Shown here: positions 1 to 64,000 of the stretch, piece by piece | Layout of the letters: the number at the start of each line of letters is the position of its first letter | Position numbering within the stretch: position 1 is the first letter of the stretch | Source: Catalinimonas alkaloidigena | GTDB taxonomy: Bacteria; Bacteroidota; Bacteroidia; Cytophagales; Flexibacteraceae | Reading direction: 5' to 3' | Assembly: GCF_900100765.1 (NCBI RefSeq) | Contig: NZ_FNFO01000007.1 | Span: 248,001 to 312,000 of the forward strand | DNA length: 64,000 nucleotides | Translations under genes and position numbers: made by a program | Notes under the pieces: generated by a model | The model's input: only the letters and a program-made list of their open reading frames with translations | Told to the model about the DNA's origin: nothing | Databases searched by the model: none

Positions 1-97
1 TGGTTTCGTCTTTGAGCACTTCGACGGCCTTCTCCAGCGGAAATTCTTCGCGGGTCACGACCTCTTCTTCAACGTTGCCGAATTTGAGTTTTGCCAT
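1..97 (-). CDS. ilvC: Ketol-acid reductoisomerase, N-terminal fragment (cut by window start)
   Basis: Only the first 32 codons lie in the window. The peptide begins MAKLKFGNVEEEVVTREEF and continues PLEKAVEVLKDET, which matches the usual N-terminus of Bacteroidota ketol-acid reductoisomerase just before its NADPH-binding fold. The enzyme converts acetolactate or acetohydroxybutyrate to the dihydroxy acids of valine and isoleucine synthesis. It lies 70 bases after ilvN on the same strand and is the fourth gene of the ilvD-ilvB-ilvN-ilvC operon, so it should share the attenuator upstream of ilvD. The ATG is at 97-95. The identification rests on a short stretch plus context. Confidence 0.85.
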   Translation of the reverse strand, partial: MAKLKFGNVEEEVVTREEFPLEKAVEVLKDET

Positions 98-167
98 GGT
101 AGGGTTTAAAAGGAATTATTAGTAATTGGTTATGAAGTGTGCGGAATGGCCACCGGGGCCGCTTCCA

Positions 168-740
168 TTAATTTCTGCTTAACGAATTGGCGCTGAGGGC
201 TTCCAGTTCTTCCAAGAAGGTTTCGGTACGCCGCTTCGACTTGGAAATGGAGACGCGGGCCGACTGCACGAACTCGATCAGGCCGAACGGCTTCAACTCT
301 TCGTACAGCTGCCGGATCTCCTGCCGCATGCCGGTTTTCTCGATGATCACGTACTCGCGCTCGATCACCAGCACCCGCGCAAAGTGGCGACGAATCATGG
401 TTTCGACCCGGTTGCCGTTCATAAACACTTCCAGCGGCACGCGGTAGAGCGCCATTTCCTGAAAATGCGTCTCTTCTTCTTCGTACAGGAACGCACCCAG
501 TACGTCAATGACGCGCCGAATCTGCTTCACCAGTTTCTCGGCCCGTTCGCGCGTCATTTTCACGACGATCGTGTAGCGGCTCACGCCGGCCACTTCCGTC
601 TCCGACACGTTGATGCTGTCGATGTTGATTTTGCGGCGGGTGAAGATGATGGTGATGGCATTGAGCAGACCGCTCCGGTTTTCGGTCAGGACCGAAATGA
701 TAAACGTGCGTTCCGGGTCGTGGTGTCCGTTGCTTTGCAT
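168..740 (-). CDS. ilvN: Acetolactate synthase small (regulatory) subunit
   Basis: A protein of 190 residues. Residues about 12-85 form an ACT domain (FIISVLTENRSGLLNAI, then an INIDSINVSETE segment), the valine-binding module that gives feedback inhibition of acetolactate synthase. The C-terminal half fits the small-subunit C-terminal domain that contacts the catalytic subunit. It follows ilvB by 69 bases and precedes ilvC, the usual Bacteroidota order. The length is slightly above the common 160-180. Function is secure from sequence and operon position; which amino acid it senses is inferred from the family. Confidence 0.95.
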   Translation of the reverse strand: MQSNGHHDPERTFIISVLTENRSGLLNAITIIFTRRKINIDSINVSETEVAGVSRYTIVVKMTRERAEKLVKQIRRVIDVLGAFLYEEEETHFQEMALYRVPLEVFMNGNRVETMIRRHFARVLVIEREYVIIEKTGMRQEIRQLYEELKPFGLIEFVQSARVSISKSKRRTETFLEELEALSANSLSRN

Positions 741-809
741 AAAGGGTTCCGCCGGGGCGGAAGGTTAAAAGGTTGAAATTCTGTTCACGCTAGCCAGGGA
801 GCGGAGCGG

Positions 810-2591
810 CTACTCCAGTAAAATATCGACCACAGAAGCACCCGTCGGTACCATCGGGAAGACGTTTTCCTCCTGTTCGACGACCACTTCCAGCAAGTAA
901 GGACCGTTGTGGTCCAACATGGTCTGGAGGGCGCCTTTAATGTCTTCGCGGGCTTCCACTTTTTTCGATTCGATGCTGAACGCCTGCGCAATGGCTACGA
1001 AGTTCGGGTTGATCATCTCGGTTGCCGAATAGCGCTTGTCGAAGAACAGCTGCTGCCACTGGCGGACCATGCCGAGGAAGCTGTTGTTGAGGATGACGAT
1101 CTTCACGGGCACTTCGAACTGGAAGATCGTGCCCAGCTCCTGCAACGTCATCTGAAAACCGCCGTCGCCGATGATGGCCACCACTTCGCGCTGCGGGTTG
1201 CCGATTTTTGCACCGATGGCTGCGGGCAGCGCAAAGCCCATGGTGCCCAGCCCGCCCGACGTGATGTTGGTGCGCGGAAACTTGTACTGGTAGTACCGTG
1301 AGGCCGCCATCTGGTGCTGACCTACGTCGGTGACCGTGATGGCCTCGCTGTGGGTCATTTCCGAAATCAGGTTGATCACTTCCGGCATGCGCAGTTTTCC
1401 GGCGGTCGGGTGAACGGACCCCTGTACCACCTTTTCGTGCTCGATTTTATCGCAGGCACGGAACTCAGCGAGCCACTCGTGGTGAGTACGCTGTTCGACC
1501 AGCGGCAGCAATCCCTTCAGCGCCGCTTTGGCGTCGGCATTGATCGCCACCGTGGTCTTCACGTTCTTGTCGATCTCGGCCGGGTCGATCTCGATATGGA
1601 TCAATTTGGCCTGCTTGGCGTAGCGGCTCAGGTCGCCGGTGACCCGGTCGTCGAAACGCATCCCCACCGCAATCAGCACGTCGCATTCGTTGGTCTTGAT
1701 GTTGGGGCCATAATTGCCGTGCATGCCCAGGTAACCCACGTACAGTTCGTGGTCGGTCGGAAACGCCGACAGGCCCAGGAGGGTAGAAGCAACAGGAATG
1801 CCCGTCTTCTCGACAAACGTGCGGAACTCGTCTTGCGCTTCCGAAATCAGCACCCCCTGGCCGACCAGGATGTAAGGCTTTTTGGCCTCGTTGATCAATT
1901 GGGCGGCTTCTTCCAGGCATTTCGGGTCGGCCTTCGGATAGGGCGCGTAGCTGCGGATTTTTTCACACTTCTTGTAGGTGAAGTCGAACGCGGCAAACTG
2001 CGCATCTTTCGTGATGTCGATCAGAACTGGTCCCGGACGCCCCGAACGGGCGATGAAAAAGGCGCGGGCGATGATTTCCGGAATTTCTTCGGCGTTGGTG
2101 ATCTGGCAGTTCCACTTCGTGACCGGCATGGAAATGCCCAGCACGTCGGTTTCCTGGAATGCATCCGTGCCCAGCAGATGCGAAGCCACCTGGCCGGTGA
2201 TGCAGACCAGCGGCGTCGAATCGATTTGCGCGTCGGCCAGCCCGGTAATCAGGTTGGTGGCCCCTGGCCCCGACGTGGCAAAGCAAACGCCCGGTTTGCC
2301 GGTGGCGCGGGCGTAACCCTGGGCGGCGTGGGTAGCGCCTTGTTCGTGCCGTACTAAATAGTGGCGAAGGCGATCCTGGTACCCGAACAGGGCATCGTAA
2401 ATGGGCATGATGGCCCCACCAGGGTAACCAAAAATGGTGTCGACCCCTTCTTCCAGCAGAGAGAGGAGCACTGCTTCGGCTCCGGTGACGCGCACGGGCT
2501 TGGTCGCGGTCGGCATAGACGAGGTCGGCTTCGCGGAAGACTGCGCATCCGTCTGAGCCGCCATAATGTCAGATGAGGCTGGGTTTTTCAT
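810..2591 (-). CDS. ilvB: Acetolactate synthase large (catalytic) subunit
   Basis: A 593-residue thiamine-diphosphate enzyme that condenses two pyruvates, or pyruvate with 2-oxobutyrate, as the first common step to valine, leucine and isoleucine. Visible signatures are [14 protein letters not shown] near residue 57, the catalytic-glutamate stretch [20 protein letters not shown], and the ThDP/Mg motif GDGGFQMTL at 475-483 followed by the NN of VILNN. The first 30 residues are a low-complexity Ser/Ala/Thr-rich extension that most homologues lack; the true start may be an internal Met. Its start overlaps the end of ilvD by 23 bases, which suggests coupled translation. Confidence 0.97.
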
Positions 2592-4275
2592 GGGGAATTT
2601 CGGTTGATGATAGATCAGTTACACACCCTTTCGCGGCCGAAGAGACCATCCGGGCGTACTTGTACAAAGCGCCGCTCTGGGCTTTGAGGGGAGGAGGCGA
2701 CCACCGCGCGCGACGCTCGGCCAACTCTTCCTCCGACAGTTTGACTTCTATTTTATTAGAACGAGCATCAATTTCGATCAGGTCGCCGTCTTCGACGAGG
2801 GCGATGGTACCACCGACCTGCGCTTCCGGGCTGACGTGCCCAACTACGAAGCCGTGGCTTCCGCCGGAAAAGCGCCCGTCGGTGATCAGCGCCACGTCCT
2901 TACCGAGGCCCGCGCCCATAATGGCCGATGTCGGCTTGAGCATTTCGGGCATGCCGGGGCCGCCCTTCGGACCTTCGTAGCGAATCACCACGACGTTGCC
3001 CTTTTTCACCTTGCCATTGCCGATGCCTTCAATGGCCGCAAACTCGTCGTCGAACACAATGGCCGGCCCTTCGAACCGCTCGCCTTCCTTGCCGGTGATT
3101 TTGGCAACAGCCCCTTCTTCGGCGAGGTTCCCGTAAAGAATTTGCAGGTGCCCTTCGGGTTTGATCGGGTTCTCGATCGGCAGGATGATCTTCTGATCGG
3201 CCGGCAGGTCGGGTGCTTCCTGTAAATTTTCTTCTACCGTTTTGCCGGTGACGGTGAGGCAGTCGCCTTTCAGGAAGCCTTTCTGCAAGAGGTACTTCAT
3301 GACGGCAGGCGTACCGCCGATCGACGGCAGGTCTTCCATCAGGTATTTGCCGCTGGGCTTCAAGTCACCGAGGAGCGGCGTCCGGTCGCTGATCGCCTGG
3401 ATCTTGCTGAGGGTCAGCGGCACGTTGGCACTGTGCGCCATCGCCATCAGGTGCAGCACCGCGTTGGTAGACCCCCCCAGCGCCATCACCACCGTCAGGG
3501 CATTCTCGAACGCCTCGAGCGTCATGATGTCCAGCGGCTTGATGTCTTTTTCGAGCAGAAGGCGCATGGCCGCGCCAATATTCCGGCACTCTGCCTGTTT
3601 TTCGGCACTTATGGCCGGGGAAGACGAGCTGTGCGGCAACGACATGCCCATGGCCTCGATGGCCGACGACATGGTGTTGGCGGTGTACATCCCACCGCAG
3701 GCACCCGCCCCGGGGCAGGCGTTTTTGATCACGCCCTTGTAATCTTCGTCCGAGATGGTGCCGGCAAACTTCTCGCCCAGCGCTTCGAATGCCGAGATAA
3801 TGTTCAGCTTGCGGTCTTTCCAGCAGCCGGAATGAATCGAGCCGCCGTAGAGCAGAATGCCCGGGCGGTTCAGGCGGGCCAGGGCAATCATGGCACCCGG
3901 CATGTTTTTGTCACAGCCCACCACCGTCACCAGGCCGTCGTAGTAGTGTGCGCCCGTCACCGCTTCGATGGAGTCGGCGATGATTTCGCGCGACAGCAGC
4001 GAGTAGCGCATGCCCGCCAGGCCGTTCGAAAGGCCGTCGCTTACGCCGATGGTATGGAAAATCAGACCGACCAGATCGCTGGCCTGTACGCTCGCTTTGG
4101 CCTGCAGGGCCAGCTCGTTGAGGTGCATGTTGCACGTATTGCCCTCGTACCCGGTGCTCACAATCCCCACCTGCGCCTTTTGCATGTCTTCGTCCGTCAG
4201 ACCAATGCCATAAAGCATGGCCTGCGAGGCGGGTTGGGTGGGGTCTTGGGTGAGCTGGCGGCTGTAACGATTCAT
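2569..4275 (-). CDS. ilvD: Dihydroxy-acid dehydratase
   Basis: A 568-residue member of the IlvD/Edd family, which dehydrates 2,3-dihydroxy acids to the 2-oxo acids of valine and isoleucine. The iron-sulfur cysteines are in CDKNMPG and [16 protein letters not shown], and the C-terminal [14 protein letters not shown] motif is present. Length is normal. It is the first structural gene of the leftward ilv operon; 93 bases separate its ATG from the leader-peptide stop codon, and that gap holds an attenuator hairpin. Its 3' end overlaps ilvB. Expression is therefore predicted to depend on branched-chain aminoacyl-tRNA supply. Confidence 0.97.
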
Positions 4276-4296
4276 AGAATGCGGTTAGAATTAGGT

Positions 4297-4335
4297 GAAA
4301 ATAAAATGCCTTTCTCGCTGAAGGTGAGAAAGGCA
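4297..4335 (-). terminator. Attenuator (intrinsic terminator) in the ilv leader
   Basis: On the minus strand TGCCTTTCTC (4335-4326) and GAGAAAGGCA (4316-4307) form a perfect 10-bp stem with a 9-base loop, followed by TTTTATTTTC (4306-4297). This is a complete intrinsic terminator placed between the leader peptide and ilvD, so it would abort transcription of the operon unless an alternative fold forms. Confidence 0.85.
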
Positions 4336-4360
4336 CTCGATAGTTTCATATGGTATAGGC

Positions 4361-4373
4361 TGCCCTCCTCACC
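4361..4373 (-). promoter_or_regulatory. Antiterminator strand overlapping the leader-peptide stop codon
   Basis: The minus-strand sequence GGTGAGGAGGGCA is complementary over 13 positions, two of them G-U, to TGCCTTTCTCACC at 4335-4323, which is the 5' arm of the attenuator. The two pairings exclude each other. The strand contains the leader peptide's TGA, so a ribosome that finishes the peptide covers it and lets the terminator form, while a ribosome stalled on upstream Ile/Val/Leu codons leaves it free to antiterminate. Confidence 0.75.
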
Positions 4374-4425
4374 CCGTTTGGGGAATGACCACGACGATAA
4401 TGAGAAGGACGAGGCTACGTAGCAT
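4369..4425 (-). CDS. ilv operon leader peptide
   Basis: An ORF of 18 codons encoding MLRSLVLLIIVVVIPQTG, in which 10 of the 13 residues from Leu2 to Ile14 are Leu, Ile or Val, the three products of the pathway encoded downstream. The ATG is at 4425-4423 and the stop TGA at 4371-4369. It lies between a good Bacteroidota-type promoter and the attenuator hairpin. The composition, position and overlap of the stop codon with the antiterminator make it a regulatory leader like IlvL/IlvB leader peptides of Enterobacteria, although unrelated in sequence. The peptide itself probably has no function after translation. Confidence 0.85.
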   Translation of the reverse strand: MLRSLVLLIIVVVIPQTG

Positions 4426-4483
4426 AGTTTCTAAAAAGAGTTCCCGCTTGTGGGCTCATAGAACCTTTGTTCTGATGAGAGCG

Positions 4484-4491
4484 CAAAGCTA
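4484..4491 (-). promoter_or_regulatory. Promoter -7 element of the ilv leader
   Basis: TAGCTTTG on the minus strand matches the Bacteroidota primary sigma -7 consensus TAnnTTTG. TTTTG runs that could serve as the -33 element lie at 4517-4507. Transcription would begin near 4477, about 50 bases before the leader-peptide ATG. A small AGAAC/GTTCT hairpin sits in between (4460-4473). Confidence 0.6.
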
Positions 4492-4883
4492 AACAATACT
4501 TTCTGTCAAAATCAAAATTTCATATAATTTTTTTGGTAAGACGAGTGCCTGGACAAATGATCTAACATCCAAAAGTCGGAATGCAGTGAGATAGGCGGGT
4601 TATAGTAAAAAGCGTTCATGAATTTTTATTATTTCTGTTGCCCGAACCGAATTATTTGCCCTATTTTGCCTGTTCAATACCTTTTGGGCCACCAATTCAT
4701 CCCCATTGTGCTGCCGATATGCGTATCGTTTACCCCGTACTGGAATTCCGACTTACGGACTGGTCTTTCGCTGGATAGCCTAGCAGCAACCGGCGCAAAG
4801 CCCTATTTTTGTGTCCTTTTTACGCAGCACCTTTTATCTTTCCTTACTTTAGTGTAGTCAAGCATCCGTAAACCCCTGGATTT
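4492..4883. other. Divergent ilv/leu intergenic region
   Basis: This AT-rich stretch separates the ilv promoter from leuA. On the plus strand TATTTTTG at 4804-4811 could be the leuA -7 element, but I see no clear -33 partner. No leader peptide rich in Leu codons and no terminator hairpin is visible on the leu side, so the leu operon does not appear to share the ilv attenuation mechanism. Confidence 0.4.
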
Positions 4884-6056
4884 ATGAGTGAACGCATTTA
4901 TATATTCGATACCACCCTGCGCGATGGCGAACAGGCTCCGGGCTGTCAATTGAATACCGACGAGAAAATTACTGTAGCCCAGGCCCTCGAACAACTGGGG
5001 GTAGATGTCATTGAGGCCGGCTTTCCCATTTCCAGTCCCGGCGATTTCCAGTCGGTTGTTGCCATTTCGAAGGCGGTGAGCCAGCCCATCATTACTGGCC
5101 TTTCGCGGGCGGTCGAAAAAGACATTGATCGCGCTGCCGAAGCGCTTCAGTACGCCAAGCGTCCGCGCATCCATACCGGCATCGGAACCTCTGACCAGCA
5201 CATTATTAATAAATTCCGCACCACGCGCGAGAAAGTACTGGAACGAGCAGTAGCTGCGGTGAAGCACGCCAAGAAGTACGTGGAGGACGTAGAATTTTAT
5301 GCGGAAGATGCCGGACGGACCGAAAACGAGTGGCTGGCGCAAGTGCTCGAAGCGGTGATCAAAGCCGGTGCTACAGTGCTGAACATTCCGGATACGACCG
5401 GCTTTTGCCTGCCTGACGAATACGGTGCGAAAATTCGCTTTCTGCGCGAAAACGTGAAAGGCATCGACAAGGCCATCATCTCGGCCCATTGCCACAACGA
5501 CCTGGGATTGGCCACGGCCAACGCCATTGCTGCCGTACAAAACGGCGCGCGGCAAATCGAGTGTACCATCAACGGTGTCGGCGAGCGAGCCGGCAACACC
5601 TCGTTAGAAGAAGTTGTGATGGCGTTCAAGAAACGGGCGGCTGCATTGCCGTATCATACCCACGTCAACTCCACGCGCCTGTACCCGACCAGCCAACTGG
5701 TTTCCAGCCTGATGGGCATGCACGTGCAGGCCAACAAGGCCATCGTCGGCCGGAATGCGTTTGCCCACTCGTCGGGCATTCACCAGGATGGGGTGATCAA
5801 AAATCGCGAGAATTACGAAATCATCGATCCGCAGGAAGTCGGCGTCGGGGAGTCGGTCATCGTGCTGACGGCCCGGAGCGGTCGCGCTGCCCTGCACTAC
5901 AACCTGCAAAAAATCGGCGTAGACCTGACCAAAGAAGAGCTGGAAGTGGCCTACGAACATTTTCTGCAACTGGCCGATCAGTTAAAAATTGTGCAGGACC
6001 AGCACCTGCGCCAAATGGTAGAAGAACTGGCCGCCAAATCCACGATCAAAGTCTAA
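4884..6056 (+). CDS. leuA: 2-isopropylmalate synthase, short form without regulatory domain
   Basis: A 390-residue HMGL-like TIM-barrel enzyme that condenses acetyl-CoA with 2-oxoisovalerate in the first step of leucine synthesis. The N-terminal [17 protein letters not shown] signature and the metal-binding [10 protein letters not shown] near residue 200 are present. Canonical LeuA proteins are about 510-570 residues and carry a C-terminal leucine-binding domain; this one ends after the barrel and helical subdomain. Citramalate or homocitrate synthase activity cannot be excluded from sequence, but the following leuCDB genes favour LeuA. It is the first gene of the leu operon, divergent from ilv. 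Confidence 0.9.
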
Positions 6057-6065
6057 TATACCCGT

Positions 6066-7493
6066 ATGTCTGCCCGTACATTATTTGATAAAATCTGGGA
6101 TCGGCACGTCGTCAAATCCATCGAAGACGGTCCCGACGTGTTGTACATCGACCGTCACTTCATTCACGAAGTGACCAGTCCACAGGCTTTTGCCGGGCTG
6201 GAGCGCCGGGGCATTTCCGTGTTCCGTCCGCAACAGACCATCGCCACGGCCGACCACAACGTTCCTACCAAAGACCAGCACCTCCCGATCCGCGAACTGC
6301 TTTCGCGGCAGCAGGTCGACAAGCTCACCGAGAACTGCGCCAACCACGGTATCGAACTCTACGGACTCAACCACCCTTTTCAGGGCATTGTCCACGTCAT
6401 CGGGCCGGAACTGGGCATCACCCAGCCGGGCATGACCATCGTGTGTGGCGACAGCCATACGTCGACACACGGGGCGTTTGGCGCGATTGCCTTCGGCATC
6501 GGGACGAGCGAGGTAGAACAAGTACTGGCGACGCAGTGCATCCTGCAGGCCCGTCCGAAGCGGATGCGCATCACCATCGACGGCGAACTGGCACCGGGCG
6601 TCACGTCCAAAGACATTATCCTCTACATCATCTCGCAGATTTCGGCCAGCGGCGGCACGGGCTACTTTGTGGAATACGCCGGTTCGGCCATCCGCAGCCT
6701 GAGCATGGAAGCGCGCATGACGATATGCAACATGAGCATCGAAATGGGGGCGCGTGGCGGCATGATTGCACCGGACGAAACCACGTTTGACTACGTACGC
6801 GGCCGGAAATTCGCGCCTCAGGGTGAGGAACTGGAGAAAATGATCGCCTACTGGAAGACGCTGCCCACCGACGAAGGAGCGGCGTTCGATACCGAACTCC
6901 ATTACCGTGCGGAAGATATTCCTCCGATGATCACTTACGGGACCAATCCCGGCATGGGCATCGCCATCGATGGTACCATTCCTGCGGCCGAAGGGGTAGA
7001 GAACGAAGCCGAACGCGCCTCGTTCAGAAAAGCGCTTCAGTACATGGGCCTGGAATCGGGCGCGAAACTGCTGGGCAAACCGATCAGTTACGTATTCATC
7101 GGCAGTTGCACCAACGCCCGCATTGAAGACCTGCGTCAGGTTGCCGCCTTGGTCAAAGGCAAGCAGAAAGCCGAGAACGTCAACGCCATGATCATTCCGG
7201 GATCGAAGCAAGTCGAACTGCAGGCACGCGAAGAAGGGCTGGACCGGATTTTTGCGGAGGCAGGCTTCGAACTGCGCCAACCGGGTTGTTCGGCCTGTCT
7301 GGGCATGAATGAGGACAAAGTGCCGAAAGGCGAGTATTGTGTCTCGACGTCGAACCGGAATTTTGAAGGCCGCCAGGGACCCGGCGCGCGTACGCTGCTG
7401 GCGAGTCCGCTGACCGCCGCCGTGACCGCATTGAATGGGTACATCAGCGATGTGCGCGAAGTATGGGCCGAACAAACACTTGCTAATGGATAA
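6066..7493 (+). CDS. leuC: 3-isopropylmalate dehydratase large subunit
   Basis: A 475-residue aconitase-family protein that with LeuD isomerises 2- to 3-isopropylmalate. The three cluster-ligating cysteines are visible in [10 protein letters not shown] and [12 protein letters not shown], and the N-terminal [19 protein letters not shown] motif is intact. Length is normal. It starts 9 bases after leuA and overlaps leuD by 8 bases, so the two subunits are probably translationally coupled. Confidence 0.97.
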
Positions 7494-8067
7494 GTTTCAA
7501 AAACTGGTGTCGACCATCGTGCCGATGCCGATTCGCAATATCGATACCGACCAGATCATTCCGGCGCGTTTCCTGAAAGCCACCACGCGCGAGGGTTTCG
7601 GCGATAACCTGTTCCGCGACTGGCGCTACAACGAAGAGGGCAATCCCAAGGCCGATTTTGTGCTGAACAACCCGGCCGTGCAAGGCGACATTCTGGTAGC
7701 CGGCAAAAACTTCGGGTGCGGTTCGAGCCGCGAGCACGCCGCCTGGGCCATTCACGACTACGGTTTTAAGGTGGTGGTGTCGAGCTTTTTTGCTGACATT
7801 TTCAAGAATAACGCGCTGAACAACGGCCTGTTGCCTGTGCAGATTTCTGACGAGTTTCTGGACTTCATCTTCGAGCAGTACGATGCTAATCCTGCGTTGC
7901 AGCTCGAAGTAGACCTGGAAGCGCAGACGATTGCGGTGCTGGGCGCAGGTCGCCAGGAGTCGTTCGAGATCAATTCCTACAAGAAATACTGCCTGCTTAA
8001 CGGCTACGACGACATCGATTATCTGCTGAGCCAGAAATCGGCAATCGAAGCGTACGAGCAGCACTAA
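7486..8067 (+). CDS. leuD: 3-isopropylmalate dehydratase small subunit
   Basis: A 193-residue aconitase swivel-domain protein. It has the family motifs [14 protein letters not shown] near the N-terminus and [13 protein letters not shown] near residue 70. I chose the ATG at 7486, inside the last codons of leuC, because the family begins MDKFQKL-like at this point; the longer frame upstream only shadows leuC. It forms the heterodimer with LeuC. Confidence 0.96.
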
Positions 8068-8090
8068 GTTTATTCCCTTCTTACGTATTC

Positions 8091-9173
8091 ATGCAAAAAC
8101 ACATCGCGGTACTGCCCGGCGACGGCATCGGGCCGGAAGTGACGGAGCAGGCCCTGGAGGTGCTGAAAGCGGTCGAACAGGCATTCGGGCACCAGTTTTC
8201 CTACACGCACGCCCTGGTGGGCGCGGCGGCCATTGACGCAACCGGTAATCCATTTCCTCCGGAAACCGAACAGGCCTGTCGGGAAGCCGACGCCATTCTG
8301 TTTGGTGCTATTGGTCACCCCAAATACGACAACGATCCAAAGGCCAAAGTGCGTCCTGAACAGGGACTGCTGGCCATGCGCCGGAAATTAGGGTTGTTTG
8401 CCAACCTGCGCCCGGTGCAGAGCTATCCGGCTCTGAGTGACATGTCGCCCCTGAAAAACGATCGCCTGGAAGGCGTTGATCTGGTCGTGTTCCGGGAGCT
8501 GACCGGCGGCATTTACTTCGGAGAGCCGCGCGGCCGCAGCGAAAACGGCGAATCGGCGTTCGATACGTGTTTGTATTCCAAAGCAGAAATCGAGCGCATT
8601 GCCAAACTGGCGTTCGAAGCAGCACAGCGCCGTCGGAAAAAGTTAACGCTGGTCGACAAGGCCAACGTGCTGGCTACCTCGCGGTTGTGGCGTGAAACGG
8701 TCAAAGCCATGGCGCCTGCATATCCGGACGTGACGCTCGACTTTATGTTTGTCGACAACGCGGCCATGAAGCTGATCCAGCAACCCGCGTACTTCGACGT
8801 GATCGTAACGGAAAACATGTTCGGCGACATTCTGACCGACGAGGCATCGGTGATTACCGGCTCCCTGGGTATGTTGCCTTCGGCGTCGGTAGGCGACCAA
8901 GTGGCGCTGTTCGAGCCCATCCACGGTTCGTATCCGGAAGCGGCAGGTCAGTCGCGTGCCAACCCCATGGCCGCGATTTTGTCTGCTGCGATGTTGCTCG
9001 AATATGCCTTTGGCATGGCCGAAGAGAGTCAGGCCATCAATCAGGCAGTCGAACAGGTACTGGCCGAAGGGTTCCTGACCGAAGATCTGAACCGCACGAA
9101 TCCGCAGACCACGCAGGCCGTAGGCAGTCGCATTGCTGCTTTGGTCAAAGAATCGGTCGCCGCGAAAAACTGA
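8091..9173 (+). CDS. leuB: 3-isopropylmalate dehydrogenase
   Basis: A 360-residue NAD-dependent decarboxylating dehydrogenase. It has the AVLPGDGIGPEV start, the substrate-loop ELTGGIYFGEPRG near residue 140, and the metal/NAD region NMFGDILTDEASVITGSLGMLPSA, of which the DILTDE core is diagnostic. The C-terminal EPIHGSYPEAAGQ motif is also present. It is the last gene of the leuACDB operon and is followed within 22 bases by a strong hairpin terminator. Confidence 0.97.
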   Translation: MQKHIAVLPGDGIGPEVTEQALEVLKAVEQAFGHQFSYTHALVGAAAIDATGNPFPPETEQACREADAILFGAIGHPKYDNDPKAKVRPEQGLLAMRRKLGLFANLRPVQSYPALSDMSPLKNDRLEGVDLVVFRELTGGIYFGEPRGRSENGESAFDTCLYSKAEIERIAKLAFEAAQRRRKKLTLVDKANVLATSRLWRETVKAMAPAYPDVTLDFMFVDNAAMKLIQQPAYFDVIVTENMFGDILTDEASVITGSLGMLPSASVGDQVALFEPIHGSYPEAAGQSRANPMAAILSAAMLLEYAFGMAEESQAINQAVEQVLAEGFLTEDLNRTNPQTTQAVGSRIAALVKESVAAKN

Positions 9174-9194
9174 TTCAGGTTTCTATCATCATAG

Positions 9195-9238
9195 AAAACG
9201 CGCAAAGCGCCCGCATAAGTGGGCGCTTTGCGCGTTTT
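9195..9238. terminator. Bidirectional terminator after leuB
   Basis: A perfect 18-bp stem: AAAACGCGCAAAGCGCCC pairs with GGGCGCTTTGCGCGTTTT around an 8-base loop. The A- and T-rich ends let it stop both the leu operon and the convergent gene that ends at 9257. Confidence 0.9.
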
Positions 9239-9256
9239 CGTACTTAAGCCTTGGCC

Positions 9257-9682
9257 TTAGCGAACGGCCATCTGCAGGAGCCATGCTTTGGCATCGGCAA
9301 CCGTGCGGAAATGTTCTACTTGAAGGGCACCGGCCTGTTGACTTTTGGCGTGTGCTTTATTCATGGACGCCTGCCCAAAAACATCTTCCGGCACCACAAA
9401 CGCAATGTATTGGACGCCTTCTTCTTTGACACGCGGAAACCAAACGTCCTTGATCAGATCCTGGCTTCCCGGTGCGTAGACTTTAACGCCCCGCAGGTCT
9501 ACCAAGCATTTCTTCAAGCCCAGTGCCTGAATCATCGCAAACTCGTGCTGACAAACGGCTTCTAGCTGTTTTAAGGGGATAAATCCATTCAATGTGACCG
9601 ACAAGCAATCGAGTGCCAGGTCGTGTATCACCTGGGCGTTGGTTGTAAGTAAGTTGGCTACTTTCTGCTCAATTGTCTTCAT
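9257..9682 (-). CDS. STAS/SpoIIAA-like hypothetical protein
   Basis: A 141-residue cytosolic protein with no signal peptide. The pattern of a central VDLRGVKVYA strand, then WFPRVKEEGVQYIAFVVP and a C-terminal helix AKAWLLQMA, resembles the SpoIIAA-like/STAS fold seen in many short Bacteroidota proteins of unknown role. No phosphorylatable Ser is obvious at the anti-anti-sigma position. It is monocistronic, convergent with the leu operon, and no partner kinase or sigma factor is nearby. Fold assignment is by eye and function is unknown. Confidence 0.55.
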   Translation of the reverse strand: MKTIEQKVANLLTTNAQVIHDLALDCLSVTLNGFIPLKQLEAVCQHEFAMIQALGLKKCLVDLRGVKVYAPGSQDLIKDVWFPRVKEEGVQYIAFVVPEDVFGQASMNKAHAKSQQAGALQVEHFRTVADAKAWLLQMAVR

Positions 9683-10076
9683 GTGAAAAAGTTATCTGAT
9701 GAGTCAGTAAACGTAGTTCAATTTTTTATTGAAAATGTTATAATAATGGGGCTTTACACCACAGATCTACCGGCTGGTCTGCTTTCCTACTATTTCTCTT
9801 CTCTGCAACCGGGTTCTCTTTAGCCGGCTTGCTCGTCCAACAGCCGGAGGTGACTGACGAGACAGGGCTTTCTAACGACCGATCTTCCCCTCACAAGTAA
9901 GGTAGACGCGAAGCGAAACGAAGCATACCACTTGGAGGCGCTCCATCGAAACGTATGTTTCTCTCAAGATTACGGGCCAACCCTACGTCCTCACGAGCAA
10001 GCCCTGTGGGGAAAAAGCAAAAAGCTCGTCTTTCCAGAGAAAGACGAGCCTGTTCATCAAACCTTTTAATAAAATC
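9683..10076. other. Intergenic region without recognisable gene
   Basis: About 390 bases between two leftward genes. Apart from the terminator at its right end I see no convincing ORF or RNA. A purine-rich stretch near 9903-9925 contains CGCGAAGC, which also occurs near 38676, but the resemblance is too short to call a repeat. Confidence 0.3.
10009..10049 (-). terminator. Terminator of the lytic transglycosylase gene
   Basis: On the minus strand GCTCGTCTTT and AAAGACGAGC form a perfect 10-bp stem (10049-10024) with a 6-base loop, followed by a TTTTTGCTTTTT run. Confidence 0.85.
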
Positions 10077-11405
10077 TTAGCTGGCGCGGTGCGAAGTTTC
10101 CCAGGAGCGAACAGGAGCAATCGCCTCTGATTGGTTTTCCAAGCGGGCCATGGTATCGTACCAGCGGATCTTGTAGTGCACCTGCACTTTTTTGCGCTTG
10201 GGCTTTTCGTCAGTGTTTACTTTTTTCACCGGAACGGTCGGCGTGTTGATGGAATCGCTCGGTGTTGTGGTCTCAGGTTCCACTTCTTCGTTTGCTTTCG
10301 ACGAGGCGCTGGTGCCTTTGCCGGGGCCTTCGCTCATAAACGCCAAGCCGTCTTCTTCCTGCGTAGAGTCCGGGTTCAGGGCCGAATCGGTAGGCGGCGC
10401 GAGTTCGACGCTATCCACTTCCACCATAATCGAGTCCGTCAGTTCCTCTTCTTCTTCCAGTTCGGGGTGCAGCGGAATGTCGATCACGTACGACTTGCCT
10501 TCCTCTTTCACCGTCAGCGTATTGGCGCGCAACCAGGGGTTGTACAACTTCAAAAGCTTGTAGTTGATGCCTTGATCGATGGCCCAGGTCGTCAGGTCTG
10601 CGATGGTGCTGTCGACGGTAACTTTGCGTACAGGCTCCTGTTGGTACAGATCCGATTTGGCCATGTTAAAGCCGTATTTTTTCGGATGCTGGATGATTTC
10701 TTTGGCCGCCATGATGCGGAACATGTACCGCGACGTCTCCTCATTCAACAGCAGATTGTAGTAAGAGTCCTGCTTTTGTGAGGCCATGGCACGCTCAATG
10801 CGCCCCATGCCAGCGTTATAGGCAGCCAGCGCGTTGGCATAGCTTCCGAAGTAGTTGCGCAGGAACAGGAAATAACGGGCTGCGGCGTCGGTTGCTTTAA
10901 GCGGGTGGTAGCGCTCGTCTACTTCGTTGTTGACTTCCAGGCCCAGTTCTTTGGCCGTTTCTTCCATCAACTGCCAGAAACCTACCGCTCCTACGGGCGA
11001 TACCACATTTTCGAAGTTGCTTTCTACGGCTACCACGTATTTCAAATCTTCCGGAAGGCCGTATTGCCGCAGGATGGGCGTGATTTGAGGAAACCAGCGG
11101 TTCGCACGCTTCATCATGATCATGGAGTGCGAATGCCAGTACGTGTACGACAGAAGCTCGCGGTCGAAACGCTCCTGCAGGTCGCGCTGGCGCATCGGTA
11201 CGGTTTCGCTGGCGAACTTCACATTCTTGACGGGAACTTCGACCGGATTGACCTGATACTGGTAACGCATGGGCTCTTCGGCGTCGAACGCCAACTGCGG
11301 AACCGGCGCGTTAGGAGCTTCGTGAGCGGAAAGTTGATTATAGCTGAGATACCCAGCCATTAGGCAGAACACTGATCCGAAAACAAATGTCAGTAACTGT
11401 TTCAT
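10077..11405 (-). CDS. Membrane-associated lytic murein transglycosylase (MltD-like)
   Basis: A 442-residue exported SLT-family enzyme. It starts at the ATG at 11405, which gives a signal peptide (MKQLLTFVFGSVFCLMAG). The catalytic glutamate is in AVESNFEN, followed by the SLT motifs GFWQLM and ALAAYNAGMGRIERA. A low-complexity Glu/Ser/Thr linker leads to a C-terminal segment, HYKIRWYDTMARL to VRSWE, that has the spacing of a LysM domain but carries YDT in place of the usual GDT. The role is peptidoglycan cleavage in the periplasm. It is monocistronic. Confidence 0.85.
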   Translation of the reverse strand: MKQLLTFVFGSVFCLMAGYLSYNQLSAHEAPNAPVPQLAFDAEEPMRYQYQVNPVEVPVKNVKFASETVPMRQRDLQERFDRELLSYTYWHSHSMIMMKRANRWFPQITPILRQYGLPEDLKYVVAVESNFENVVSPVGAVGFWQLMEETAKELGLEVNNEVDERYHPLKATDAAARYFLFLRNYFGSYANALAAYNAGMGRIERAMASQKQDSYYNLLLNEETSRYMFRIMAAKEIIQHPKKYGFNMAKSDLYQQEPVRKVTVDSTIADLTTWAIDQGINYKLLKLYNPWLRANTLTVKEEGKSYVIDIPLHPELEEEEELTDSIMVEVDSVELAPPTDSALNPDSTQEEDGLAFMSEGPGKGTSASSKANEEVEPETTTPSDSINTPTVPVKKVNTDEKPKRKKVQVHYKIRWYDTMARLENQSEAIAPVRSWETSHRAS

Positions 11406-11575
11406 GGCATCATCTTTTTTTCGTGAACAAAAAAGCAAGGATTCAATTTTTCCTTACATCTGTGCAAATATACGTTTAGTTTGTATTGTGTTACGAAGAA
11501 ATAAGACGCTTTTCGGCGAAATGCACAGATCACACGGCGGGTGGAAAGGGCCGCGGGGTAATTGTAAGAGGCAGT

Positions 11576-12322
11576 CTAGAAGTTGGGCTGTAGTAGGTAT
11601 TTCGAGTAAAAATCGTCGATAACTTTCACCGCTTCTTCGGGAGTATCTACAAGATTTACCAATTCCAGGTCTTCGGGGTTGATGTTGTGTTCCTCTTTCA
11701 GCACGATTTCTTCAATCCACTGAAAGAGGCCATCCCAGAATTTACGACCCACCAACACGATGGGGAAGCGCCCGATTTTACGGGTCTGAATCAGGGTAAT
11801 TGCTTCGAAGAGTTCGTCAAGGGTACCCATGCCACCGGGCATTACCACAAACCCTTGGGCATACTTGATGAACATCACTTTGCGAACAAAGAAGTAATCG
11901 AAATTCAGGAGCTTGTCCCGATCGATGTAGATATTATTGAACTGCTCGAACGGGAGTTGGATGTTGAGTCCCACGGACTTACCTCCCTGTTCATGAGCAC
12001 CTTTGTTACCAGCTTCCATAATGCCCGGCCCGCCGCCTGTGATAACGCCATAGCCGTGCCGTACCAGTTTGGCCGCGATTTCTTCGGCCATTTTGTAGTA
12101 CGGGTGGGAAGGTTTGGTACGCGCCGACCCGAAGATGGAAACGCAGGGGCCAATCTTGGCAAGCTTCTCAAAACCTTCCACAAACTCGGACATGATTTTG
12201 AAGATCGCCCACGAATCAGCACTCTTTATCTCGTTCCAATCGCGATCCTGGAACGCCAGTCGGATCCGGTTTTCTTCTTCGCTAAGCTTTGTTTCGGTCT
12301 TCTTATAGTTCGAATCGGGCAT
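11576..12322 (-). CDS. LOG-family protein (TIGR00730, nucleoside-monophosphate phosphoribohydrolase-like)
   Basis: A 248-residue Rossmann-fold protein. The diagnostic PGGMGTLDELFEA motif and the GGGPGIMEAGNKGA motif of lysine-decarboxylase-like LOG proteins are intact. Plant and bacterial relatives release the base from cytokinin or other nucleoside 5'-monophosphates; PpnN-type enzymes are longer. I chose the ATG at 12322 (MPDSNYKK) since the upstream 19 codons run through a hairpin. It is monocistronic. The exact nucleotide substrate cannot be told from sequence. Confidence 0.85.
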   Translation of the reverse strand: MPDSNYKKTETKLSEEENRIRLAFQDRDWNEIKSADSWAIFKIMSEFVEGFEKLAKIGPCVSIFGSARTKPSHPYYKMAEEIAAKLVRHGYGVITGGGPGIMEAGNKGAHEQGGKSVGLNIQLPFEQFNNIYIDRDKLLNFDYFFVRKVMFIKYAQGFVVMPGGMGTLDELFEAITLIQTRKIGRFPIVLVGRKFWDGLFQWIEEIVLKEEHNINPEDLELVNLVDTPEEAVKVIDDFYSKYLLQPNF

Positions 12323-12343
12323 ACCCCTGCTGGTTAAATGGAG

Positions 12344-12390
12344 GCATTTTTTCGTGAAAAATGCAGGAACGTGATCCATGTACGTCCTGC
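12344..12390 (-). terminator. Hairpins between the TIGR01777 and LOG genes
   Basis: On the minus strand GCAGGACGT pairs imperfectly with ACGTTCCTGC (12390-12363) and is followed by ATTTTT. A second stem, GCATTTTT with AAAAATGC (12364-12344), follows at once. The first fits a terminator for the gene ending at 12641, although it lies some 250 bases after that stop; both could instead be part of the LOG gene leader. The rest of the interval 12391-12640 shows nothing recognisable. Confidence 0.4.
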
Positions 12391-12640
12391 ATCGTCAGAG
12401 TTGCCGACCGCAAAACTATCGGAAAACCGAAAAAGAGACAAACATCCCAATTGTATTACACCCTTCATGTTCAACACGTTATCGCACAAAACCTATGTTC
12501 GACGATACCCGCTACTAGGTTGTTTACAGCCGTAAAGATAAGCCTCCCGGGAGCAAAGGGTTTTGTAAGAACCCGACTCCCTTCCTGCATTTTCTGTAGA
12601 AAAACTTACGTTCTTCGTGACTAATGCTTTTATACTCCTG

Positions 12641-13540
12641 TCAGGCAAGAAGGTTACGCAAGGCTTCGGTTAAATCAGGATGCTGGTAGGTGAAGCCGAG
12701 GTCAGCGATCTTCTGATTGGAGACGCGATTGCCCGACAGCGCGATGTCGGCCTTCTCGCCCAGTACGGTGCGGAGCGCAAACGCGGGAATGGCCGGTGCC
12801 CAGAGGGGGCGGTGCAACACCTTCGCGATGGCCTGCGTCATGGCGGTATTGGTCACCGGTTCGGGTCCTACGGCGTTGTAGACACCCTGCATCTGGTCGT
12901 TTTCAAGCGCCATGATAAAAAGTCGGCAGAGGTCGTCGAGGTGAATCCACGGCATGTACTGGTCGCCCGAACCCAGCGGGGCACCCGCGCCCAGGCGTAC
13001 AGGCAGCGCGAGTTGCGGCAGTGCGCCGCCTTCGTTGCTCAGCACAATTCCGATGCGCAGCTTGACCACCCGCATTCCCAGGCTTTTGAACGAGTCGGCG
13101 GCGGCTTCCCAGCGCTGAACGACGTAGGCAAGAAAGTCGTTGGCGGCCGGGGCGTCCTCGGCCACCCAGCGGTCGCCCGTATTTTTTCCGTAGATGCTAA
13201 TGCCCGAAGCGCTGATAAAACTGCGTACGGTATGGGGCGTAGTAGCCAGGGCGTTGTGCAGCACGGCGGCCGATTGTACCCGGCTGCTGATGATTTCTTT
13301 TTTGCGTTGGTCGGTCCACCAGCCTTCGCCCACATTGGCCCCGGCCAGGTGTACCAGGGCATGCGCCTGTTGCAGAGCGGCCTGTTCGACAAAGCCGCGT
13401 TCGGGCTGCCACCGGTACGTGGGCACTTCATAAGAGTGAGCACTCCGGCTCAGGTGCATGACGTGGTGACCGGCTTCCTGGAGTAGAGTGGTCAGGCGGC
13501 GGCCGATCAGGCCGGTGCCGCCGGTTATCAGTACATTCAT
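12641..13540 (-). CDS. TIGR01777-family epimerase / SDR protein
   Basis: A 299-residue NAD(P)-binding protein of the YfcH-like branch of extended short-chain dehydrogenases. It has the N-terminal GGTGLIG dinucleotide motif, the family-specific HLAGANVGEGWW segment, and a C-terminal domain with ALRTVLGEKADIALSGNRV that is typical of TIGR01777. The substrate is unknown for the whole family. It lies 62 bases downstream of a hypothetical membrane-protein gene on the same strand. Confidence 0.88.
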   Translation of the reverse strand: MNVLITGGTGLIGRRLTTLLQEAGHHVMHLSRSAHSYEVPTYRWQPERGFVEQAALQQAHALVHLAGANVGEGWWTDQRKKEIISSRVQSAAVLHNALATTPHTVRSFISASGISIYGKNTGDRWVAEDAPAANDFLAYVVQRWEAAADSFKSLGMRVVKLRIGIVLSNEGGALPQLALPVRLGAGAPLGSGDQYMPWIHLDDLCRLFIMALENDQMQGVYNAVGPEPVTNTAMTQAIAKVLHRPLWAPAIPAFALRTVLGEKADIALSGNRVSNQKIADLGFTYQHPDLTEALRNLLA

Positions 13541-13602
13541 AATGGGAGCTTTTGTGAAGAGTACGCAGGGCGGGAGCAGAAGTATACCCCCTGCCGACGC
13601 GA

Positions 13603-14352
13603 TCAGCGGTCTTTGGTCCGTTTGTCGCCAAATTCTTTCCAGTGACGACGGTAGCGGATGCGGTTCCAGTTCCGCTTGTCTTTCTGCTGCGGGTCGCCCA
13701 GCAATCCCCGGAAGGTAGCCGTCAGCAGAAACTGATGCATGACCGGGTCTTTGTCAAGCGAGGCGTCGTAGTAGCCGGTTGGGTTGCGTACGACGCTGAT
13801 CAGGTAATGCAGTAGCACATAGACTTCCATGCGCTCGTTCAGACCGATGTTGACCCCGCCGCCCGGCCCCAATTCGGGATAAAAGATCGACCGTTTCTGC
13901 ACGCCAGGAAAATTTTCGGTCGGTGTAGGGGTGATGCGCGAGTAGACCATCCCGGCGTAAAACGTACCGTACCAGAACATCACGTGGTCTTCAGCGTCGT
14001 AGAGCGTATTGGAGAAAATGCGCGTGAGGTTGATGCCGGCGCTGCCGCCCAGCTTGTAGTTGGTGGCGCGGGTGTAGAGCCCTGCGTCGCGGTCACGGCC
14101 GGTCGCGCGCTCCATCGCCAGATGCGTTTGCAGGTAGTACGAAGGATCGTATTCCCACCCGTAGCCCAACTGGAGGCTCCGGCTGAACAATGAAGGTTGT
14201 GCCCGAGGCAGTTGCAGGCCAAAGCCCAGGCCGGCCGAGTAAAAACGATCAGGCGGTTGCGCTGCGGCGGGCAGCATCAGGAGAGTTAGCGCCAGGAGGA
14301 GGAGAAATCGCACGGAAGAATAACGTTGCTGCGTAGTGACTCGTACGCGCAA
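13603..14352 (-). CDS. Exported hypothetical protein, probable outer-membrane beta-barrel
   Basis: A 249-residue protein with a signal peptide (FLLLLALTLLMLPAAAQ) after a basic N-terminus. The mature part alternates short hydrophobic and glycine/aromatic stretches (GLGFGLQLPR, GYGWEYDPSYYLQTHLA, YPELGPGGGVNIGL), as in small Bacteroidota porin-like proteins, and ends in a very basic tail (KRNWNRIRYRRHWKEFGDKR). The basic C-terminal tail is unusual for a barrel. I do not recognise a family. It sits between yifB and the TIGR01777 gene on the same strand. Confidence 0.6.
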   Translation of the reverse strand: MRVRVTTQQRYSSVRFLLLLALTLLMLPAAAQPPDRFYSAGLGFGLQLPRAQPSLFSRSLQLGYGWEYDPSYYLQTHLAMERATGRDRDAGLYTRATNYKLGGSAGINLTRIFSNTLYDAEDHVMFWYGTFYAGMVYSRITPTPTENFPGVQKRSIFYPELGPGGGVNIGLNERMEVYVLLHYLISVVRNPTGYYDASLDKDPVMHQFLLTATFRGLLGDPQQKDKRNWNRIRYRRHWKEFGDKRTKDR

Positions 14353-14376
14353 GCTACTGATTTTCTGCGATTACTA

Positions 14377-15915
14377 TCAGCCAGCCCATCCTTCGCGGTC
14401 CAGACTGCGGTACTGGATGGCTTCGGCCAGGTGTTCGATCTTGATGTCTTCGCTATCGGCCAGGTCGGCAATGGTGCGCGACACTTTCAAAATGCGGTCA
14501 TAGGCCCGTGCCGACAGCCCCAGGCGCTCCATGGCGGTTTTGAGCAGCGTACGACCCGCCTGGTTGATCACACACACTTCCTTAACCAGTTGCGAGGGCA
14601 TCATGGCGTTGGAAAACACGTCCTTATGTCCCTGGAACCGTTCCTGTTGCTGCGTCCGTGCCCGGATGACCCGATCGCGGATCTGCTCGCTCGACTCAGC
14701 TTTGCGGGTGGCTGTCATCTCGTCGAACGACACGGGCGTGACTTCTACGTGCAGGTCGATCCGGTCCAGCAGGGGGCCGCTGACCTTGTTCAGGTAACGT
14801 TGCACCACACCGGGCGCGCAGACGCACTCTTTTTCCGGATGGTTGTAATAGCCACAGGGGCAGGGGTTCATGCTGGCGATAAGCATAAAATTGGCGGGAA
14901 AATCGACGCTGATTTTGGCCCGCGAAATGGTCACGCGTCGCTCTTCCAGCGGCTGACGCATCACCTCCAGAACCGTGCGTTTGAATTCGGGAAGTTCGTC
15001 GAGAAACAGAACGCCGTTGTGTGCCAGCGAAATTTCGCCGGGTTGTGGAATGCCGCCACCGCCCACCAGGGCTACGTCCGAGATGGTATGGTGCGGCGCA
15101 CGAAACGGCCGTGTCGAAATCAGGGACGCATCGGTCGAGAGCCGCCCGGCCACCGAGTGGATCTTCGTGGTTTCCAAGGCTTCGTGGAGCGTTAGCGGGG
15201 GGAGGATGGAGGGCAGCCGTTTGGCCAGCATGGTTTTTCCGGCTCCGGGCGGGCCGATCATGATGACGTTGTGCCCACCCGCCGCCGCAATTTCCAAGGC
15301 CCGTTTGATGTTTTCCTGACCCTGCACGTCAGAGAAATCGGCGGCGTAGTCGTTCAGTTGGTTGAAAAAGAGTTCGCGTGTGTCGGAAACCAGCGGTGCA
15401 ATGTCGCGTGTGCCTTCCAGGAACTCAATCGCTTCGCGGATCGTCTCTACCCCAATGACGTCGAGGTTGTTGACAATGGCCGCTTCCGACGCATTTTCCT
15501 TCGGCAGGATAAACCCTTTGTATTTCTGGCGACGCGCCTCCACGGCAATGGGCAGCACGCCTTTGACGGGACGCAATACCCCGTCGAGCGACAGTTCGCC
15601 CATAACGACGTACTGTTCGAGCGCGGGGGCCTCGATCTGTTCGGAGGCGCGCAGAATGCCCAGTGCAATGGGCAGATCGTAGGCCGATCCTTCCTTTCGG
15701 ATGTCGGCCGGTGCCAGGTTGACCACGATGCGTTGGCGGGGCATCCGGTAGCCGTAATGGCGAATGGCCGACTCGACCCGCTGCAAACTTTCTTTTACCG
15801 CATTATCGGGCAGCCCAACCATATAATACTTGGTGCCGCCCGTCACGTTCACCTCAATGGTGACCGTAAAGGCATCTACGCCATACACCGCACTTCCGTA
15901 GGTTTTTGCTAACAT
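14377..15915 (-). CDS. YifB family Mg-chelatase-like AAA ATPase (ComM-related)
   Basis: A 512-residue protein. The N-terminal YifB/Lon-like substrate domain (VYGVDAFTVTIEVNVTGG) is followed by a Mg-chelatase ATPase with Walker A GPPGAGKTML and Walker B VLFLDELPEF, and a C-terminal lid with CxCG-type cysteines (NPCPCGYYNHPEKECVCAPG). Relatives include ComM, a helicase that promotes branch migration during natural transformation. Length is normal. It is probably the last of several leftward genes here, but not clearly co-transcribed. Confidence 0.92.
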   Translation of the reverse strand: MLAKTYGSAVYGVDAFTVTIEVNVTGGTKYYMVGLPDNAVKESLQRVESAIRHYGYRMPRQRIVVNLAPADIRKEGSAYDLPIALGILRASEQIEAPALEQYVVMGELSLDGVLRPVKGVLPIAVEARRQKYKGFILPKENASEAAIVNNLDVIGVETIREAIEFLEGTRDIAPLVSDTRELFFNQLNDYAADFSDVQGQENIKRALEIAAAGGHNVIMIGPPGAGKTMLAKRLPSILPPLTLHEALETTKIHSVAGRLSTDASLISTRPFRAPHHTISDVALVGGGGIPQPGEISLAHNGVLFLDELPEFKRTVLEVMRQPLEERRVTISRAKISVDFPANFMLIASMNPCPCGYYNHPEKECVCAPGVVQRYLNKVSGPLLDRIDLHVEVTPVSFDEMTATRKAESSEQIRDRVIRARTQQQERFQGHKDVFSNAMMPSQLVKEVCVINQAGRTLLKTAMERLGLSARAYDRILKVSRTIADLADSEDIKIEHLAEAIQYRSLDREGWAG

Positions 15916-15981
15916 GAATCCGCGCTGGTTCCTCGTTAAAATGGCGATGAAATTAGGAAAAATTGCAGAGGAATGCCGTGC

Positions 15982-16776
15982 TTATTCCAATAAACGGTAG
16001 ATGTGTACTTGTTGATTGGAAAAAAGGAACAGACGCTGATCGGCTGCCATTGTCAGCTCCGGGGTCATGCCGAGCGGGAGGGCCACGCGCCGTTCGCGCA
16101 GGGTGTACAGGTTGTAAAACACCAGTTCCTGTTGATCAACATAGTAGAGTTCTTCGTTGCGAAAACCCACCCAGGCGGTTTTGATGGGTAGTTTCTTTTT
16201 GTAGTTCCCCAGGTTGTCGAACACCAGAATGCCGCCCTGCCGGTCGCACACAAAAAGTTGATTCTGGTACTCGCGCATGAACGTGATGTTGTAATCCGCA
16301 CCAAAAAGTTGCAGATCCAACGGCGTGGTGAACAGCGCTTTTTCAGTCTGGGGGTTGTACTTGAGCAACGCGAAGTTTTGGTTATCGAACACCCAGAGCA
16401 GATTGTCGGACGAGGGAGTGGCGGCCTGCGCAAAGCCCACCGCTTCGGGCGAAAAACGGTACCGCGGCGAATCGCGCAGAAAGCGATCGAGGTAGACAAA
16501 TTCCTGGAAATCACGGTAGAAAACGAAAATGCGCAGGGTCGGCCACGCTTCGAGCGCAGTGGGAACGGCAATCTGCTGCGGCGAATACCCCAGGACGAAA
16601 TGCCCGGTCGAGTCGTATTGACTGACGTTGCCCTTGGCGTCGGTGAGGTAGAGGTTGCCGTTCCGGTCCAGTGAAGCGTGCTGTACCTTGCCTACCGGTG
16701 CACTGCCGATCAGCGTCGGTTCCTGGGCGGCCAGCACCAGGGTCCACAAGAAGCTTACCCAAAAGGCATGTTTCAT
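15982..16776 (-). CDS. Exported hypothetical protein with NHL/beta-propeller-like repeats
   Basis: A 264-residue protein with a signal peptide (MKHAFWVSFLWTLVLAAQ). The mature chain has repeated segments like LDRNGNLYLTDAKGNVSQYD and VCDRQGGILVFDNLGNYKKKL, typical of propeller blades, and would make a periplasmic or surface domain. Its start overlaps the end of lpxH by 4 bases (ATGA), so the two are one transcript. A role beside LpxH in envelope assembly is conceivable but not shown by anything in the sequence. Confidence 0.65.
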   Translation of the reverse strand: MKHAFWVSFLWTLVLAAQEPTLIGSAPVGKVQHASLDRNGNLYLTDAKGNVSQYDSTGHFVLGYSPQQIAVPTALEAWPTLRIFVFYRDFQEFVYLDRFLRDSPRYRFSPEAVGFAQAATPSSDNLLWVFDNQNFALLKYNPQTEKALFTTPLDLQLFGADYNITFMREYQNQLFVCDRQGGILVFDNLGNYKKKLPIKTAWVGFRNEELYYVDQQELVFYNLYTLRERRVALPLGMTPELTMAADQRLFLFSNQQVHIYRLLE

Positions 16777-17537
16777 GGCTGGTAGTAGTTCAGCGCTAAC
16801 GCCTTGCCGTCAAATTCCGCATACGTGCAGGCCTGAAGCCACTCGCCGGTGTTGATGTAGCGACTGTCCGGCGTCACGTCGAGGTCGAGAGGCAAGTGAC
16901 GGTGCCCGAATACGTAATAGTCGTGGTGCTCGCGGGCTTCGACCTGGCGGCAATAAGCCAGCAGCCACTCGTCGTCGCCCAGAAACTGCAGGTCTTTTTC
17001 CTGATTCTTCTTCCGGCTACTACGCGACCACGTGTGGGCAATTTGCATGCCTACATCGGGGTGAATAAAGCGGAACAGGTGTTGGAGCGGTTTGGCCTGA
17101 AACAGCTGCTTGATGATTTTGTAACGCCCGTCGCCGGGACCCAGGCCATCGCCATGACCGATCAGGAATTTTTTATCGTTGAGCAGAAACTGGCGCGGTT
17201 GGCGGTACAGCTCCAGCCCGAATTCTTCCTGAAAATAGCCCGCCATCCACATGTCGTGGTTGCCCGTGAAGATTCGCAGGTCGATGCCCGCATCGGCCAG
17301 TTCGGCCAGTTTGCCCAGAAAGCGGGTAAAGCCTTTGGGAATGGCGTGCCGATACTCGAACCAGAAATCGAACAGGTCGCCGATCAGAAAGATTACGCCC
17401 GCGTCGGCCTGCACCTGTTCCAGCCAGGCGACGACCTTCCGTTCGCGAAGGCGGCTTTGGTGGGGCGTGGGAGCCCCCAAATGAAAATCGGAAACGAAAT
17501 AAGCTTTTTTATCCGCAGGCAGAACGAGCGATACCAT
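16773..17537 (-). CDS. lpxH: UDP-2,3-diacylglucosamine diphosphatase (LpxH-type calcineurin-like phosphoesterase)
   Basis: A 254-residue metallophosphoesterase. The metal motifs appear in order: SDFHLGA near residue 16, GDLFDFWFEY near 53, TGNHDMWM near 95, GHGDGLG near 129, and GHRHLPLDL near 208. The FDFWFEY and KPLQHLFRFIHPDVG stretches are typical of Bacteroidota LpxH, which cleaves UDP-diacylglucosamine to lipid X in lipid A synthesis at the inner membrane. It is the first gene of a pair with the overlapping propeller protein. Confidence 0.85.
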   Translation of the reverse strand: MVSLVLPADKKAYFVSDFHLGAPTPHQSRLRERKVVAWLEQVQADAGVIFLIGDLFDFWFEYRHAIPKGFTRFLGKLAELADAGIDLRIFTGNHDMWMAGYFQEEFGLELYRQPRQFLLNDKKFLIGHGDGLGPGDGRYKIIKQLFQAKPLQHLFRFIHPDVGMQIAHTWSRSSRKKNQEKDLQFLGDDEWLLAYCRQVEAREHHDYYVFGHRHLPLDLDVTPDSRYINTGEWLQACTYAEFDGKALALNYYQP

Positions 17538-17595
17538 CCGGCAAATATACGAAGGGGGGTGGGGGTGACGAGCGTAGAATAAAAACCAAAAAAAA

Positions 17596-17629
17596 ATCAG
17601 GCAAAAGTTTTTAAAAACATTTGCCTGAT
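17596..17629 (-). terminator. Terminator after ftsH
   Basis: ATCAGGCAAA at 17596-17605 pairs perfectly with TTTGCCTGAT at 17620-17629. The loop itself contains the self-complementary GTTTTTAAAAAC. On the minus strand it is followed by a T-rich run, so it would end the ftsH transcript. Confidence 0.85.
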
Positions 17630-17648
17630 CTGCTCAAACGATTACTGC

Positions 17649-19754
17649 TTACTCTTTAGTAGCTTTTACGGAAGAAGCATCCTGAGAAGTTTCATCGTCG
17701 GCGCTATTTTTTTCGTTTTCTTCTGATTTTTTTTCAGCGCCCTCTTCTTCTTTCTTGTGACCATTGACCAACGAAGGCGTGGGCGGATGTCCGGCCGACT
17801 CACTTCCGGTGAGCCCTTCGGTGAATTTCTGGTAGTTGGTCTGGTGCGCGAACGGACGTTTGCCAATCAGTTTCTCCAGGTCGTTCTGGAAGATGATTTC
17901 CCGCTTCAACAACTCCTGCGCTACGGTTTCCAGTTCGTGGCGCTTGTCGAGCAGAAGCTGCTTGGTGCGCTCGTAAGCGGCACTGATAATCTTCCGCACT
18001 TCTTCGTCGATCGTACGTGCCGTGTCTTCCGAATAAGGCTTGTTGAAGTTGTATTCCGACTGCTTGGAATCGTAGTACGACACATTGCCGATTTTATCGT
18101 TCATGCCGTACATCGTCACGATGCCATACGCCATCTTGGTGATCCGCTCCAGGTCGCTGAGCGCACCGGTTGAGATTTTACCGAAAATGATGTCTTCGGC
18201 GGCGCGACCGCCCAGTGCCATGCACATTTCGTCCAGAAGCTGCTCGGTGGTATAAAGGAACTGCTCTTTGGGCAGGTACTGCGCGTAACCCAGCGCGGCC
18301 ACCCCACGCGGCACGATGCTCACCTTGACCAACGGATCGGCGTGCTCCAGGAACCAGCCCGCCACGGCGTGACCGGCTTCGTGATACGCCACGATCTCTT
18401 TTTCTTCGGGCGAGATGATTTTGTTTTTCTTCTCCAGCCCACCAATCACCCGGTCGATTGCATCCTGAAAATCCTGCATGTCGATCCGGTCCTTGTTGCG
18501 ACGGGCAGCAATCAGCGCCGCTTCGTTACACACGTTGGCGATTTCGGCACCGGCAAAGCCCGGCGTCTGAGCCGCGATCTTCTTGGCATCGATGTCGGAC
18601 GCAAGCTTCAGCGGCTTCATGTGTACCCGGAAGATCGCCTCACGCCCCACGATGTCGGGCTTGTCGATCGAAATCTGACGGTCGAAACGACCGGGGCGCA
18701 GCAGGGCCGAGTCCAGAATGTCGGGGCGGTTTGTTGCCGCCAGGATGATAACACCCGAGTCGGTTGCGAAGCCGTCCATCTCAACCAGCAGCGAGTTCAG
18801 CGTATTTTCCCGTTCGTCGTTCGAGCCGGGCATCTGCCCTTTGCCCCGCGAGCGGCCAATGGCGTCGATCTCGTCAATGAAGATGATACACGGTGCTTTC
18901 TCTTTCGCCTGCTTGAACAGGTCACGCACCCGCGCGGCCCCGACACCGACGAACATTTCTACGAAGTCGGAACCCGACAGCGAAAAGAACGGAACGCCCG
19001 CTTCGCCGGCAACGGCCTTGGCCAACAGGGTTTTCCCGGTTCCGGGAGGGCCTACCAGCAACGCACCTTTCGGGATTTTACCCCCAAGTTTGGTGAACTT
19101 GCCAGGCGCTTGCAGAAAATCCACAATCTCTTTCACCTCTTCTTTGGCTTCTTCCAGCCCCGCTACATCGGCAAAGGTGATCTTAACTTTGTTTTCGGCA
19201 TCGAACAGCGCCGCTCGCGATTTGCCGATGTTGAAGATCTGCCCGCCGGCCCCGCCGGTCGTCATCCGCCGCATCAGGAACCAGAAGCCAAACAACAACA
19301 GGAGGAAAATGCCCCAGGTGAAAAACTGTTCCGTCAGGTTATGGCGTACTTCGAGACGATACCCGATTTGCTGGTCGGGCGGGACCTGAGCTTCCAGTTT
19401 GCCGTAATCGGCTAGGAACGTCTCCAGATCGACCCGGAAGCTGTAGTGCGGCCCCTGGTACAACGCAAACGGACGGCTTTCCGAAAGCTCTTTCCGGTAC
19501 TTTTCGTTTTCCAGGGCGGAGTCTTTCAGGGTGACCTCCACAATCTCGCGGTTGATGATGTCGACTTTCTTGACATCGCCGCTCAGGTACATGTTTTCGA
19601 AACGACGTTGCGTAATTTCGATGGTCGACGTTGAGCGGTTCAACCACGACACGCCAAAAATCAGTAACACCAACGCCGCAATGATCCAGATCTGATAATT
19701 GGGTTTTTGTGGTGGATTTGGTAAAAACTTTTTCTTTCTATTTCTATCGCTCAT
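17649..19754 (-). CDS. ftsH: ATP-dependent zinc metalloprotease FtsH
   Basis: A 701-residue membrane protease. It has a TM helix at about 21-37, a periplasmic domain, a second TM helix at about 145-162, a AAA domain with Walker A GPPGTGKT at 235-242 and Walker B IIFIDEID at about 290-297, the SRH region, and the zinc motif HEAGH at 458-462. The C-terminus is a long Glu/Lys/Ser-rich tail. It degrades misassembled membrane proteins and short-lived regulators. It follows rsfS on the same strand with a 54-base gap. Confidence 0.97.
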
Positions 19755-19808
19755 CGACTCTTAGTATTGAATATCAAAGTTACAACAACAGGAGAAACCC
19801 CGGACGAA

Positions 19809-20183
19809 TTATTCTGTTTCGATATGCGTAACGCGGGCGTCTCCCCAAAGGTGCTCCAGATCGTAGAATTGCCGTTTGTCTTTGCGGAAAACGTGCGCCA
19901 CCGCGTCGGCGTAATCAATCAAAATCCATTCCCGGTTGGTTTTTCCTTCCACATGCCAGGGCTGTTCTTTAGTGGCTTTGTAAACCAATTCCTGTACCGA
20001 ATCGGTGATGGCGTCTACCTGTGTATCGGAATTTCCGGAGCAGATCACAAAATAATCTGCCACGGCATTGCCCACGTGGCGCAGGTCGAGAATGGTGATC
20101 TGGGAGGCTTTCTTATCTTGCATTCCCTGTACAATCAACTCGGCGAGTTGTTGGCTGGTCTGCGGTTTTTGTGACGTAGTCAA
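19809..20183 (-). CDS. rsfS: Ribosomal silencing factor RsfS
   Basis: A protein of about 124 residues in the Iojap/RsfS family, which binds uL14 on the large ribosomal subunit and blocks subunit joining when nutrients are short. The family signatures ITILDLRHVGNAVADYFVICSG and HVEGKTNREWILIDYADAVAHVF are clear. I placed the start at the TTG at 20183 (TTSQKPQTSQQLAEL) because the frame upstream to an ATG at 20243 adds 20 unlikely residues; this start is a guess. It is divergent from birA and upstream of ftsH. Confidence 0.88.
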   Translation of the reverse strand: MTTSQKPQTSQQLAELIVQGMQDKKASQITILDLRHVGNAVADYFVICSGNSDTQVDAITDSVQELVYKATKEQPWHVEGKTNREWILIDYADAVAHVFRKDKRQFYDLEHLWGDARVTHIETE

Positions 20184-20268
20184 TAATGTGAACTTGTTAG
20201 TGGAAAAAAGGCATGGAGATCTCCCAAAGAGGTCTTTTTGCAAATAACTTAAAAAAGGTCAGATAACC

Positions 20269-21045
20269 TTGAACAATATTCCCGCCAATACGGTATTTAT
20301 CGGTCACCATCGCCTGAATCTGCCATCTTGTCACTCAACGAATGACGAATGCGCGCTATTGCTCCAACAGGGAAAGGCCTTTGAAGGAACCCTCATCAGC
20401 ACCGATCACCAGACCGCCGGGCGGGGGCAGCGGGGCAACCAGTGGGAGTCGGCCGCGAACCAGAACCTGACGTTTTCGGTGGTGCTGCTGCCTACCTTTT
20501 TGCGTGCCGACGAACAGTTTCTACTAAGCATGGCCGTAGCCGTAGGTGTACGCGAAGGGCTGGCCCGTTTGGACCACCCGGCGCTCGACCCGGCAGCGCT
20601 GTCCGTCAAATGGCCCAACGACATTTACTACCAGGATCAGAAACTAGGCGGCCTGCTGTTGGAAAACACCGTCCGTCAGGTCTCTCTTCAACACACGATA
20701 GCCGGAATTGGTTTGAATGTCAACCAAGCAAATTTTGCCGTGGCGAAGGCGACTTCTCTGTTTCTGCTCACGGGCACGGCCTGGGATCGGGAAGAAGTGC
20801 TGCAAAGCGTAGTGCAGGGCGTGGAGCGGCAGTACCTCCAGTTGCGAAACGGACAGCGCGATACGCTCCGGGCGCACTACCTGCGGCACCTGTACCGCTA
20901 TCAGGAAGTGCATCGGTTTCGGGAGACCGACGGGCGCACATTTGCGGGCGAAGTAGTAGGCGTTTCTCCGCAGGGACATCTGGTGATCCGCGAAGAGACC
21001 CAACTCCGCCGTTTTGGCATGAAGGAGATCGAATTTCTGGACTAG
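20269..21045 (+). CDS. birA: Biotin--[acetyl-CoA-carboxylase] ligase
   Basis: A 258-residue biotin protein ligase of the short type without an N-terminal DNA-binding domain, so it is not expected to be a repressor. The catalytic [11 protein letters not shown] loop and the [19 protein letters not shown] motif are intact, and the C-terminal SH3-like cap ends in KEIEFLD. The start is TTG at 20269; no ATG precedes the family homology. It is convergent with purL and overlaps it by 4 bases. Confidence 0.93.
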
Positions 21046-23252
21046 CGTAGCAGCGAGGGCAGCGTGCTTTCGTGCAGGTCGATGGCTTCTTCGGTACTCA
21101 GCCACACCTTTCCGTCCAACACAAAACCCGTTGGGGTCACTTGCCCCAGCCACTGATACGCGACACCGACTGCGGCTTCGAACGCTTCCTTGTGTTCGCG
21201 CTTGACCGATACCACCACCCGGCTCTGGCTCTCGCCGAAGTAAAAGATGTCGCCGCGCAAGTCCGTTTTGTTTTCTACCGTAAAGCCAAGCTGGCCCGGC
21301 ATGGCCGCTTCGGCCAGCGCCACGAACAGCCCGCCGTCCGATACATCGTGCGCCGACCGGATCAACTTCTGCTGAATTAGGCTTTTGATTGCCGCCTGCA
21401 CGTCGTATTCCTCTTGAAGGTCGAACGCCGGGGCCGGCGATTTTTTCACCTTGTGGTATGAATACAGGTATTCGGAGCTGGCGAGGTCCTTTTTCGGCGT
21501 ACCAATCAGGTAGATCAGGTCACCGGCTTCGCGGAAATGGAGCGTCATGCGGTTGGCTACGTCGTCCATCAAACCCAGCATCCCTATGGTTGGCGTGGGG
21601 AACACCGGCCCTTCGTCCGACGACTGGTTGTAGAAGCTGACGTTGCCGCCCGTTACGGGCGTATTAAACTGCTCGCAGCCTTTTTTCATGCCTTTGATGG
21701 CCGACACAAACTGCCAGTAAACCTCCGGAACGTACGGATTGCCGAAGTTGAGGCAGTTGGTGATGGCAACCGGCTCGCCGCCGCTGCACACGATGTTGCG
21801 GGCCGCTTCGGCCACGGCGATGGCGCATCCTTCTTCGGGGTCGGCGTTGACGTAGCGCGAGTTGCAGTCGACCGTGATGACGATGGCCTTGTTGGTGTCT
21901 TTGATGCGCACCACGGCCGCGTCCGACGGTTGGTTGGTGCTCATGTTGTCGGTGCCGACCATCGAGTCGTACTGTTGGCTGACCCAGTTGCGCGAGCAGA
22001 TGTTGGGGTGCGACAGCAGGTGCCGTGCCACGGCCGGATAGTCGGTCGGTTCGGCCACCGCATCGATGTCAAATTTCTTGAACTCCTGGTAGTAGGCCGG
22101 TTCGCGGTACTCGCGGTGGTACACCGGCGCGCCGCCACCCAGCACGAGGTCGTGGGCCGGTACGTCGGCCACCAGTTCGCCGTGCATGTGAAACTTGAGG
22201 CGTTTGGTGTCGGTCACCACGCCGATCTGCGCGCAGTTCAGGTCCCACTTGTCGAAGATGGCTTTGACTTCGGCCTCGGCACCTTTCTTCACCACGATCA
22301 GCATCCGCTCCTGCGATTCCGACAGCAGGATTTCGAACGGTACCATGCCTTCCTGCCGCATCGGTACTTTGTCGAGCCAGATGTCCATGCCGTGTTCACC
22401 CTTGGCGCTCATTTCTGACGTGGAGCAAATAATGCCCGCCGCGCCCATGTCCTGAATGCCGATCACCTGTTTGGTGGCCAGTACTTCGAGCGTGGCTTCC
22501 AGCAAAAGCTTCTCCATGAACGGATCGCCGACCTGTACCGAAGGCAAATCTTTCGCGGAGTCTTCCGTGATGTCTTTCGAGGCGAAGGCCGCCCCGTGAA
22601 TGCCGTCTTTGCCCGTGGCCGAGCCGACGATGAACACCGGATTGCCCACGCCGTACGAGGTGGCGCTGGCCGTCATGTCCGTTTTCACGATGCCCGCCGA
22701 AAAGGCGTTGACCAGCGGATTGACGTGGTAGCAGTCGTCGAAGTAAATTTCGCCGCCCACGGTCGGGATGCCGAACGCATTACCGTAGTCGCCGATGCCT
22801 TTCACCACGCCTTTAATCAGCCATTGGGTCCGGGCTTTTTTCGGATCGCCGAAGCGCAGCGAGTTGAGTTGCGCCACGGGCCGCGCGCCCATTGTGAAAA
22901 TGTCGCGGTTAATGCCGCCTACGCCCGTCGCGGCGCCCTGGTATGGTTCCAGCGCCGACGGGTGGTTGTGCGATTCGATTTTGAAACTGCAGGCCAGCCC
23001 GTCGCCAATGTCGACCAGTCCGGCGTTTTCTTCTCCCGCTTTCGCCAGCATCCGCTCTGAGTCGCGCGGCAGGGTTTTGAGCCACACAATCGAGTTTTTG
23101 TACGAACAGTGTTCGGACCACATCACCGAGAAAATGCTCAGTTCCGTGAAATTGGGCTGGCGTCCCAGAATTTCGCAGATGCGGTCGTATTCTTCGGGCA
23201 GGAGGCCCAGTTGCTGGGCGGTGTCGACGGTCGGCAGGTCTTGTACAGGCAT
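21042..23252 (-). CDS. purL: Phosphoribosylformylglycinamidine synthase subunit PurL (small type)
   Basis: A 736-residue protein, the small-type PurL that makes the ATP-dependent amidination of FGAR only as a complex with PurS and PurQ. The N-terminal [14 protein letters not shown] with the conserved His, and the nucleotide-binding region [21 protein letters not shown], are clear. It lacks the glutaminase domain of the 1300-residue type. A purS gene lies at 62665-62922; no purQ was seen in the window. It is monocistronic and overlaps the convergent birA end. Confidence 0.96.
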
Positions 23253-23349
23253 GAGAAGAATTGGATTTCAGCCGCAAAACTAACCCAAAAGTAAAAATGG
23301 AATGGCCGCCACCCGGATTAATCTGCAACCGCACACCTCAGACCGAAAA

Positions 23350-23376
23350 AAGGCAGCCCCCGGCGGAGGCTGCCTT
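23350..23376 (-). terminator. Terminator of the blaI-blaR1 operon
   Basis: AAGGCAGCC and GGCTGCCTT form a perfect 9-bp stem with a 9-base loop; on the minus strand it is followed by TTTT. Confidence 0.85.
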
Positions 23377-23398
23377 GTTATATGCACAAGGAGGACGA

Positions 23399-24937
23399 TC
23401 AGCACTGATCCTTGGGCAGGAGCGATAATGGGAGGAAACTGCGGGTAGGGTGGGAGAACAAAGACGAGGTTTTGTCGTCTAGCTTAAACATAATCGGCAG
23501 TACCATCTTCACCTTCACGGCCTGGCCGCTTTGCTTGCCGGGATTCCAGTTGGGCATCTCGCTGACCACACGCACCGCCTCGGCGTCGCAGCCCGCGCCA
23601 ATGCCTTTGACGGATTTCACGTTGGAGATCGTCCCGTCTTTCTCAATGATGAATTCCACGAATACGCGCCCTTCGATGCCCATCCGACGGGCCTGGGCGG
23701 GGTAAGCGAGGTTTTCCTGCAAGTAGCTGGTGACTGCCTCCATGCCACCGACGGGGGCAGGTTGCTCTTCCACAACCAGAAAGACTTCGTCGCTGGGCGA
23801 TTGATTCAGCGCGTTTTGCTGATCGAGTTCATGCAGCCGGTCGAACAGCGCCCGGATGTTTTGCTTGTCTGCGGGCGTCGCTTCCGGAAGCGCAACGCCC
23901 AATTCGCGCAGCTTGGCGTCGGGGATTGTGAAATACTCAATCTCCTCACCGTACTTTTCTTTGTACCGGGTTAGTTCCTGGTTGATGGCTTCTTCGTCCA
24001 TCTGAGCGATGGTAGTTGCAGCGGTGGGTTCGGCCGACGCGGTGCTGTCTTGTTCGCAGCTCACCAGGACACCGAGGGTCAGGGCGATGGCCACTGCGGC
24101 CGCGCCTTTCCACCAGGCCAGGGGAACATGATTTTTCTGTAACATGGTGATTCTTTGTTTGATATGAAATTGATGAAACGAGTGGGTAAGCGAGAGGCCC
24201 GCGCCGGCCAGGGCCTGTTGTGCCAGCAGGCGCGCGTAGGAGGTCGGCGATTGGGAGGCAACCGTACGGCGATCGGCGATGAACTCGTGCAACTCGCGCA
24301 GGTCGCGTTCGATGAGGTAGACCGCAGGGTGAAACCAGAAGCAAATCTTGACGAGGTTGAGCCCCAGCACGTCCCAGGAATGAAGTCCCCGGATGTGGGC
24401 CTCCTCGTGGGCGATCAGGGCGCGCTGTGACGCTTCGTCCAGGTCGGGCGCGGGGGCCAGACACAGGTAACGGAAGAACGAAAACGTAGGAAGGTGGTCA
24501 GCCAGCTGCACGACCCGGTAATCGGTCGCTTGCGTTTGGCGGCCCCGTCGGATGCAGGCAAGCACCTTCGCGGTACGGTACACCAAGAAGGCCGCACTGC
24601 CCAGCATGCCCGCCAGGTAAATCCCCCACCCGAGGGCCGCTGGGGAAGGCAGCGGCAACCCGGTGCGCGTCGCCGAAATCTGCACTTCAGGGAGCCAGAG
24701 CCGCTGGGCCTGGGCCGACACGCGTTCCAGAAACATCGGTGCCGCTACATCGCCTGCGAACGCCGCCGGCCACGAGACGTGGATCAGGGGCAACCCGACC
24801 GAGAGCACCGTCGCGCCCAGCAGAAAGAAGCGGTTGAAGCCCAGATGCGTGGCCCTGCGAAACAGCAGGCCGTAGACGCCGTACCACACAACCAGGCAAA
24901 AGCTGGCTTCCAGTAAGTAAGTGAGGAATGGATTCAT
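23399..24937 (-). CDS. BlaR1/MecR1-type M56 metallopeptidase with C-terminal TonB domain
   Basis: A 512-residue membrane protein from the ATG at 24937 (MNPFLTYLLEASF). The N-terminal half has several TM helices and the M56 site HEEAHIRGLHSWD. Another TM segment (AAAVAIALTLGVLVSCEQ) leads to a periplasmic linker and a TonB C-terminal domain (YPAQARRMGIEGRVFVEFII to VVSEMPNWNPGKQSG). This architecture replaces the penicillin sensor of true BlaR1 and is common in Bacteroidota. It should cleave or signal to the BlaI repressor encoded two genes upstream. The ligand is unknown. Confidence 0.88.
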   Translation of the reverse strand: MNPFLTYLLEASFCLVVWYGVYGLLFRRATHLGFNRFFLLGATVLSVGLPLIHVSWPAAFAGDVAAPMFLERVSAQAQRLWLPEVQISATRTGLPLPSPAALGWGIYLAGMLGSAAFLVYRTAKVLACIRRGRQTQATDYRVVQLADHLPTFSFFRYLCLAPAPDLDEASQRALIAHEEAHIRGLHSWDVLGLNLVKICFWFHPAVYLIERDLRELHEFIADRRTVASQSPTSYARLLAQQALAGAGLSLTHSFHQFHIKQRITMLQKNHVPLAWWKGAAAVAIALTLGVLVSCEQDSTASAEPTAATTIAQMDEEAINQELTRYKEKYGEEIEYFTIPDAKLRELGVALPEATPADKQNIRALFDRLHELDQQNALNQSPSDEVFLVVEEQPAPVGGMEAVTSYLQENLAYPAQARRMGIEGRVFVEFIIEKDGTISNVKSVKGIGAGCDAEAVRVVSEMPNWNPGKQSGQAVKVKMVLPIMFKLDDKTSSLFSHPTRSFLPLSLLPKDQC

Positions 24938-24979
24938 GGTTTCGTGCATGAGGTGTTCGGGAAAACAGGGCAATGAATT

Positions 24980-25996
24980 TTACTCGTGAGGCGACCAACT
25001 GGAACTACTGGCAACCACGAGGTTCTGATGTACAATCAATTCAGTAACAGGGAATCGGAGGGGCATGCCTCGGCTAGAGGGCGTCCAACCGGTGACTGCG
25101 CTTCGCTTGTACACGCCGTCCCACTGGCCAGCCAGTACGGCCTGATGGCTCCGCTTTACCTGGAAGGTATAGAGTCCGTCGGGTAATCCCTTTTGTGCGC
25201 TGATCCAGGTAAGTCCTTGGTCGTCCGACGTGAACAACTCGTTATAGGCCAAGGCATAAAGTGTATGACCATCTGTACTGATGTTGTGCAACGCACGATC
25301 CGCCATGATAGGCTGCCACTGTTTCCGGTGTTGATCAGATTTGAAAGCACCTTGATTGGTGCCGATGTAGAACTCGCCATCCAGGGCCGTGATGCCGTTG
25401 ACTTGCAGATGAGGAGTACGATACACCGCCCGCCATTCGTGCTTGGCCGCATCCAGTACGTACAACCCTTCGTTTGTCCCAACGAATAACTGATGATCGA
25501 TTTCTGTAAACCGCCGGATTGTCAGATTGCTAAGGCCCTGGTTATAGGGTTTCCACGACTGTCCCTCGTCAGTTGAGAGAAAGACGCCACTCCCCTGAGT
25601 GCCGACAAAAAAACTGTCGTGATAGAAGGCAAGAGCATCCAGTTTGTGCTTCGTCTCCGGGAGCGTAGGGGTGGGTTGCCAGACATGCCGTCGAAAATCG
25701 TACAAGAAAAGCCCGTGTTCTTGTGTAGTGACTCCGAGCCACGCTTCCGAAGCTGCCATGTCGCTCAGGTGCAATGCTTTAGGTAATCCTTTGCTGTGAT
25801 TTGTCCAGGTTGCGCCATCGTCGGTCGAGAAGTAGATGAGTCCCCGTTCAATCCCCTGCTTCCTCTCTTTTGCGAGGCCTTGCTTCTCCACAGATGTACC
25901 AGCCTGGCGGACGGCCCTTTCCTGTTTCTGTGCAGGAGGCGCTTCCAGGAAGAAAACTACGTTGGCAATAAGTAACAGGGATAGAGGCGATTTCAT
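24980..25996 (-). CDS. Exported Asp-box (BNR) beta-propeller protein within the blaI-blaR1 operon
   Basis: A 338-residue protein with a signal peptide (MKSPLSLLLIANVVFFLEA). Asp-box repeats S-x-D-x-G-x-x-W are visible as STDDGATW, STDEGQSW and TSDDQGLTW, between blades such as FVGTNEGLYVLDAAKHEW. The fold would be a periplasmic propeller resembling photosystem-assembly YCF48 or sialidase-like sensors. It lies between blaI (43 bases) and the M56/TonB gene (42 bases) on the same strand and so is part of the operon. It may be a sensor or substrate-binding partner of the M56 protein; that is inference. Confidence 0.7.
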   Translation of the reverse strand: MKSPLSLLLIANVVFFLEAPPAQKQERAVRQAGTSVEKQGLAKERKQGIERGLIYFSTDDGATWTNHSKGLPKALHLSDMAASEAWLGVTTQEHGLFLYDFRRHVWQPTPTLPETKHKLDALAFYHDSFFVGTQGSGVFLSTDEGQSWKPYNQGLSNLTIRRFTEIDHQLFVGTNEGLYVLDAAKHEWRAVYRTPHLQVNGITALDGEFYIGTNQGAFKSDQHRKQWQPIMADRALHNISTDGHTLYALAYNELFTSDDQGLTWISAQKGLPDGLYTFQVKRSHQAVLAGQWDGVYKRSAVTGWTPSSRGMPLRFPVTELIVHQNLVVASSSSWSPHE

Positions 25997-26039
25997 GGCT
26001 ATTGTTCAGGAAGTGGTAACCGTGATGTGGCTAAAGTCG

Positions 26040-26411
26040 CTACTCTTCCGGTTGGATGTCGTCCTTTAGGTAGCGCATCAGTTCGTCGACTTCCTTCAGG
26101 CTGAGGTTTTCTTCCTTGGCGAAAAAGGAGACCATCTGGCGGAACGAGCCGTTGAAATAGCGGCCCATCAGGCTTTTGAGAAATTGCTTCCGGTACGTGT
26201 CGCGGTCAATCCGCGGGAAGTATTCGTGCGTTTTGCCATAGGCTTTGTGACCCACGAACTCCTTTTTCTCCAGAATGCGCACGATGGTCGAAACCGTGTT
26301 GTACGCGGGCTTGGGTTCGGGGAGTTCTTCGATGATGTCTTTGACAAAGGCCTTCCCCAACTGCCAGAGCACCTGCATGATCTCTTCTTCGGCTTTGGTT
26401 AATTCTTTCAT
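26040..26411 (-). CDS. BlaI/MecI/CopY family transcriptional repressor
   Basis: A 123-residue winged-helix protein: LTKAEEEIMQVLWQLGKAFVKDI, then the recognition region PAYNTVSTIVRILEKKEFVGHKAYGKTHEY, and a C-terminal dimerisation helix. These repressors are inactivated by proteolysis that follows activation of a BlaR1-type peptidase. It is the first gene of a three-gene operon with the propeller and M56/TonB genes, and a perfect palindromic operator lies just upstream, so autoregulation is likely. Confidence 0.93.
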   Translation of the reverse strand: MKELTKAEEEIMQVLWQLGKAFVKDIIEELPEPKPAYNTVSTIVRILEKKEFVGHKAYGKTHEYFPRIDRDTYRKQFLKSLMGRYFNGSFRQMVSFFAKEENLSLKEVDELMRYLKDDIQPEE

Positions 26412-26423
26412 GCTTACAAGGTA

Positions 26424-26441
26424 AAACTAATTTTTTAGTTT
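26424..26441 (-). promoter_or_regulatory. Probable BlaI operator
   Basis: AAACTAATTTTTTAGTTT is a perfect inverted repeat (7-bp arms, 4-base spacer) 13 bases before the blaI ATG. A further half site, TTAGTTT, occurs at 26455-26461. On the minus strand TACCTTGT (26423-26416), a near match to the -7 consensus, abuts the palindrome, so a bound repressor would block the promoter. Confidence 0.65.
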
Positions 26442-26474
26442 AAAAACGAAGGTCTTAGTTTTTTTGTTGCGATG

Positions 26475-26504
26475 CATAAAAAAAGACGCCCCGAAGAGCG
26501 TCTT
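26475..26504 (-). terminator. Terminator of the 26536-27273 gene
   Basis: On the minus strand AAGACGC and GCGTCTT (26504-26483) form a 7-bp stem with an 8-base loop, followed by seven T residues. Confidence 0.85.
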
Positions 26505-26535
26505 ACGCATGTGGTTATCAAAAGGGGTAAACGAA

Positions 26536-27273
26536 TCAGAAGCGCAAGCTAAGCGCCCCTAGGCCGTATTGCAGAAGTGTAAAATTGTAGACCTCGTCGT
26601 TGTCGGCACCTCCCTCCAGAAAGCGGTAGCCGATGCGGGCGGTTAGCTGATCGGTCACCTGGAAGGGCAGCGCCACCTCAAAATCGAAGGCCCGGCCCTG
26701 CGGCGAGGCCAGTCCGTCGCCTTCCACCAGCAACCCGAACCGCTCGGCGAACCGCCAGTTGAAGTAGAGGTTGATCAGCGGCACAAATCCGACGTTGCTT
26801 TTGCGGGCGCTGAGGCCTTCCTGTGCCACGTCGATGTACGCGTCGCGAATTTTGGCGGTGAGGCCCGCCCCCGCCCGGATGCGGTCGCTTTCGATAAAAT
26901 CGTAGCGGTAGGTAAGGCGGTACGAATTGAAGACATAGGTCAGCGTCGTAGGCTCCTCAGGACCAAAGGTGCTTCCCATGTAGGCAATCGGCTGGCGAAA
27001 GGCACCGGTGTACGTCAGCTGTAACGGCGCAAACAGCAGGAAGACGTTGTGCCGGTCGCCGAACCGATACCCCGCCCGAAAACGATAGTATACTTTCAGG
27101 CCGGTGCTCAGTTGCTCGTTGGCGTCGAACAGCGTTCCCCCGTCGCCCGGAATGCGAATGTCGTTGTAGGTGGGCATGACCAGCCCCGCTTCGGCATCGG
27201 CCAGTGCCTGGGCAAACAAGTTCCCCGAAAAGAAGAATAAGATCGAAAGTGGAAGGTAAAAAATGCGATTCAT
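26536..27273 (-). CDS. Outer-membrane beta-barrel hypothetical protein
   Basis: A 245-residue protein with a clear signal peptide (MNRIFYLPLSILFFFSGNLFAQ) and alternating amphipathic strands (TGLKVYYRFRAGYRFGD, LPFQVTDQLTARIGYRFLEGG) that end in an aromatic residue (GLGALSLRF), the usual end of an outer-membrane barrel. I know similar Bacteroidota proteins only as hypothetical. It has its own terminator and appears monocistronic. The repeated periodic strands support a barrel of 10-12 strands; transported substrate unknown. Confidence 0.7.
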   Translation of the reverse strand: MNRIFYLPLSILFFFSGNLFAQALADAEAGLVMPTYNDIRIPGDGGTLFDANEQLSTGLKVYYRFRAGYRFGDRHNVFLLFAPLQLTYTGAFRQPIAYMGSTFGPEEPTTLTYVFNSYRLTYRYDFIESDRIRAGAGLTAKIRDAYIDVAQEGLSARKSNVGFVPLINLYFNWRFAERFGLLVEGDGLASPQGRAFDFEVALPFQVTDQLTARIGYRFLEGGADNDEVYNFTLLQYGLGALSLRF

Positions 27274-27322
27274 CTCGTAGCTAGGTTTCTGTAGCTAACG
27301 AGTCAGCGCGGAGCGGGGTTAT

Positions 27323-27715
27323 TCAGCGAAACGTAATGAAGTAGTTCAGAACGAAATTCCAGAACGTAACGGCACCGATGGCCAGTAGCTTGGCCATGTA
27401 GAAGGGAACACGCATTTTGTCGTTCAGGACCCAGATCAGGAAGTTGTTGAGCAACAACCCCACGGCCGAAATCCCGATGAAGAGGCCGTATTGCCGCGCG
27501 ATGTGCGGGTCCTGGCTGGCAAAAGTCCAGATGCGGTTCAGGTAGTAGTTGGAAGTGGCAGCGGCCAGAAATCCCGCGCTGTTGGCGACGTATTTCTGGA
27601 TGCGCAACTGCTCTTTCAGGAGCCACGTAATGCCGAAATCGATAAAAACGCCCGAAAAGCCTACCACGGCGAAGCGGAGCATTTTATAGAATAAATCTTC
27701 GGTCAGTAGGCGCAT
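27323..27715 (-). CDS. GtrA-family membrane protein
   Basis: A 130-residue protein with four predicted TM helices. It matches the GtrA family: FAVVGFSGVFIDFGITWLL near the start and ATSNYYLNRIWTF in the second loop are characteristic. Members assist lipid-linked sugar translocation or attachment in glycosylation of O-antigen or other envelope glycans. No glycosyltransferase lies beside it, so the sugar pathway is unknown. The gene follows the adenosylhomocysteinase terminator. Confidence 0.9.
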   Translation of the reverse strand: MRLLTEDLFYKMLRFAVVGFSGVFIDFGITWLLKEQLRIQKYVANSAGFLAAATSNYYLNRIWTFASQDPHIARQYGLFIGISAVGLLLNNFLIWVLNDKMRVPFYMAKLLAIGAVTFWNFVLNYFITFR

Positions 27716-27734
27716 GTTGCCGCAATAATACAGA

Positions 27735-27766
27735 AAAAGCCCTCTGTGTCACCACAGAAGGCTTTT
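27735..27766 (-). terminator. Terminator after ahcY
   Basis: AAAAGCC and TCTGTG pair with CACAGA and GGCTTTT, with one unpaired base in each arm and a 4-base TCAC loop, just downstream of the ahcY stop codon. Confidence 0.85.
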
Positions 27767-27796
27767 CTATGCAAGTCTATACAGGCGGTTCGAGAC

Positions 27797-29104
27797 CTAG
27801 TAGCGGTACAGGTCGCTTTTGAACGGACCTTTTTTCTCTACGCCAATGTAGCTGGCCTGCTCGTCGGTCAGTTCTTCCAGTTCCACTCCGATTTTCGCCA
27901 GGTGGAAGGCGGCCACTTTCTCGTCGAGGTGTTTCGGCAGCGTATACACCTTGTTTTCGTAGTTCTCGTGGTTTTTCCAGAGCTCGATCTGGGCGAGCGT
28001 CTGGTTCGAGAACGAGTTCGACATGACGAACGAAGGGTGGCCTGTGGCACAACCCAGGTTCACCAGACGGCCTTCGGCCAGCACGATGATGTCGGTGCCG
28101 TCGATGGTGTATTTATCGACCTGTGGTTTGATTTCGACTTTGGTGTTGCCGTAGGTTTTGTTCAGCCACGCCATGTCGATCTCGTTGTCGAAGTGCCCGA
28201 TGTTGCAGACGATGGTTTTGTCTTTCATCTTCCGGAAATGCTTCTCGGTCAGGATCGACTTGTTGCCTGTTGCCGTCACGATGATGTCGGCGCGCGGTGC
28301 AGCACTTTCCATCTTTTTCACTTCGTAGCCGTCCATGGCGGCCTGCAAGGCGCAGATCGGGTCGATTTCCGTCACAATTACGCGTGCACCGGCACCGCGC
28401 AGCGAGGCTGCCGAGCCTTTGCCCACGTCACCGTAACCGGCCACTACCGCTACTTTACCGGCGATCATCACGTCGGTAGCGCGGCGAATGGCGTCTACAC
28501 ACGATTCTTTACAGCCGTATTTGTTATCGAATTTCGATTTGGTAACCGAGTCGTTTACGTTGATGGCCGGCATCGGCAGTGTACCTTTCCGCATGCGCTC
28601 GTACAGACGCATAACGCCGGTGGTCGTTTCTTCCGAAATCCCACGGATGTCTTTCACCAGTTCCGGGTATTTGTCCAACACCATGTTGGTCAGGTCACCG
28701 CCGTCGTCCAGGATCATGTTCAGGGGCTTGCGCTCCTCGCCGAAGAACAACGTTTGCTCGATGCACCAGTCGAACTCTTCTTCCGTCATGCCTTTCCAGG
28801 CGTAGACCGAAATTCCGGCCGCAGCGATGGCCGCAGCGGCATGGTCTTGCGTAGAGAAGATGTTGCACGACGACCAGGTAACTTCTGCACCCAACGCCAC
28901 CAACGTCTCGATCAACACCGCCGTCTGGATCGTCATGTGCAGACAGCCTGCAATGCGCGCTCCCTTCAATGGCTGCGAAGGACCGTACTCTTCCCGAATC
29001 GCCATCAGGCCGGGCATCTCGGCCTCGGCCAGCTCAATTTCTTTACGGCCCCAGTCGGCCAGCGCCAGGTCTTTGACCTTGTGCTTTACATACGTTTCAA
29101 CCAT
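27797..29104 (-). CDS. ahcY: Adenosylhomocysteinase
   Basis: A 435-residue NAD-dependent enzyme that splits S-adenosylhomocysteine to adenosine and homocysteine, keeping methyl-transfer reactions running. The substrate region [15 protein letters not shown], the [17 protein letters not shown] segment, the NAD-binding [10 protein letters not shown] and the C-terminal KSDLYRY are all present. I start it at the ATG at 29104 rather than the in-frame TTG at 29134, because that TTG lies inside a good -7 element and would precede the transcription start. Monocistronic with its own terminator. Confidence 0.97.
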
Positions 29105-29131
29105 AACTTGTTTAATTTCAGCGTTTACCTG

Positions 29132-29139
29132 CAAAGGTA
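29132..29139 (-). promoter_or_regulatory. ahcY promoter -7 element
   Basis: TACCTTTG on the minus strand matches TAnnTTTG. A TTG 17 bases upstream can serve as the -33 element. Transcription would start near 29125, about 20 bases before the ATG at 29104. Confidence 0.6.
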
Positions 29140-29262
29140 CTTATTTTGTCGCTTGGCAAGAAACGCCCGGATTAGCAAAGCGCCCCGCCCGATGTACCAT
29201 AATTTTTTGATGACATCGAACATTGTTTTTTTGAAGCGCGCGCTCTAACTTGCACGTCTTTA

Positions 29263-29276
29263 AAATTAGTCTAAAT
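29263..29276 (+). promoter_or_regulatory. Candidate metal-responsive operator before feoA
   Basis: AAATTAGTCTAAAT contains TTAG-T-CTAA, a short inverted repeat, 5 bases before the feoA ATG. The core resembles DtxR/MntR-type sites and the location suits iron control of feoAB, but the match is short and I cannot tell which regulator, if any, binds. Confidence 0.3.
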
Positions 29277-29281
29277 AAGCG

Positions 29282-29509
29282 ATGCGCCCTCGTAGTGTAG
29301 CCGATCTGCAAGTAGGAGAAAGTGCGAAAGTTTGTTCGTTTTGCGACGAGCCACTTTCGCTTAAGCTGCTGGAAATGGGTTGCTTACCGGGGAGCCAGGT
29401 GACACTCTGCCGCAAAGCCCCGCTGGGTTGCCCGCTTTATTTGCGCGTTCAAGACTACCACATTTCCATCCGGAAAGACGAAGCCGCGACTATTCTTTTG
29501 GACGTATGA
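29282..29509 (+). CDS. feoA: Ferrous iron transport protein FeoA
   Basis: A 75-residue SH3-like protein with the family pattern KLLEMGCLPGSQVTL and a C-terminal ISIRKDEAATILL. FeoA binds the cytosolic side of FeoB and stimulates ferrous iron uptake. Its stop codon overlaps the FeoB start (ATGA), so the two are translationally coupled. Confidence 0.93.
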   Translation: MRPRSVADLQVGESAKVCSFCDEPLSLKLLEMGCLPGSQVTLCRKAPLGCPLYLRVQDYHISIRKDEAATILLDV

Positions 29510-31680
29510 TTGCGCAGCGAGTGCAGACGGTAGCGCTGTTGGGCAACCCCAATGCGGGCAAATCGTCTTTGTTCAATCACCTCACCGGTTTACAACAAAA
29601 AGTCGGAAATTTTCCTGGCGTTACGGTAGAACGCAAAGCTGGTCGGTGTGCCCTCACGCCGGACGACAAAGTGACCCTTGTCGACTTGCCCGGCACCTAC
29701 AGCCTCTACCCGAAATCGCCCGAAGAGCGGATTGTGTTCGAAACCCTCAGCAATCCGCAATCGCGCGATTACCCCGACGTGGTCGTGGTCGTTGCCGACC
29801 TCACCAACCTGAAACGCCATCTGCTGCTGTTTACACAGGTCCGCGACCTGGGACTACCGGTCGTGCTGGCGCTGAACATGACCGACCTGGCCGATAAAAT
29901 AGGACTGACGGTGGATGTGGCGCAGCTCGAGCGCGATTTTGGCATGCCGGTGGTGCGTGTCAACGGCCGGACCGGTACGGGACTTCAGGAACTGAAACAA
30001 GCCATTTTGCAGGCCAAGCCGCGCGATTTTGCGCCGTTTTACGAAGCGCGCCAGGCGGCACCCGAAGCCGTTGCGTCGGTGCGGCAACTCCTGCACCTGC
30101 CCAACGACTATACGGCGCTGCTGTACCTGCACCACAGCGACTGGCTGAAACACGTGTCGGAGGCCGATCGGCAAATTGTGGCCGACGTGCGTCAGGATAC
30201 CGGCTTTCAAAGTACCGTGCAGCAGTCGCGCGAGACCATCGCGCGCTACGAAGTGATTGCGCAGATTCTGCACACGGCCATGCGGGGCGAACCCATCCCG
30301 GAAGGGGAGGCGTTCAGCGAAAAAGCCGATGCCGTGCTGACGCATTCGGTCTGGGGATACGTCATTTTCTTCGGGCTGCTGTTTCTGATTTTCCAGGCGG
30401 TGTTTGCGTGGGCGTCGTATCCGCAAGATGCCATCGACAACGGCATTGCGGCCCTGAACGAGGGGTTACGCCAAGCAATGCCTGCCGGGCCGCTGACCGA
30501 TCTGCTCACCGATGGGATTATTGCCGGCCTGGGGGGGATTCTGATTTTCGTACCCCAGATCGCCATTCTGTTTCTGTTCATCGCCATTCTGGAAGAAACC
30601 GGCTACATGTCGCGGGTGGTCTTTCTGATGGATCGGATCATGCGCCGGTTTGGCCTGAGCGGCCGGAGCCTGGTGCCTTTGATTTCGGGCTGGGCGTGTG
30701 CCATCCCGGCCATCATGTCGGCGCGCACCATCCAGAACGAGAAGGAACGCCTGATTACCATCTTTGTCACGCCGCTGATGAGTTGCTCGGCGCGCATCCC
30801 GGTCTATACCATTTTAATTGCCCTGGTGGTGCCCGGCCAAACGGTACTGGGTTTTCTGAATCTGCAGGGCCTGACCCTGATGGGTTTGTACGCACTCGGC
30901 TTTATCGCGGCGATTCTGTCGGCCTGGGTCATGAAAAAGTTGATGAAAAGCCGGGAACGGAGCTTTTTCATCATGGAACTGCCCGACTACCGGATGCCCC
31001 GCTGGAAGAACGTAGGCCTGACCGTCTGGCAAAAAGTGCGAACGTTTGTTTGGGAAGCCGGGAAGGTCATCATGGCCATCTCGATCATTCTGTGGGTACT
31101 GGCCTCTTACGGGCCGGGCGATGCGATGGACCAGGGGGAACAGGACGTGCGTGCAACGTGGGAAACCAACGCCCCTTCGGCACACGGCGCTACGGTGATG
31201 GAGCAGCAGGTAGGTCACCTGACCGAACTCACACCAGAACAACAACTGGAAAATGCCGTCGCCTCCCGGCGGTTGGAAGAGTCGTACGCCGGCCACCTGG
31301 GACGCGCCATCGAGCCGGTGATTCGTCCGTTGGGATTCGACTGGAAGATCGGGATTGCACTGATTACGTCGTTTGCAGCGCGTGAGGTATTTGTCGGCAC
31401 GCTGTCGACCATCTACAGTGTCGGTGCCGACGACAGCCAGGAAGATACCATCCGGGCGCGGCTGAAATCCGAAATCAACCCGCGGACCGGCGGCCCCATG
31501 TTTACGCCCGCGCTGGCGTTTTCGCTGCTGATTTTTTACGTATTCGCCATGCAGTGCATGAGTACACTGGCGGTCGTGAAGCAGGAAACCAACAGTTGGC
31601 GCTGGCCGCTGTTGCAGTTGATCTACATGACCGGACTGGCATACCTGTCGAGCTTTCTGGTGTACCAGTGGCTAGCCTAA
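29506..31680 (+). CDS. feoB: Ferrous iron transporter FeoB
   Basis: A 724-residue inner-membrane transporter. The cytosolic G domain has G1 GNPNAGKSS near residue 13, G3 DLPGTYSL and G4 NMTD, and is followed by the membrane domain with Gate motifs (LIFQAVF start; MSCSARIPVYTILI containing the conserved Cys). I start it at the ATG overlapping the feoA stop; the frame is open further upstream but that part only shadows feoA. It imports Fe2+ using nucleotide binding. Confidence 0.96.
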   Translation: MIAQRVQTVALLGNPNAGKSSLFNHLTGLQQKVGNFPGVTVERKAGRCALTPDDKVTLVDLPGTYSLYPKSPEERIVFETLSNPQSRDYPDVVVVVADLTNLKRHLLLFTQVRDLGLPVVLALNMTDLADKIGLTVDVAQLERDFGMPVVRVNGRTGTGLQELKQAILQAKPRDFAPFYEARQAAPEAVASVRQLLHLPNDYTALLYLHHSDWLKHVSEADRQIVADVRQDTGFQSTVQQSRETIARYEVIAQILHTAMRGEPIPEGEAFSEKADAVLTHSVWGYVIFFGLLFLIFQAVFAWASYPQDAIDNGIAALNEGLRQAMPAGPLTDLLTDGIIAGLGGILIFVPQIAILFLFIAILEETGYMSRVVFLMDRIMRRFGLSGRSLVPLISGWACAIPAIMSARTIQNEKERLITIFVTPLMSCSARIPVYTILIALVVPGQTVLGFLNLQGLTLMGLYALGFIAAILSAWVMKKLMKSRERSFFIMELPDYRMPRWKNVGLTVWQKVRTFVWEAGKVIMAISIILWVLASYGPGDAMDQGEQDVRATWETNAPSAHGATVMEQQVGHLTELTPEQQLENAVASRRLEESYAGHLGRAIEPVIRPLGFDWKIGIALITSFAAREVFVGTLSTIYSVGADDSQEDTIRARLKSEINPRTGGPMFTPALAFSLLIFYVFAMQCMSTLAVVKQETNSWRWPLLQLIYMTGLAYLSSFLVYQWLA

Positions 31681-31696
31681 GGTAAGGCAGAAAAGA

Positions 31697-31721
31697 AAGT
31701 GGCCCGCAAAGCGGGCCACTT
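31697..31721. terminator. Hairpin between feoB and the convergent RRM gene
   Basis: AAGTGGCCCGC pairs perfectly with GCGGGCCACTT around an AAA loop. It lies between two convergent genes and may stop both, although the T-runs on either side are weak. Confidence 0.65.
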
Positions 31722-31762
31722 GATTGAAAGTCTATCGGAAAACGGCGTAGTGCCAGGCACTA

Positions 31763-32110
31763 CTAGTACCGTGAGCCGCCGCCCCGGTTGAAGCCACCGC
31801 CTCCTTTGTTGAAGCCACCGCCTCCGCCACGGTTTCCACCGCCGAAGCCGCCGCCGCCTCTTTTTTCTCTTCTGTCTTCTGATTGATTCACGACAATTGC
31901 ACGTCCGCCTATTTCAGCGCCGTTCAATTCTTTAATAGCTTGTTTCGCTTCCTCGTCGTCGGGCATCTCCACAAACGCGAACCCCCGACTACGACCAGTC
32001 TCGCGATCCATAATAATCTTTACGGAAGAAACCTCCCCGTACTCTTCGAAATAGCCTCTTAACTCAGATTCTTCTAACCGAAAGGGGAGGCTCCCTACAA
32101 AAATGTTCAT
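31763..32110 (-). CDS. RRM-type RNA-binding protein
   Basis: A 115-residue protein: a single RRM (residues 1-78) with RNP2 IFVGSL and RNP1 RGFAFVEM, followed by a Gly/Arg/Asn-rich tail of RGG-like repeats. Such glycine-tailed RRM proteins occur in Bacteroidota and cyanobacteria and are often cold-induced; they are thought to act as RNA chaperones. It is monocistronic, with a long upstream region of about 320 bases that could hold a regulatory leader. Confidence 0.92.
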   Translation of the reverse strand: MNIFVGSLPFRLEESELRGYFEEYGEVSSVKIIMDRETGRSRGFAFVEMPDDEEAKQAIKELNGAEIGGRAIVVNQSEDRREKRGGGGFGGGNRGGGGGFNKGGGGFNRGGGSRY

Positions 32111-32433
32111 GCTAACAATTAAAATGATTTTGGGTAAAGGTAGCTTTATTTTGCGCTATTTCTGCAAACTCGCAAGAGCTATTTTTTAAATCCAGGTTGT
32201 TTTATTAACAGTCTTTCTAAAATCTTACTTTCAGACCGGGGAAAATGGCGTGTAAACCAGCACCGAAAAGTGAGTTTGCGCGCTGCAGACGAAGATTTTC
32301 TTCAAAAAAAGACCATGTAAGGAGATCTTTTGCCCGAACGGAGTACATCTAACCGAAATGCTCTCCCCAAATCGGTATATTCGTGCGTCATACCGTTGAC
32401 TGTTAATAAGTTACCTCTATTGTGTTCGTTCTC
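32111..32433. other. Divergent promoter region between the RRM and MscS genes
   Basis: Both neighbours point outwards. TACCTTTA on the minus strand near 32137 is a near match to the -7 consensus for the RRM gene. I see no ORF, tRNA or strong hairpin in the rest. Confidence 0.35.
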
Positions 32434-34476
32434 ATGAGACGCTTCCTCGTTGCGCTGAGTCTGTGGGGGGTGTGCACCACCCTGCCGGCCCAACAACCCA
32501 CCGATTCTATTACCCTGCCGGATGCGTCTGCCGAAACGCCTGCGCCCGCCGCGGAGGCACCTGCCCCCGGCGAGACCACTGTGGGCGAAGCAGGGGCAGC
32601 GCTTGCTGATTCGCTGCTCAACCAACGCCTGACCGAAGCCTCGCAGCAGCTGCAGAAAAGCGAGCAGCAGCGGATGATCGACTCGTTGCAGAAAGTCGCG
32701 CTCGAACGCGAACTAGCGCTGCTGAAAAGCAACGACAACCAGAAGCGCCGGGAATTGCAGGAACGCATCCGCCAGATTGAGGTAGACGATTCGCTGCGGC
32801 AGGTAGAAAAGCGCAACCGCATTGAGGCCATGAAACAGGAAACCAAGGGGTTTCCGGTGGCGCCATTCGGCGATACACTCTTCTACATTTTTACGAAGAT
32901 CGGGCCCTTCACGCCCCAGGAACGCGCCACCAACATCAACCACAAAATCCGGGGGCTGTACGAAAGTGGTCTGTATAAGTCGGACGATCTGCACGCCGTC
33001 GAAAGCGAATCGAGCTACGATCTGGTCTACGGCGAAACCATCGTGATGAGCATGACGGACTGGGATGCGCTCTGGCAGGAGATGTCCAAAGAAGAGCTGG
33101 CGCAACAGTATCGTGCCGAAATCGATGAGGCGGTGCTGCGCGAAATCAAGGAAAACAGCCTGCAGGAGATGATCAAGCGCGTCGGCGAAGTAGTGCTGGT
33201 GCTGGTCTGCATCCTGCTGCTGTTCTTTATCCTCAACAAGCTGTTCCGGCTGTCGGGCAAATACATCGAGCGGAAACTTGAACAAAAAGGCGTTGCGCTG
33301 AAGCTCAAAGAGTACGAGTTTCTGTCGCAGGAGCGGCTCATCAGTGTGTCATTGTGGCTCAATAACGCCGTCAAAACGGTATTTTTCCTGCTTTCACTGT
33401 ACCTGGCATTGCCCATCATCTTCAGCATTTTCAAGAGTACCCGTGGCTGGGCCAACCTGCTGCTGGGGTGGATTCTAGCACCTGTACACAAAATATTCTG
33501 GAGCATTATCGACTACCTGCCCAACCTGTTCACCATTCTGGTGACGTACCTGGTGGTGCGCTACGTGGTGCGGGCGGTGCGGTTCATGGCGCGCGAAATC
33601 GCGACGGGCAAGTTGACGATCACCGGCTTCCACCCCGACTGGGCCATGCCGACGTTCAATCTGGTGCGTATTCTGCTCTACGCCTTTATGTTCATCGTCA
33701 TCTTTCCGTACCTGCCGGGCTCGGGCTCGCCGGTATTCCAGGGCGTTTCGGTCTTTTTGGGGATTCTGTTTTCGCTCGGTTCGTCGTCGGCCATCAGCAA
33801 CGCCGTAGCCGGGATGGTCATCACTTACATGCGGCCGTTCCGCATTGGCGACCGGATCAAGATCGGAGAGATTTCGGGCGATGTGATCGAGAAAAACCTG
33901 CTGGTGACCCGCATCCGCACGATCAAAAACGAAGAAATCACGGTGCCCAACTCGTCCATTCTGTCGGGGCATACGATTAACTACACGACGTCGAGCGCCC
34001 ACATCGGGCTGGTGTTGCACGCTACGGTCACCATCGGCTACGACGTACCCTGGAAAAACGTGCACCAGGCGCTGATCGACGCTGCGCTACGGACCGACCG
34101 CGTACTGAAAGAGCCGGCGCCTTTTGTGCTGCAAACCGGCCTGGAAGACTTTTACGTCTCGTACCAGATCAACGCCTATACGGCCAATGCTCACCAGCAG
34201 GCCCGTACCTATTCGGGGTTGTTTCAGAACATCCAGGATGTGTTCAACGAACGCGGCATCGAGATTTTGTCGCCGCACTACCGCGCCCAGCGCGACGGCA
34301 ACATGACCACCATCCCCGCCGATTACCTACCGAAAGAGTACCAGGCACCTCCGTTCCGCATCAGCCACCTGCACGAAGCGCACCCCACGGCACCAAACGG
34401 CCGGTCGTCCGAGGAGGGACCACACGCCAACGGCCATACGCCGAACGGCACCCCAAATCCTTCGTCGGAAAAATAA
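32434..34476 (+). CDS. MscS-family mechanosensitive channel with long N-terminal coiled coil
   Basis: A 680-residue inner-membrane protein. A signal peptide ([19 protein letters not shown]) is followed by a Pro/Ala-rich stretch, a coiled-coil periplasmic region at about 65-140 ([21 protein letters not shown]), then TM helices from about residue 250 and the MscS core with the pore helix [20 protein letters not shown] and the beta domain [18 protein letters not shown]. The tail is low-complexity. It would open under membrane tension. The large periplasmic coiled coil is beyond the minimal MscS type. Confidence 0.9.
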
Positions 34477-34523
34477 CGGCGGCCCGACGCCAAACCCTTG
34501 GCCCGTTCGGGTGTTATGCTTGC

Positions 34524-34676
34524 ATGAAAGCCCGACAGAAACAAGATCTGCCGCAAAAAATCTGCCCCGTTTGCCAGCGTCCTTTTGCGTGGCGCAAAAA
34601 ATGGGAGCGCCACTGGGACGACGTAAAATACTGTAGCGAACGCTGCCGCCGGGAGCGCCATGCCGCACGAACATGA
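34524..34676 (+). CDS. DUF2256 small zinc-binding protein
   Basis: A 50-residue ORF beginning [18 protein letters not shown] and containing [18 protein letters not shown], which matches DUF2256. Four cysteines, CPVC and C-SER-C, suggest a zinc knuckle. This tiny family is widespread but uncharacterised, often next to cryptochrome/photolyase genes; no such gene is beside it here. It follows the MscS gene by 47 bases and may be co-transcribed. Confidence 0.85.
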
Positions 34677-34867
34677 CGCTGGGACTCAGCCCCCTACGCA
34701 GGCTACGCCGGTCGTCGAAAAGCACAATTCGAGTGCGAAGTCAGGAAGCCTATTGCCGTTTTCCCGGCCCTTGCCTTCGTTTCAGCGTTTATCGGCGGGT
34801 CCGAATTAAGTTTTCCACATCGGTTTCGGAATTGCCCTGTATTGCGGATATTTGTTTCCAACCATTT

Positions 34868-34903
34868 CGAAAAGTACGGCTACAAGCACTCATGTACTTT
34901 TCG
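34868..34903 (+). repeat. Hairpin 1 upstream of nrdB
   Basis: CGAAAAGTAC and GTACTTTTCG form a perfect 10-bp inverted repeat with a 16-base loop, ending 109 bases before the nrdB start. It could be an operator or an mRNA leader structure. Confidence 0.5.
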
Positions 34904-34934
34904 TGATCATAAAACTTTAAAAAGTGATGCCTCC

Positions 34935-34963
34935 CCGGCAGAAACCTAATCCCTTTCTGCCGG
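34935..34963 (+). repeat. Hairpin 2 upstream of nrdB
   Basis: CCGGCAGAAA and TTTCTGCCGG form a perfect 10-bp inverted repeat with a 9-base loop, 49 bases before nrdB. No T-run follows, so it is not a normal terminator. Confidence 0.5.
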
Positions 34964-35012
34964 TCGGATGGCTATTGACAACATTTATTTACCGACCTAA
35001 AAAAAATAACGC

Positions 35013-36002
35013 ATGGCGCAACGTGAAGAACCGATTCTGCAGGATAACAAAGACCGCTTCGTGCTCTTTCCGATCGAACACCACGACATCTGGGAGATGT
35101 ACAAGAAGCACGAGGCTTCGTTCTGGACGGCCGAAGAGATTGACCTGCAGCAGGACCTGAAAGACTGGGAAAACCTGAACGACGGCGAACGCCACTTCAT
35201 TTCGCACGTCCTGGCGTTCTTCGCGGCGTCGGACGGCATTGTGAACGAGAACCTGGCGGTGAACTTCATGCAGGAAGTGCAGTACCCGGAAGCCAAATGT
35301 TTCTACGGCTTCCAGATTATGATGGAGAACATCCACTCCGAAACGTATTCGCTGCTGATCGACACCTACATCAAAGACGCCAAGCAGAAAGACTATCTGC
35401 TGCACGCGCTGGAAACGGTGCCGTGTGTGCAGAAAAAAGGCGAATGGGCGCTGCGCTGGATCAATTCCGAAAATTTTGTGGAGCGGCTGATTGCCTTCGC
35501 GGCGGTCGAGGGAATCTTCTTCTCCGGCTCGTTCTGCGCCATTTTCTGGCTGAAGAAGCGCGGCCTGATGCCGGGGCTGTCGTTCTCGAACGAACTGATT
35601 TCGCGCGACGAAGGGCTGCACTGCGATTTTGCCTGCATGATTTACCAGGAGTACATCGTCAACAAACTGCCCGAAGCGCGCGTGAAGGAGATCATCACCA
35701 ACGCGGTCGACATCGAAAAAGAGTTTGTGACCGACGCGCTGCCCGTGAACCTGATCGGCATGAACTCCAACCTGATGACGCAGTACATCGAGTTTGTGGC
35801 CGACCGTCTGCTGATCGCCCTGGGCTGCGGCAAAATTTACAACGCCACCAACCCGTTCGATTTCATGGAGATGATTTCGCTGCAGGGCAAAACCAACTTC
35901 TTCGAGCGCCGGGTCGGCGAGTATCAGAAGGCCGGGGTGATGGCTGGCGTCAACGAAAAGGAAAAAGACACGAAGAAATTCTCGATCGACGAGGACTTCT
36001 AG
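35013..36002 (+). CDS. nrdB: Ribonucleotide reductase class Ia small subunit (R2)
   Basis: A 329-residue ferritin-like diiron protein. The iron ligand Asp48 in LQQDLKDW, Glu in VNENL, the radical tyrosine Tyr98 in CFYGF and the [16 protein letters not shown] helix follow the eukaryotic R2 pattern much more closely than E. coli NrdB. The C-terminus ends FSIDEDF, the acidic tail that docks on the large subunit. It makes the tyrosyl radical for deoxyribonucleotide synthesis. It precedes nrdA by 155 bases. Confidence 0.97.
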
Positions 36003-36157
36003 TCCATTGCGTAAGATTTTAACAACAAAGTGTTGAAATAGAAGGAGAAGCTGCGAAACAAGGCCGATTTTTTTGTAGCTTCCCTTCCAACCGAACCAGG
36101 CCGTGTGCTGCCGGCCTTTTAACAATCATTCATGAATTTTCATAAAACCTGCTGCCC

Positions 36158-38572
36158 ATGTATGTACTAAAACGCGATGGACGACGCGAATCAGTAAAAT
36201 TTGATAAGATCACCGCTCGGATCGAAAAACTTTGCTACGGTCTGGACCTGCGCTACGTAAAACCGGTTGAGGTAGCCATGAAAGTGATCGACGGCATCTA
36301 CGACGGTGTCACGACGGTGGAACTGGATAACCTGGCGGCTGAGACGGCGGCCACCATGACGGTCCGCCACCCTGACTACGCGCTACTGGCTGCGCGCATC
36401 GCGGTATCAAACTTGCACAAAACCACCAGCAAGTCGTTCTCGAACACCATGAAGCGGTTGTATCAGTACGTGGACCCCAAAACGGGTGAGAACGCGTCGC
36501 TGATCTCGCGGGAGGTGTACGAAGTGGTGAAGAAACACGCCGTGCTTCTGGATTCGACGATTATCTACGACCGTGACTTTGGGTACGACTTTTTCGGGTT
36601 CAAAACGTTGGAGCGCAGCTACTTGCTGAAACTGGACGGCAAAGTGGTGGAGCGTCCGCAACACATGCTGATGCGCGTTGCGGTGGGCATCCACCAGAAC
36701 GACATCGATCAGGTCATCAAAACGTACGAACTGTTGTCGGAGCGCTGGTTTACACACGCCACGCCGACGCTGTTCAACGCCGGAACGCCGAAGCCTCAGC
36801 TTTCGTCCTGCTTCCTGCTGACCATGAAGGAAGACTCGATTCCGGGCATTTACGACACGCTGAAACAATGCGCGCAAATTTCGCAGTCGGCCGGGGGAAT
36901 CGGTTTGTCGATTCACAACGTCCGCGCGACGGGCTCTTACATTAAAGGTACGAATGGCACCTCGAACGGGCTCATCCCGATGCTGAAGGTGTTCAACGAT
37001 ACGGCCCGCTACGTCGACCAGGGTGGAGGCAAGCGCAAAGGCGCGTTTGCGGTCTATCTGGAGCCGTGGCACGCCGACGTTTTTGATTGGCTCGATCTGA
37101 AAAAGAACCATGGGAAAGAAGAACTCCGCGCCCGCGATCTCTTCTACGCCCTCTGGACGCCCGACCTGTTTATGAAGCGCGTGGAAGCCAACGAAGAGTG
37201 GTCGCTGTTCTGCCCGAACGAAGCGCCCGGTCTGGCTGACTGCTACGGCGACGAGTTCGAGCGTCTCTATGAAAAGTACGAGCGCGAAGGCCGCGCCCGC
37301 CGCGTGGTGAAAGCGCAGGACCTCTGGTTCGAGATTCTGGAATCGCAAACTGAGACCGGCACGCCTTACATGCTGTTCAAAGACCACGCGAACCGCAAGT
37401 CGAACCAAAAGAACCTGGGTACGATCAAATCGTCGAACCTCTGCACGGAGATCATGGAATACACCTCGCCCGACGAAGTGGCGGTGTGTAACCTGGCGTC
37501 CATCGCCCTGCCGAAGTTCATCGTCGATCGCCCGGACGGTTCGAAATATTTCGACTACCAGCAGCTGTACGACGTCACCTATCAGGTGACCAAAAACCTG
37601 AACCGCATCATCGACGTCAACTATTACCCGGTCGAAGAAGCACGTCGCAGCAACATGCGTCACCGCCCGATCGGCATTGGTGTACAGGGATTGGCCGATG
37701 CCTTCATCCTGCTGAAGATGCCGTTCGAATCGGACGAAGCCAAAGGACTGAACAAAGACATTTTCGAGACGATCTACTTCGCGTCCATGACGGCCTCGAA
37801 AGATCTGGCGAAGAAAGACGGTGCCTACGAAACGTTCCCCGGCTCGCCGCTTTCGAAAGGCGAATTCCAGTTCGACATGTGGGGCGTTTCGCCCGAGTCG
37901 GGCCGCTGGGATTGGGATAGCCTGCGCGAAGAGGTAATGGAACACGGCGCGCGCAACTCGCTGCTGCTGGCTCCGATGCCGACTGCCTCGACGTCGCAAA
38001 TCCTGGGCAACAACGAGTGCTTCGAGCCGTACACGAGCAACATCTACACCCGTCGCGTCCTTTCGGGCGAGTTCGTCGTGGTGAACAAGCACCTGCTGCG
38101 CGACCTCGTGGAGCTGGGCCTCTGGAACGAGCAGATGAAAAACATGCTGATCGAAGCCAACGGCTCGGTGCAGCACCTGCCCGTGCCTCAGCACGTCAAG
38201 GACCTGTACAAAACGGTGTGGGAAATCAGCCAGCGGACCATCCTCGACATGGCCGCCGACCGGGGCGCGTTCATCTGCCAGTCGCAGAGCCTCAACATCC
38301 ACATCCAGGACCCCAACTTCGGCAAACTGACGTCCATGCACTTCTACGCGTGGCGCAAGGGCCTGAAAACGGGCATGTACTACCTCCGTACGAAAGCCGC
38401 TACCGACGCGATCAAATTCACCGTCGACAAGAGCGCCATCGCCGTACCGGATGTCAAGAAGAAAGTTGCGCAGCCAGTGGCCGCCGGGGTCAACGAGATC
38501 CAGGCCCAGAAAGCTTCCGACATGCAATGCTCGCTCGACGATCCAGACGGTTGCATTTCCTGCGGGTCGTAA
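36158..38572 (+). CDS. nrdA: Ribonucleotide reductase class Ia large subunit (R1)
   Basis: An 804-residue protein with an N-terminal ATP-cone ([20 protein letters not shown]) for dATP/ATP activity control. The active-site cysteines appear in SSCFLLTM and SNLCTEI with [10 protein letters not shown], and the core motif [25 protein letters not shown] is intact. The C-terminus ends DGCISCGS, providing the redox cysteine pair. Together with NrdB it reduces ribonucleoside diphosphates. The order nrdB-nrdA is reversed relative to E. coli. Confidence 0.97.
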
Positions 38573-38593
38573 CCCATAAAAACGTATGTATTC

Positions 38594-38630
38594 AAAAAAA
38601 CGCCGCTCCCTCAAAAGGGGCGGCGTTTTT
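38594..38630 (+). terminator. Terminator after nrdA
   Basis: AAAAACGCCGC-T-CCC pairs with GGGGCGGCGTTTTT with one bulge around a 6-base loop, and ends in a T-run. Confidence 0.85.
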
Positions 38631-38690
38631 GCTTATGCGGATCGGGGTTCGTTTCACCACTACCGCAAATTTAGCGGCGCGAAGCAAAGC

Positions 38691-38705
38691 GTAACTTGTG
38701 GTTAC
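38691..38705. repeat. Small hairpin upstream of the transposase remnant
   Basis: GTAAC and GTTAC flank TTGTG. With the neighbouring GCACGTT hairpin it forms a tandem of short palindromes of the kind found as REP elements beside REP-associated transposases. Confidence 0.4.
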
Positions 38706-38712
38706 CATTGTT

Positions 38713-38729
38713 GCACGTTTTTAACGTGC
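38713..38729. repeat. REP-like palindrome upstream of the transposase remnant
   Basis: GCACGTT and AACGTGC form a 7-bp stem with a TTT loop, about 120 bases before the transposase start. It may be a recognition hairpin for the Y1 transposase; only copies elsewhere in the genome would show this. Confidence 0.4.
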
Positions 38730-38846
38730 GCATGTTGAAAACCGAGCCGCGGAGGCATGCATAATTTTTCCTACAAGCTTGCGGTAGCAGAGTGCGGTAG
38801 GAGAACAGGACAAGGATGGAAAGAAAGCAATGGCTATCTTATTGGC

Positions 38847-39379
38847 ATGAGTCGCAACTATAAATTTCGTGATCAGGAGAAGCTGTATTTCGTGACGTTT
38901 TCTGTGGTGAACTGGATCGACGTGTTTGTGCGGCGGGAGTACAAAGACATCGTGGTGGCGAGCCTGCGGTATTGTATAAACCATAAGGGATTGGAAGTCT
39001 ACGCGTGGTGCATCATGACCAGCCACGTACATCTGATCACCAGGACGATGGGGGAGCGGCTGGAAGACATTTTGCGCGACCTGAAGCGGCATACGGCCAA
39101 AGCGATCTGAAAGCGATTGAAGGGAATCCACAGGAGAGCCGGAGGGAATGGATGCTGTGGATGATGCGGCGAGCCGGCGAACGAAACGGCAATAACCGGA
39201 CCTACCAATTCGGGCAACAGCACAATCACCCTTTGGAGCTGAGTTCGAATGAGATGATGCAACAGAAACTGGACTACCTCCACCGAAATCCTGTCGCGGC
39301 CGGGTTCGTGGGGGAGCCCGAAGCGTACCTGTATTCCAGTGCTTGCGACTACGCTGGCACCAAAGGATTACTCCCCGTT
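38847..39379 (+). pseudogene. REP-associated tyrosine transposase (Y1/IS200-like), frameshifted
   Basis: The N-terminal part, from MSRNYKFRDQEKLYFVTF at 38847, carries the HUH motif in SHVHLIT (codons at 39024-39032) and then stops at 39110 after HTAKAI. The C-terminal part continues in the next frame as LKAIEGNPQESRREW and contains the catalytic tyrosine in YLHRNPVAAGFV (Tyr codon 39275-39277). Loss of one base near 39100-39110 explains the break. The second half also has QFGQQHNHP where the family usually has QFWQQHNHP, so the gene has probably been inactive for some time. These transposases mobilise REP hairpins rather than themselves. Confidence 0.8.
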
Positions 39380-39451
39380 GCAGTTCGTCGCGTAAACGGG
39401 TATGAATCAGTGGGAAATCCTTCTTGTACAACAAGAACCTCATCACCCACC

Positions 39452-40120
39452 ATGTTGAAAATAGCCACCCTTTCTCTTTTTGTACTTTTCGGATGTATCG
39501 CCTGTGGCACACAGCATGAATCCACCACTTGGCAACTGGATAACCTGGAGCAGATCGGAGGGCATGCCGTGGAAATCTACGGTAATCCGAAGGTGGTCGA
39601 GACGCCCTACGGCAAAGGTATCGCCTTCGATGGTATAGAAGACCAGCTTATTGTCGACGCTTCGCCTTTAAAGGAGTATTCGGAATTTACGATTGAGGCG
39701 CTCATGAAGCCAAATGACGTGTTTCCAGAAAATGCTGCGCCGCGCTTTTTCCACATCGAATCGAGCGAATCGGTGAGCCGACTGCTCATGGAAATCCGCT
39801 TAAACGATCAGCATCAGTGGTATTTCGACGGCTTTCTGAAAGCCACGACCGAAGATTTGGCACTGATCGATTCGACCCTGATACACCCCACCGAGGCGTG
39901 GATGCACGTTGCGGTGAGTTATCAAGATTCCGTGTTTACCACGTATGTCAACCACCAGCCGGAACTGTCGGGAGCGGTGCGGTACGATCCCATTCCGGTA
40001 CTAAACGGAAAGACCTCACTCGGCGCCCGGATGAATTTCCGCAGTTACTTCAACGGCACCATTGCCAAAATCCGTGTGACCAACGCCGTGCTGAAACCCG
40101 AGGATTTTATGCCCTTGTAG
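39452..40120 (+). CDS. LamG-like lipoprotein
   Basis: A 222-residue exported protein starting at the ATG at 39452. The signal sequence MLKIATLSLFVLFGCIAC ends in a lipobox-like GCIAC. The mature part has the LamG/concanavalin-like pattern: GKGIAFDGIEDQLIVD, then YSEFTIEALMKP, W-M-HVAVSYQDS and YFNGTIAKIRVTN. It probably binds carbohydrate or protein ligands at the cell surface. The frame is open through the upstream transposase remnant, but this is chance; the ATG and lipoprotein signal mark the real start. Confidence 0.8.
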   Translation: MLKIATLSLFVLFGCIACGTQHESTTWQLDNLEQIGGHAVEIYGNPKVVETPYGKGIAFDGIEDQLIVDASPLKEYSEFTIEALMKPNDVFPENAAPRFFHIESSESVSRLLMEIRLNDQHQWYFDGFLKATTEDLALIDSTLIHPTEAWMHVAVSYQDSVFTTYVNHQPELSGAVRYDPIPVLNGKTSLGARMNFRSYFNGTIAKIRVTNAVLKPEDFMPL

Positions 40121-40157
40121 TGCTCAAAACATCACGGCACGTTTTACTTTTCCGGCC

Positions 40158-40649
40158 ATGTCTACGAATGAACTTCGCCTCCGGGAAATCCAGCCGGCGG
40201 ACAATCCGGCGGTGGCGGCCGTGATCCGCACCGTGCTCACGGAGTTTGGGGCCAACCTGCCCGGTACGGCTTTTTTCGATCCGGCCATCGATCATCTGTA
40301 CGACTATTATCAGCAACCGCGGGCGGCCTACTTTGTCCTCGAACGAGACGGGAAGTTGGTCGGTGGGGGCGGCATTGGACCGTTGGAAGGAGCAGGAACG
40401 GACGTGTGCGAATTGCAAAAATTGTATTTGTTGCCAGAAGGGCGTGGGCAGGGTTGGGGACGCGAACTCATGGACCGGTGTCTGGCATTTGCGCGGGCGG
40501 CGGGCTACCGCCAATGTTACCTGGAGTCGCTGCCGCAACTGCACAAGGGCGTCCAACTTTACGAGCGCTATGGCTTTCAGTACCTGGATCAGCCTCTGGG
40601 ACAGACGGGACACAACGGCTGCGATCTCTGGATGCTCCTAGCGTTGTAA
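40158..40649 (+). CDS. GNAT-family N-acetyltransferase
   Basis: A 163-residue cytosolic protein with the GNAT fold. The acetyl-CoA-binding motif is LPEGRGQGWGRELMDRCLAF (residues about 97-116), and the C-terminal LYERYGFQYLDQPLG is typical of the family. The substrate cannot be predicted. It starts 37 bases after the LamG lipoprotein gene on the same strand. Confidence 0.9.
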   Translation: MSTNELRLREIQPADNPAVAAVIRTVLTEFGANLPGTAFFDPAIDHLYDYYQQPRAAYFVLERDGKLVGGGGIGPLEGAGTDVCELQKLYLLPEGRGQGWGRELMDRCLAFARAAGYRQCYLESLPQLHKGVQLYERYGFQYLDQPLGQTGHNGCDLWMLLAL

Positions 40650-40746
40650 TGGAGAAAGCCATGGAATAAAAGCCTGGCTTTGTCACCGGACGGCTGGCAA
40701 GCCGCTTCTGAGGCCGTTCGATGACTGGTAGTGCAACCCAGCCCCC

Positions 40747-41826
40747 TCAATGCTGAAGATAGTCATGTAACGAGACGCCGCCATGCGCACTCGACTGATG
40801 AGCGGCTTCTACACAGGCCATCGTGTCGATGCAATCTTCTACCGAGTTGTCGGGCCGTTCGATACTGCCTTCCGCCGCGCGCATCACCTGCGCCATGCTG
40901 CCGATAAACGCATGCGGAAACCAACTTCCTTCGATGTCGAGCGTTTGCCACGTGGGCGCTTTGCCCTCTTCCAGCACGACGTACTCAAACGCATCCGAAA
41001 CACCTTCGGGATAATTCATCAACAAACCGAGTTTGATGCGAATCGCTCCCTTTGTGCCCTCGAATTTAATATACGAATGCTGGTGGTGCAGCCCGAATTG
41101 ATGCGCGTGGTTGGTCAGGATGTTGGCCCGCTGCCATTCGCCATAATCGAGAATCATCGTCGTGCGTACCGAGGCTAGTTCTGCCATGGCGGGATGTTTG
41201 GTGGTTTTCGCATACAGCCGTTCGGGATTTCCGAGGAACGAGCGGATCAGGTCTAAGTAATGAATGCTGTGGTAGAGAATTTCGACACGTGGCGCGGTGA
41301 ACAAAAAGTCCCACAGGTGCCAGGGCGTGTAGACGTTGACATTGACTTCGAGGTCGCAAAGCTCCCCGATAAGGCCTTCGTCGAGCATCTGGCGGGCCAC
41401 CTGCACGAACGGCGCGTACCGCAACTGAAAATTGATTCCGGCATTCATCCGCTTGGCGCGCGTAAGGGCCAGAATGGCTTTCGCCGCTGCGTAGTCTTCT
41501 CCCATCGGCTTCTGAATCAGGACCGACGCGCCGTCGGGCAATTGTTCCAGGACACGAAGAACGGCACTGCCGGGCACGGCCACATCGAACACCACGTCTT
41601 CCGGTACGTCCTGCACGAGTTGCGCCAGACTTTCGTAGATGTGGAGAATCTGAAACTGATCGGCCAGCGCCTGGGCTTTTTCCCGGTTTAGATCGAAAAT
41701 GCCGATCACGTCGAAACCGGCGATCCGGTACGCCGGGAGGTGCGCATCGTGAACAATGCCCCCGGCTCCGATGATGACGATGGGGCGCGGCGATTGCGGT
41801 AGAAGGAGAGAAGCGGAATAGGGCAT
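40747..41826 (-). CDS. Gfo/Idh/MocA-family oxidoreductase
   Basis: A 359-residue NAD(P)-dependent dehydrogenase, starting at the ATG at 41826. The Rossmann motif is VIIGAGGIVHDAHLPAY, and the family EKP-like motif appears as IQKPMGED near residue 105. The substrate is likely a sugar, inositol or sugar-derived compound. It is the last gene of the seven-gene operon, 20 bases after the RhaT-type symporter. It may provide the oxidation step whose lactone product the amidohydrolase two genes upstream could open; this is inference. Confidence 0.88.
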   Translation of the reverse strand: MPYSASLLLPQSPRPIVIIGAGGIVHDAHLPAYRIAGFDVIGIFDLNREKAQALADQFQILHIYESLAQLVQDVPEDVVFDVAVPGSAVLRVLEQLPDGASVLIQKPMGEDYAAAKAILALTRAKRMNAGINFQLRYAPFVQVARQMLDEGLIGELCDLEVNVNVYTPWHLWDFLFTAPRVEILYHSIHYLDLIRSFLGNPERLYAKTTKHPAMAELASVRTTMILDYGEWQRANILTNHAHQFGLHHQHSYIKFEGTKGAIRIKLGLLMNYPEGVSDAFEYVVLEEGKAPTWQTLDIEGSWFPHAFIGSMAQVMRAAEGSIERPDNSVEDCIDTMACVEAAHQSSAHGGVSLHDYLQH

Positions 41827-41846
41827 AGCAAAAGACGTAACGGAGT

Positions 41847-42884
41847 TCAGCTTGCGATGTAGTTGCCGTAGGTGAGGGCCAGCACGGCGACCACCAACAC
41901 AGCCAGCGCTCCAGCGAGGGCGCCGATTGTTTTTCCGCGCGCGGCGGCCCACTCTTTCATCAGCAGTCCGGCGATGTTGCTGAACAGTACCAGCATGATC
42001 ATGTGAACGGCCCAACTGGTGAATTTGTAATTGCCCATGCGGACGTGGCCGAGGCCGTAGAAAAAGAACTGGGAGTACCAGAGAAGGCCGGTCAGGATCG
42101 ACAGCGCGTAATTGAAGGTGAGGGCCGAACCGGTAGCCGGAACGCGGGTGTACTCCCCAAAGGTGCGTTGCTTCTGGTGCAGGTAGAGGCAGTAGACCAG
42201 CGTGGTGAGAAATGCACCGGTATTCGAGAACAGGTAAATCACATTGCCCTGAAAATCACCCGCTCCATACTTCGCCGCCACGTCGGCGATGGGTTGCCCC
42301 TGGTCGAGCGAGAAGCCGTAGAGCGCCGACAGAACCCCCGCCAGCAGGCAAAGCGGCAGCCCTTTGGAAAGCGAGAACGTGGTGTCGGCGGCAGCTTCCT
42401 GGGCGAGGTCCAGTTCCTTGAAACGTCCGGCCACGCCGCACAACGCAATGCCGACGACTCCCAAACACATCCCGATGATAATCCATCCCGCCCCGTGGGC
42501 CGAAAGGACGGTACCCAATTCGCCCCGCACAAACGGTGGCAACAAGGTACCCAGCACACACGAAATCCCGATGGAGATGGCGTAGGTCAGCGAATAACCA
42601 ACGTACCGGATCGCCAGGCCGAACGCCGTTCCCCCGACGCCATAGGCGATGCCCAACCCAAACGATTTCCACATGGCGCTGGCCGGTGCTTCGTGTAGGA
42701 CTTCGGTCAGGTGTGGGATGGTCAGAAATGCGACCAGAATGGGCAAGAGGAGCCAACATACCAACGCCTGCGCAAGCCAGTAGGTCTGCCACGACCATTG
42801 CACGACTTTCTTTTGGGGCGTATAGCAAAGGGCGGCAAACGAGGCCCCTGTGGCGTGTAAAAGAACTCCGGTAACGACGCTCAT
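41847..42884 (-). CDS. RhaT-type L-rhamnose/proton symporter
   Basis: A 345-residue membrane protein with about ten TM helices from the ATG at 42884 (MSVVTGVLLHATGASFAA). Family features include the CYTPQKKVVQWSWQTYWLAQ loop, GLAIRYVGYSLTYAISIGISCVLGT and the late WYSQFFFYGLGHVRMGNYKF, all typical of RhaT. RhaT of Enterobacteria imports L-rhamnose or L-lyxose with a proton. No rhamnose isomerase, kinase or aldolase is nearby, so the sugar could differ. It lies in the operon between the amidohydrolase and the Gfo/Idh/MocA gene. Confidence 0.88.
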   Translation of the reverse strand: MSVVTGVLLHATGASFAALCYTPQKKVVQWSWQTYWLAQALVCWLLLPILVAFLTIPHLTEVLHEAPASAMWKSFGLGIAYGVGGTAFGLAIRYVGYSLTYAISIGISCVLGTLLPPFVRGELGTVLSAHGAGWIIIGMCLGVVGIALCGVAGRFKELDLAQEAAADTTFSLSKGLPLCLLAGVLSALYGFSLDQGQPIADVAAKYGAGDFQGNVIYLFSNTGAFLTTLVYCLYLHQKQRTFGEYTRVPATGSALTFNYALSILTGLLWYSQFFFYGLGHVRMGNYKFTSWAVHMIMLVLFSNIAGLLMKEWAAARGKTIGALAGALAVLVVAVLALTYGNYIAS

Positions 42885-42916
42885 GTAGTGGGTTAATGAG
42901 TTGGTGGACGGGTGGA

Positions 42917-43762
42917 TTAGAGGCGATAAAACTGGCGGGCGTTGAGGTGAAAGACCTGGGCCTGTGCCGCCTCGTCGAGCAGGGATTGCAGTAGTTGCTG
43001 GTAGGCTTGCCAAGTGTGGACATAACTTTCGGCGAGGAGGGAGACGGGCCAGTCGCCGCCGCAGAAACAGCGCTCCGTCCCGAAATGCTCAATGGCAAAA
43101 GCAACGTACGGTTCCAGGTCGTCGGCCGTCCAATCGTACAATTTGCCTGACGTCGTACCGAGTCCGGAAATTTTCGCGTAGAACCCATCGTGCTGGGCCG
43201 CCTCTTGCATCAACTCGCCCCAGCGTCCGTAGGTCTCGCCGGTGGCGATGGGCGGTTGGTTTAGGTGATCGAACACCATGCGGAGAGACGGTATTTTCTC
43301 TGCCACCTGTAATGCGGTTTCGATATGCTCCGGCAATACGCCCACGACGTCGTACGGCACGTTGCGGTCCGCCAGCAGTTGCAAACTTTCCAGCACCGTC
43401 GGTTGCAGGAGCCATTGCGGATCGGGCTCGTCGTGGATCAGGTGACGCACCCCTTTGAAATAGGGATGTTGCAGGTAGCGCTCCAGGGCTTGCTCCGTCT
43501 GCCTCGGGTCCAACAACGGTACCCATCCCACCACGCCTTCGATCCAGTCGGTTTGGGCGGCGGTTTCCAGCATCAAGTCCGTGTCTTCGAACGTATTGGC
43601 CGCCTGCACGAGCACACCTCCGGTGACACCCGCTTCCACGCGTGGTTCGGCCAGTTCTTCGATCCGGTACGTACGGTTCAGCAGCGTTGTGTTGCCTTCC
43701 AGCCACGTGTAGCGCAGGTTTTCCAGGTCCCAGATGTGTACGTGCGTATCGATCAGGTGCAT
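42917..43762 (-). CDS. Amidohydrolase family 2 protein (fuconolactonase-like)
   Basis: A 281-residue TIM-barrel hydrolase starting at the ATG at 43762. It has DTHVHIWD near the N-terminus (metal HxH), MVFDHLNQPP in the middle and FGTERCFCGGDWPVS near the C-terminus with the metal Asp. This is the COG3618 group that includes L-fucono-1,5-lactonase and L-rhamnono-lactonase. It begins 2 bases after the stop of a CaiB-type transferase. A lactonase acting on the product of the Gfo/Idh/MocA enzyme is a reasonable guess. Confidence 0.88.
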   Translation of the reverse strand: MHLIDTHVHIWDLENLRYTWLEGNTTLLNRTYRIEELAEPRVEAGVTGGVLVQAANTFEDTDLMLETAAQTDWIEGVVGWVPLLDPRQTEQALERYLQHPYFKGVRHLIHDEPDPQWLLQPTVLESLQLLADRNVPYDVVGVLPEHIETALQVAEKIPSLRMVFDHLNQPPIATGETYGRWGELMQEAAQHDGFYAKISGLGTTSGKLYDWTADDLEPYVAFAIEHFGTERCFCGGDWPVSLLAESYVHTWQAYQQLLQSLLDEAAQAQVFHLNARQFYRL

Positions 43763-43764
43763 GG

Positions 43765-44910
43765 TCAGTGTAGGTTGAATTCTTGGTTGATGTGGGCGTT
43801 GTGTTCGCCCAGTCCCGGCGCGCCCCGTTCGCTGTGCAGCCGTTCGCCGTCGATGCGGAGCGGGCAGCGGGTGGTGGTGATGCGCTGTCCCTGCGTAGTG
43901 CGTACTTCCATCTCCATGCCCAGTTGGCGGTAGCCTTCCGTCTGGCGCAGTTGCTCGTAATTCAACACGCGCGCGCACCAAATGTCGGCGGGTTCCAGAA
44001 TCCCGAGCCAGTGATCGGTTGAGCGGGTAAGCAGATGGTCGGCCAGGATTTGTTTGATCTCGTCGCGTCGGTCGAACCAGGCGGCAGGATCGGTGAAGGG
44101 TGCCAGCGGCGGGCAGTCCAGTAACTCACCCAGCGTCAGGATGTTCGCCATCGCGAGGGCCAGGTGCCCGTCGGTCGTCGGGTAAATGCCGTAGGGCGCG
44201 GCGACGTAGGCCTGCGCGTTGTGCACCGCGCTCCGCTCGGGAAGTTGATGGCCGTCGTTCAGGAAACAGGTAAACACTTCGAACTGAAAATCCAGCGCAC
44301 TTTCCAGCATACTGACTTGCACCAACGCCCCTTCGTTGGAGATGGCCCGTTGGTAAAGCGCCGCCAGCACACCCTGTGCCAGGTGCGTCCCCGCCAGAAT
44401 ATCGGCGACGGCCACGCCCATCGGGGTAGGAGGAGCCGTTTGATCGTGACTGAGCCACGTCAATCCGGAAATTGCTTGCAGCAGCAGATCTTGTCCCGGC
44501 TTATCGCGCCACGGTCCGGTTTCGCCATAGCCGCTGATTTCACCGTAGACGAGCTGTGGGTTGAGGGCTTTCACCGTCGGGTAATCCAGACCCAGCCGTT
44601 CGATGACACCCGGCCGGAAGTTGTGGAGCATCACATCGGCCTGTTGCAGCAGTTGCTGGATGCGCGCCAGATCAGCCGGATTTTTCAGATCGGCGGTATA
44701 GCTTTCTTTGTTGCGGTTGATGGCGTGGAAGATGGTCGATTCACCCTCGATGCGCACATCGGAGACGTACAGTTGACGGCAGATGTCGCCGGAACCCGCC
44801 TTCTCAATTTTGATGACCCGCGCGCCCAGATCGGACAGCCGCAGACTCGCGGACGGTCCCGACAGAAACTGACTGAAGTCTACGACAAGAAGATCTTCGA
44901 GGAGTGGCAT
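43765..44910 (-). CDS. CaiB/BaiF-type CoA-transferase (family III), copy 1
   Basis: A 381-residue family III CoA-transferase. The N-terminal VVDFSQFLSGPSASLRLSDLGA pattern and the catalytic region GVAVADILAG with Asp170, equivalent to Asp169 of formyl-CoA transferase, are intact. These enzymes move CoA between carboxylic acids. It is closely similar along its full length to the preceding gene product (44916-46073), and the two lie 5 bases apart. They may form a heteromer or act on two related acids. Substrate unknown. Confidence 0.93.
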   Translation of the reverse strand: MPLLEDLLVVDFSQFLSGPSASLRLSDLGARVIKIEKAGSGDICRQLYVSDVRIEGESTIFHAINRNKESYTADLKNPADLARIQQLLQQADVMLHNFRPGVIERLGLDYPTVKALNPQLVYGEISGYGETGPWRDKPGQDLLLQAISGLTWLSHDQTAPPTPMGVAVADILAGTHLAQGVLAALYQRAISNEGALVQVSMLESALDFQFEVFTCFLNDGHQLPERSAVHNAQAYVAAPYGIYPTTDGHLALAMANILTLGELLDCPPLAPFTDPAAWFDRRDEIKQILADHLLTRSTDHWLGILEPADIWCARVLNYEQLRQTEGYRQLGMEMEVRTTQGQRITTTRCPLRIDGERLHSERGAPGLGEHNAHINQEFNLH

Positions 44911-44915
44911 GGGCG

Positions 44916-46073
44916 TTAGTTTGGGGGAGTGTTCAGTTCCTGGAGAATACGGTCCCGGTCGCCGCCCAGTGCGGGCGCCGGTCGATCCGACGTCAACGTG
45001 TGGCCGTTGAAGCGGATGGGGCAGCGCGTGGTGCGAATGTCCCGACCTGCGGCTTGTAGCGTCTGTACCATGTCCAGGGCCAGAAAGCCGGCGTGTTCGG
45101 CGAGTTGTTGCCAGTCGAGCACTTCCACCGCCCAGAGGTCCGCCGCCCGAAACTTCTCCATCCAGAAGGCTGAAGGGCGTTGCTTCAGGTGCGCGGCCAG
45201 CGTCCGTTTGATGTCGTCCCGCCGCCGAAAGGCTTCTTCTTGAGAAAAGGCTTGAAGGGCTTCGCTTTCCAGCACCTCGGCCAGCTTTTGCAACGGAACC
45301 ATCGCCACGGCGAGGTACCCGTCGGCGGTGGCGTGCAGTCCGTAGGGCGCACCCAGCAGGGTATGGCCGTTGCTCAGAGCAGATCGCTGCGGCAGTTGTC
45401 CGCTAGCGTAGTAAGTCGTCAAGAGTTCGAACTGAAAATCCAGGAGCGATTCCAGCATGCTCAATTCGATGCGTGCGCCGGTGCCGGTTTTGTGACGTCG
45501 GATCAGCGCGGCCAGTACGCCCTGCACCAGTTGCGCTCCGCACAAAATGTCGGCGATAGCCAATCCGAACGGAACGGGCGGATCGTCGGCGTTGCCGGTG
45601 GTGTGGGCCAGGCCGCTCATGGCCTGCAGCAACAGATCCTGTCCGGGTTTGTCTTTCCAGGGTCCTTCCGTTCCGTAACCGCTGATTTCGGCGTAGACCA
45701 GCCGCGGATTGAGTTGCTGCGCAGCCGCGTAATCCAGCCCGATCTTCTCCATGACGCCCGGCCGGAAATTATGGATCAGCACATCGGCTTTTTGGATGAG
45801 TTGATGCACCACCGCGACATCCTCCGGCGATTTCAGGTTGGCCGTAAAGCTTTCTTTGTTGCGGTTGATCGTGTGAAACAGCAGCGAATTATCGTCGACC
45901 CACAAGTTCTTGATCGCCAGACGGCGGCAACCGTCGCCACCTTTCGGATTCTCGATTTTGATGACCCGCGCACCCAGATCGGCCAGCCGCAAACTCGCCG
46001 AAGGACCGGAGAGATACTGGCAAAATTCGAGGACCAGAAGCCCTTGCAACGGATGGTTCATGGCAGTGGGCAT
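44916..46073 (-). CDS. CaiB/BaiF-type CoA-transferase (family III), copy 2
   Basis: A 385-residue paralogue of the following gene. Shared blocks are QYLSGPSASLRLADLGARVIKIE, NRNKES, HNFRPGV and KPGQDLLLQAMSGL, with the catalytic Asp175 in GLAIADILCG. The start ATG overlaps the preceding stop codon as TAATG, which indicates tight translational coupling; an internal Met (residue 5) is also possible. Two adjacent family III genes with conserved Asp suggest that both are active. Confidence 0.93.
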   Translation of the reverse strand: MPTAMNHPLQGLLVLEFCQYLSGPSASLRLADLGARVIKIENPKGGDGCRRLAIKNLWVDDNSLLFHTINRNKESFTANLKSPEDVAVVHQLIQKADVLIHNFRPGVMEKIGLDYAAAQQLNPRLVYAEISGYGTEGPWKDKPGQDLLLQAMSGLAHTTGNADDPPVPFGLAIADILCGAQLVQGVLAALIRRHKTGTGARIELSMLESLLDFQFELLTTYYASGQLPQRSALSNGHTLLGAPYGLHATADGYLAVAMVPLQKLAEVLESEALQAFSQEEAFRRRDDIKRTLAAHLKQRPSAFWMEKFRAADLWAVEVLDWQQLAEHAGFLALDMVQTLQAAGRDIRTTRCPIRFNGHTLTSDRPAPALGGDRDRILQELNTPPN

Positions 46074-47230
46074 TAGGCCTTGGCGTTCTTCCGGCTTTCG
46101 CGGTACAGCTGATTGATTTCCTGAAGCACCCGCTCCGGCGAGCCGCCCTCTTTTAAATAGCGATGCAGCGGATCGCCCGCGTGATCCTGAAAATGGAGGT
46201 ACCCGTTGTAGCGAGGGCGCGTGAAGGCGCGATCCAGAGCAGGCAGCGTACTGCGGAAAAACTGATGCGTCAGTTGATTGGCCGACTCACTCGTCCAGGC
46301 GGCGCGGTGGCCGGGCTGTCCGCCATGTTCCACGTAGAACGTCGATTGACACGGACCCGACACAATCGCCTCTGCGAAGCGGACGGCCCATTCCGGATGG
46401 GCACTGAAAGCGGAAACGGCCAACCCGGTCCCACCCAGCGTACTACGGAGCTTTTCGCCCGGTCGGAAATCGACCAGATCCCCGTAGGTCAGCAACTGAG
46501 CGGCATAGCCGGTGCGGGAATAATTCGAATAGCCATACGCAAACGGGCAGTACCAGTAGTCGTCCGTACGGGTCATGACTTCGGCCACCGCAATCGGATT
46601 TCTGGAGAAAAATGTTTTGTCGACCCGACCATACAGATCGCCCATCGTGTCCAGCACCTGAAGTCCTGTCTCCGCATCGATCACTTCCTCTTCCGAACTA
46701 AAAGGCGTTTTGCCATGCGCCAGGCAGAACATGTAAAAGTTCATCAGCAGATCAATCGGAATGGCTGGCACCGCCACGTTGCCCCGACTGGCGAGTTCGA
46801 GCAAAGCGTCCCACGTGGTCGGCACTTCGGCCTGGTGCTGTTCGAACAGATCGGCGCGGTAGCTGGCAACGGGGGTTGCCGCGTCGATGGCCAGGCCCCA
46901 CTGGTGACCGCCGTACTGGTAACTCCGGTGCGAGTTCCCGACGGAGTTTTGTGCTTGATCGTCCAGGTATGCCTCCGACAAATGTTCATCCAGCGGCAGG
47001 ACGCAGCGCGTCGCATCCGCACAGCCGACCCACGGATGGTCGATGATCAGCAGATCGTAGCGCTCGGTCAGCTTTTCGATAGGAAAGTCAGCGAATTCCT
47101 GGAGCGTTCGCTGTTTCCAGGTGATTTCTACGTCCGGGTGCAATTCCGAAAAACGCTGTGAGAAGGCGCCCAGTGGCGTATAGCCACGGCTATGCCCCCA
47201 GGTAATGCCCTTGAGTTGAATCGTCGCCAT
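46073..47230 (-). CDS. Extracellular solute-binding-like protein without signal peptide
   Basis: A 385-residue protein with the two-lobe architecture of family 1 solute-binding proteins: ITWGHSRGYTPLGAFSQRFSELHPDV at the start, LLIIDHPWVG, then GLAIDAATPVASYRADLFEQH and LGGTGLAVSAFSAHPEWAVRFAEAIVS. It begins MATIQLKGITW with no signal peptide or lipobox, and no permease or ATPase genes are nearby. It is 2 bases from the MaoC gene and overlaps the CoA-transferase by 1 base. If the start is right it would be cytosolic, so a role in transport is doubtful. Confidence 0.8.
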   Translation of the reverse strand: MATIQLKGITWGHSRGYTPLGAFSQRFSELHPDVEITWKQRTLQEFADFPIEKLTERYDLLIIDHPWVGCADATRCVLPLDEHLSEAYLDDQAQNSVGNSHRSYQYGGHQWGLAIDAATPVASYRADLFEQHQAEVPTTWDALLELASRGNVAVPAIPIDLLMNFYMFCLAHGKTPFSSEEEVIDAETGLQVLDTMGDLYGRVDKTFFSRNPIAVAEVMTRTDDYWYCPFAYGYSNYSRTGYAAQLLTYGDLVDFRPGEKLRSTLGGTGLAVSAFSAHPEWAVRFAEAIVSGPCQSTFYVEHGGQPGHRAAWTSESANQLTHQFFRSTLPALDRAFTRPRYNGYLHFQDHAGDPLHRYLKEGGSPERVLQEINQLYRESRKNAKA

Positions 47231-47232
47231 GA

Positions 47233-47679
47233 TTACGCCGGTCGCTTTTGGGTGAGCAGAATGTGTTCGCAGAGCATGACCAGCTCCCCGTGTTGGTTGA
47301 ACACTTCGACCAGTTCGGTCACCAGTCCGTAATCCGGGCGTTTGTGGTGGTCCTTCATCTCTTTGATGGACACTTTTACTTTAATGGTATCGCCGATGAA
47401 CACCGGTTTGGTGAAACGCAACCGTTCGTAGCCGTAGGTCATCGCTACTTCGTTGATGAAACTGGCCGTCATGCCGACCGCGACGCTGAAAATCAGCGTA
47501 CCGTGGGCAATGCGTCGCTGAAAAGGTTGGGTTTTGCACCACTCGGCGTCCATGTGGTGTGGAAAAAAGTCGCCGGTCTGACCGGCGTGCATGACAATAT
47601 CGGTTTCGGTGATGGTGCGTCCGATGGTTTCCCGGACTTCCTCCAGCGAAAATTCTTCGAAATACTTTTTGACAAACAT
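47233..47679 (-). CDS. MaoC-family hot-dog dehydratase
   Basis: A 148-residue hot-dog protein. The hydratase-2 motif [13 protein letters not shown] contains the catalytic Asp37 and His42 in place, followed by [15 protein letters not shown]. Such proteins hydrate or dehydrate enoyl-CoA-type thioesters. It is probably the first gene of the operon with the two CoA-transferases, which would supply the CoA ester. The pairing of a CaiB-type transferase and a MaoC-type hydratase recalls the mesaconyl-CoA steps of the 3-hydroxypropionate cycle, but only in general chemistry. Confidence 0.9.
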
Positions 47680-47803
47680 GGAAAATCGGTGTAGTGCGTA
47701 GGGGCGGGCCAGCCGACAGCTCGCGCCCGGTCTACCCCGAAAAAGAACGGAAATGAGGATTTATACCCTCTGGCGTCCTTTTTTCTTGCCTGCGGCACCG
47801 AAA

Positions 47804-48034
47804 CTATGCTTTCAGCCTGCCGACGATCTCGAACTTGTCGAATACATTGGCGTTGTGTGGCGCGTCTTTCAACTCCGGCGTCAGGTCCTGGCCGGCCCAG
47901 TGTTCGTAATGCTGCCCGTTGCGCCAGAGACGCGAGCGGCTCACGTCGTAGATGTCGCCCTGGTACGCACACCAGATTTCGGGGCGATCCTGTCCATTGC
48001 GCAGGGCCAACTGGGCGCGGGTGTATTCTTTCAT
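47804..48034 (-). CDS. Cytochrome b5-like heme/steroid-binding domain protein
   Basis: A 76-residue cytosolic protein from the ATG at 48034 (MKEYTRAQLALRNGQ). It has the short bacterial cytochrome b5-like pattern: WCAYQGDIYDVSRSRLWRNG, then QHYEHWAGQDLT with His42/His45, and APHNANVFDKFEIVGRL. The canonical HPGG motif is absent. Its start overlaps the end of the HutG-like gene by 4 bases (ATGA), so the two are co-translated. Heme binding and function are unproven for this small family. Confidence 0.85.
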   Translation of the reverse strand: MKEYTRAQLALRNGQDRPEIWCAYQGDIYDVSRSRLWRNGQHYEHWAGQDLTPELKDAPHNANVFDKFEIVGRLKA

Positions 48035-49185
48035 ATCAGGCGTGCCTGCGTGTTGAGCCAACGGTCGGGCATCATGCCTTTGCAGGCGTCGTCGTAATCG
48101 CGGTAACTGCACGGTACGTAGTAGACCGAGCCGGGATCGTGCGGGCGGGGCACCTCCAGCCACCAGCGGTCTGAAAGTTTGCTTTTGTAGAACGTCAGCT
48201 CCTGCGAACTGGAAGGGGTCGGTACCGTGTAACGAACAAACTGTCCGTTGCGAAAATCCCGTTCGGGCTTGCGGTGGTAAAAGCCTTCGACCAGGTACCA
48301 GAGCATCACCGCGACCACGTGGGCGGTTTGGTCTTCAGCGTCCAGTTCGGGATTGTACTCGTAAAATCCGGCTAGCGAAAGGTGGTTGCTCATGCCGGCG
48401 TACCAGCAAAGCTGGCAAGCTTCTTCGGCAGTCAGGCCAAAGGCGGCAGCATTGGCGTTACCGGGCGCATCGCGTTGCCGAATGGCACTCAGGTCGAAGC
48501 TAAACATGTCGGCTTCGCGGATGTAGGGCTCCGTCTCCATCATGTCTTCGCGTAATGCGCCCAGCCGCAACAGATCGAAGTGCAATTTTTCCAGCGTACT
48601 CAGCATCTGATCGTCGATAAAGTACGTCTGATGCCCCGCGTGGATAAAGTTGAAGAGGTAGTTCGGCTGGTGCGCAAACAAGTCGTGCAGGTGCGTACGA
48701 CTGGCACCGAATACAGCTTCGTCGGCTTCCAGGTCGACGTGCGAATCCACATTGAAAACCGTAATGCGTCGGTTAAGGTCTTCGTAAGCCTGATAGGCGC
48801 CCAGTTGCAGGTCGTGCGTCCCGCCGATCAGCATCACCAGGACGTTGTGCTGCAGCAGCGTGCTGCAGACCTCCCGCAAACGGTGGAGCGTTTCGGCCCG
48901 ATTGCGTCCGTTGCGCAGGTTGCCTAAGTCCACAATCCGGTATCGGCCCCGCCCTTTCTTGAGCTTGTACCACTCCCGCCGTACGGCCTCGGCCGCTCCG
49001 GTGGCGCCGAAGTTGTTGAGCGTGCCGCGTTCTTCCGTCAGGCCGATTACGGCAAGGTCGGCGTCGGTCCATTCGGGGAACGGCATGCCCGTGTTGATGG
49101 TGATCTGATGGCGGACGGCGTAGAGGTCACGCACTTCGTCCAGGAGGTATTCTTCGACGGGATCGAAAAAGATACTAATGCTCAT
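48031..49185 (-). CDS. Formimidoylglutamase/arginase-family protein (HutG-like)
   Basis: A 384-residue ureohydrolase-fold protein, started at the ATG at 49185 because the upstream TTG belongs to a promoter-like CAATTTTG. Metal motifs: GGTHDLQ for the usual GGDHS, and DSHVD for DAHxD are kept, but the third, SFDLSAIRQRDAPG, has Ser where SxDxDxxDP enzymes have the second Asp. The same degenerate form occurs in many Bacteroidota homologues annotated as formimidoylglutamase. No hut genes are nearby, so a histidine-degradation role is doubtful. It overlaps the b5-like gene. Confidence 0.8.
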   Translation of the reverse strand: MSISIFFDPVEEYLLDEVRDLYAVRHQITINTGMPFPEWTDADLAVIGLTEERGTLNNFGATGAAEAVRREWYKLKKGRGRYRIVDLGNLRNGRNRAETLHRLREVCSTLLQHNVLVMLIGGTHDLQLGAYQAYEDLNRRITVFNVDSHVDLEADEAVFGASRTHLHDLFAHQPNYLFNFIHAGHQTYFIDDQMLSTLEKLHFDLLRLGALREDMMETEPYIREADMFSFDLSAIRQRDAPGNANAAAFGLTAEEACQLCWYAGMSNHLSLAGFYEYNPELDAEDQTAHVVAVMLWYLVEGFYHRKPERDFRNGQFVRYTVPTPSSSQELTFYKSKLSDRWWLEVPRPHDPGSVYYVPCSYRDYDDACKGMMPDRWLNTQARLI

Positions 49186-49237
49186 AGAAGCCAAAATTGC
49201 GAATTACTGGCTAGAGATGGGGCTGTATGCCATAAAA

Positions 49238-49263
49238 AAAGGGAGACTGATGAGTCTCCCTTT
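49238..49263 (-). terminator. Terminator after nqrF
   Basis: AAAGGGAGACT and AGTCTCCCTTT form a perfect 11-bp stem with a 4-base loop, directly after the nqrF stop codon. On the minus strand it ends in a T-run. Confidence 0.9.
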
Positions 49264-49283
49264 CTAAAAACGTGTTGTTGGAA

Positions 49284-50558
49284 TTAACCGCCGAAGTCGT
49301 CAAAGCGAATGTTTTCGGACGGTACGCCCAGGTCGTCGAGCATTTTCAGCACGGCGGCGTTCATCATGGGCGGTCCACACAGGTAATATTCGATATCTTC
49401 CGGCTCGGGGTGATTCTTCAGGTAGTTGTCGTAAAGAACCTGGTGAATAAAGCCTTTGTAGCCGGTCCAGTTGTCCTCGGGCAGCGGCTCCGAAAGCGCA
49501 ATGTTGTACTGGAAATTCGGAAAATCTTTTTCGATGGCCCGGAAGTGCTCCGTGTAGAACAGTTCGCGCACCGAACGCCCGCCGTACCAGTACGACACTT
49601 TGCGGTTGGTCTTTTCGGTATGGAACAGGTGGAAGATCTGCGAACGCAGCGGCGCCATACCGGCACCACCACCCACATACACCATCTCGCGGTCGGTCGG
49701 GTTGATGTGGAATTCTCCGTAAGGACCGGAAATCGTCACTTTATCGCCCAGCTTGCGGCTGAAGACGTACGATGAACAGATCCCCGGATTCACGTCCATA
49801 AACTTGTTGTTAGCGCGGTCCCACGGCGGCGTGGCAATCCGGATGTTCAGCATGATGATGTTCCCTTCGGCCGGGTGGTTGGCCATCGAATAGGCCCGGA
49901 AAATCGGCTCGGGGTTTTTCATCTTCAGATCCCACATATTGAACTTGTCCCAGTCGGGCTGGTAGGCATCGGCGGGGCGGTTCAACTCGGGCTTCGGCGT
50001 AATGTCCATGCCTTTGAATTCTACCTCAATGGCCGGCACGTCGATCTGGATGTAACCTCCTGATTCAAAGTTCAGGAACTCGCCTTCCGGCAGTTTTACC
50101 ACAAACTCCTTGATGAAGGTCGCTACGTTGTAGTTCGAGATGACCTCGCACTCCCATTTCTTAATGCCAAAGATTTCTTCCGGAATGCGGATGTGCATGT
50201 CCTGTTTCACCTTCACCTGGCACGAGAGGCGCACGTTGCCTTTCTGTTCGGTGCGGCTCAGGTGGCCCAGTTCGGTGGGTAGCACATCGCCGCCCCCGTC
50301 TTCCACCACGCATTTGCACATGGCACACGTACCACCACCCCCGCAGGCGGAGGGGAGAAAGATCTTTTGGGAGGCCAGGGTGGAGAGGAGCGAAGAACCG
50401 GCGGACGTCACAATGGGTTTCGATTCGTCACCGTTGATGAAGATCTTCACATCACCACTCTGTACCAGTTTCGACTGCGCTACCAGCAGGATCACCACCA
50501 GCAGGAGGATTACCAGCGTAAAGGCAACGATCGCCGAGACAATTACTGCAGAATTCAT
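49284..50558 (-). CDS. nqrF: Na+-translocating NADH:quinone reductase subunit F-like protein
   Basis: A 424-residue protein. One N-terminal TM helix (about 5-27), a ferredoxin-like 2Fe-2S domain with Cys72, Cys78, Cys81 and Cys114 ([13 protein letters not shown]), an FAD domain with RAYSMANHP, and an NADH domain with [15 protein letters not shown]. NqrF takes electrons from NADH into the Na+-pumping complex. No nqrA-E genes adjoin it in the window, and it has its own promoter and terminator; the partner subunits must be elsewhere or it serves another acceptor. Confidence 0.9.
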
Positions 50559-50590
50559 TTTTGCTTTGGGTTCAGTTTACTTTCGCGGTG

Positions 50591-50598
50591 CAAATATA
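50591..50598 (-). promoter_or_regulatory. nqrF promoter -7 element
   Basis: TATATTTG on the minus strand matches TAnnTTTG, with a TTGG about 15 bases upstream as a weak -33 candidate. The predicted start near 50584 leaves a leader of about 26 bases. Confidence 0.5.
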
Positions 50599-50687
50599 AA
50601 TGAGAAACCTTTCCAATGGGGTTTCGGAAACTAGTTTTTACGGTTGAAATCCTACGTGTTAACCCTGCTGAACTTCAAAAGGTTGGC

Positions 50688-51680
50688 TCATCGGGCAAAT
50701 AATTGTTTCCAGGTTCCTTTCATGTAATTGTACTTCAGCGTGCTGGGCAGGGCCTTCCACCAGTAACGGTTCATTTCCACTGCAAACGAAGGCTGCATGT
50801 AACAGTTGATGGTGCATCCTTCGCACGCGGGGAGCCTTCCTTCCTGGGCGACGAGTCGTTGCACGGCTTCGGTACGGTAGAGGTGGTAGAGCTGATTTTC
50901 AATCGGAAATTCCTGTTGGCCGAGGTGATAACAGGGCAAAACCAGCGTATTTTCCGGAGAAATGACCACCGTAGTGCTCCCGGCCCGGCACACGGGTGCA
51001 GCGGTATGGTTGCCGCCGTCGGTACGCAATTGCAGAAAAGCTTCGTTTAAGTACACATTCTTGCGTTTGCCCCAGGCCCGCAGGGTAGCCAAGGCGTCAG
51101 CGTTCAGTTGAGCGTCGTCGGCCACATCGCCGTACGAAAAAACCGGATTGAGGATGAGTACCAGATCGTTCGGCAGGCAGACTTCTTCCCACACGCGTCC
51201 GATGTGATCCAGGTTATCGGGAAAGGCGGTAAACAAGATGTCGGGACGTTCGCCCAGGGCACGCGCGATCTGGATGGATTCCATCACTTTGTCGAAACAA
51301 GCCACGCCGCGGGCGGCATTGTGGCGTTCGGCGTCGGCATAATCGAGTGAAAAGTGCAGCATGTCGACCTTCCCGCGGAGGCGTTCGGCCCATTTGGGGT
51401 ACAGCAACCCGTTGGTGGTCAGGGTAGTAATCAACTTTTGCCGCTTGGCCAACGCCAGCAGCTGATCGATTTGCCGGTGCAGCAACGGTTCTCCCCCTGT
51501 GAAGTCAACCACCCGCACGCCGAGCCGCCGGAGGTCGTGTAAGTTTTGTTCGGCGTTCGCAAGCGTAACATAAGGCGATGGGCGCTCCCAAATGTCGCAG
51601 AACGAACACGCGGCGTTGCAGCGATAGGTCACGTAATAGTTGCACAGAACCGGATGCGAAATAAGGCGCACAGCAATCAA
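50688..51680 (-). CDS. Radical SAM protein with SPASM-like C-terminus
   Basis: A protein of about 330 residues. The radical SAM cluster motif is CNAACSFC, followed by FTGGEPLLH, and the C-terminal part has cysteines in VLPCYHLG and CEGCTINCYMQPSF that resemble a SPASM or twitch auxiliary-cluster region. Sequences of this type recur in Bacteroidota without a known product. There is no usable ATG; I chose TTG at 51680 (GTG at 51671 is an alternative). The longer frame to 51884 runs through a transcription terminator and the next gene, so it is not real. Confidence 0.8.
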   Translation of the reverse strand: MIAVRLISHPVLCNYYVTYRCNAACSFCDIWERPSPYVTLANAEQNLHDLRRLGVRVVDFTGGEPLLHRQIDQLLALAKRQKLITTLTTNGLLYPKWAERLRGKVDMLHFSLDYADAERHNAARGVACFDKVMESIQIARALGERPDILFTAFPDNLDHIGRVWEEVCLPNDLVLILNPVFSYGDVADDAQLNADALATLRAWGKRKNVYLNEAFLQLRTDGGNHTAAPVCRAGSTTVVISPENTLVLPCYHLGQQEFPIENQLYHLYRTEAVQRLVAQEGRLPACEGCTINCYMQPSFAVEMNRYWWKALPSTLKYNYMKGTWKQLFAR

Positions 51681-51725
51681 CTTTCGGGGCAAAGTACGGG
51701 TCAAGGGGGCCTTCTGCAATAAAAA

Positions 51726-51751
51726 AAGCGCCGATGATCCCACCGGCGCTT
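51726..51751 (-). terminator. Terminator after the DUF4783 gene
   Basis: AAGCGCCG and CGGCGCTT form a perfect 8-bp stem with a 10-base loop, followed on the minus strand by a T-run. It lies between the DUF4783 stop and the radical SAM start. Confidence 0.85.
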
Positions 51752-51775
51752 CTACAAACCTTTTAAGCTTCTTGT

Positions 51776-52174
51776 TTACTCTTTCATAAAATCCATCGTA
51801 TCGATCAGGTACTTCCCTTGTACGGGTTTGATCAACAGCACAACCCGGTAAGCACCTTCCGTAGAGCTGTACTTGCCGATACAATAGCGAATGCCCTCTT
51901 TCGAAGTTCCCCGGTGCACAAAATCGAAATTGGTGGGGGGATGTTGCTGAAAGAAGTTGCGGATCACAAACTCCGCTTGTGTCTTGCTATACGAGGCTTT
52001 CTGCCCGTCGAACCCCAGTTCCACGGCTTCGTTAAAGTAGCGAGCCAGTTCGCGCGAACTGCCCGATTTCAACGAGCGGCGGGTTTCTTCCAGTACCTGG
52101 TCGGACGACTGCGCATCAGACGTCTGGATGAGAACAGAAAGCGCGATGATGAAAACAGATATAACGTTTTTCAT
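51776..52174 (-). CDS. DUF4783 exported protein
   Basis: A 132-residue protein with a signal peptide (MKNVISVFIIALSVLIQTSDAQ). The mature part fits DUF4783, an NTF2-like domain of Bacteroidota: RYFNEAVELGFDGQKASYSKTQAEFVIRNFF, then FVHRGTSKEG and a final DTMDFMKE. The function is unknown; NTF2-like domains often bind small ligands in the periplasm. It is divergent from gpmI and has its own terminator. Confidence 0.85.
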   Translation of the reverse strand: MKNVISVFIIALSVLIQTSDAQSSDQVLEETRRSLKSGSSRELARYFNEAVELGFDGQKASYSKTQAEFVIRNFFQQHPPTNFDFVHRGTSKEGIRYCIGKYSSTEGAYRVVLLIKPVQGKYLIDTMDFMKE

Positions 52175-52334
52175 AATTCAAGGATAATTGGCACTAAAAC
52201 TATGCCAGAGTATCGGGCCTAGTTGTCAAATTTTCCGGCATCTTTGCAACCCTATACCCGGGGAAGTTACTCATTTCGGGTACGCCACCGACCACCACGT
52301 AAGATATTCGCATAATCCTTCTAAATAGAATCTT

Positions 52335-53858
52335 ATGAAGAAAGTTCTTTTGATGATCCTGGACGGCTGGGGCATCGCTACCAAGCCGGAAGTTTCGGCC
52401 ATCGACCAAGCCAATACGCCTTTCATCGATAGTTTATACGGAAAGTACGCCCACAGTAAACTAAACGCCTCCGGAATGGCGGTCGGCTTGCCCGAAGGGC
52501 AGATGGGCAACTCGGAAGTAGGGCACATGAACATCGGGGCCGGACGCATCGTCTACCAGGATCTGGCGAAAATCAACAAAGCCATTGATGAGAAAACGCT
52601 GAAAGACAACGAGATCCTGAGCGAAACGTTTGCCTACTGCAAAACGCAGAACAAGCCATTACATTACATCGGCCTGTTGTCGGACGGCGGTGTCCACTCG
52701 CACATCAACCACCTGAAAGGGCTTTGCTCTTTCGCGGCCGAAGCGGGCGTTCCGGCCGTCTATGTCCACGCCTTTACCGACGGGCGCGATACCGACCCCA
52801 AAAGCGGAGCCGGATATCTGAAGGAATTACAGGCGCACCTGGCCCAGACCGGCGGTCAGGTAGCTTCGGTCATCGGGCGTTACTACGCCATGGATCGCGA
52901 CAAACGCTGGGAGCGGGTAAAACTGGCGTACGATCTGCTGGTGCATGGCCAGGGTAAGAAAGCCCAGGACCTGTTAAAAGCCGTGCAGGAGTCGTACGAC
53001 GAGGACGTAACGGACGAGTTCATCAAACCGATTGTGCACGTCACGGCCGAAGGCGCGCCCGTCGCGACCATTCAGGAGGACGACGCCGTGCTGTGCTTCA
53101 ACTTCCGGACCGACCGCGGTCGGGAGATTACGCAGGTGTTGACGCAACAGGACTTTCCGGAGCAGGACATGCATCCGCTCAAGCTTTATTATGTGACCCT
53201 GACGCGCTACGACGATACGTTCAAGAACGTGAAAGTGGTGTTGGAAAAAGATAACCTCCACAACACCCTGGGCGAAGTGCTGAGCAACGCGGGCAAGAAG
53301 CAGATTCGGATTGCCGAAACCGAAAAGTATCCGCACGTAACGTTCTTCTTTTCGGGCGGGCGCGAGGAGGAATTTCCCGGCGAGAGCCGCCTGTTGTGTC
53401 CGTCGCCTAAAGTGGCTACTTACGACCTGAAGCCTGAAATGAGCGCGGAAGACATTCGCGACAAAATCATTCCGGAACTGGAAAAGAAGTCGGCCGATTT
53501 TATCTGCCTGAACTTCGCGAACGCCGATATGGTAGGCCACACGGGCGTTTTTGAAGCGGCTGTTAAAGCCTGCGAAACGGTAGACCAGTGTGCGCAAGCC
53601 GTTTGCGACGCGGCACTCAAGAGCGATTACGACATCATCGTTATCGCCGATCACGGCAACTCTGACTACATGGTGAACGACGACGGATCGCCCAACACGG
53701 CCCACACCACAAATCTGGTCCCGTGCATTTTGGTGAGCAACGATCCTCACAACGCTCTGCACGACGGCGTACTGGGCGATCTGGCACCGACCATTCTGTC
53801 GTTGATGGACGTGAAAAAGCCGGCCGAGATGACGGGGACTTCGCTCTTGGCCGACTAA
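52335..53858 (+). CDS. gpmI: 2,3-bisphosphoglycerate-independent phosphoglycerate mutase
   Basis: A 507-residue alkaline-phosphatase-superfamily enzyme of glycolysis that interconverts 3- and 2-phosphoglycerate with two Mn ions. The phosphoserine motif MGNSEVGHMNIGAGRI near residue 58 is intact, as are FTDGRDTDPKSG, FNFRTDRGREIT and the C-terminal metal motifs IADHGNSDYM and PNTAHTTNLVP. Length is normal. It is the first of a rightward group with a lipoprotein gene 8 bases downstream. Confidence 0.97.
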   Translation: MKKVLLMILDGWGIATKPEVSAIDQANTPFIDSLYGKYAHSKLNASGMAVGLPEGQMGNSEVGHMNIGAGRIVYQDLAKINKAIDEKTLKDNEILSETFAYCKTQNKPLHYIGLLSDGGVHSHINHLKGLCSFAAEAGVPAVYVHAFTDGRDTDPKSGAGYLKELQAHLAQTGGQVASVIGRYYAMDRDKRWERVKLAYDLLVHGQGKKAQDLLKAVQESYDEDVTDEFIKPIVHVTAEGAPVATIQEDDAVLCFNFRTDRGREITQVLTQQDFPEQDMHPLKLYYVTLTRYDDTFKNVKVVLEKDNLHNTLGEVLSNAGKKQIRIAETEKYPHVTFFFSGGREEEFPGESRLLCPSPKVATYDLKPEMSAEDIRDKIIPELEKKSADFICLNFANADMVGHTGVFEAAVKACETVDQCAQAVCDAALKSDYDIIVIADHGNSDYMVNDDGSPNTAHTTNLVPCILVSNDPHNALHDGVLGDLAPTILSLMDVKKPAEMTGTSLLAD

Positions 53859-53866
53859 ATACGATT

Positions 53867-54454
53867 ATGAAGATCAGGCTTACGTATGGGCTTGGGCTCG
53901 CGCTTCTGCTGTCAGGGGGCTGTGTCGAACGACCCGAGAGCACCCTGGCAGGAGAAGCGCCGCGCTTTTTCGACGTCAAAGGCTTTGTCGACACGCAGGT
54001 GGCGCTTCTGCAACAAAAGCAGCCCGCCCTTACCAAGCGGGTATTCATCGATGGTGAGCGCCAAGAGAAGCAGTTGCAGAAGGTCGACTGGAGCAGAGAA
54101 CTGGCGCAGTTTCGCGACGCAGACTTGAACAAACCTGCCTGGCGCGATAGCTATACGATCGACACGGTAGCGACCGATGCGGGGCGGACGGTGGTGTACA
54201 CAGCCCTGGATCAGGATTTGCCTGTCGACAAGCTGCAGGTGACGATGGAACCCAACACCGGGGAGGTGCTGGGGCTACGCGCCGATTTGCGGAGCCACAA
54301 TCTTCTGTACGACTCGCGCCGCCAGTTGATGTTGGAGTGCCAGCCTCAGGCGCAGGAAGCAGTACAGGTGACCCATTACCGCCTGAAAGGCTACCAAAAA
54401 CTGGTTTTACGCGATTCGGTACGGTTTGACGTAGAGGTACAGGTGGTGCCCTGA
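53867..54454 (+). CDS. Hypothetical lipoprotein
   Basis: A 195-residue protein from the ATG at 53867, with a lipoprotein signal (MKIRLTYGLGLALLLSGGCVE; Cys19 in the SGGC lipobox). The mature part, including FFDVKGFVDTQVALLQQKQP and SYTIDTVATDAGRTVVYTALDQDLPV, resembles a conserved Bacteroidota lipoprotein found next to gpmI/nadC. No catalytic motif is seen. It probably sits on the inner face of the outer membrane or the cell surface. Function unknown. Confidence 0.8.
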   Translation: MKIRLTYGLGLALLLSGGCVERPESTLAGEAPRFFDVKGFVDTQVALLQQKQPALTKRVFIDGERQEKQLQKVDWSRELAQFRDADLNKPAWRDSYTIDTVATDAGRTVVYTALDQDLPVDKLQVTMEPNTGEVLGLRADLRSHNLLYDSRRQLMLECQPQAQEAVQVTHYRLKGYQKLVLRDSVRFDVEVQVVP

Positions 54455-54482
54455 TTTTTCGGTGCTTCCGCCCGAAATCCGT

Positions 54483-54490
54483 TAATTTTG
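54483..54490 (+). promoter_or_regulatory. nadC promoter -7 element
   Basis: TAATTTTG matches TAnnTTTG and lies 4 bases before the annotated GTG. If active, transcription starts at about 54497, so nadC would be leaderless or start at the in-frame TTG at 54519. Confidence 0.45.
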
Positions 54491-54494
54491 CGGC

Positions 54495-55373
54495 GTGAAT
54501 ACAACCAATCCTTCGCTCTTGCCCCCCTATCTGACCGAAGCCGCGTTGCGACTGTTCATCCAACAGGCGTTGGTGGAAGACGTAGGCGACGGCGACCACT
54601 CTTCGTTGGCCGCTGTGCCCGCAGAAGCCCGGCAACAAGCCCGTCTGCTGGTGAAAGACGCCGGTGTTTTGGCGGGGGTACAATTGGCCGAACGGATTTT
54701 CCGACACGTAGACCCCGACCTGGAGCTAACGGTATTTTTGCCGGATGGCGCTGAGGTGAAGGCCGGCGACGTAGCGTTGGTTGTTTCCGGAAGCGCCCGC
54801 TCCATTCTGAAAGCAGAACGGCTGGTGCTCAATTGCATGCAGCGCATGAGCGGGATTGCTACCTACACTCACCAGATGGCAAAGCTCATCGAAGGCACGT
54901 CGGCGCGCTTGCTGGATACGCGCAAAACCACGCCCGGCTTCCGCATGCTGGAGAAATGGGCGGTGCTGATTGGCGGCGGTGAGAACCATCGGTTCGGGTT
55001 GTTCGACGGCATCATTCTGAAAGATAACCATGTTGACTATGCGGGGGGCGTGCGCGCGGCGTTGGAAGCCACCCAGGCGTATCGCGACCGCCACGGCCTG
55101 AGCATCCCCGTAGAAATTGAAGTGCGCAACGAAGCCGAGCTGACCGAAGCCCTCGCCGTTGGGGGGATGGACCGGATCATGCTCGACAACATGACGCCCG
55201 CCCAGATGCGCAGCGCTGTAGCGCAAATCGGCGATCGCTACGAAACAGAGGCTTCGGGGGGCATTACGGAAGAGACCATCCGTGCGGTGGCAGAAACGGG
55301 GGTCGATTTTATTTCGGTGGGTGCGCTGACCCATTCATTCCGAAGTCTGGACCTGAGTCTGAAGGCATTTTAA
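54495..55373 (+). CDS. nadC: Nicotinate-nucleotide pyrophosphorylase (carboxylating)
   Basis: A 292-residue enzyme that turns quinolinate and PRPP into nicotinate mononucleotide in NAD synthesis. The motifs RLLDTRKTTPGFRMLEKWAV, GGGENHRFGLFDGIILKDNH and IEVEVRNEAEL-type IEVEV region, and the C-terminal EASGGITEETIRAVAETGVDFISVG, are all present. The frame starts at a GTG; because a -7 element lies just upstream, the TTG at 54519 (PPYLTEAAL follows) may be the true start. It precedes the YcxB-like gene by 27 bases. Confidence 0.95.
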   Translation: MNTTNPSLLPPYLTEAALRLFIQQALVEDVGDGDHSSLAAVPAEARQQARLLVKDAGVLAGVQLAERIFRHVDPDLELTVFLPDGAEVKAGDVALVVSGSARSILKAERLVLNCMQRMSGIATYTHQMAKLIEGTSARLLDTRKTTPGFRMLEKWAVLIGGGENHRFGLFDGIILKDNHVDYAGGVRAALEATQAYRDRHGLSIPVEIEVRNEAELTEALAVGGMDRIMLDNMTPAQMRSAVAQIGDRYETEASGGITEETIRAVAETGVDFISVGALTHSFRSLDLSLKAF

Positions 55374-55400
55374 AGAACAAAAGCTTAACTATCTTTTCAT

Positions 55401-55985
55401 ATGAGTAAACGATCTGGAGCGGGAAGGGCTATGGGATACCGCCCACCCTACGGCATGACTGAGCAGAACCTGGTGGGCGTCAAAACCAAGAAGTACCAGT
55501 TGGAGACGTCGAAGTACATCAAGCTGGCTTTTCTGGAGGTATTGCGGCAACAGTGGTGGGTCTTCCTGATTGCGGTAGGCGTGGCGGCCGTCGGGTTTAT
55601 CTTCCCCAAAGCCGCGGTGTGGTTCATCGTAGCAGCGGTCGTCGGCCTGATTTTGTACCTGCTGTTTTGGCTGGTGCAATTCGTCGGGGTCACGCAGCTC
55701 GACCAGTTTAAGGTGATGTTCGAACGGTTCAGCTACGAACTCAACGGGAAAACCATCCTGATGCGCGTCAACGCCAAAGAAGGGATGCAGTTTAGCTGGG
55801 ACAACATCAAGAAGGCAGAGAAGCAAAAAGATGCTTTCATGCTTCACATTTCGCGTGCGCAGTTTATCTACCTGCCGTTCTCCATTTTCAATTCGGAGCA
55901 CGATCTGCGTCTGACCGAGGCGTTGTTGCGGCGCAAAAATCTGCTTCCGCCCAAGCCGGAGGCCACGAACGAGACCGCGGCGTAA
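55401..55985 (+). CDS. YcxB-like membrane protein
   Basis: A 194-residue protein with two TM helices (WWVFLIAVGVAAVGFIF and AVWFIVAAVVGLILYLLFW) and a C-terminal YcxB-like domain: YELNGKTILMRVNAKEGMQFSWDNIKKAEKQKDAFML and the IYLPFSIFNSEHDLRL segment. Function unknown for the family. It is the last gene of the gpmI-lipoprotein-nadC group and is followed by a terminator. Confidence 0.85.
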   Translation: MSKRSGAGRAMGYRPPYGMTEQNLVGVKTKKYQLETSKYIKLAFLEVLRQQWWVFLIAVGVAAVGFIFPKAAVWFIVAAVVGLILYLLFWLVQFVGVTQLDQFKVMFERFSYELNGKTILMRVNAKEGMQFSWDNIKKAEKQKDAFMLHISRAQFIYLPFSIFNSEHDLRLTEALLRRKNLLPPKPEATNETAA

Positions 55986-56006
55986 GCCAAAAGATGGATC
56001 CATAAA

Positions 56007-56042
56007 AAAGCGCCTGTGTTCTGAAGAAACGCAGGCGCTTTC
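56007..56042. terminator. Bidirectional terminator between YcxB-like and M16 genes
   Basis: AAAGCGCCTG pairs with CAGGCGCTTT in a long stem that also includes GTT with AAC; A/T runs are present on both ends. The flanking genes are convergent. Confidence 0.85.
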
Positions 56043-56058
56043 TTATGCCCTGCGGGCG

Positions 56059-57351
56059 TTATTCGCGTCCACCCGCGATGGCTTCTACCAGTTTTTCCGG
56101 ATCGAAATACAGCCGGGCCGTTTCGCGCAGCTCTTCGGCCGTTACTGTCCGAATGGTGTCGACAAAGCGATCGTAATAATCGTAGCCCAGGTTGTGGTAA
56201 TAAATGGATTTAAACTTGTCGGCCAGGGCAAAGGGCGTGGTGATGCTACCCGCCAGGCTGCCCAGCATGTAGTTCCGGACGGTGGTTAATTCGTTCTCGG
56301 GAATAAGCTCCTGCCGCAGTACGTCCATCTCGTGATAAATTTCCTCCAGGGTTTGCAGGGTGGCTTCTTTCTTCACGTCAGCGCCGATGACCCACAACCC
56401 GGCGTGCAGAAAAGCCGAATAGCCCGAGTAGATCCCGTAAGTGAATCCTTTCTCTTCCCGAATATTTTTCATCAGGCGCGACCCGAAGTAACCGCCAAAT
56501 ACTTCGTTCAGCACCTTGAAACGGAACAGGTCCGGATGATCTTTGGTGAACAAATGCTGCCCCATGCGCACAGTCGACTGGAGGCTGGCCGGAAAGGCGA
56601 TGGTTTCGTGTCGTTTCGCCGCCGGCGGTACGGGCGGAATGGCAGGCGAGTCGCGGAGCGGCTGCCGCGTCAGCTGGCCAAGGGTCGCTTCCACTTCAGC
56701 CAATACGGTGGCATCGCAATCGCCAGATAAGATCAGGTCGGCACCCGCCAGGGATTGTATACGCTCCTCGTAATACGCCTGCAACTGAGGTTGTGTAATC
56801 GCGGCGAGGTCTTCTTCCTGAGCGCCTCCGCCGTACGGATGTGCGTCGCCAAAAATCAGGTTTCGGTACGCGCGCCCCGCCATAAACGACGTCTTCTGGC
56901 GATTGACCTGCAGGTTCTGGAGCTGAATTTTTCGAATGTTTTCGAGTTCGTCGGCCGGGAGGCTGGCTTCCGTAATCACTTCGCACAGCAGCGCCAGCAC
57001 GGGGCGCAGGTAGCGTCGCAACGAATAGACGTGGACGTAGAAATGATCCTGCGAATGGCTCACCTGCAAGAACGAACCATAGGCCGAAAAGGCCTCCATC
57101 AGATCGGCACCGGACCGCTGTTGCGTTCCTTCGGTCAGCATTTTGCTGAGAAAAAAGGCGACCCCTTTGGCGGGTTCGTACCAGTTTCCGGCCGGAAACA
57201 CCAGTTCGGCGCTAACAATGGGCTGCGTGCCGGCATGAACGACGTGGACAGGCAGGCCGTTGCTCAGGTAGTGCGTTTGCGCTTGTACCAGCGTCAGGTC
57301 GGTAATCGGATGGTAGGAGGGGGCTAACGTTCGGTCGAGTTGCTGCATCAT
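56059..57351 (-). CDS. M16-family peptidase-like protein lacking the zinc motif
   Basis: A 430-residue protein with the insulinase/processing-peptidase fold: LSNGLPVHVVHAGTQPIVSAELVFPAG, then GVAFFLSKMLTEGT where active M16 enzymes have HxxEH (here F, S, K at H, E, H positions), and the C-terminal YFGSRLMKNIREEKGFTYGIYSGY substrate-binding loop. It must be proteolytically inactive alone, as in the inactive half of M16 heterodimers. The active partner is not in the window. It lies just after the porV terminator. Confidence 0.85.
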   Translation of the reverse strand: MMQQLDRTLAPSYHPITDLTLVQAQTHYLSNGLPVHVVHAGTQPIVSAELVFPAGNWYEPAKGVAFFLSKMLTEGTQQRSGADLMEAFSAYGSFLQVSHSQDHFYVHVYSLRRYLRPVLALLCEVITEASLPADELENIRKIQLQNLQVNRQKTSFMAGRAYRNLIFGDAHPYGGGAQEEDLAAITQPQLQAYYEERIQSLAGADLILSGDCDATVLAEVEATLGQLTRQPLRDSPAIPPVPPAAKRHETIAFPASLQSTVRMGQHLFTKDHPDLFRFKVLNEVFGGYFGSRLMKNIREEKGFTYGIYSGYSAFLHAGLWVIGADVKKEATLQTLEEIYHEMDVLRQELIPENELTTVRNYMLGSLAGSITTPFALADKFKSIYYHNLGYDYYDRFVDTIRTVTAEELRETARLYFDPEKLVEAIAGGRE

Positions 57352-57363
57352 AAAAAAAGAAAA

Positions 57364-57391
57364 ACCCCTACTGCAAAAGGCAAGTAGGGGT
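57364..57391 (-). terminator. Terminator after porV
   Basis: ACCCCTACT pairs with AGTAGGGGT around a 10-base loop. On the minus strand it is followed by TTTTCTTTTTTT, which runs right up to the M16 start codon. Confidence 0.85.
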
Positions 57392-57430
57392 GCAAATATC
57401 CGAAATTTCTACGCTTGCTGTGCGCTTCGC

Positions 57431-58633
57431 TTAGTTGCTGGCCGAGTTAGCACCCGACGCCAGGTCCAGGTGCAGCGTAAACCGTAGGGTTTCGCCCAGC
57501 GGGTGGTTTTGCTGAAGCGGAATCAGGTACGCAAAATCCAGCCCGAACAACTGGTAGCGCAGACCCGCCCCCGTGGTAAAGTACTGGCGGCCGCCTTTCA
57601 TGTCGTTCTCATGGAAATAACCTCCCCGTACGGAGAAAAGATTGTTGTACCAGTATTCGACACCGCCGCTCAGCGTAAACTCTTTCAATTCTTCCGAGAA
57701 GCCATCGGGCGCATCGGCGAAGGAACCAAAGAAACCGCTGAAGAAGCTACGATCCGGGTTTTTACCGGCTACGATCGTCGAATCATCATCCCCGTAAATG
57801 GGCGGTGACGGAACCATCAGCTTGTTGGCGTCGAAAATCAGGCTGAGTTTGTTGTAAGGGTCCAGGTCGAACGTCACAGACGTGCCTAACCGCAGGTTGG
57901 TCGGCAGAAAACTGGCTTCGTCCTGCGTGGTATAGGTGACCTTCGGGCCCAAGTTGGTGATGGCCGCTCCCAGTGCCAGTTCAACCGGTGTACCGCCAAT
58001 CGAAAGGTCCTGGTTGCGGTAATACACCGCGAGGTCGGCTGCGGCTCCGTTCGCCGCTTTGGTGCTTTGCGAGCCGTTCGGGGCGGTGACGGCCTGGCCA
58101 CCCGACAGGTTAGAGTGCAGGAATTTGATGCCCACCCCGACGCTCAGGCGCTCGCTCAGTTGTTGCGAATACGCGGTCGAAATGGCAAACTCGTTCGGCA
58201 CAAAATTCAGACCTTCGGCGCCGGTAGCGTCGGTGAACTGAATGTTGCCCAGGTTGAAGTAGTTCAGCGACATTTGAAGTGCGCTCTGGGGATTGAGTTT
58301 GTAATACCCCGACAGATAAGACAGAAAGACGTCGTTGATGCCACCCAGGTTCCGCAACCAGGGCGTGTACGAAACAGAACCACCGAATTTTTTATCCAGA
58401 AAAGCCGCTTTGGCAGGGTTCCAGTAGATGGAGTTGGCGTCGGGCGAAGTCGCCACGCCGGCGTCGCCCAGGGCACCGGCCCGGGCATCGGGCGAGATGG
58501 TCAGAAACGGCATCGCTGTGGTAATGGTGCGCAGCCCGTCATACTCCTGACCACTAACGTTTTGGGCAAAGGCACCGACGCTCATACCGCTCAGCACTAC
58601 CCATAAAAATCCGCGTGAAATCTTACGAATCAT
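57431..58633 (-). CDS. porV: Type IX secretion outer-membrane protein PorV (LptO)
   Basis: A 400-residue outer-membrane beta-barrel with a signal peptide (MIRKISRGFLWVVLSGMSVGAFAQ). The FadL-like barrel begins TAMPFLTISPDARAGALGDAGVATSPDANSIYWNPAKAAF, a block strongly conserved in PorV. PorV collects T9SS cargo from the translocon and passes it to PorU for sorting-domain removal and anchoring. It follows porU by 19 bases on the same strand. Confidence 0.95.
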   Translation of the reverse strand: MIRKISRGFLWVVLSGMSVGAFAQNVSGQEYDGLRTITTAMPFLTISPDARAGALGDAGVATSPDANSIYWNPAKAAFLDKKFGGSVSYTPWLRNLGGINDVFLSYLSGYYKLNPQSALQMSLNYFNLGNIQFTDATGAEGLNFVPNEFAISTAYSQQLSERLSVGVGIKFLHSNLSGGQAVTAPNGSQSTKAANGAAADLAVYYRNQDLSIGGTPVELALGAAITNLGPKVTYTTQDEASFLPTNLRLGTSVTFDLDPYNKLSLIFDANKLMVPSPPIYGDDDSTIVAGKNPDRSFFSGFFGSFADAPDGFSEELKEFTLSGGVEYWYNNLFSVRGGYFHENDMKGGRQYFTTGAGLRYQLFGLDFAYLIPLQQNHPLGETLRFTLHLDLASGANSASN

Positions 58634-58652
58634 ACGTATGTTAAAATTAATA

Positions 58653-61600
58653 CTAGTTCAAAATGACCAATTTCTCGTACTGATGTGCTTTGGAGCCTTC
58701 CGAAGACCGGACATCCACTTTGTAAATGTAAACGCCGCGCCCGATGCGATCTCCCCACTCGTCGCGCCCGTCCCACACAATCTCGTGACCGGTGGTACCA
58801 ATGTGGCTGGGGCTGTTGGGCGCGTCTAGCAAGAGGGATTTCACCAACTTACCCGCAACGGTAAAAATCTGAACCCTCACTTCTAGGTGTTGTCCTGGTT
58901 GGTTATGGTCGAAATGGAACGTTGTGTGCGTGGTAAAAGGGTTCGGATAATTCAATACGTTTTTCAACGCCAGTCCGGCGTTGTCTGCCACTACAAACTC
59001 AAGCGTTGCCAGCCCCGAATTATTGTGCGTATCCCAGGCTTTTAGCGTAAGCTGATGGCGGCCCAAAGGTAGCTCTTTAAATTGGTATGTTACCGTTCCG
59101 CGCTGATAGTCATCGGGTTCCGTGACGTAATAATCGTTTAGGATGTAGGTATCTTCCGTATTGTTGTCGAGGGTAGCGGTGATATCATGCCCAATGCCCG
59201 ACGACGAAAGGTTGATGCCGTTTTCGTCGACCAGTTGGGCGATCAGCGTAGCGTTGGGCGACGTGGTGCCTCCGAACACGAACGTCGTGTCGTTCATAAA
59301 CAGCGCGATGTCGGGAGGCAGGTTGTCGTTCGCGACATTTTCGCCCAATCCGCCGATCAGCATGCGTTGGGTGCTGCCGTTGGCGTCTTGCATGGAAGCA
59401 TCTTGCCGTGCATACAGGGCTATTTTTCCCTGACCGTACTGGTAATCAATGTCTTTGGGCACCACAAATGCGAGACTGAACCGGCCGTTTTTCACGGTGG
59501 CGGAGCCGTTGTAGATGATGTTTTTTTGTACCGTATACGTGTAGGGAGCGTTGGCGGAGCCACGGGTCTGTAGCTTGGTGGGCTTGTCGAAAACGGTGAC
59601 CAGAATCGTCCCGTTGAAATCTTCTTTGACGGCACTGCTGCCGTAGGCCCGAATTTCGCCGGCCAGCGATACCCGTTCCAGCGCCTTCAGCGTATCGCCC
59701 GTGCCGATGGGCTGCCCGTTGAACTGCGTAATGACGGCCTGATCGACGGGGTAGGCCAGTTTCATAGACGGATCGCCTAACATGCCATAATTTCGGTTGT
59801 TGGGCTGATGCGCATCACGGTTTTTGGTCATGCGTACCACATCACCCAGCCGGGGCCACGCGCCGTCGGTGCGTTCGAACACGCTCTGGTAGAACCGGGT
59901 GTTGATGGCGCGGTTCGTATTGGTATAAACGAGTCGCGTCGCGGTAAACACACCAATGCCGGCCCCCTGGCTTAGAATGATCCGCTCGCCGCCGCTGCGT
60001 TCGGCCGGGTCGTCGTACCGCCCGAAGTCGCACGTCGCCGTGACAAAAAAGGCCAACTGGTCGTAGTTGGTAAACTCTTCAATCTGCGCGCTTTCCAATA
60101 GCCGCTCGTCCATCAACGCACTTTCGTTGCCGTGGCCGCTGTAGTTGAACAGAAACGCCCCTTTCTGGATGGCGTTGCTCAGGGCCTGCCGCGCATCCGG
60201 CGAGCGTTCGCCCTGCGCAGTGTTGACCTGCGTATAGGCGTCGAGGTAAACCTTTTCTAGGTTGTAGGTAGAATCGTTGGCTTGAATCAACTGCCCCATG
60301 GCGTCGGCGTGGTCGATGTGCAGGTTATTGTCGCCATCGTCGGACAGCAGAATCACCCGGTTGCGCCAGTTGCCCAGCGTGGTCTGATCGGTTTCGTAAT
60401 GGATCAGTTTGTCGACGATGGCTTTCGCTTCGGTTGCGTTCGTTACCGGCAACCGACCCACCCCGATGTCGCCGGTAACGGCTGCCGAGCGGCCTTCCTG
60501 CACCCAGAGGTCAATGCGGTCGGCCTCATCCAGAAACGTCACAAAATCGTCGGACGAAAAACTGTTCAGCTCACTGATGACCGATGAGCGTACTTCGCTT
60601 TCGAAAATCGGGACCAGATTGGTGTTGTCGGCGACGCGATTCTTGTAATCGTACGAACAGCTACCGAACAGCAGCAGGTAGCGAAACGTGTTGGCATCGC
60701 GGTCGTACAGCATTTTCGCAAAGTTGCGCAGGGCGGCCAGGTCCTGGGCTCCAGACGAAAACTCGTTATAGACCTGTTGTACAGAGATTACCGCCGTAGA
60801 CAAACCGTCGTTTTGTTGCCGGAAATAGGCCAGCCGCTCGGCTTCTGCCATCAGGGCCGGAACCGTGAGGATCAGCAAGTGGGGAGGAGTTAAGGCGTGT
60901 AGATTCTGATTCAGTACGTTGCCGATCAGGTACGGCGCGGTGCCTGTCCCTTGAAAGGCTATGTACTCCTGAACGACGCCGGTAGAGGCCGCGCCGAAAC
61001 GCGCTGTGCTGCCGTTACGCTCGTAGCGCTGGCGAGTGGGGCGGATCGGGTCGGTAATGTTCCAGATGTCAGCGCCGTCCGGCAGGTTGTCGAAGCGGTA
61101 GGTCAGCGCTTCGTCGCGACTACGGGCCGCCCGGAACAGCGTCGTGTTACCATACAAGGCCAGGCGTCGGGTGTAGTTGAGGGCTATGTAGTCGAGGTAG
61201 GCCACGGCTGCCGGAGCACCGCTGTAGTCGTACCGCAAGCGGAGCGACAGGTTATCGCCACTTAGCGTTGGCGTATAGACGGCACCGGCTTTGCGCAACT
61301 GATCGTACTGGCCGGTCAGGCCGAGGAACGATAAGGTGCCGAGGGTCTGGTTGTTGGCCGTCACGCGCAGCAACGAACTGCCCGTGCCGCGACGTGTGCT
61401 GACCGCCCGGACTTCCAGCGTGCTGGTCGTGCCTTCCACCAACCCTTCCGTCGAAAACGAAAGTTGCCGTTCCAGGGACGTGGAGGTGAACACATCGCCG
61501 TACCACTCGCGCCCCGAGGGCAGTTCCAGCGTCAGCTTATTTTGCTCTATTTCGTAAAAAAAATGCTCGTCGAACGTGGTGACTTCCGTGCCCGAAAGCG

Positions 61601-62501
61601 TCGCGCCTGCGTCGGCGATGCGCAGGCCGGGCTGGTTTTCTTTGACCGTCAGGAAGTAATACGTCGTGTCGGAATAGATGTTGATCGTGTGCTGGAAGCG
61701 CCCGTTTCCCGGCTCGTACTGCCACGTGTGCGGTCCTTCTCCATAAAAAAGAAGGTAATCGAACGAACCGTCGGAGCGCGTGTGCACCGAGATGGCGTTT
61801 TCGGGAAGGTCGTCGTAATACGCTTCCGTCAGCGATTCGGGCAGCATGCCTCCGCCTTGCCCGTAGAGGGCGAGTTGTGCGGGCGCTACACCAGGATCGA
61901 ACCCCATTTGCTGCAACAGCGACCGGTCGATCCGGTAGATCCCGCTCTCCGTGACGCCGATTTTGTACCACTTGCCGCTGGCCAGCACCGAACTGGTGGC
62001 GAAGCTTTGCGTCCGTGCGGGGGCAGAAACAGTGCGCCCTTGGGTTGGATCGGAGCGGTACGCGTAGGCGAACGAAACTAACTTTTCGGCCGCGCCCGTT
62101 TGCGGATTCCGGCGCAGCGGCACAAACGACACGTAAGTGGCCGGACGTTTTTTATACACGACTGGCGTCAGATCGACCGCGGGGTGGGTCGGCAGCAGCG
62201 CACCTTGCAACAGTGACTGCTCTTCGGTGGTCAAAGGCTCGTAGGTCGCCTCCACGAACTGAAACTCCGCAACGGCGTCTTCCAGAAACAACGTGTGGGC
62301 GGGAAGCCCCGTCTGTTCGTCCGGGTAAGACGCTTCGGCAAATGTCAGGCGCTTAGCGGGCTGGTTGGGCAGTGTCCTGGGTGTTTCCCACGACAGGCGC
62401 ACACGCGCCCGGGTAGCCTCTGTACCCGGTTGGGCCATCAGGGAACCTGCGCTGAGCCAGGCAACTGCCAGTAAAAACCGTATCCGGCAGACAAGCGTCA
62501 T
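58653..62501 (-). CDS. porU: Type IX secretion sortase PorU
   Basis: A 1282-residue gingipain-related (C25) protease with a signal peptide (MTLVCRIRFLLAVAWLSAGSLMAQ). The catalytic His is in NYSGHGNESALM and the Cys in FVTATCDFGRYDDP. The C-terminus is a sorting-type domain with LNYPNPFTTHTTFHF, FTVAGKLVKSL and RGVYIYKVDV. PorU removes the sorting signal from cargo and attaches it to surface glycolipid. It is the first gene of porU-porV and has a 5' leader of about 100 bases with a hairpin. Confidence 0.96.
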   Translation of the reverse strand: MTLVCRIRFLLAVAWLSAGSLMAQPGTEATRARVRLSWETPRTLPNQPAKRLTFAEASYPDEQTGLPAHTLFLEDAVAEFQFVEATYEPLTTEEQSLLQGALLPTHPAVDLTPVVYKKRPATYVSFVPLRRNPQTGAAEKLVSFAYAYRSDPTQGRTVSAPARTQSFATSSVLASGKWYKIGVTESGIYRIDRSLLQQMGFDPGVAPAQLALYGQGGGMLPESLTEAYYDDLPENAISVHTRSDGSFDYLLFYGEGPHTWQYEPGNGRFQHTINIYSDTTYYFLTVKENQPGLRIADAGATLSGTEVTTFDEHFFYEIEQNKLTLELPSGREWYGDVFTSTSLERQLSFSTEGLVEGTTSTLEVRAVSTRRGTGSSLLRVTANNQTLGTLSFLGLTGQYDQLRKAGAVYTPTLSGDNLSLRLRYDYSGAPAAVAYLDYIALNYTRRLALYGNTTLFRAARSRDEALTYRFDNLPDGADIWNITDPIRPTRQRYERNGSTARFGAASTGVVQEYIAFQGTGTAPYLIGNVLNQNLHALTPPHLLILTVPALMAEAERLAYFRQQNDGLSTAVISVQQVYNEFSSGAQDLAALRNFAKMLYDRDANTFRYLLLFGSCSYDYKNRVADNTNLVPIFESEVRSSVISELNSFSSDDFVTFLDEADRIDLWVQEGRSAAVTGDIGVGRLPVTNATEAKAIVDKLIHYETDQTTLGNWRNRVILLSDDGDNNLHIDHADAMGQLIQANDSTYNLEKVYLDAYTQVNTAQGERSPDARQALSNAIQKGAFLFNYSGHGNESALMDERLLESAQIEEFTNYDQLAFFVTATCDFGRYDDPAERSGGERIILSQGAGIGVFTATRLVYTNTNRAINTRFYQSVFERTDGAWPRLGDVVRMTKNRDAHQPNNRNYGMLGDPSMKLAYPVDQAVITQFNGQPIGTGDTLKALERVSLAGEIRAYGSSAVKEDFNGTILVTVFDKPTKLQTRGSANAPYTYTVQKNIIYNGSATVKNGRFSLAFVVPKDIDYQYGQGKIALYARQDASMQDANGSTQRMLIGGLGENVANDNLPPDIALFMNDTTFVFGGTTSPNATLIAQLVDENGINLSSSGIGHDITATLDNNTEDTYILNDYYVTEPDDYQRGTVTYQFKELPLGRHQLTLKAWDTHNNSGLATLEFVVADNAGLALKNVLNYPNPFTTHTTFHFDHNQPGQHLEVRVQIFTVAGKLVKSLLLDAPNSPSHIGTTGHEIVWDGRDEWGDRIGRGVYIYKVDVRSSEGSKAHQYEKLVILN

Positions 62502-62548
62502 GGGTGCTTCATTCAGAGTCTTCCTTGTGGAGAATCGGGGAGTTCAGG

Positions 62549-62576
62549 AGGATGAAGGGGCATTGTGCTTCATCCT
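62549..62576 (-). promoter_or_regulatory. Hairpin in the porU leader
   Basis: AGGATGAAG and CTTCATCCT form a perfect 9-bp inverted repeat with a 10-base loop between a promoter-like TATCTTTTG (minus strand, near 62615) and the porU ATG at 62501. It could affect porU expression or be an operator. Confidence 0.4.
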
Positions 62577-62664
62577 GGAAACAGAACGCTTATCCTTGTA
62601 TACTTCCTTCTGCAAAAGATAAACTCCGAAATTGGTCCGATATTGTCTTCCGACCGCTCAATTC

Positions 62665-62922
62665 CTAGGATTCTCCTTCCAGAATTTCGAACGTGTAATT
62701 TTCCATAATGGCGTTGGCAAGCAGGCGCTGGCAGGCTTCTTCCACCTTCTGGCGGGCCTCCTCTGAGTTGGCGGCTTCCAGGTGCAGCGTCATGTGTTTG
62801 CCAATGCGGACTTGTTCAATGCTGTCGATGCCGAGGTTGTGCAGTCCCAGGCGCACGGCTTTGCCCTGCGGGTCCAGAATTTCGCGACGGGGCATGACGT
62901 TGATTTCAGCGGTAAATTTCAT
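62665..62922 (-). CDS. purS: Phosphoribosylformylglycinamidine synthase subunit PurS
   Basis: An 85-residue protein beginning MKFTAEINVMPRREILDPQG, with the family pattern KAVRLGLHNLGIDSIEQVRIGKH and VEEACQRLLANAIMENYTFEI. PurS is the small dimeric subunit that bridges PurL and PurQ. It overlaps the end of pssA by 4 bases (ATGA) and so is the last gene of that operon, some 40 kb from purL. I found the start at 62922 inside a longer frame that shadows pssA. Confidence 0.93.
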   Translation of the reverse strand: MKFTAEINVMPRREILDPQGKAVRLGLHNLGIDSIEQVRIGKHMTLHLEAANSEEARQKVEEACQRLLANAIMENYTFEILEGES

Positions 62923-63641
62923 GAGGTAAACAGGAGTTTCAGAACGGATAGTGCAATGTACAGGAGAACGATCAGCGGTACGGCCACGTACGAAAGCGCA
63001 AACAGCAGCACCAGCGATAGTAAAATAAACAGATAACGCAGCCGGTTGTCGGCCAACCGGAAGCTTTTGAATTTCAGGGCGAACAGCGGCAGCGGCGCCA
63101 CCAGCATCAGCGACATGACCACTGCCAGTGCGCCGAGAAGCCACGGATTCTGCAACCATGCGCCCACGAGTGTGTCGGCCCGGCCGGTCAGAATCAACGG
63201 AAACGAAGCGAAAAACAGGGCGTTGGCCGGGGTAGGCACCCCGATGAACTGATCGCTCTGGCGCGTGTCGATGTTGAACTTGGCCAGCCGCAGCGCCGAA
63301 AAGATCGGAATCAGAAAGGCAATGTGGGCTCCTTCCACCACCAAGCTGCCGAGCGTAAACAGGGGTCCGGCTCCGGCTTGTTCCAGCAGCATAAACAGAA
63401 TGGCCCCCGGCAATACGCCGAACGTCACCATGTCGGCCAGCGAGTCGAGTTCTTTCCCGATGGGCGAATGCGCGTGCAGCGCCCGCGCCACAAAGCCGTC
63501 GGCAAAATCGAGTAGCGCGGCCACGGCCATCAGCACGGCCGCAACGTTCAGGTGATGGCGGTAAGTTTCCAGCACTCCAAAGCACCCGCACAGCAAATTG
63601 CCGCAGGTAAGCAGATTCGGTATATGGCGGCGGATGGTCAC
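62919..63641 (-). CDS. pssA: CDP-diacylglycerol--serine O-phosphatidyltransferase
   Basis: A 240-residue membrane protein of the CDP-alcohol phosphatidyltransferase family, which makes phosphatidylserine. The signature DGFVARALHAHSPIGKELDSLAD fits DGxxAR(x8)GxxxDxxxD. About seven TM helices follow. I start at GTG 63641 (TIRRHIPNLLTCGNLLCG), two bases after the upstream gene's stop codon; the frame continues to an ATG at 63710 but would overlap that gene by 68 bases. Confidence 0.93.
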   Translation of the reverse strand: MTIRRHIPNLLTCGNLLCGCFGVLETYRHHLNVAAVLMAVAALLDFADGFVARALHAHSPIGKELDSLADMVTFGVLPGAILFMLLEQAGAGPLFTLGSLVVEGAHIAFLIPIFSALRLAKFNIDTRQSDQFIGVPTPANALFFASFPLILTGRADTLVGAWLQNPWLLGALAVVMSLMLVAPLPLFALKFKSFRLADNRLRYLFILLSLVLLFALSYVAVPLIVLLYIALSVLKLLFTS

Positions 63642-63642
63642 G

Positions 63643-64000
63643 TCAGGCGAGGGGAAGACGACAAAACGGATTGTACTTTTTTTCGTGCCCGATGGTCGTT
63701 TCGGGACCATGGCCGGGGTAAACGACCGTTTCGTCCGGCAGGGAAAACAGGTCGGACCGAATGCTGTTCAGCAGCGTCTGGTGATCGCCGCCGGGCAGGT
63801 CGGTGCGGCCGATGCTCTCGCGAAAAAGCGTATCGCCCGCCACACAAAATCCATCCGCCGCGCTGTAAAAAACGATGTGGCCCGGCGCATGTCCCGGCAC
63901 AAACCGGATCTCGAGCGATGATTCGCCGAACGTGAGCGTCGTGTTTTCTTCCAGATGATAGGCCGGCAGTACTTCCGTGTAGCCAGTGAAGCCGTAGCTG
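63643..64000 (-). CDS. MBL-fold hydrolase, glyoxalase II-like (cut by window end)
   Basis: The last 118 residues of a metallo-beta-lactamase-fold protein. Visible metal motifs are VPGHAPGHIVFY, VAGDTLFRESIGRTDLPGG and VVYPGHGPETTIGHEKKYNPF, typical of hydroxyacylglutathione hydrolase-like enzymes that hydrolyse thioesters. The start lies beyond the window. It is followed at once by pssA and then purS, so all three form one operon. Confidence 0.9.
   Translation of the reverse strand, partial: SYGFTGYTEVLPAYHLEENTTLTFGESSLEIRFVPGHAPGHIVFYSAADGFCVAGDTLFRESIGRTDLPGGDHQTLLNSIRSDLFSLPDETVVYPGHGPETTIGHEKKYNPFCRLPLA

Follow-up and report, generated by a model that had tools for sequence, protein, structure and literature searches.

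Background

Control of ilv operons by leader-peptide attenuation is classical in enterobacteria, in which a leader rich in codons for branched-chain amino acids (BCAA) is combined with the alternative stems 1:2, 2:3 and 3:4. Rare leucine codons were reportedly described in the Salmonella leu leader by Carter et al. in 1986, and candidate attenuators in Bacteroidetes/Chlorobi are said to have been mentioned by Vitreschak et al. in 2004 (FEMS Microbiol Lett). The enterobacterial operons ilvGMEDA and ilvBN are listed among the attenuated ones (PMC1183508), and ilvB motifs based on upstream ORFs (uORFs) have been reported for Corynebacterium and others (PMC10272879). According to a statement of 2010, such systems had, to its authors' knowledge, been demonstrated in no phyla other than Proteobacteria and Actinobacteria before their own finding in Firmicutes (PMC2965389).

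For Bacteroidota, the long 5′ UTRs of B. thetaiotaomicron have drawn a remark on small ORFs (sORFs) (PMC7366714). The original prediction for the locus described here held that ilv attenuation lacked a detailed description in this phylum. This stands for a detailed account of an ilv attenuator, of which none was found in the open literature, where such control is briefly mentioned; it does not hold for attenuation in general, since leader-peptide attenuation had already been inferred upstream of amino-acid operons of Flavobacterium psychrophilum (PMC9723704), and the "Bacteroid-trp" motif (RF01692) had been listed for Bacteroidetes (PMC2864571).

Organization of the ilvD leader region

The window, that is, the whole 64-kb stretch of Catalinimonas alkaloidigena DNA that was analysed, contains upstream of ilvD an element that is very probably a ribosome-mediated transcription attenuator of the ilvDBNCA operon. 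Its parts and the genes that follow are listed below.

4491-4484, minus strand: promoter element TAGCTTTG, Bacteroidota-type −7 (TAnnTTTG), recognized from the sequence
4425-4369, minus strand: leader peptide ORF MLRSLVLLIIVVVIPQTG, ATG at 4425 and TGA at 4371-4369, 18 residues, from translation
4410-4400, minus strand: region 1, within codons V6-I10, pairing with region 2 (4372-4362) as a candidate protector stem, from the minimum free energy (MFE) fold
4375-4361, minus strand: region 2, GGGGTGAGGAGGGCA, purine-rich and spanning the leader TGA, 5′ strand of the antiterminator
4335-4326, minus strand: region 3, 5′ arm of the terminator, with antiterminator pairing extending into the loop, to approximately 4321
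4316-4307, minus strand: region 4, 3′ arm of the terminator, perfectly complementary to region 3 over 10 bp
4306-4298, minus strand: U-tract TTTTATTTT of the intrinsic terminator, recognized from the sequence
2569-4275, minus strand: ilvD, dihydroxy-acid dehydratase (TIGR00110, 727 bits, above cut-off), first gene after the leader
810-2591, minus strand: ilvB, acetolactate synthase large subunit (TIGR00118, 731 bits, above cut-off), overlapping the end of ilvD
168-740, minus strand: ilvN/ilvH, acetolactate synthase small subunit (TIGR00119, above cut-off)
Same contig beyond the window, same strand: ilvC and ilvA (TIGR00465 and TIGR02079, both above cut-off)

The promoter-like sequence of the original prediction was found as TAGCTTTG; the minus strand has no further TAnnTTTG from 4201 to 4700, and from this element the leader RNA is predicted to start near 4477. 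Of 30 loci, 9 had TAnnTTTG in the 110 nt preceding the leader ATG, compared with 3.0 expected. Codons for Ile, Val or Leu make up 11 of the 18 in MLRSLVLLIIVVVIPQTG (L2, L5, V6, L7, L8, I9, I10, V11, V12, V13 and I14). The Leu codons include CTA and CTT, which account for 1% and 5%, respectively, of the Leu codons in seven genes counted, and the common CTG (62%) is absent.

Positions 4373-4361 (GGTGAGGAGGGCA, with the TGA inside) and 4335-4323 (TGCCTTTCTCACC) are complementary at 13 positions, two of them G-U, and the 2:3 pairing grows to 15 bp by two further G-U pairs; the computed energy of the duplex of regions 2 and 3 is approximately −26 kcal/mol. The terminator TGCCTTTCTC-ACCTTCAGC-GAGAAAGGCA (4335-4307) forms a perfect 10-bp stem with a hairpin energy of −16.9 kcal/mol. 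Thus far the coordinates, the ORF, the strand carrying the stop codon, the 13-position pairing and the perfect hairpin with its U-tract agreed letter for letter with the prediction. The MFE fold of the leader consists of two main stems, 1:2 and the terminator 3:4, and the leader RNA had a folding z of −4.15, equalled by none of 200 shuffles. The 1:2 stem, in which codons V6-I10 pair with region 2, is an addition, being absent from the prediction.

The genes ilvD-B-N-C-A, each scoring above its curated NCBIfam cut-off, follow one another on a single strand, overlapping or separated by short gaps, and would form a single transcript. Their products make Ile and Val, in agreement with the leader codons. 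Between the leader stop and the ilvD ATG at 4275 there are 93 nt. This distance bears on the possibility that another leader-dependent route, such as Rho access or reinitiation of ribosomes at ilvD, is dominant and the hairpin secondary. Reinitiation acting over short distances after leader genes has been proposed in Bacteroidetes, with a peak at 11–14 bp (PMC4833913), but the spacing at this locus is far past that peak, an intrinsic terminator with U-tract is present and the antiterminator has been kept. Dominance of such a route is therefore highly improbable.

Across the common intergenic region, a divergent leuA-leuC-leuD-leuB run (window positions 4884-9173) lies opposite the ilv operon. 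A leucine leader was looked for before this leuA and was not found. Searches before hisG or homoserine dehydrogenase genes gave no attenuator-like composite in the stretches covered (for one homoserine dehydrogenase locus, L116, the upstream region lies outside its stretch). Additionally, a candidate tryptophan leader was observed in the same genome (locus L113, contig C5, reverse-strand 1303-1409), directly 5′ of trpE. It starts with ATG AAT TGG TGG TGG (MNWWWHGGILPSVNRHSMA) and is followed 20 nt later by a terminator hairpin with U-tract, and then by trpE. No Rfam match was obtained for this trp leader, the Bacteroid-trp model included. With this candidate, attenuation seems to be used in the genome for more than one operon.

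Chance expectation and recurrence in relatives

In the window, 501 ATG-started ORFs of 10–30 aa were counted, of which MLRSLVLLIIVVVIPQTG alone had a share of Ile, Leu and Val of 55% or more. The composite of a BCAA-rich sORF followed by a terminator occurred once in the 64 kb, both strands considered. Dinucleotide shuffles of region 2 paired equally well with the terminator arm in 2 of 5000 cases. When 2414 segments were tiled on both strands of the window, one outpaired region 2 on arm 3, and this segment is probably the complement of the terminator hairpin itself.

Among the ten other genomes of the window's family, ilvD was absent from all, and ilvB gave weak or distant matches at best, one being clear though distant. 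Because ilvD is missing there, conservation can be compared only from the order level upward. The genome containing the window is 7.1 Mb, with the whole ilv pathway kept or regained.

A first sample consisted of the 110 ilvD loci, that of the window among them, whose upstream sequence could be used. A BCAA-rich, ATG-started sORF followed by an intrinsic terminator was found in 63 of them, in 30 cases no more than 500 nt from ilvD and in 33 at a greater distance upstream; shuffled sequences gave 0–1 of 110 and 0–2 of 80. The distant composites were mostly 1–1.3 kb upstream of ilvD and apparently stand before ilvE, the intervening ORF being ilvE-like by eye where inspected. Records bearing the composite were labelled as Flavobacteriaceae genera, Chitinophagaceae, Saprospiraceae, Cyclobacteriaceae, Runella, Pedobacter and an Ignavibacteriae MAG, some MAG labels being doubtful. 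As a second sample, 60 more genomes from Bacteroidota were examined; the composite was present in 22, compared with none in shuffles, and 17 of these 22 matches belonged to a single family (f42) outside the window's class. Roughly 40% of the loci in the first sample, and 60% of the genomes in the second, lacked a strict match. The conservation expected in ilvD upstream regions of relatives was thereby borne out, with BCAA-rich sORFs and competing stems recurring well above shuffled controls.

These counts bear on a simpler explanation, in which the hairpin would separate the divergent leuA and ilvD units as an ordinary terminator or insulator, the short ORF having arisen by chance. Terminators between transcription units are common, and so are small ORFs in the window. 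However, leuA points away, and the minus strand has no close upstream gene needing a terminator; the composition of MLRSLVLLIIVVVIPQTG is unique among the small ORFs of the window, and a BCAA-rich sORF with terminator precedes ilv genes in dozens of genomes but is hardly ever seen in shuffles. We consider this explanation very unlikely.

Two further observations were made on the leaders of the relatives. The variant in f42 is strongly conserved (17 genomes, L127-L150; e.g., MLSTVISLVIIRVIGISYRSGKAIC) and has an extra small hairpin, in most cases GGTAT...ATACC, that separates the codon run from region 2. Many leaders have, after the I/V run, a Pro and then a Gly-rich end (IIPALNGGG, IIPAYGGG; L020, L027, L029, L039, L043 and L068). 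The Gly codons overlap region 2, and the Gly-rich motif may therefore reflect a constraint on RNA rather than on the peptide.

Pairing between arms of the same locus

Pairing was tested in 60 non-redundant loci, which are not 60 independent events since related loci share arms. In these, 18–43 nt (median 26) separated the leader stop codon from the start of the terminator, and region 2 was situated at this codon (median −9 to +4). Pairing energies with the locus's own partner and with swapped partners were as follows.

2:3, own partner: mean −14.3 kcal/mol; swapped partner: −9.4 kcal/mol
3:4, own partner: −18.2 kcal/mol; swapped partner: −8.5 kcal/mol
1:2, own partner: −15.6 kcal/mol; swapped partner: −13.2 kcal/mol, the weakest effect among the three

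After removal of row and column effects, the observed mean was reached by 0 of 5000 permutations for each of 2:3, 3:4 and 1:2. Compared with dinucleotide shuffles, the 1:2 stem was not beyond expectation (mean z −0.55). Within f42 (17 loci), arms 2 and 3 are almost invariant, so that covariation gave no information. Competing stems, whose absence from close relatives the original prediction would have counted against itself, thus occurred with pairings that go with their own partners while the sequences differ.

A functional hydrophobic micro-protein as the product of the leader ORF, with incidental RNA pairing, is hardly credible: the peptide is hydrophobic, as are many small membrane proteins, but across genomes it is mainly the I/L/V composition that is kept while peptide sequence and length vary, and region 2 matches the terminator arm of its own locus, which is needless for protein function.

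Folding with the ribosome in position

Folding was computed with the ribosome as a mask, using the RNA 3′ of its front edge and ending just before arm 4. Over the 60 loci, the mean probability of arm 3 being sequestered by upstream sequence was 0.74 with the ribosome stalled in the I/L/V run and 0.11 with the ribosome at the stop. Switching was observed in 48 of 60 loci, compared with 9–18 when region 2 was shuffled. At the window locus, the value was 0.86 for stalls at codons 2–14 and 0.09 at the stop, placing the switch in the fold between codon 14 and the stop; these values were little altered for front edges of 10–17 nt. With the ribosome left out, the model still favours 2:3 at the window locus until arm 4 exists (0.78). 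In full equilibrium folds including arm 4, the antiterminator was preferred in 12 of 60 loci (control 0–2). The terminator wins in most loci once arm 4 exists, indicating that the switch depends on kinetics. The mutually exclusive parts ascribed to the attenuator from the single sequence are consistent with both this switching and the preference of 2:3 for its own partner.

Proposed mechanism and its distribution

The locus has the marks of an attenuator: a BCAA-rich ORF, an intrinsic terminator, an antiterminator strand covered at the stop, and recurrence in relatives. Recurrence across Bacteroidota and the own-partner pairings, both read from genome sequences, argue for attenuation as first proposed. 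We infer that the leader ORF would be translated, that transcription would actually terminate at the hairpin and that the element would respond to amino acids. RNA polymerase would start near 4477 and make a leader of approximately 180 nt, with a ribosome trailing on the leader ORF. With ample charged tRNA for Ile, Val and Leu, the ribosome would reach the TGA and cover region 2, so that the 3:4 terminator could form before ilvD. When one of the charged tRNAs is short, the ribosome would stall in the L/I/V run, covering region 1 and leaving region 2 free; the latter could then capture region 3 before polymerase has transcribed region 4, and read-through into ilvDBNCA would follow.

We lean slightly towards the view that leader-peptide attenuation is widespread, and possibly ancestral, in BCAA synthesis of Bacteroidota, standing before the first gene, ilvD or ilvE, and missing from RNA family libraries; this view draws on several families in the class of the window and on at least one from another class. 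If true, it may explain how isoleucine and valine synthesis is controlled in a large phylum, and would imply that ribosomes follow close behind RNA polymerase in Bacteroidota. The leaders would become natural reporters of transcription-translation coupling, which is little studied there, and annotators gain a recognizable small ORF that is usually left unannotated. The comparative set allows the mechanism to be tested directly, and a descriptor model could be derived from it.

Comparison with known systems

Scanning positions 4100-4900 against Rfam, with its leader, T-box and riboswitch families, gave no match near any gathering score, and scanning 20 related loci gave only a tRNA. Bacteroid-trp (RF01692), although from the same phylum, differs in that its model fails to match the ilv leader. 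The attenuators of F. psychrophilum resemble the Catalinimonas leader in phylum and in their association with amino-acid biosynthesis operons, and the accessible text of PMC9723704 gives no detail of an ilv leader. The ilvB motifs share with it a short BCAA-rich uORF, proposed attenuation and acetolactate synthase genes, and ilvB-II also has a terminator and an antiterminator; they stand before ilvB in Corynebacterium, "various phyla" and Leptospira, whereas the Bacteroidota leaders stand before ilvD or ilvE and have no RNA-level match in Rfam. The likeness to ilvGMEDA and ilvBN, with their leaders ilvL and ivbL, lies in the BCAA-rich leader, the alternative stems 2:3 and 3:4, with 1:2 as a candidate, and the intrinsic terminator before ilv genes. 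Unlike these, the Catalinimonas leader is in another phylum, leads straight into ilvD, has a TAnnTTTG promoter and matches no Rfam leader family. The mechanism proposed is classical; what is new, judged from sequence analysis, is a well-supported example in a phylum in which such control is poorly documented.
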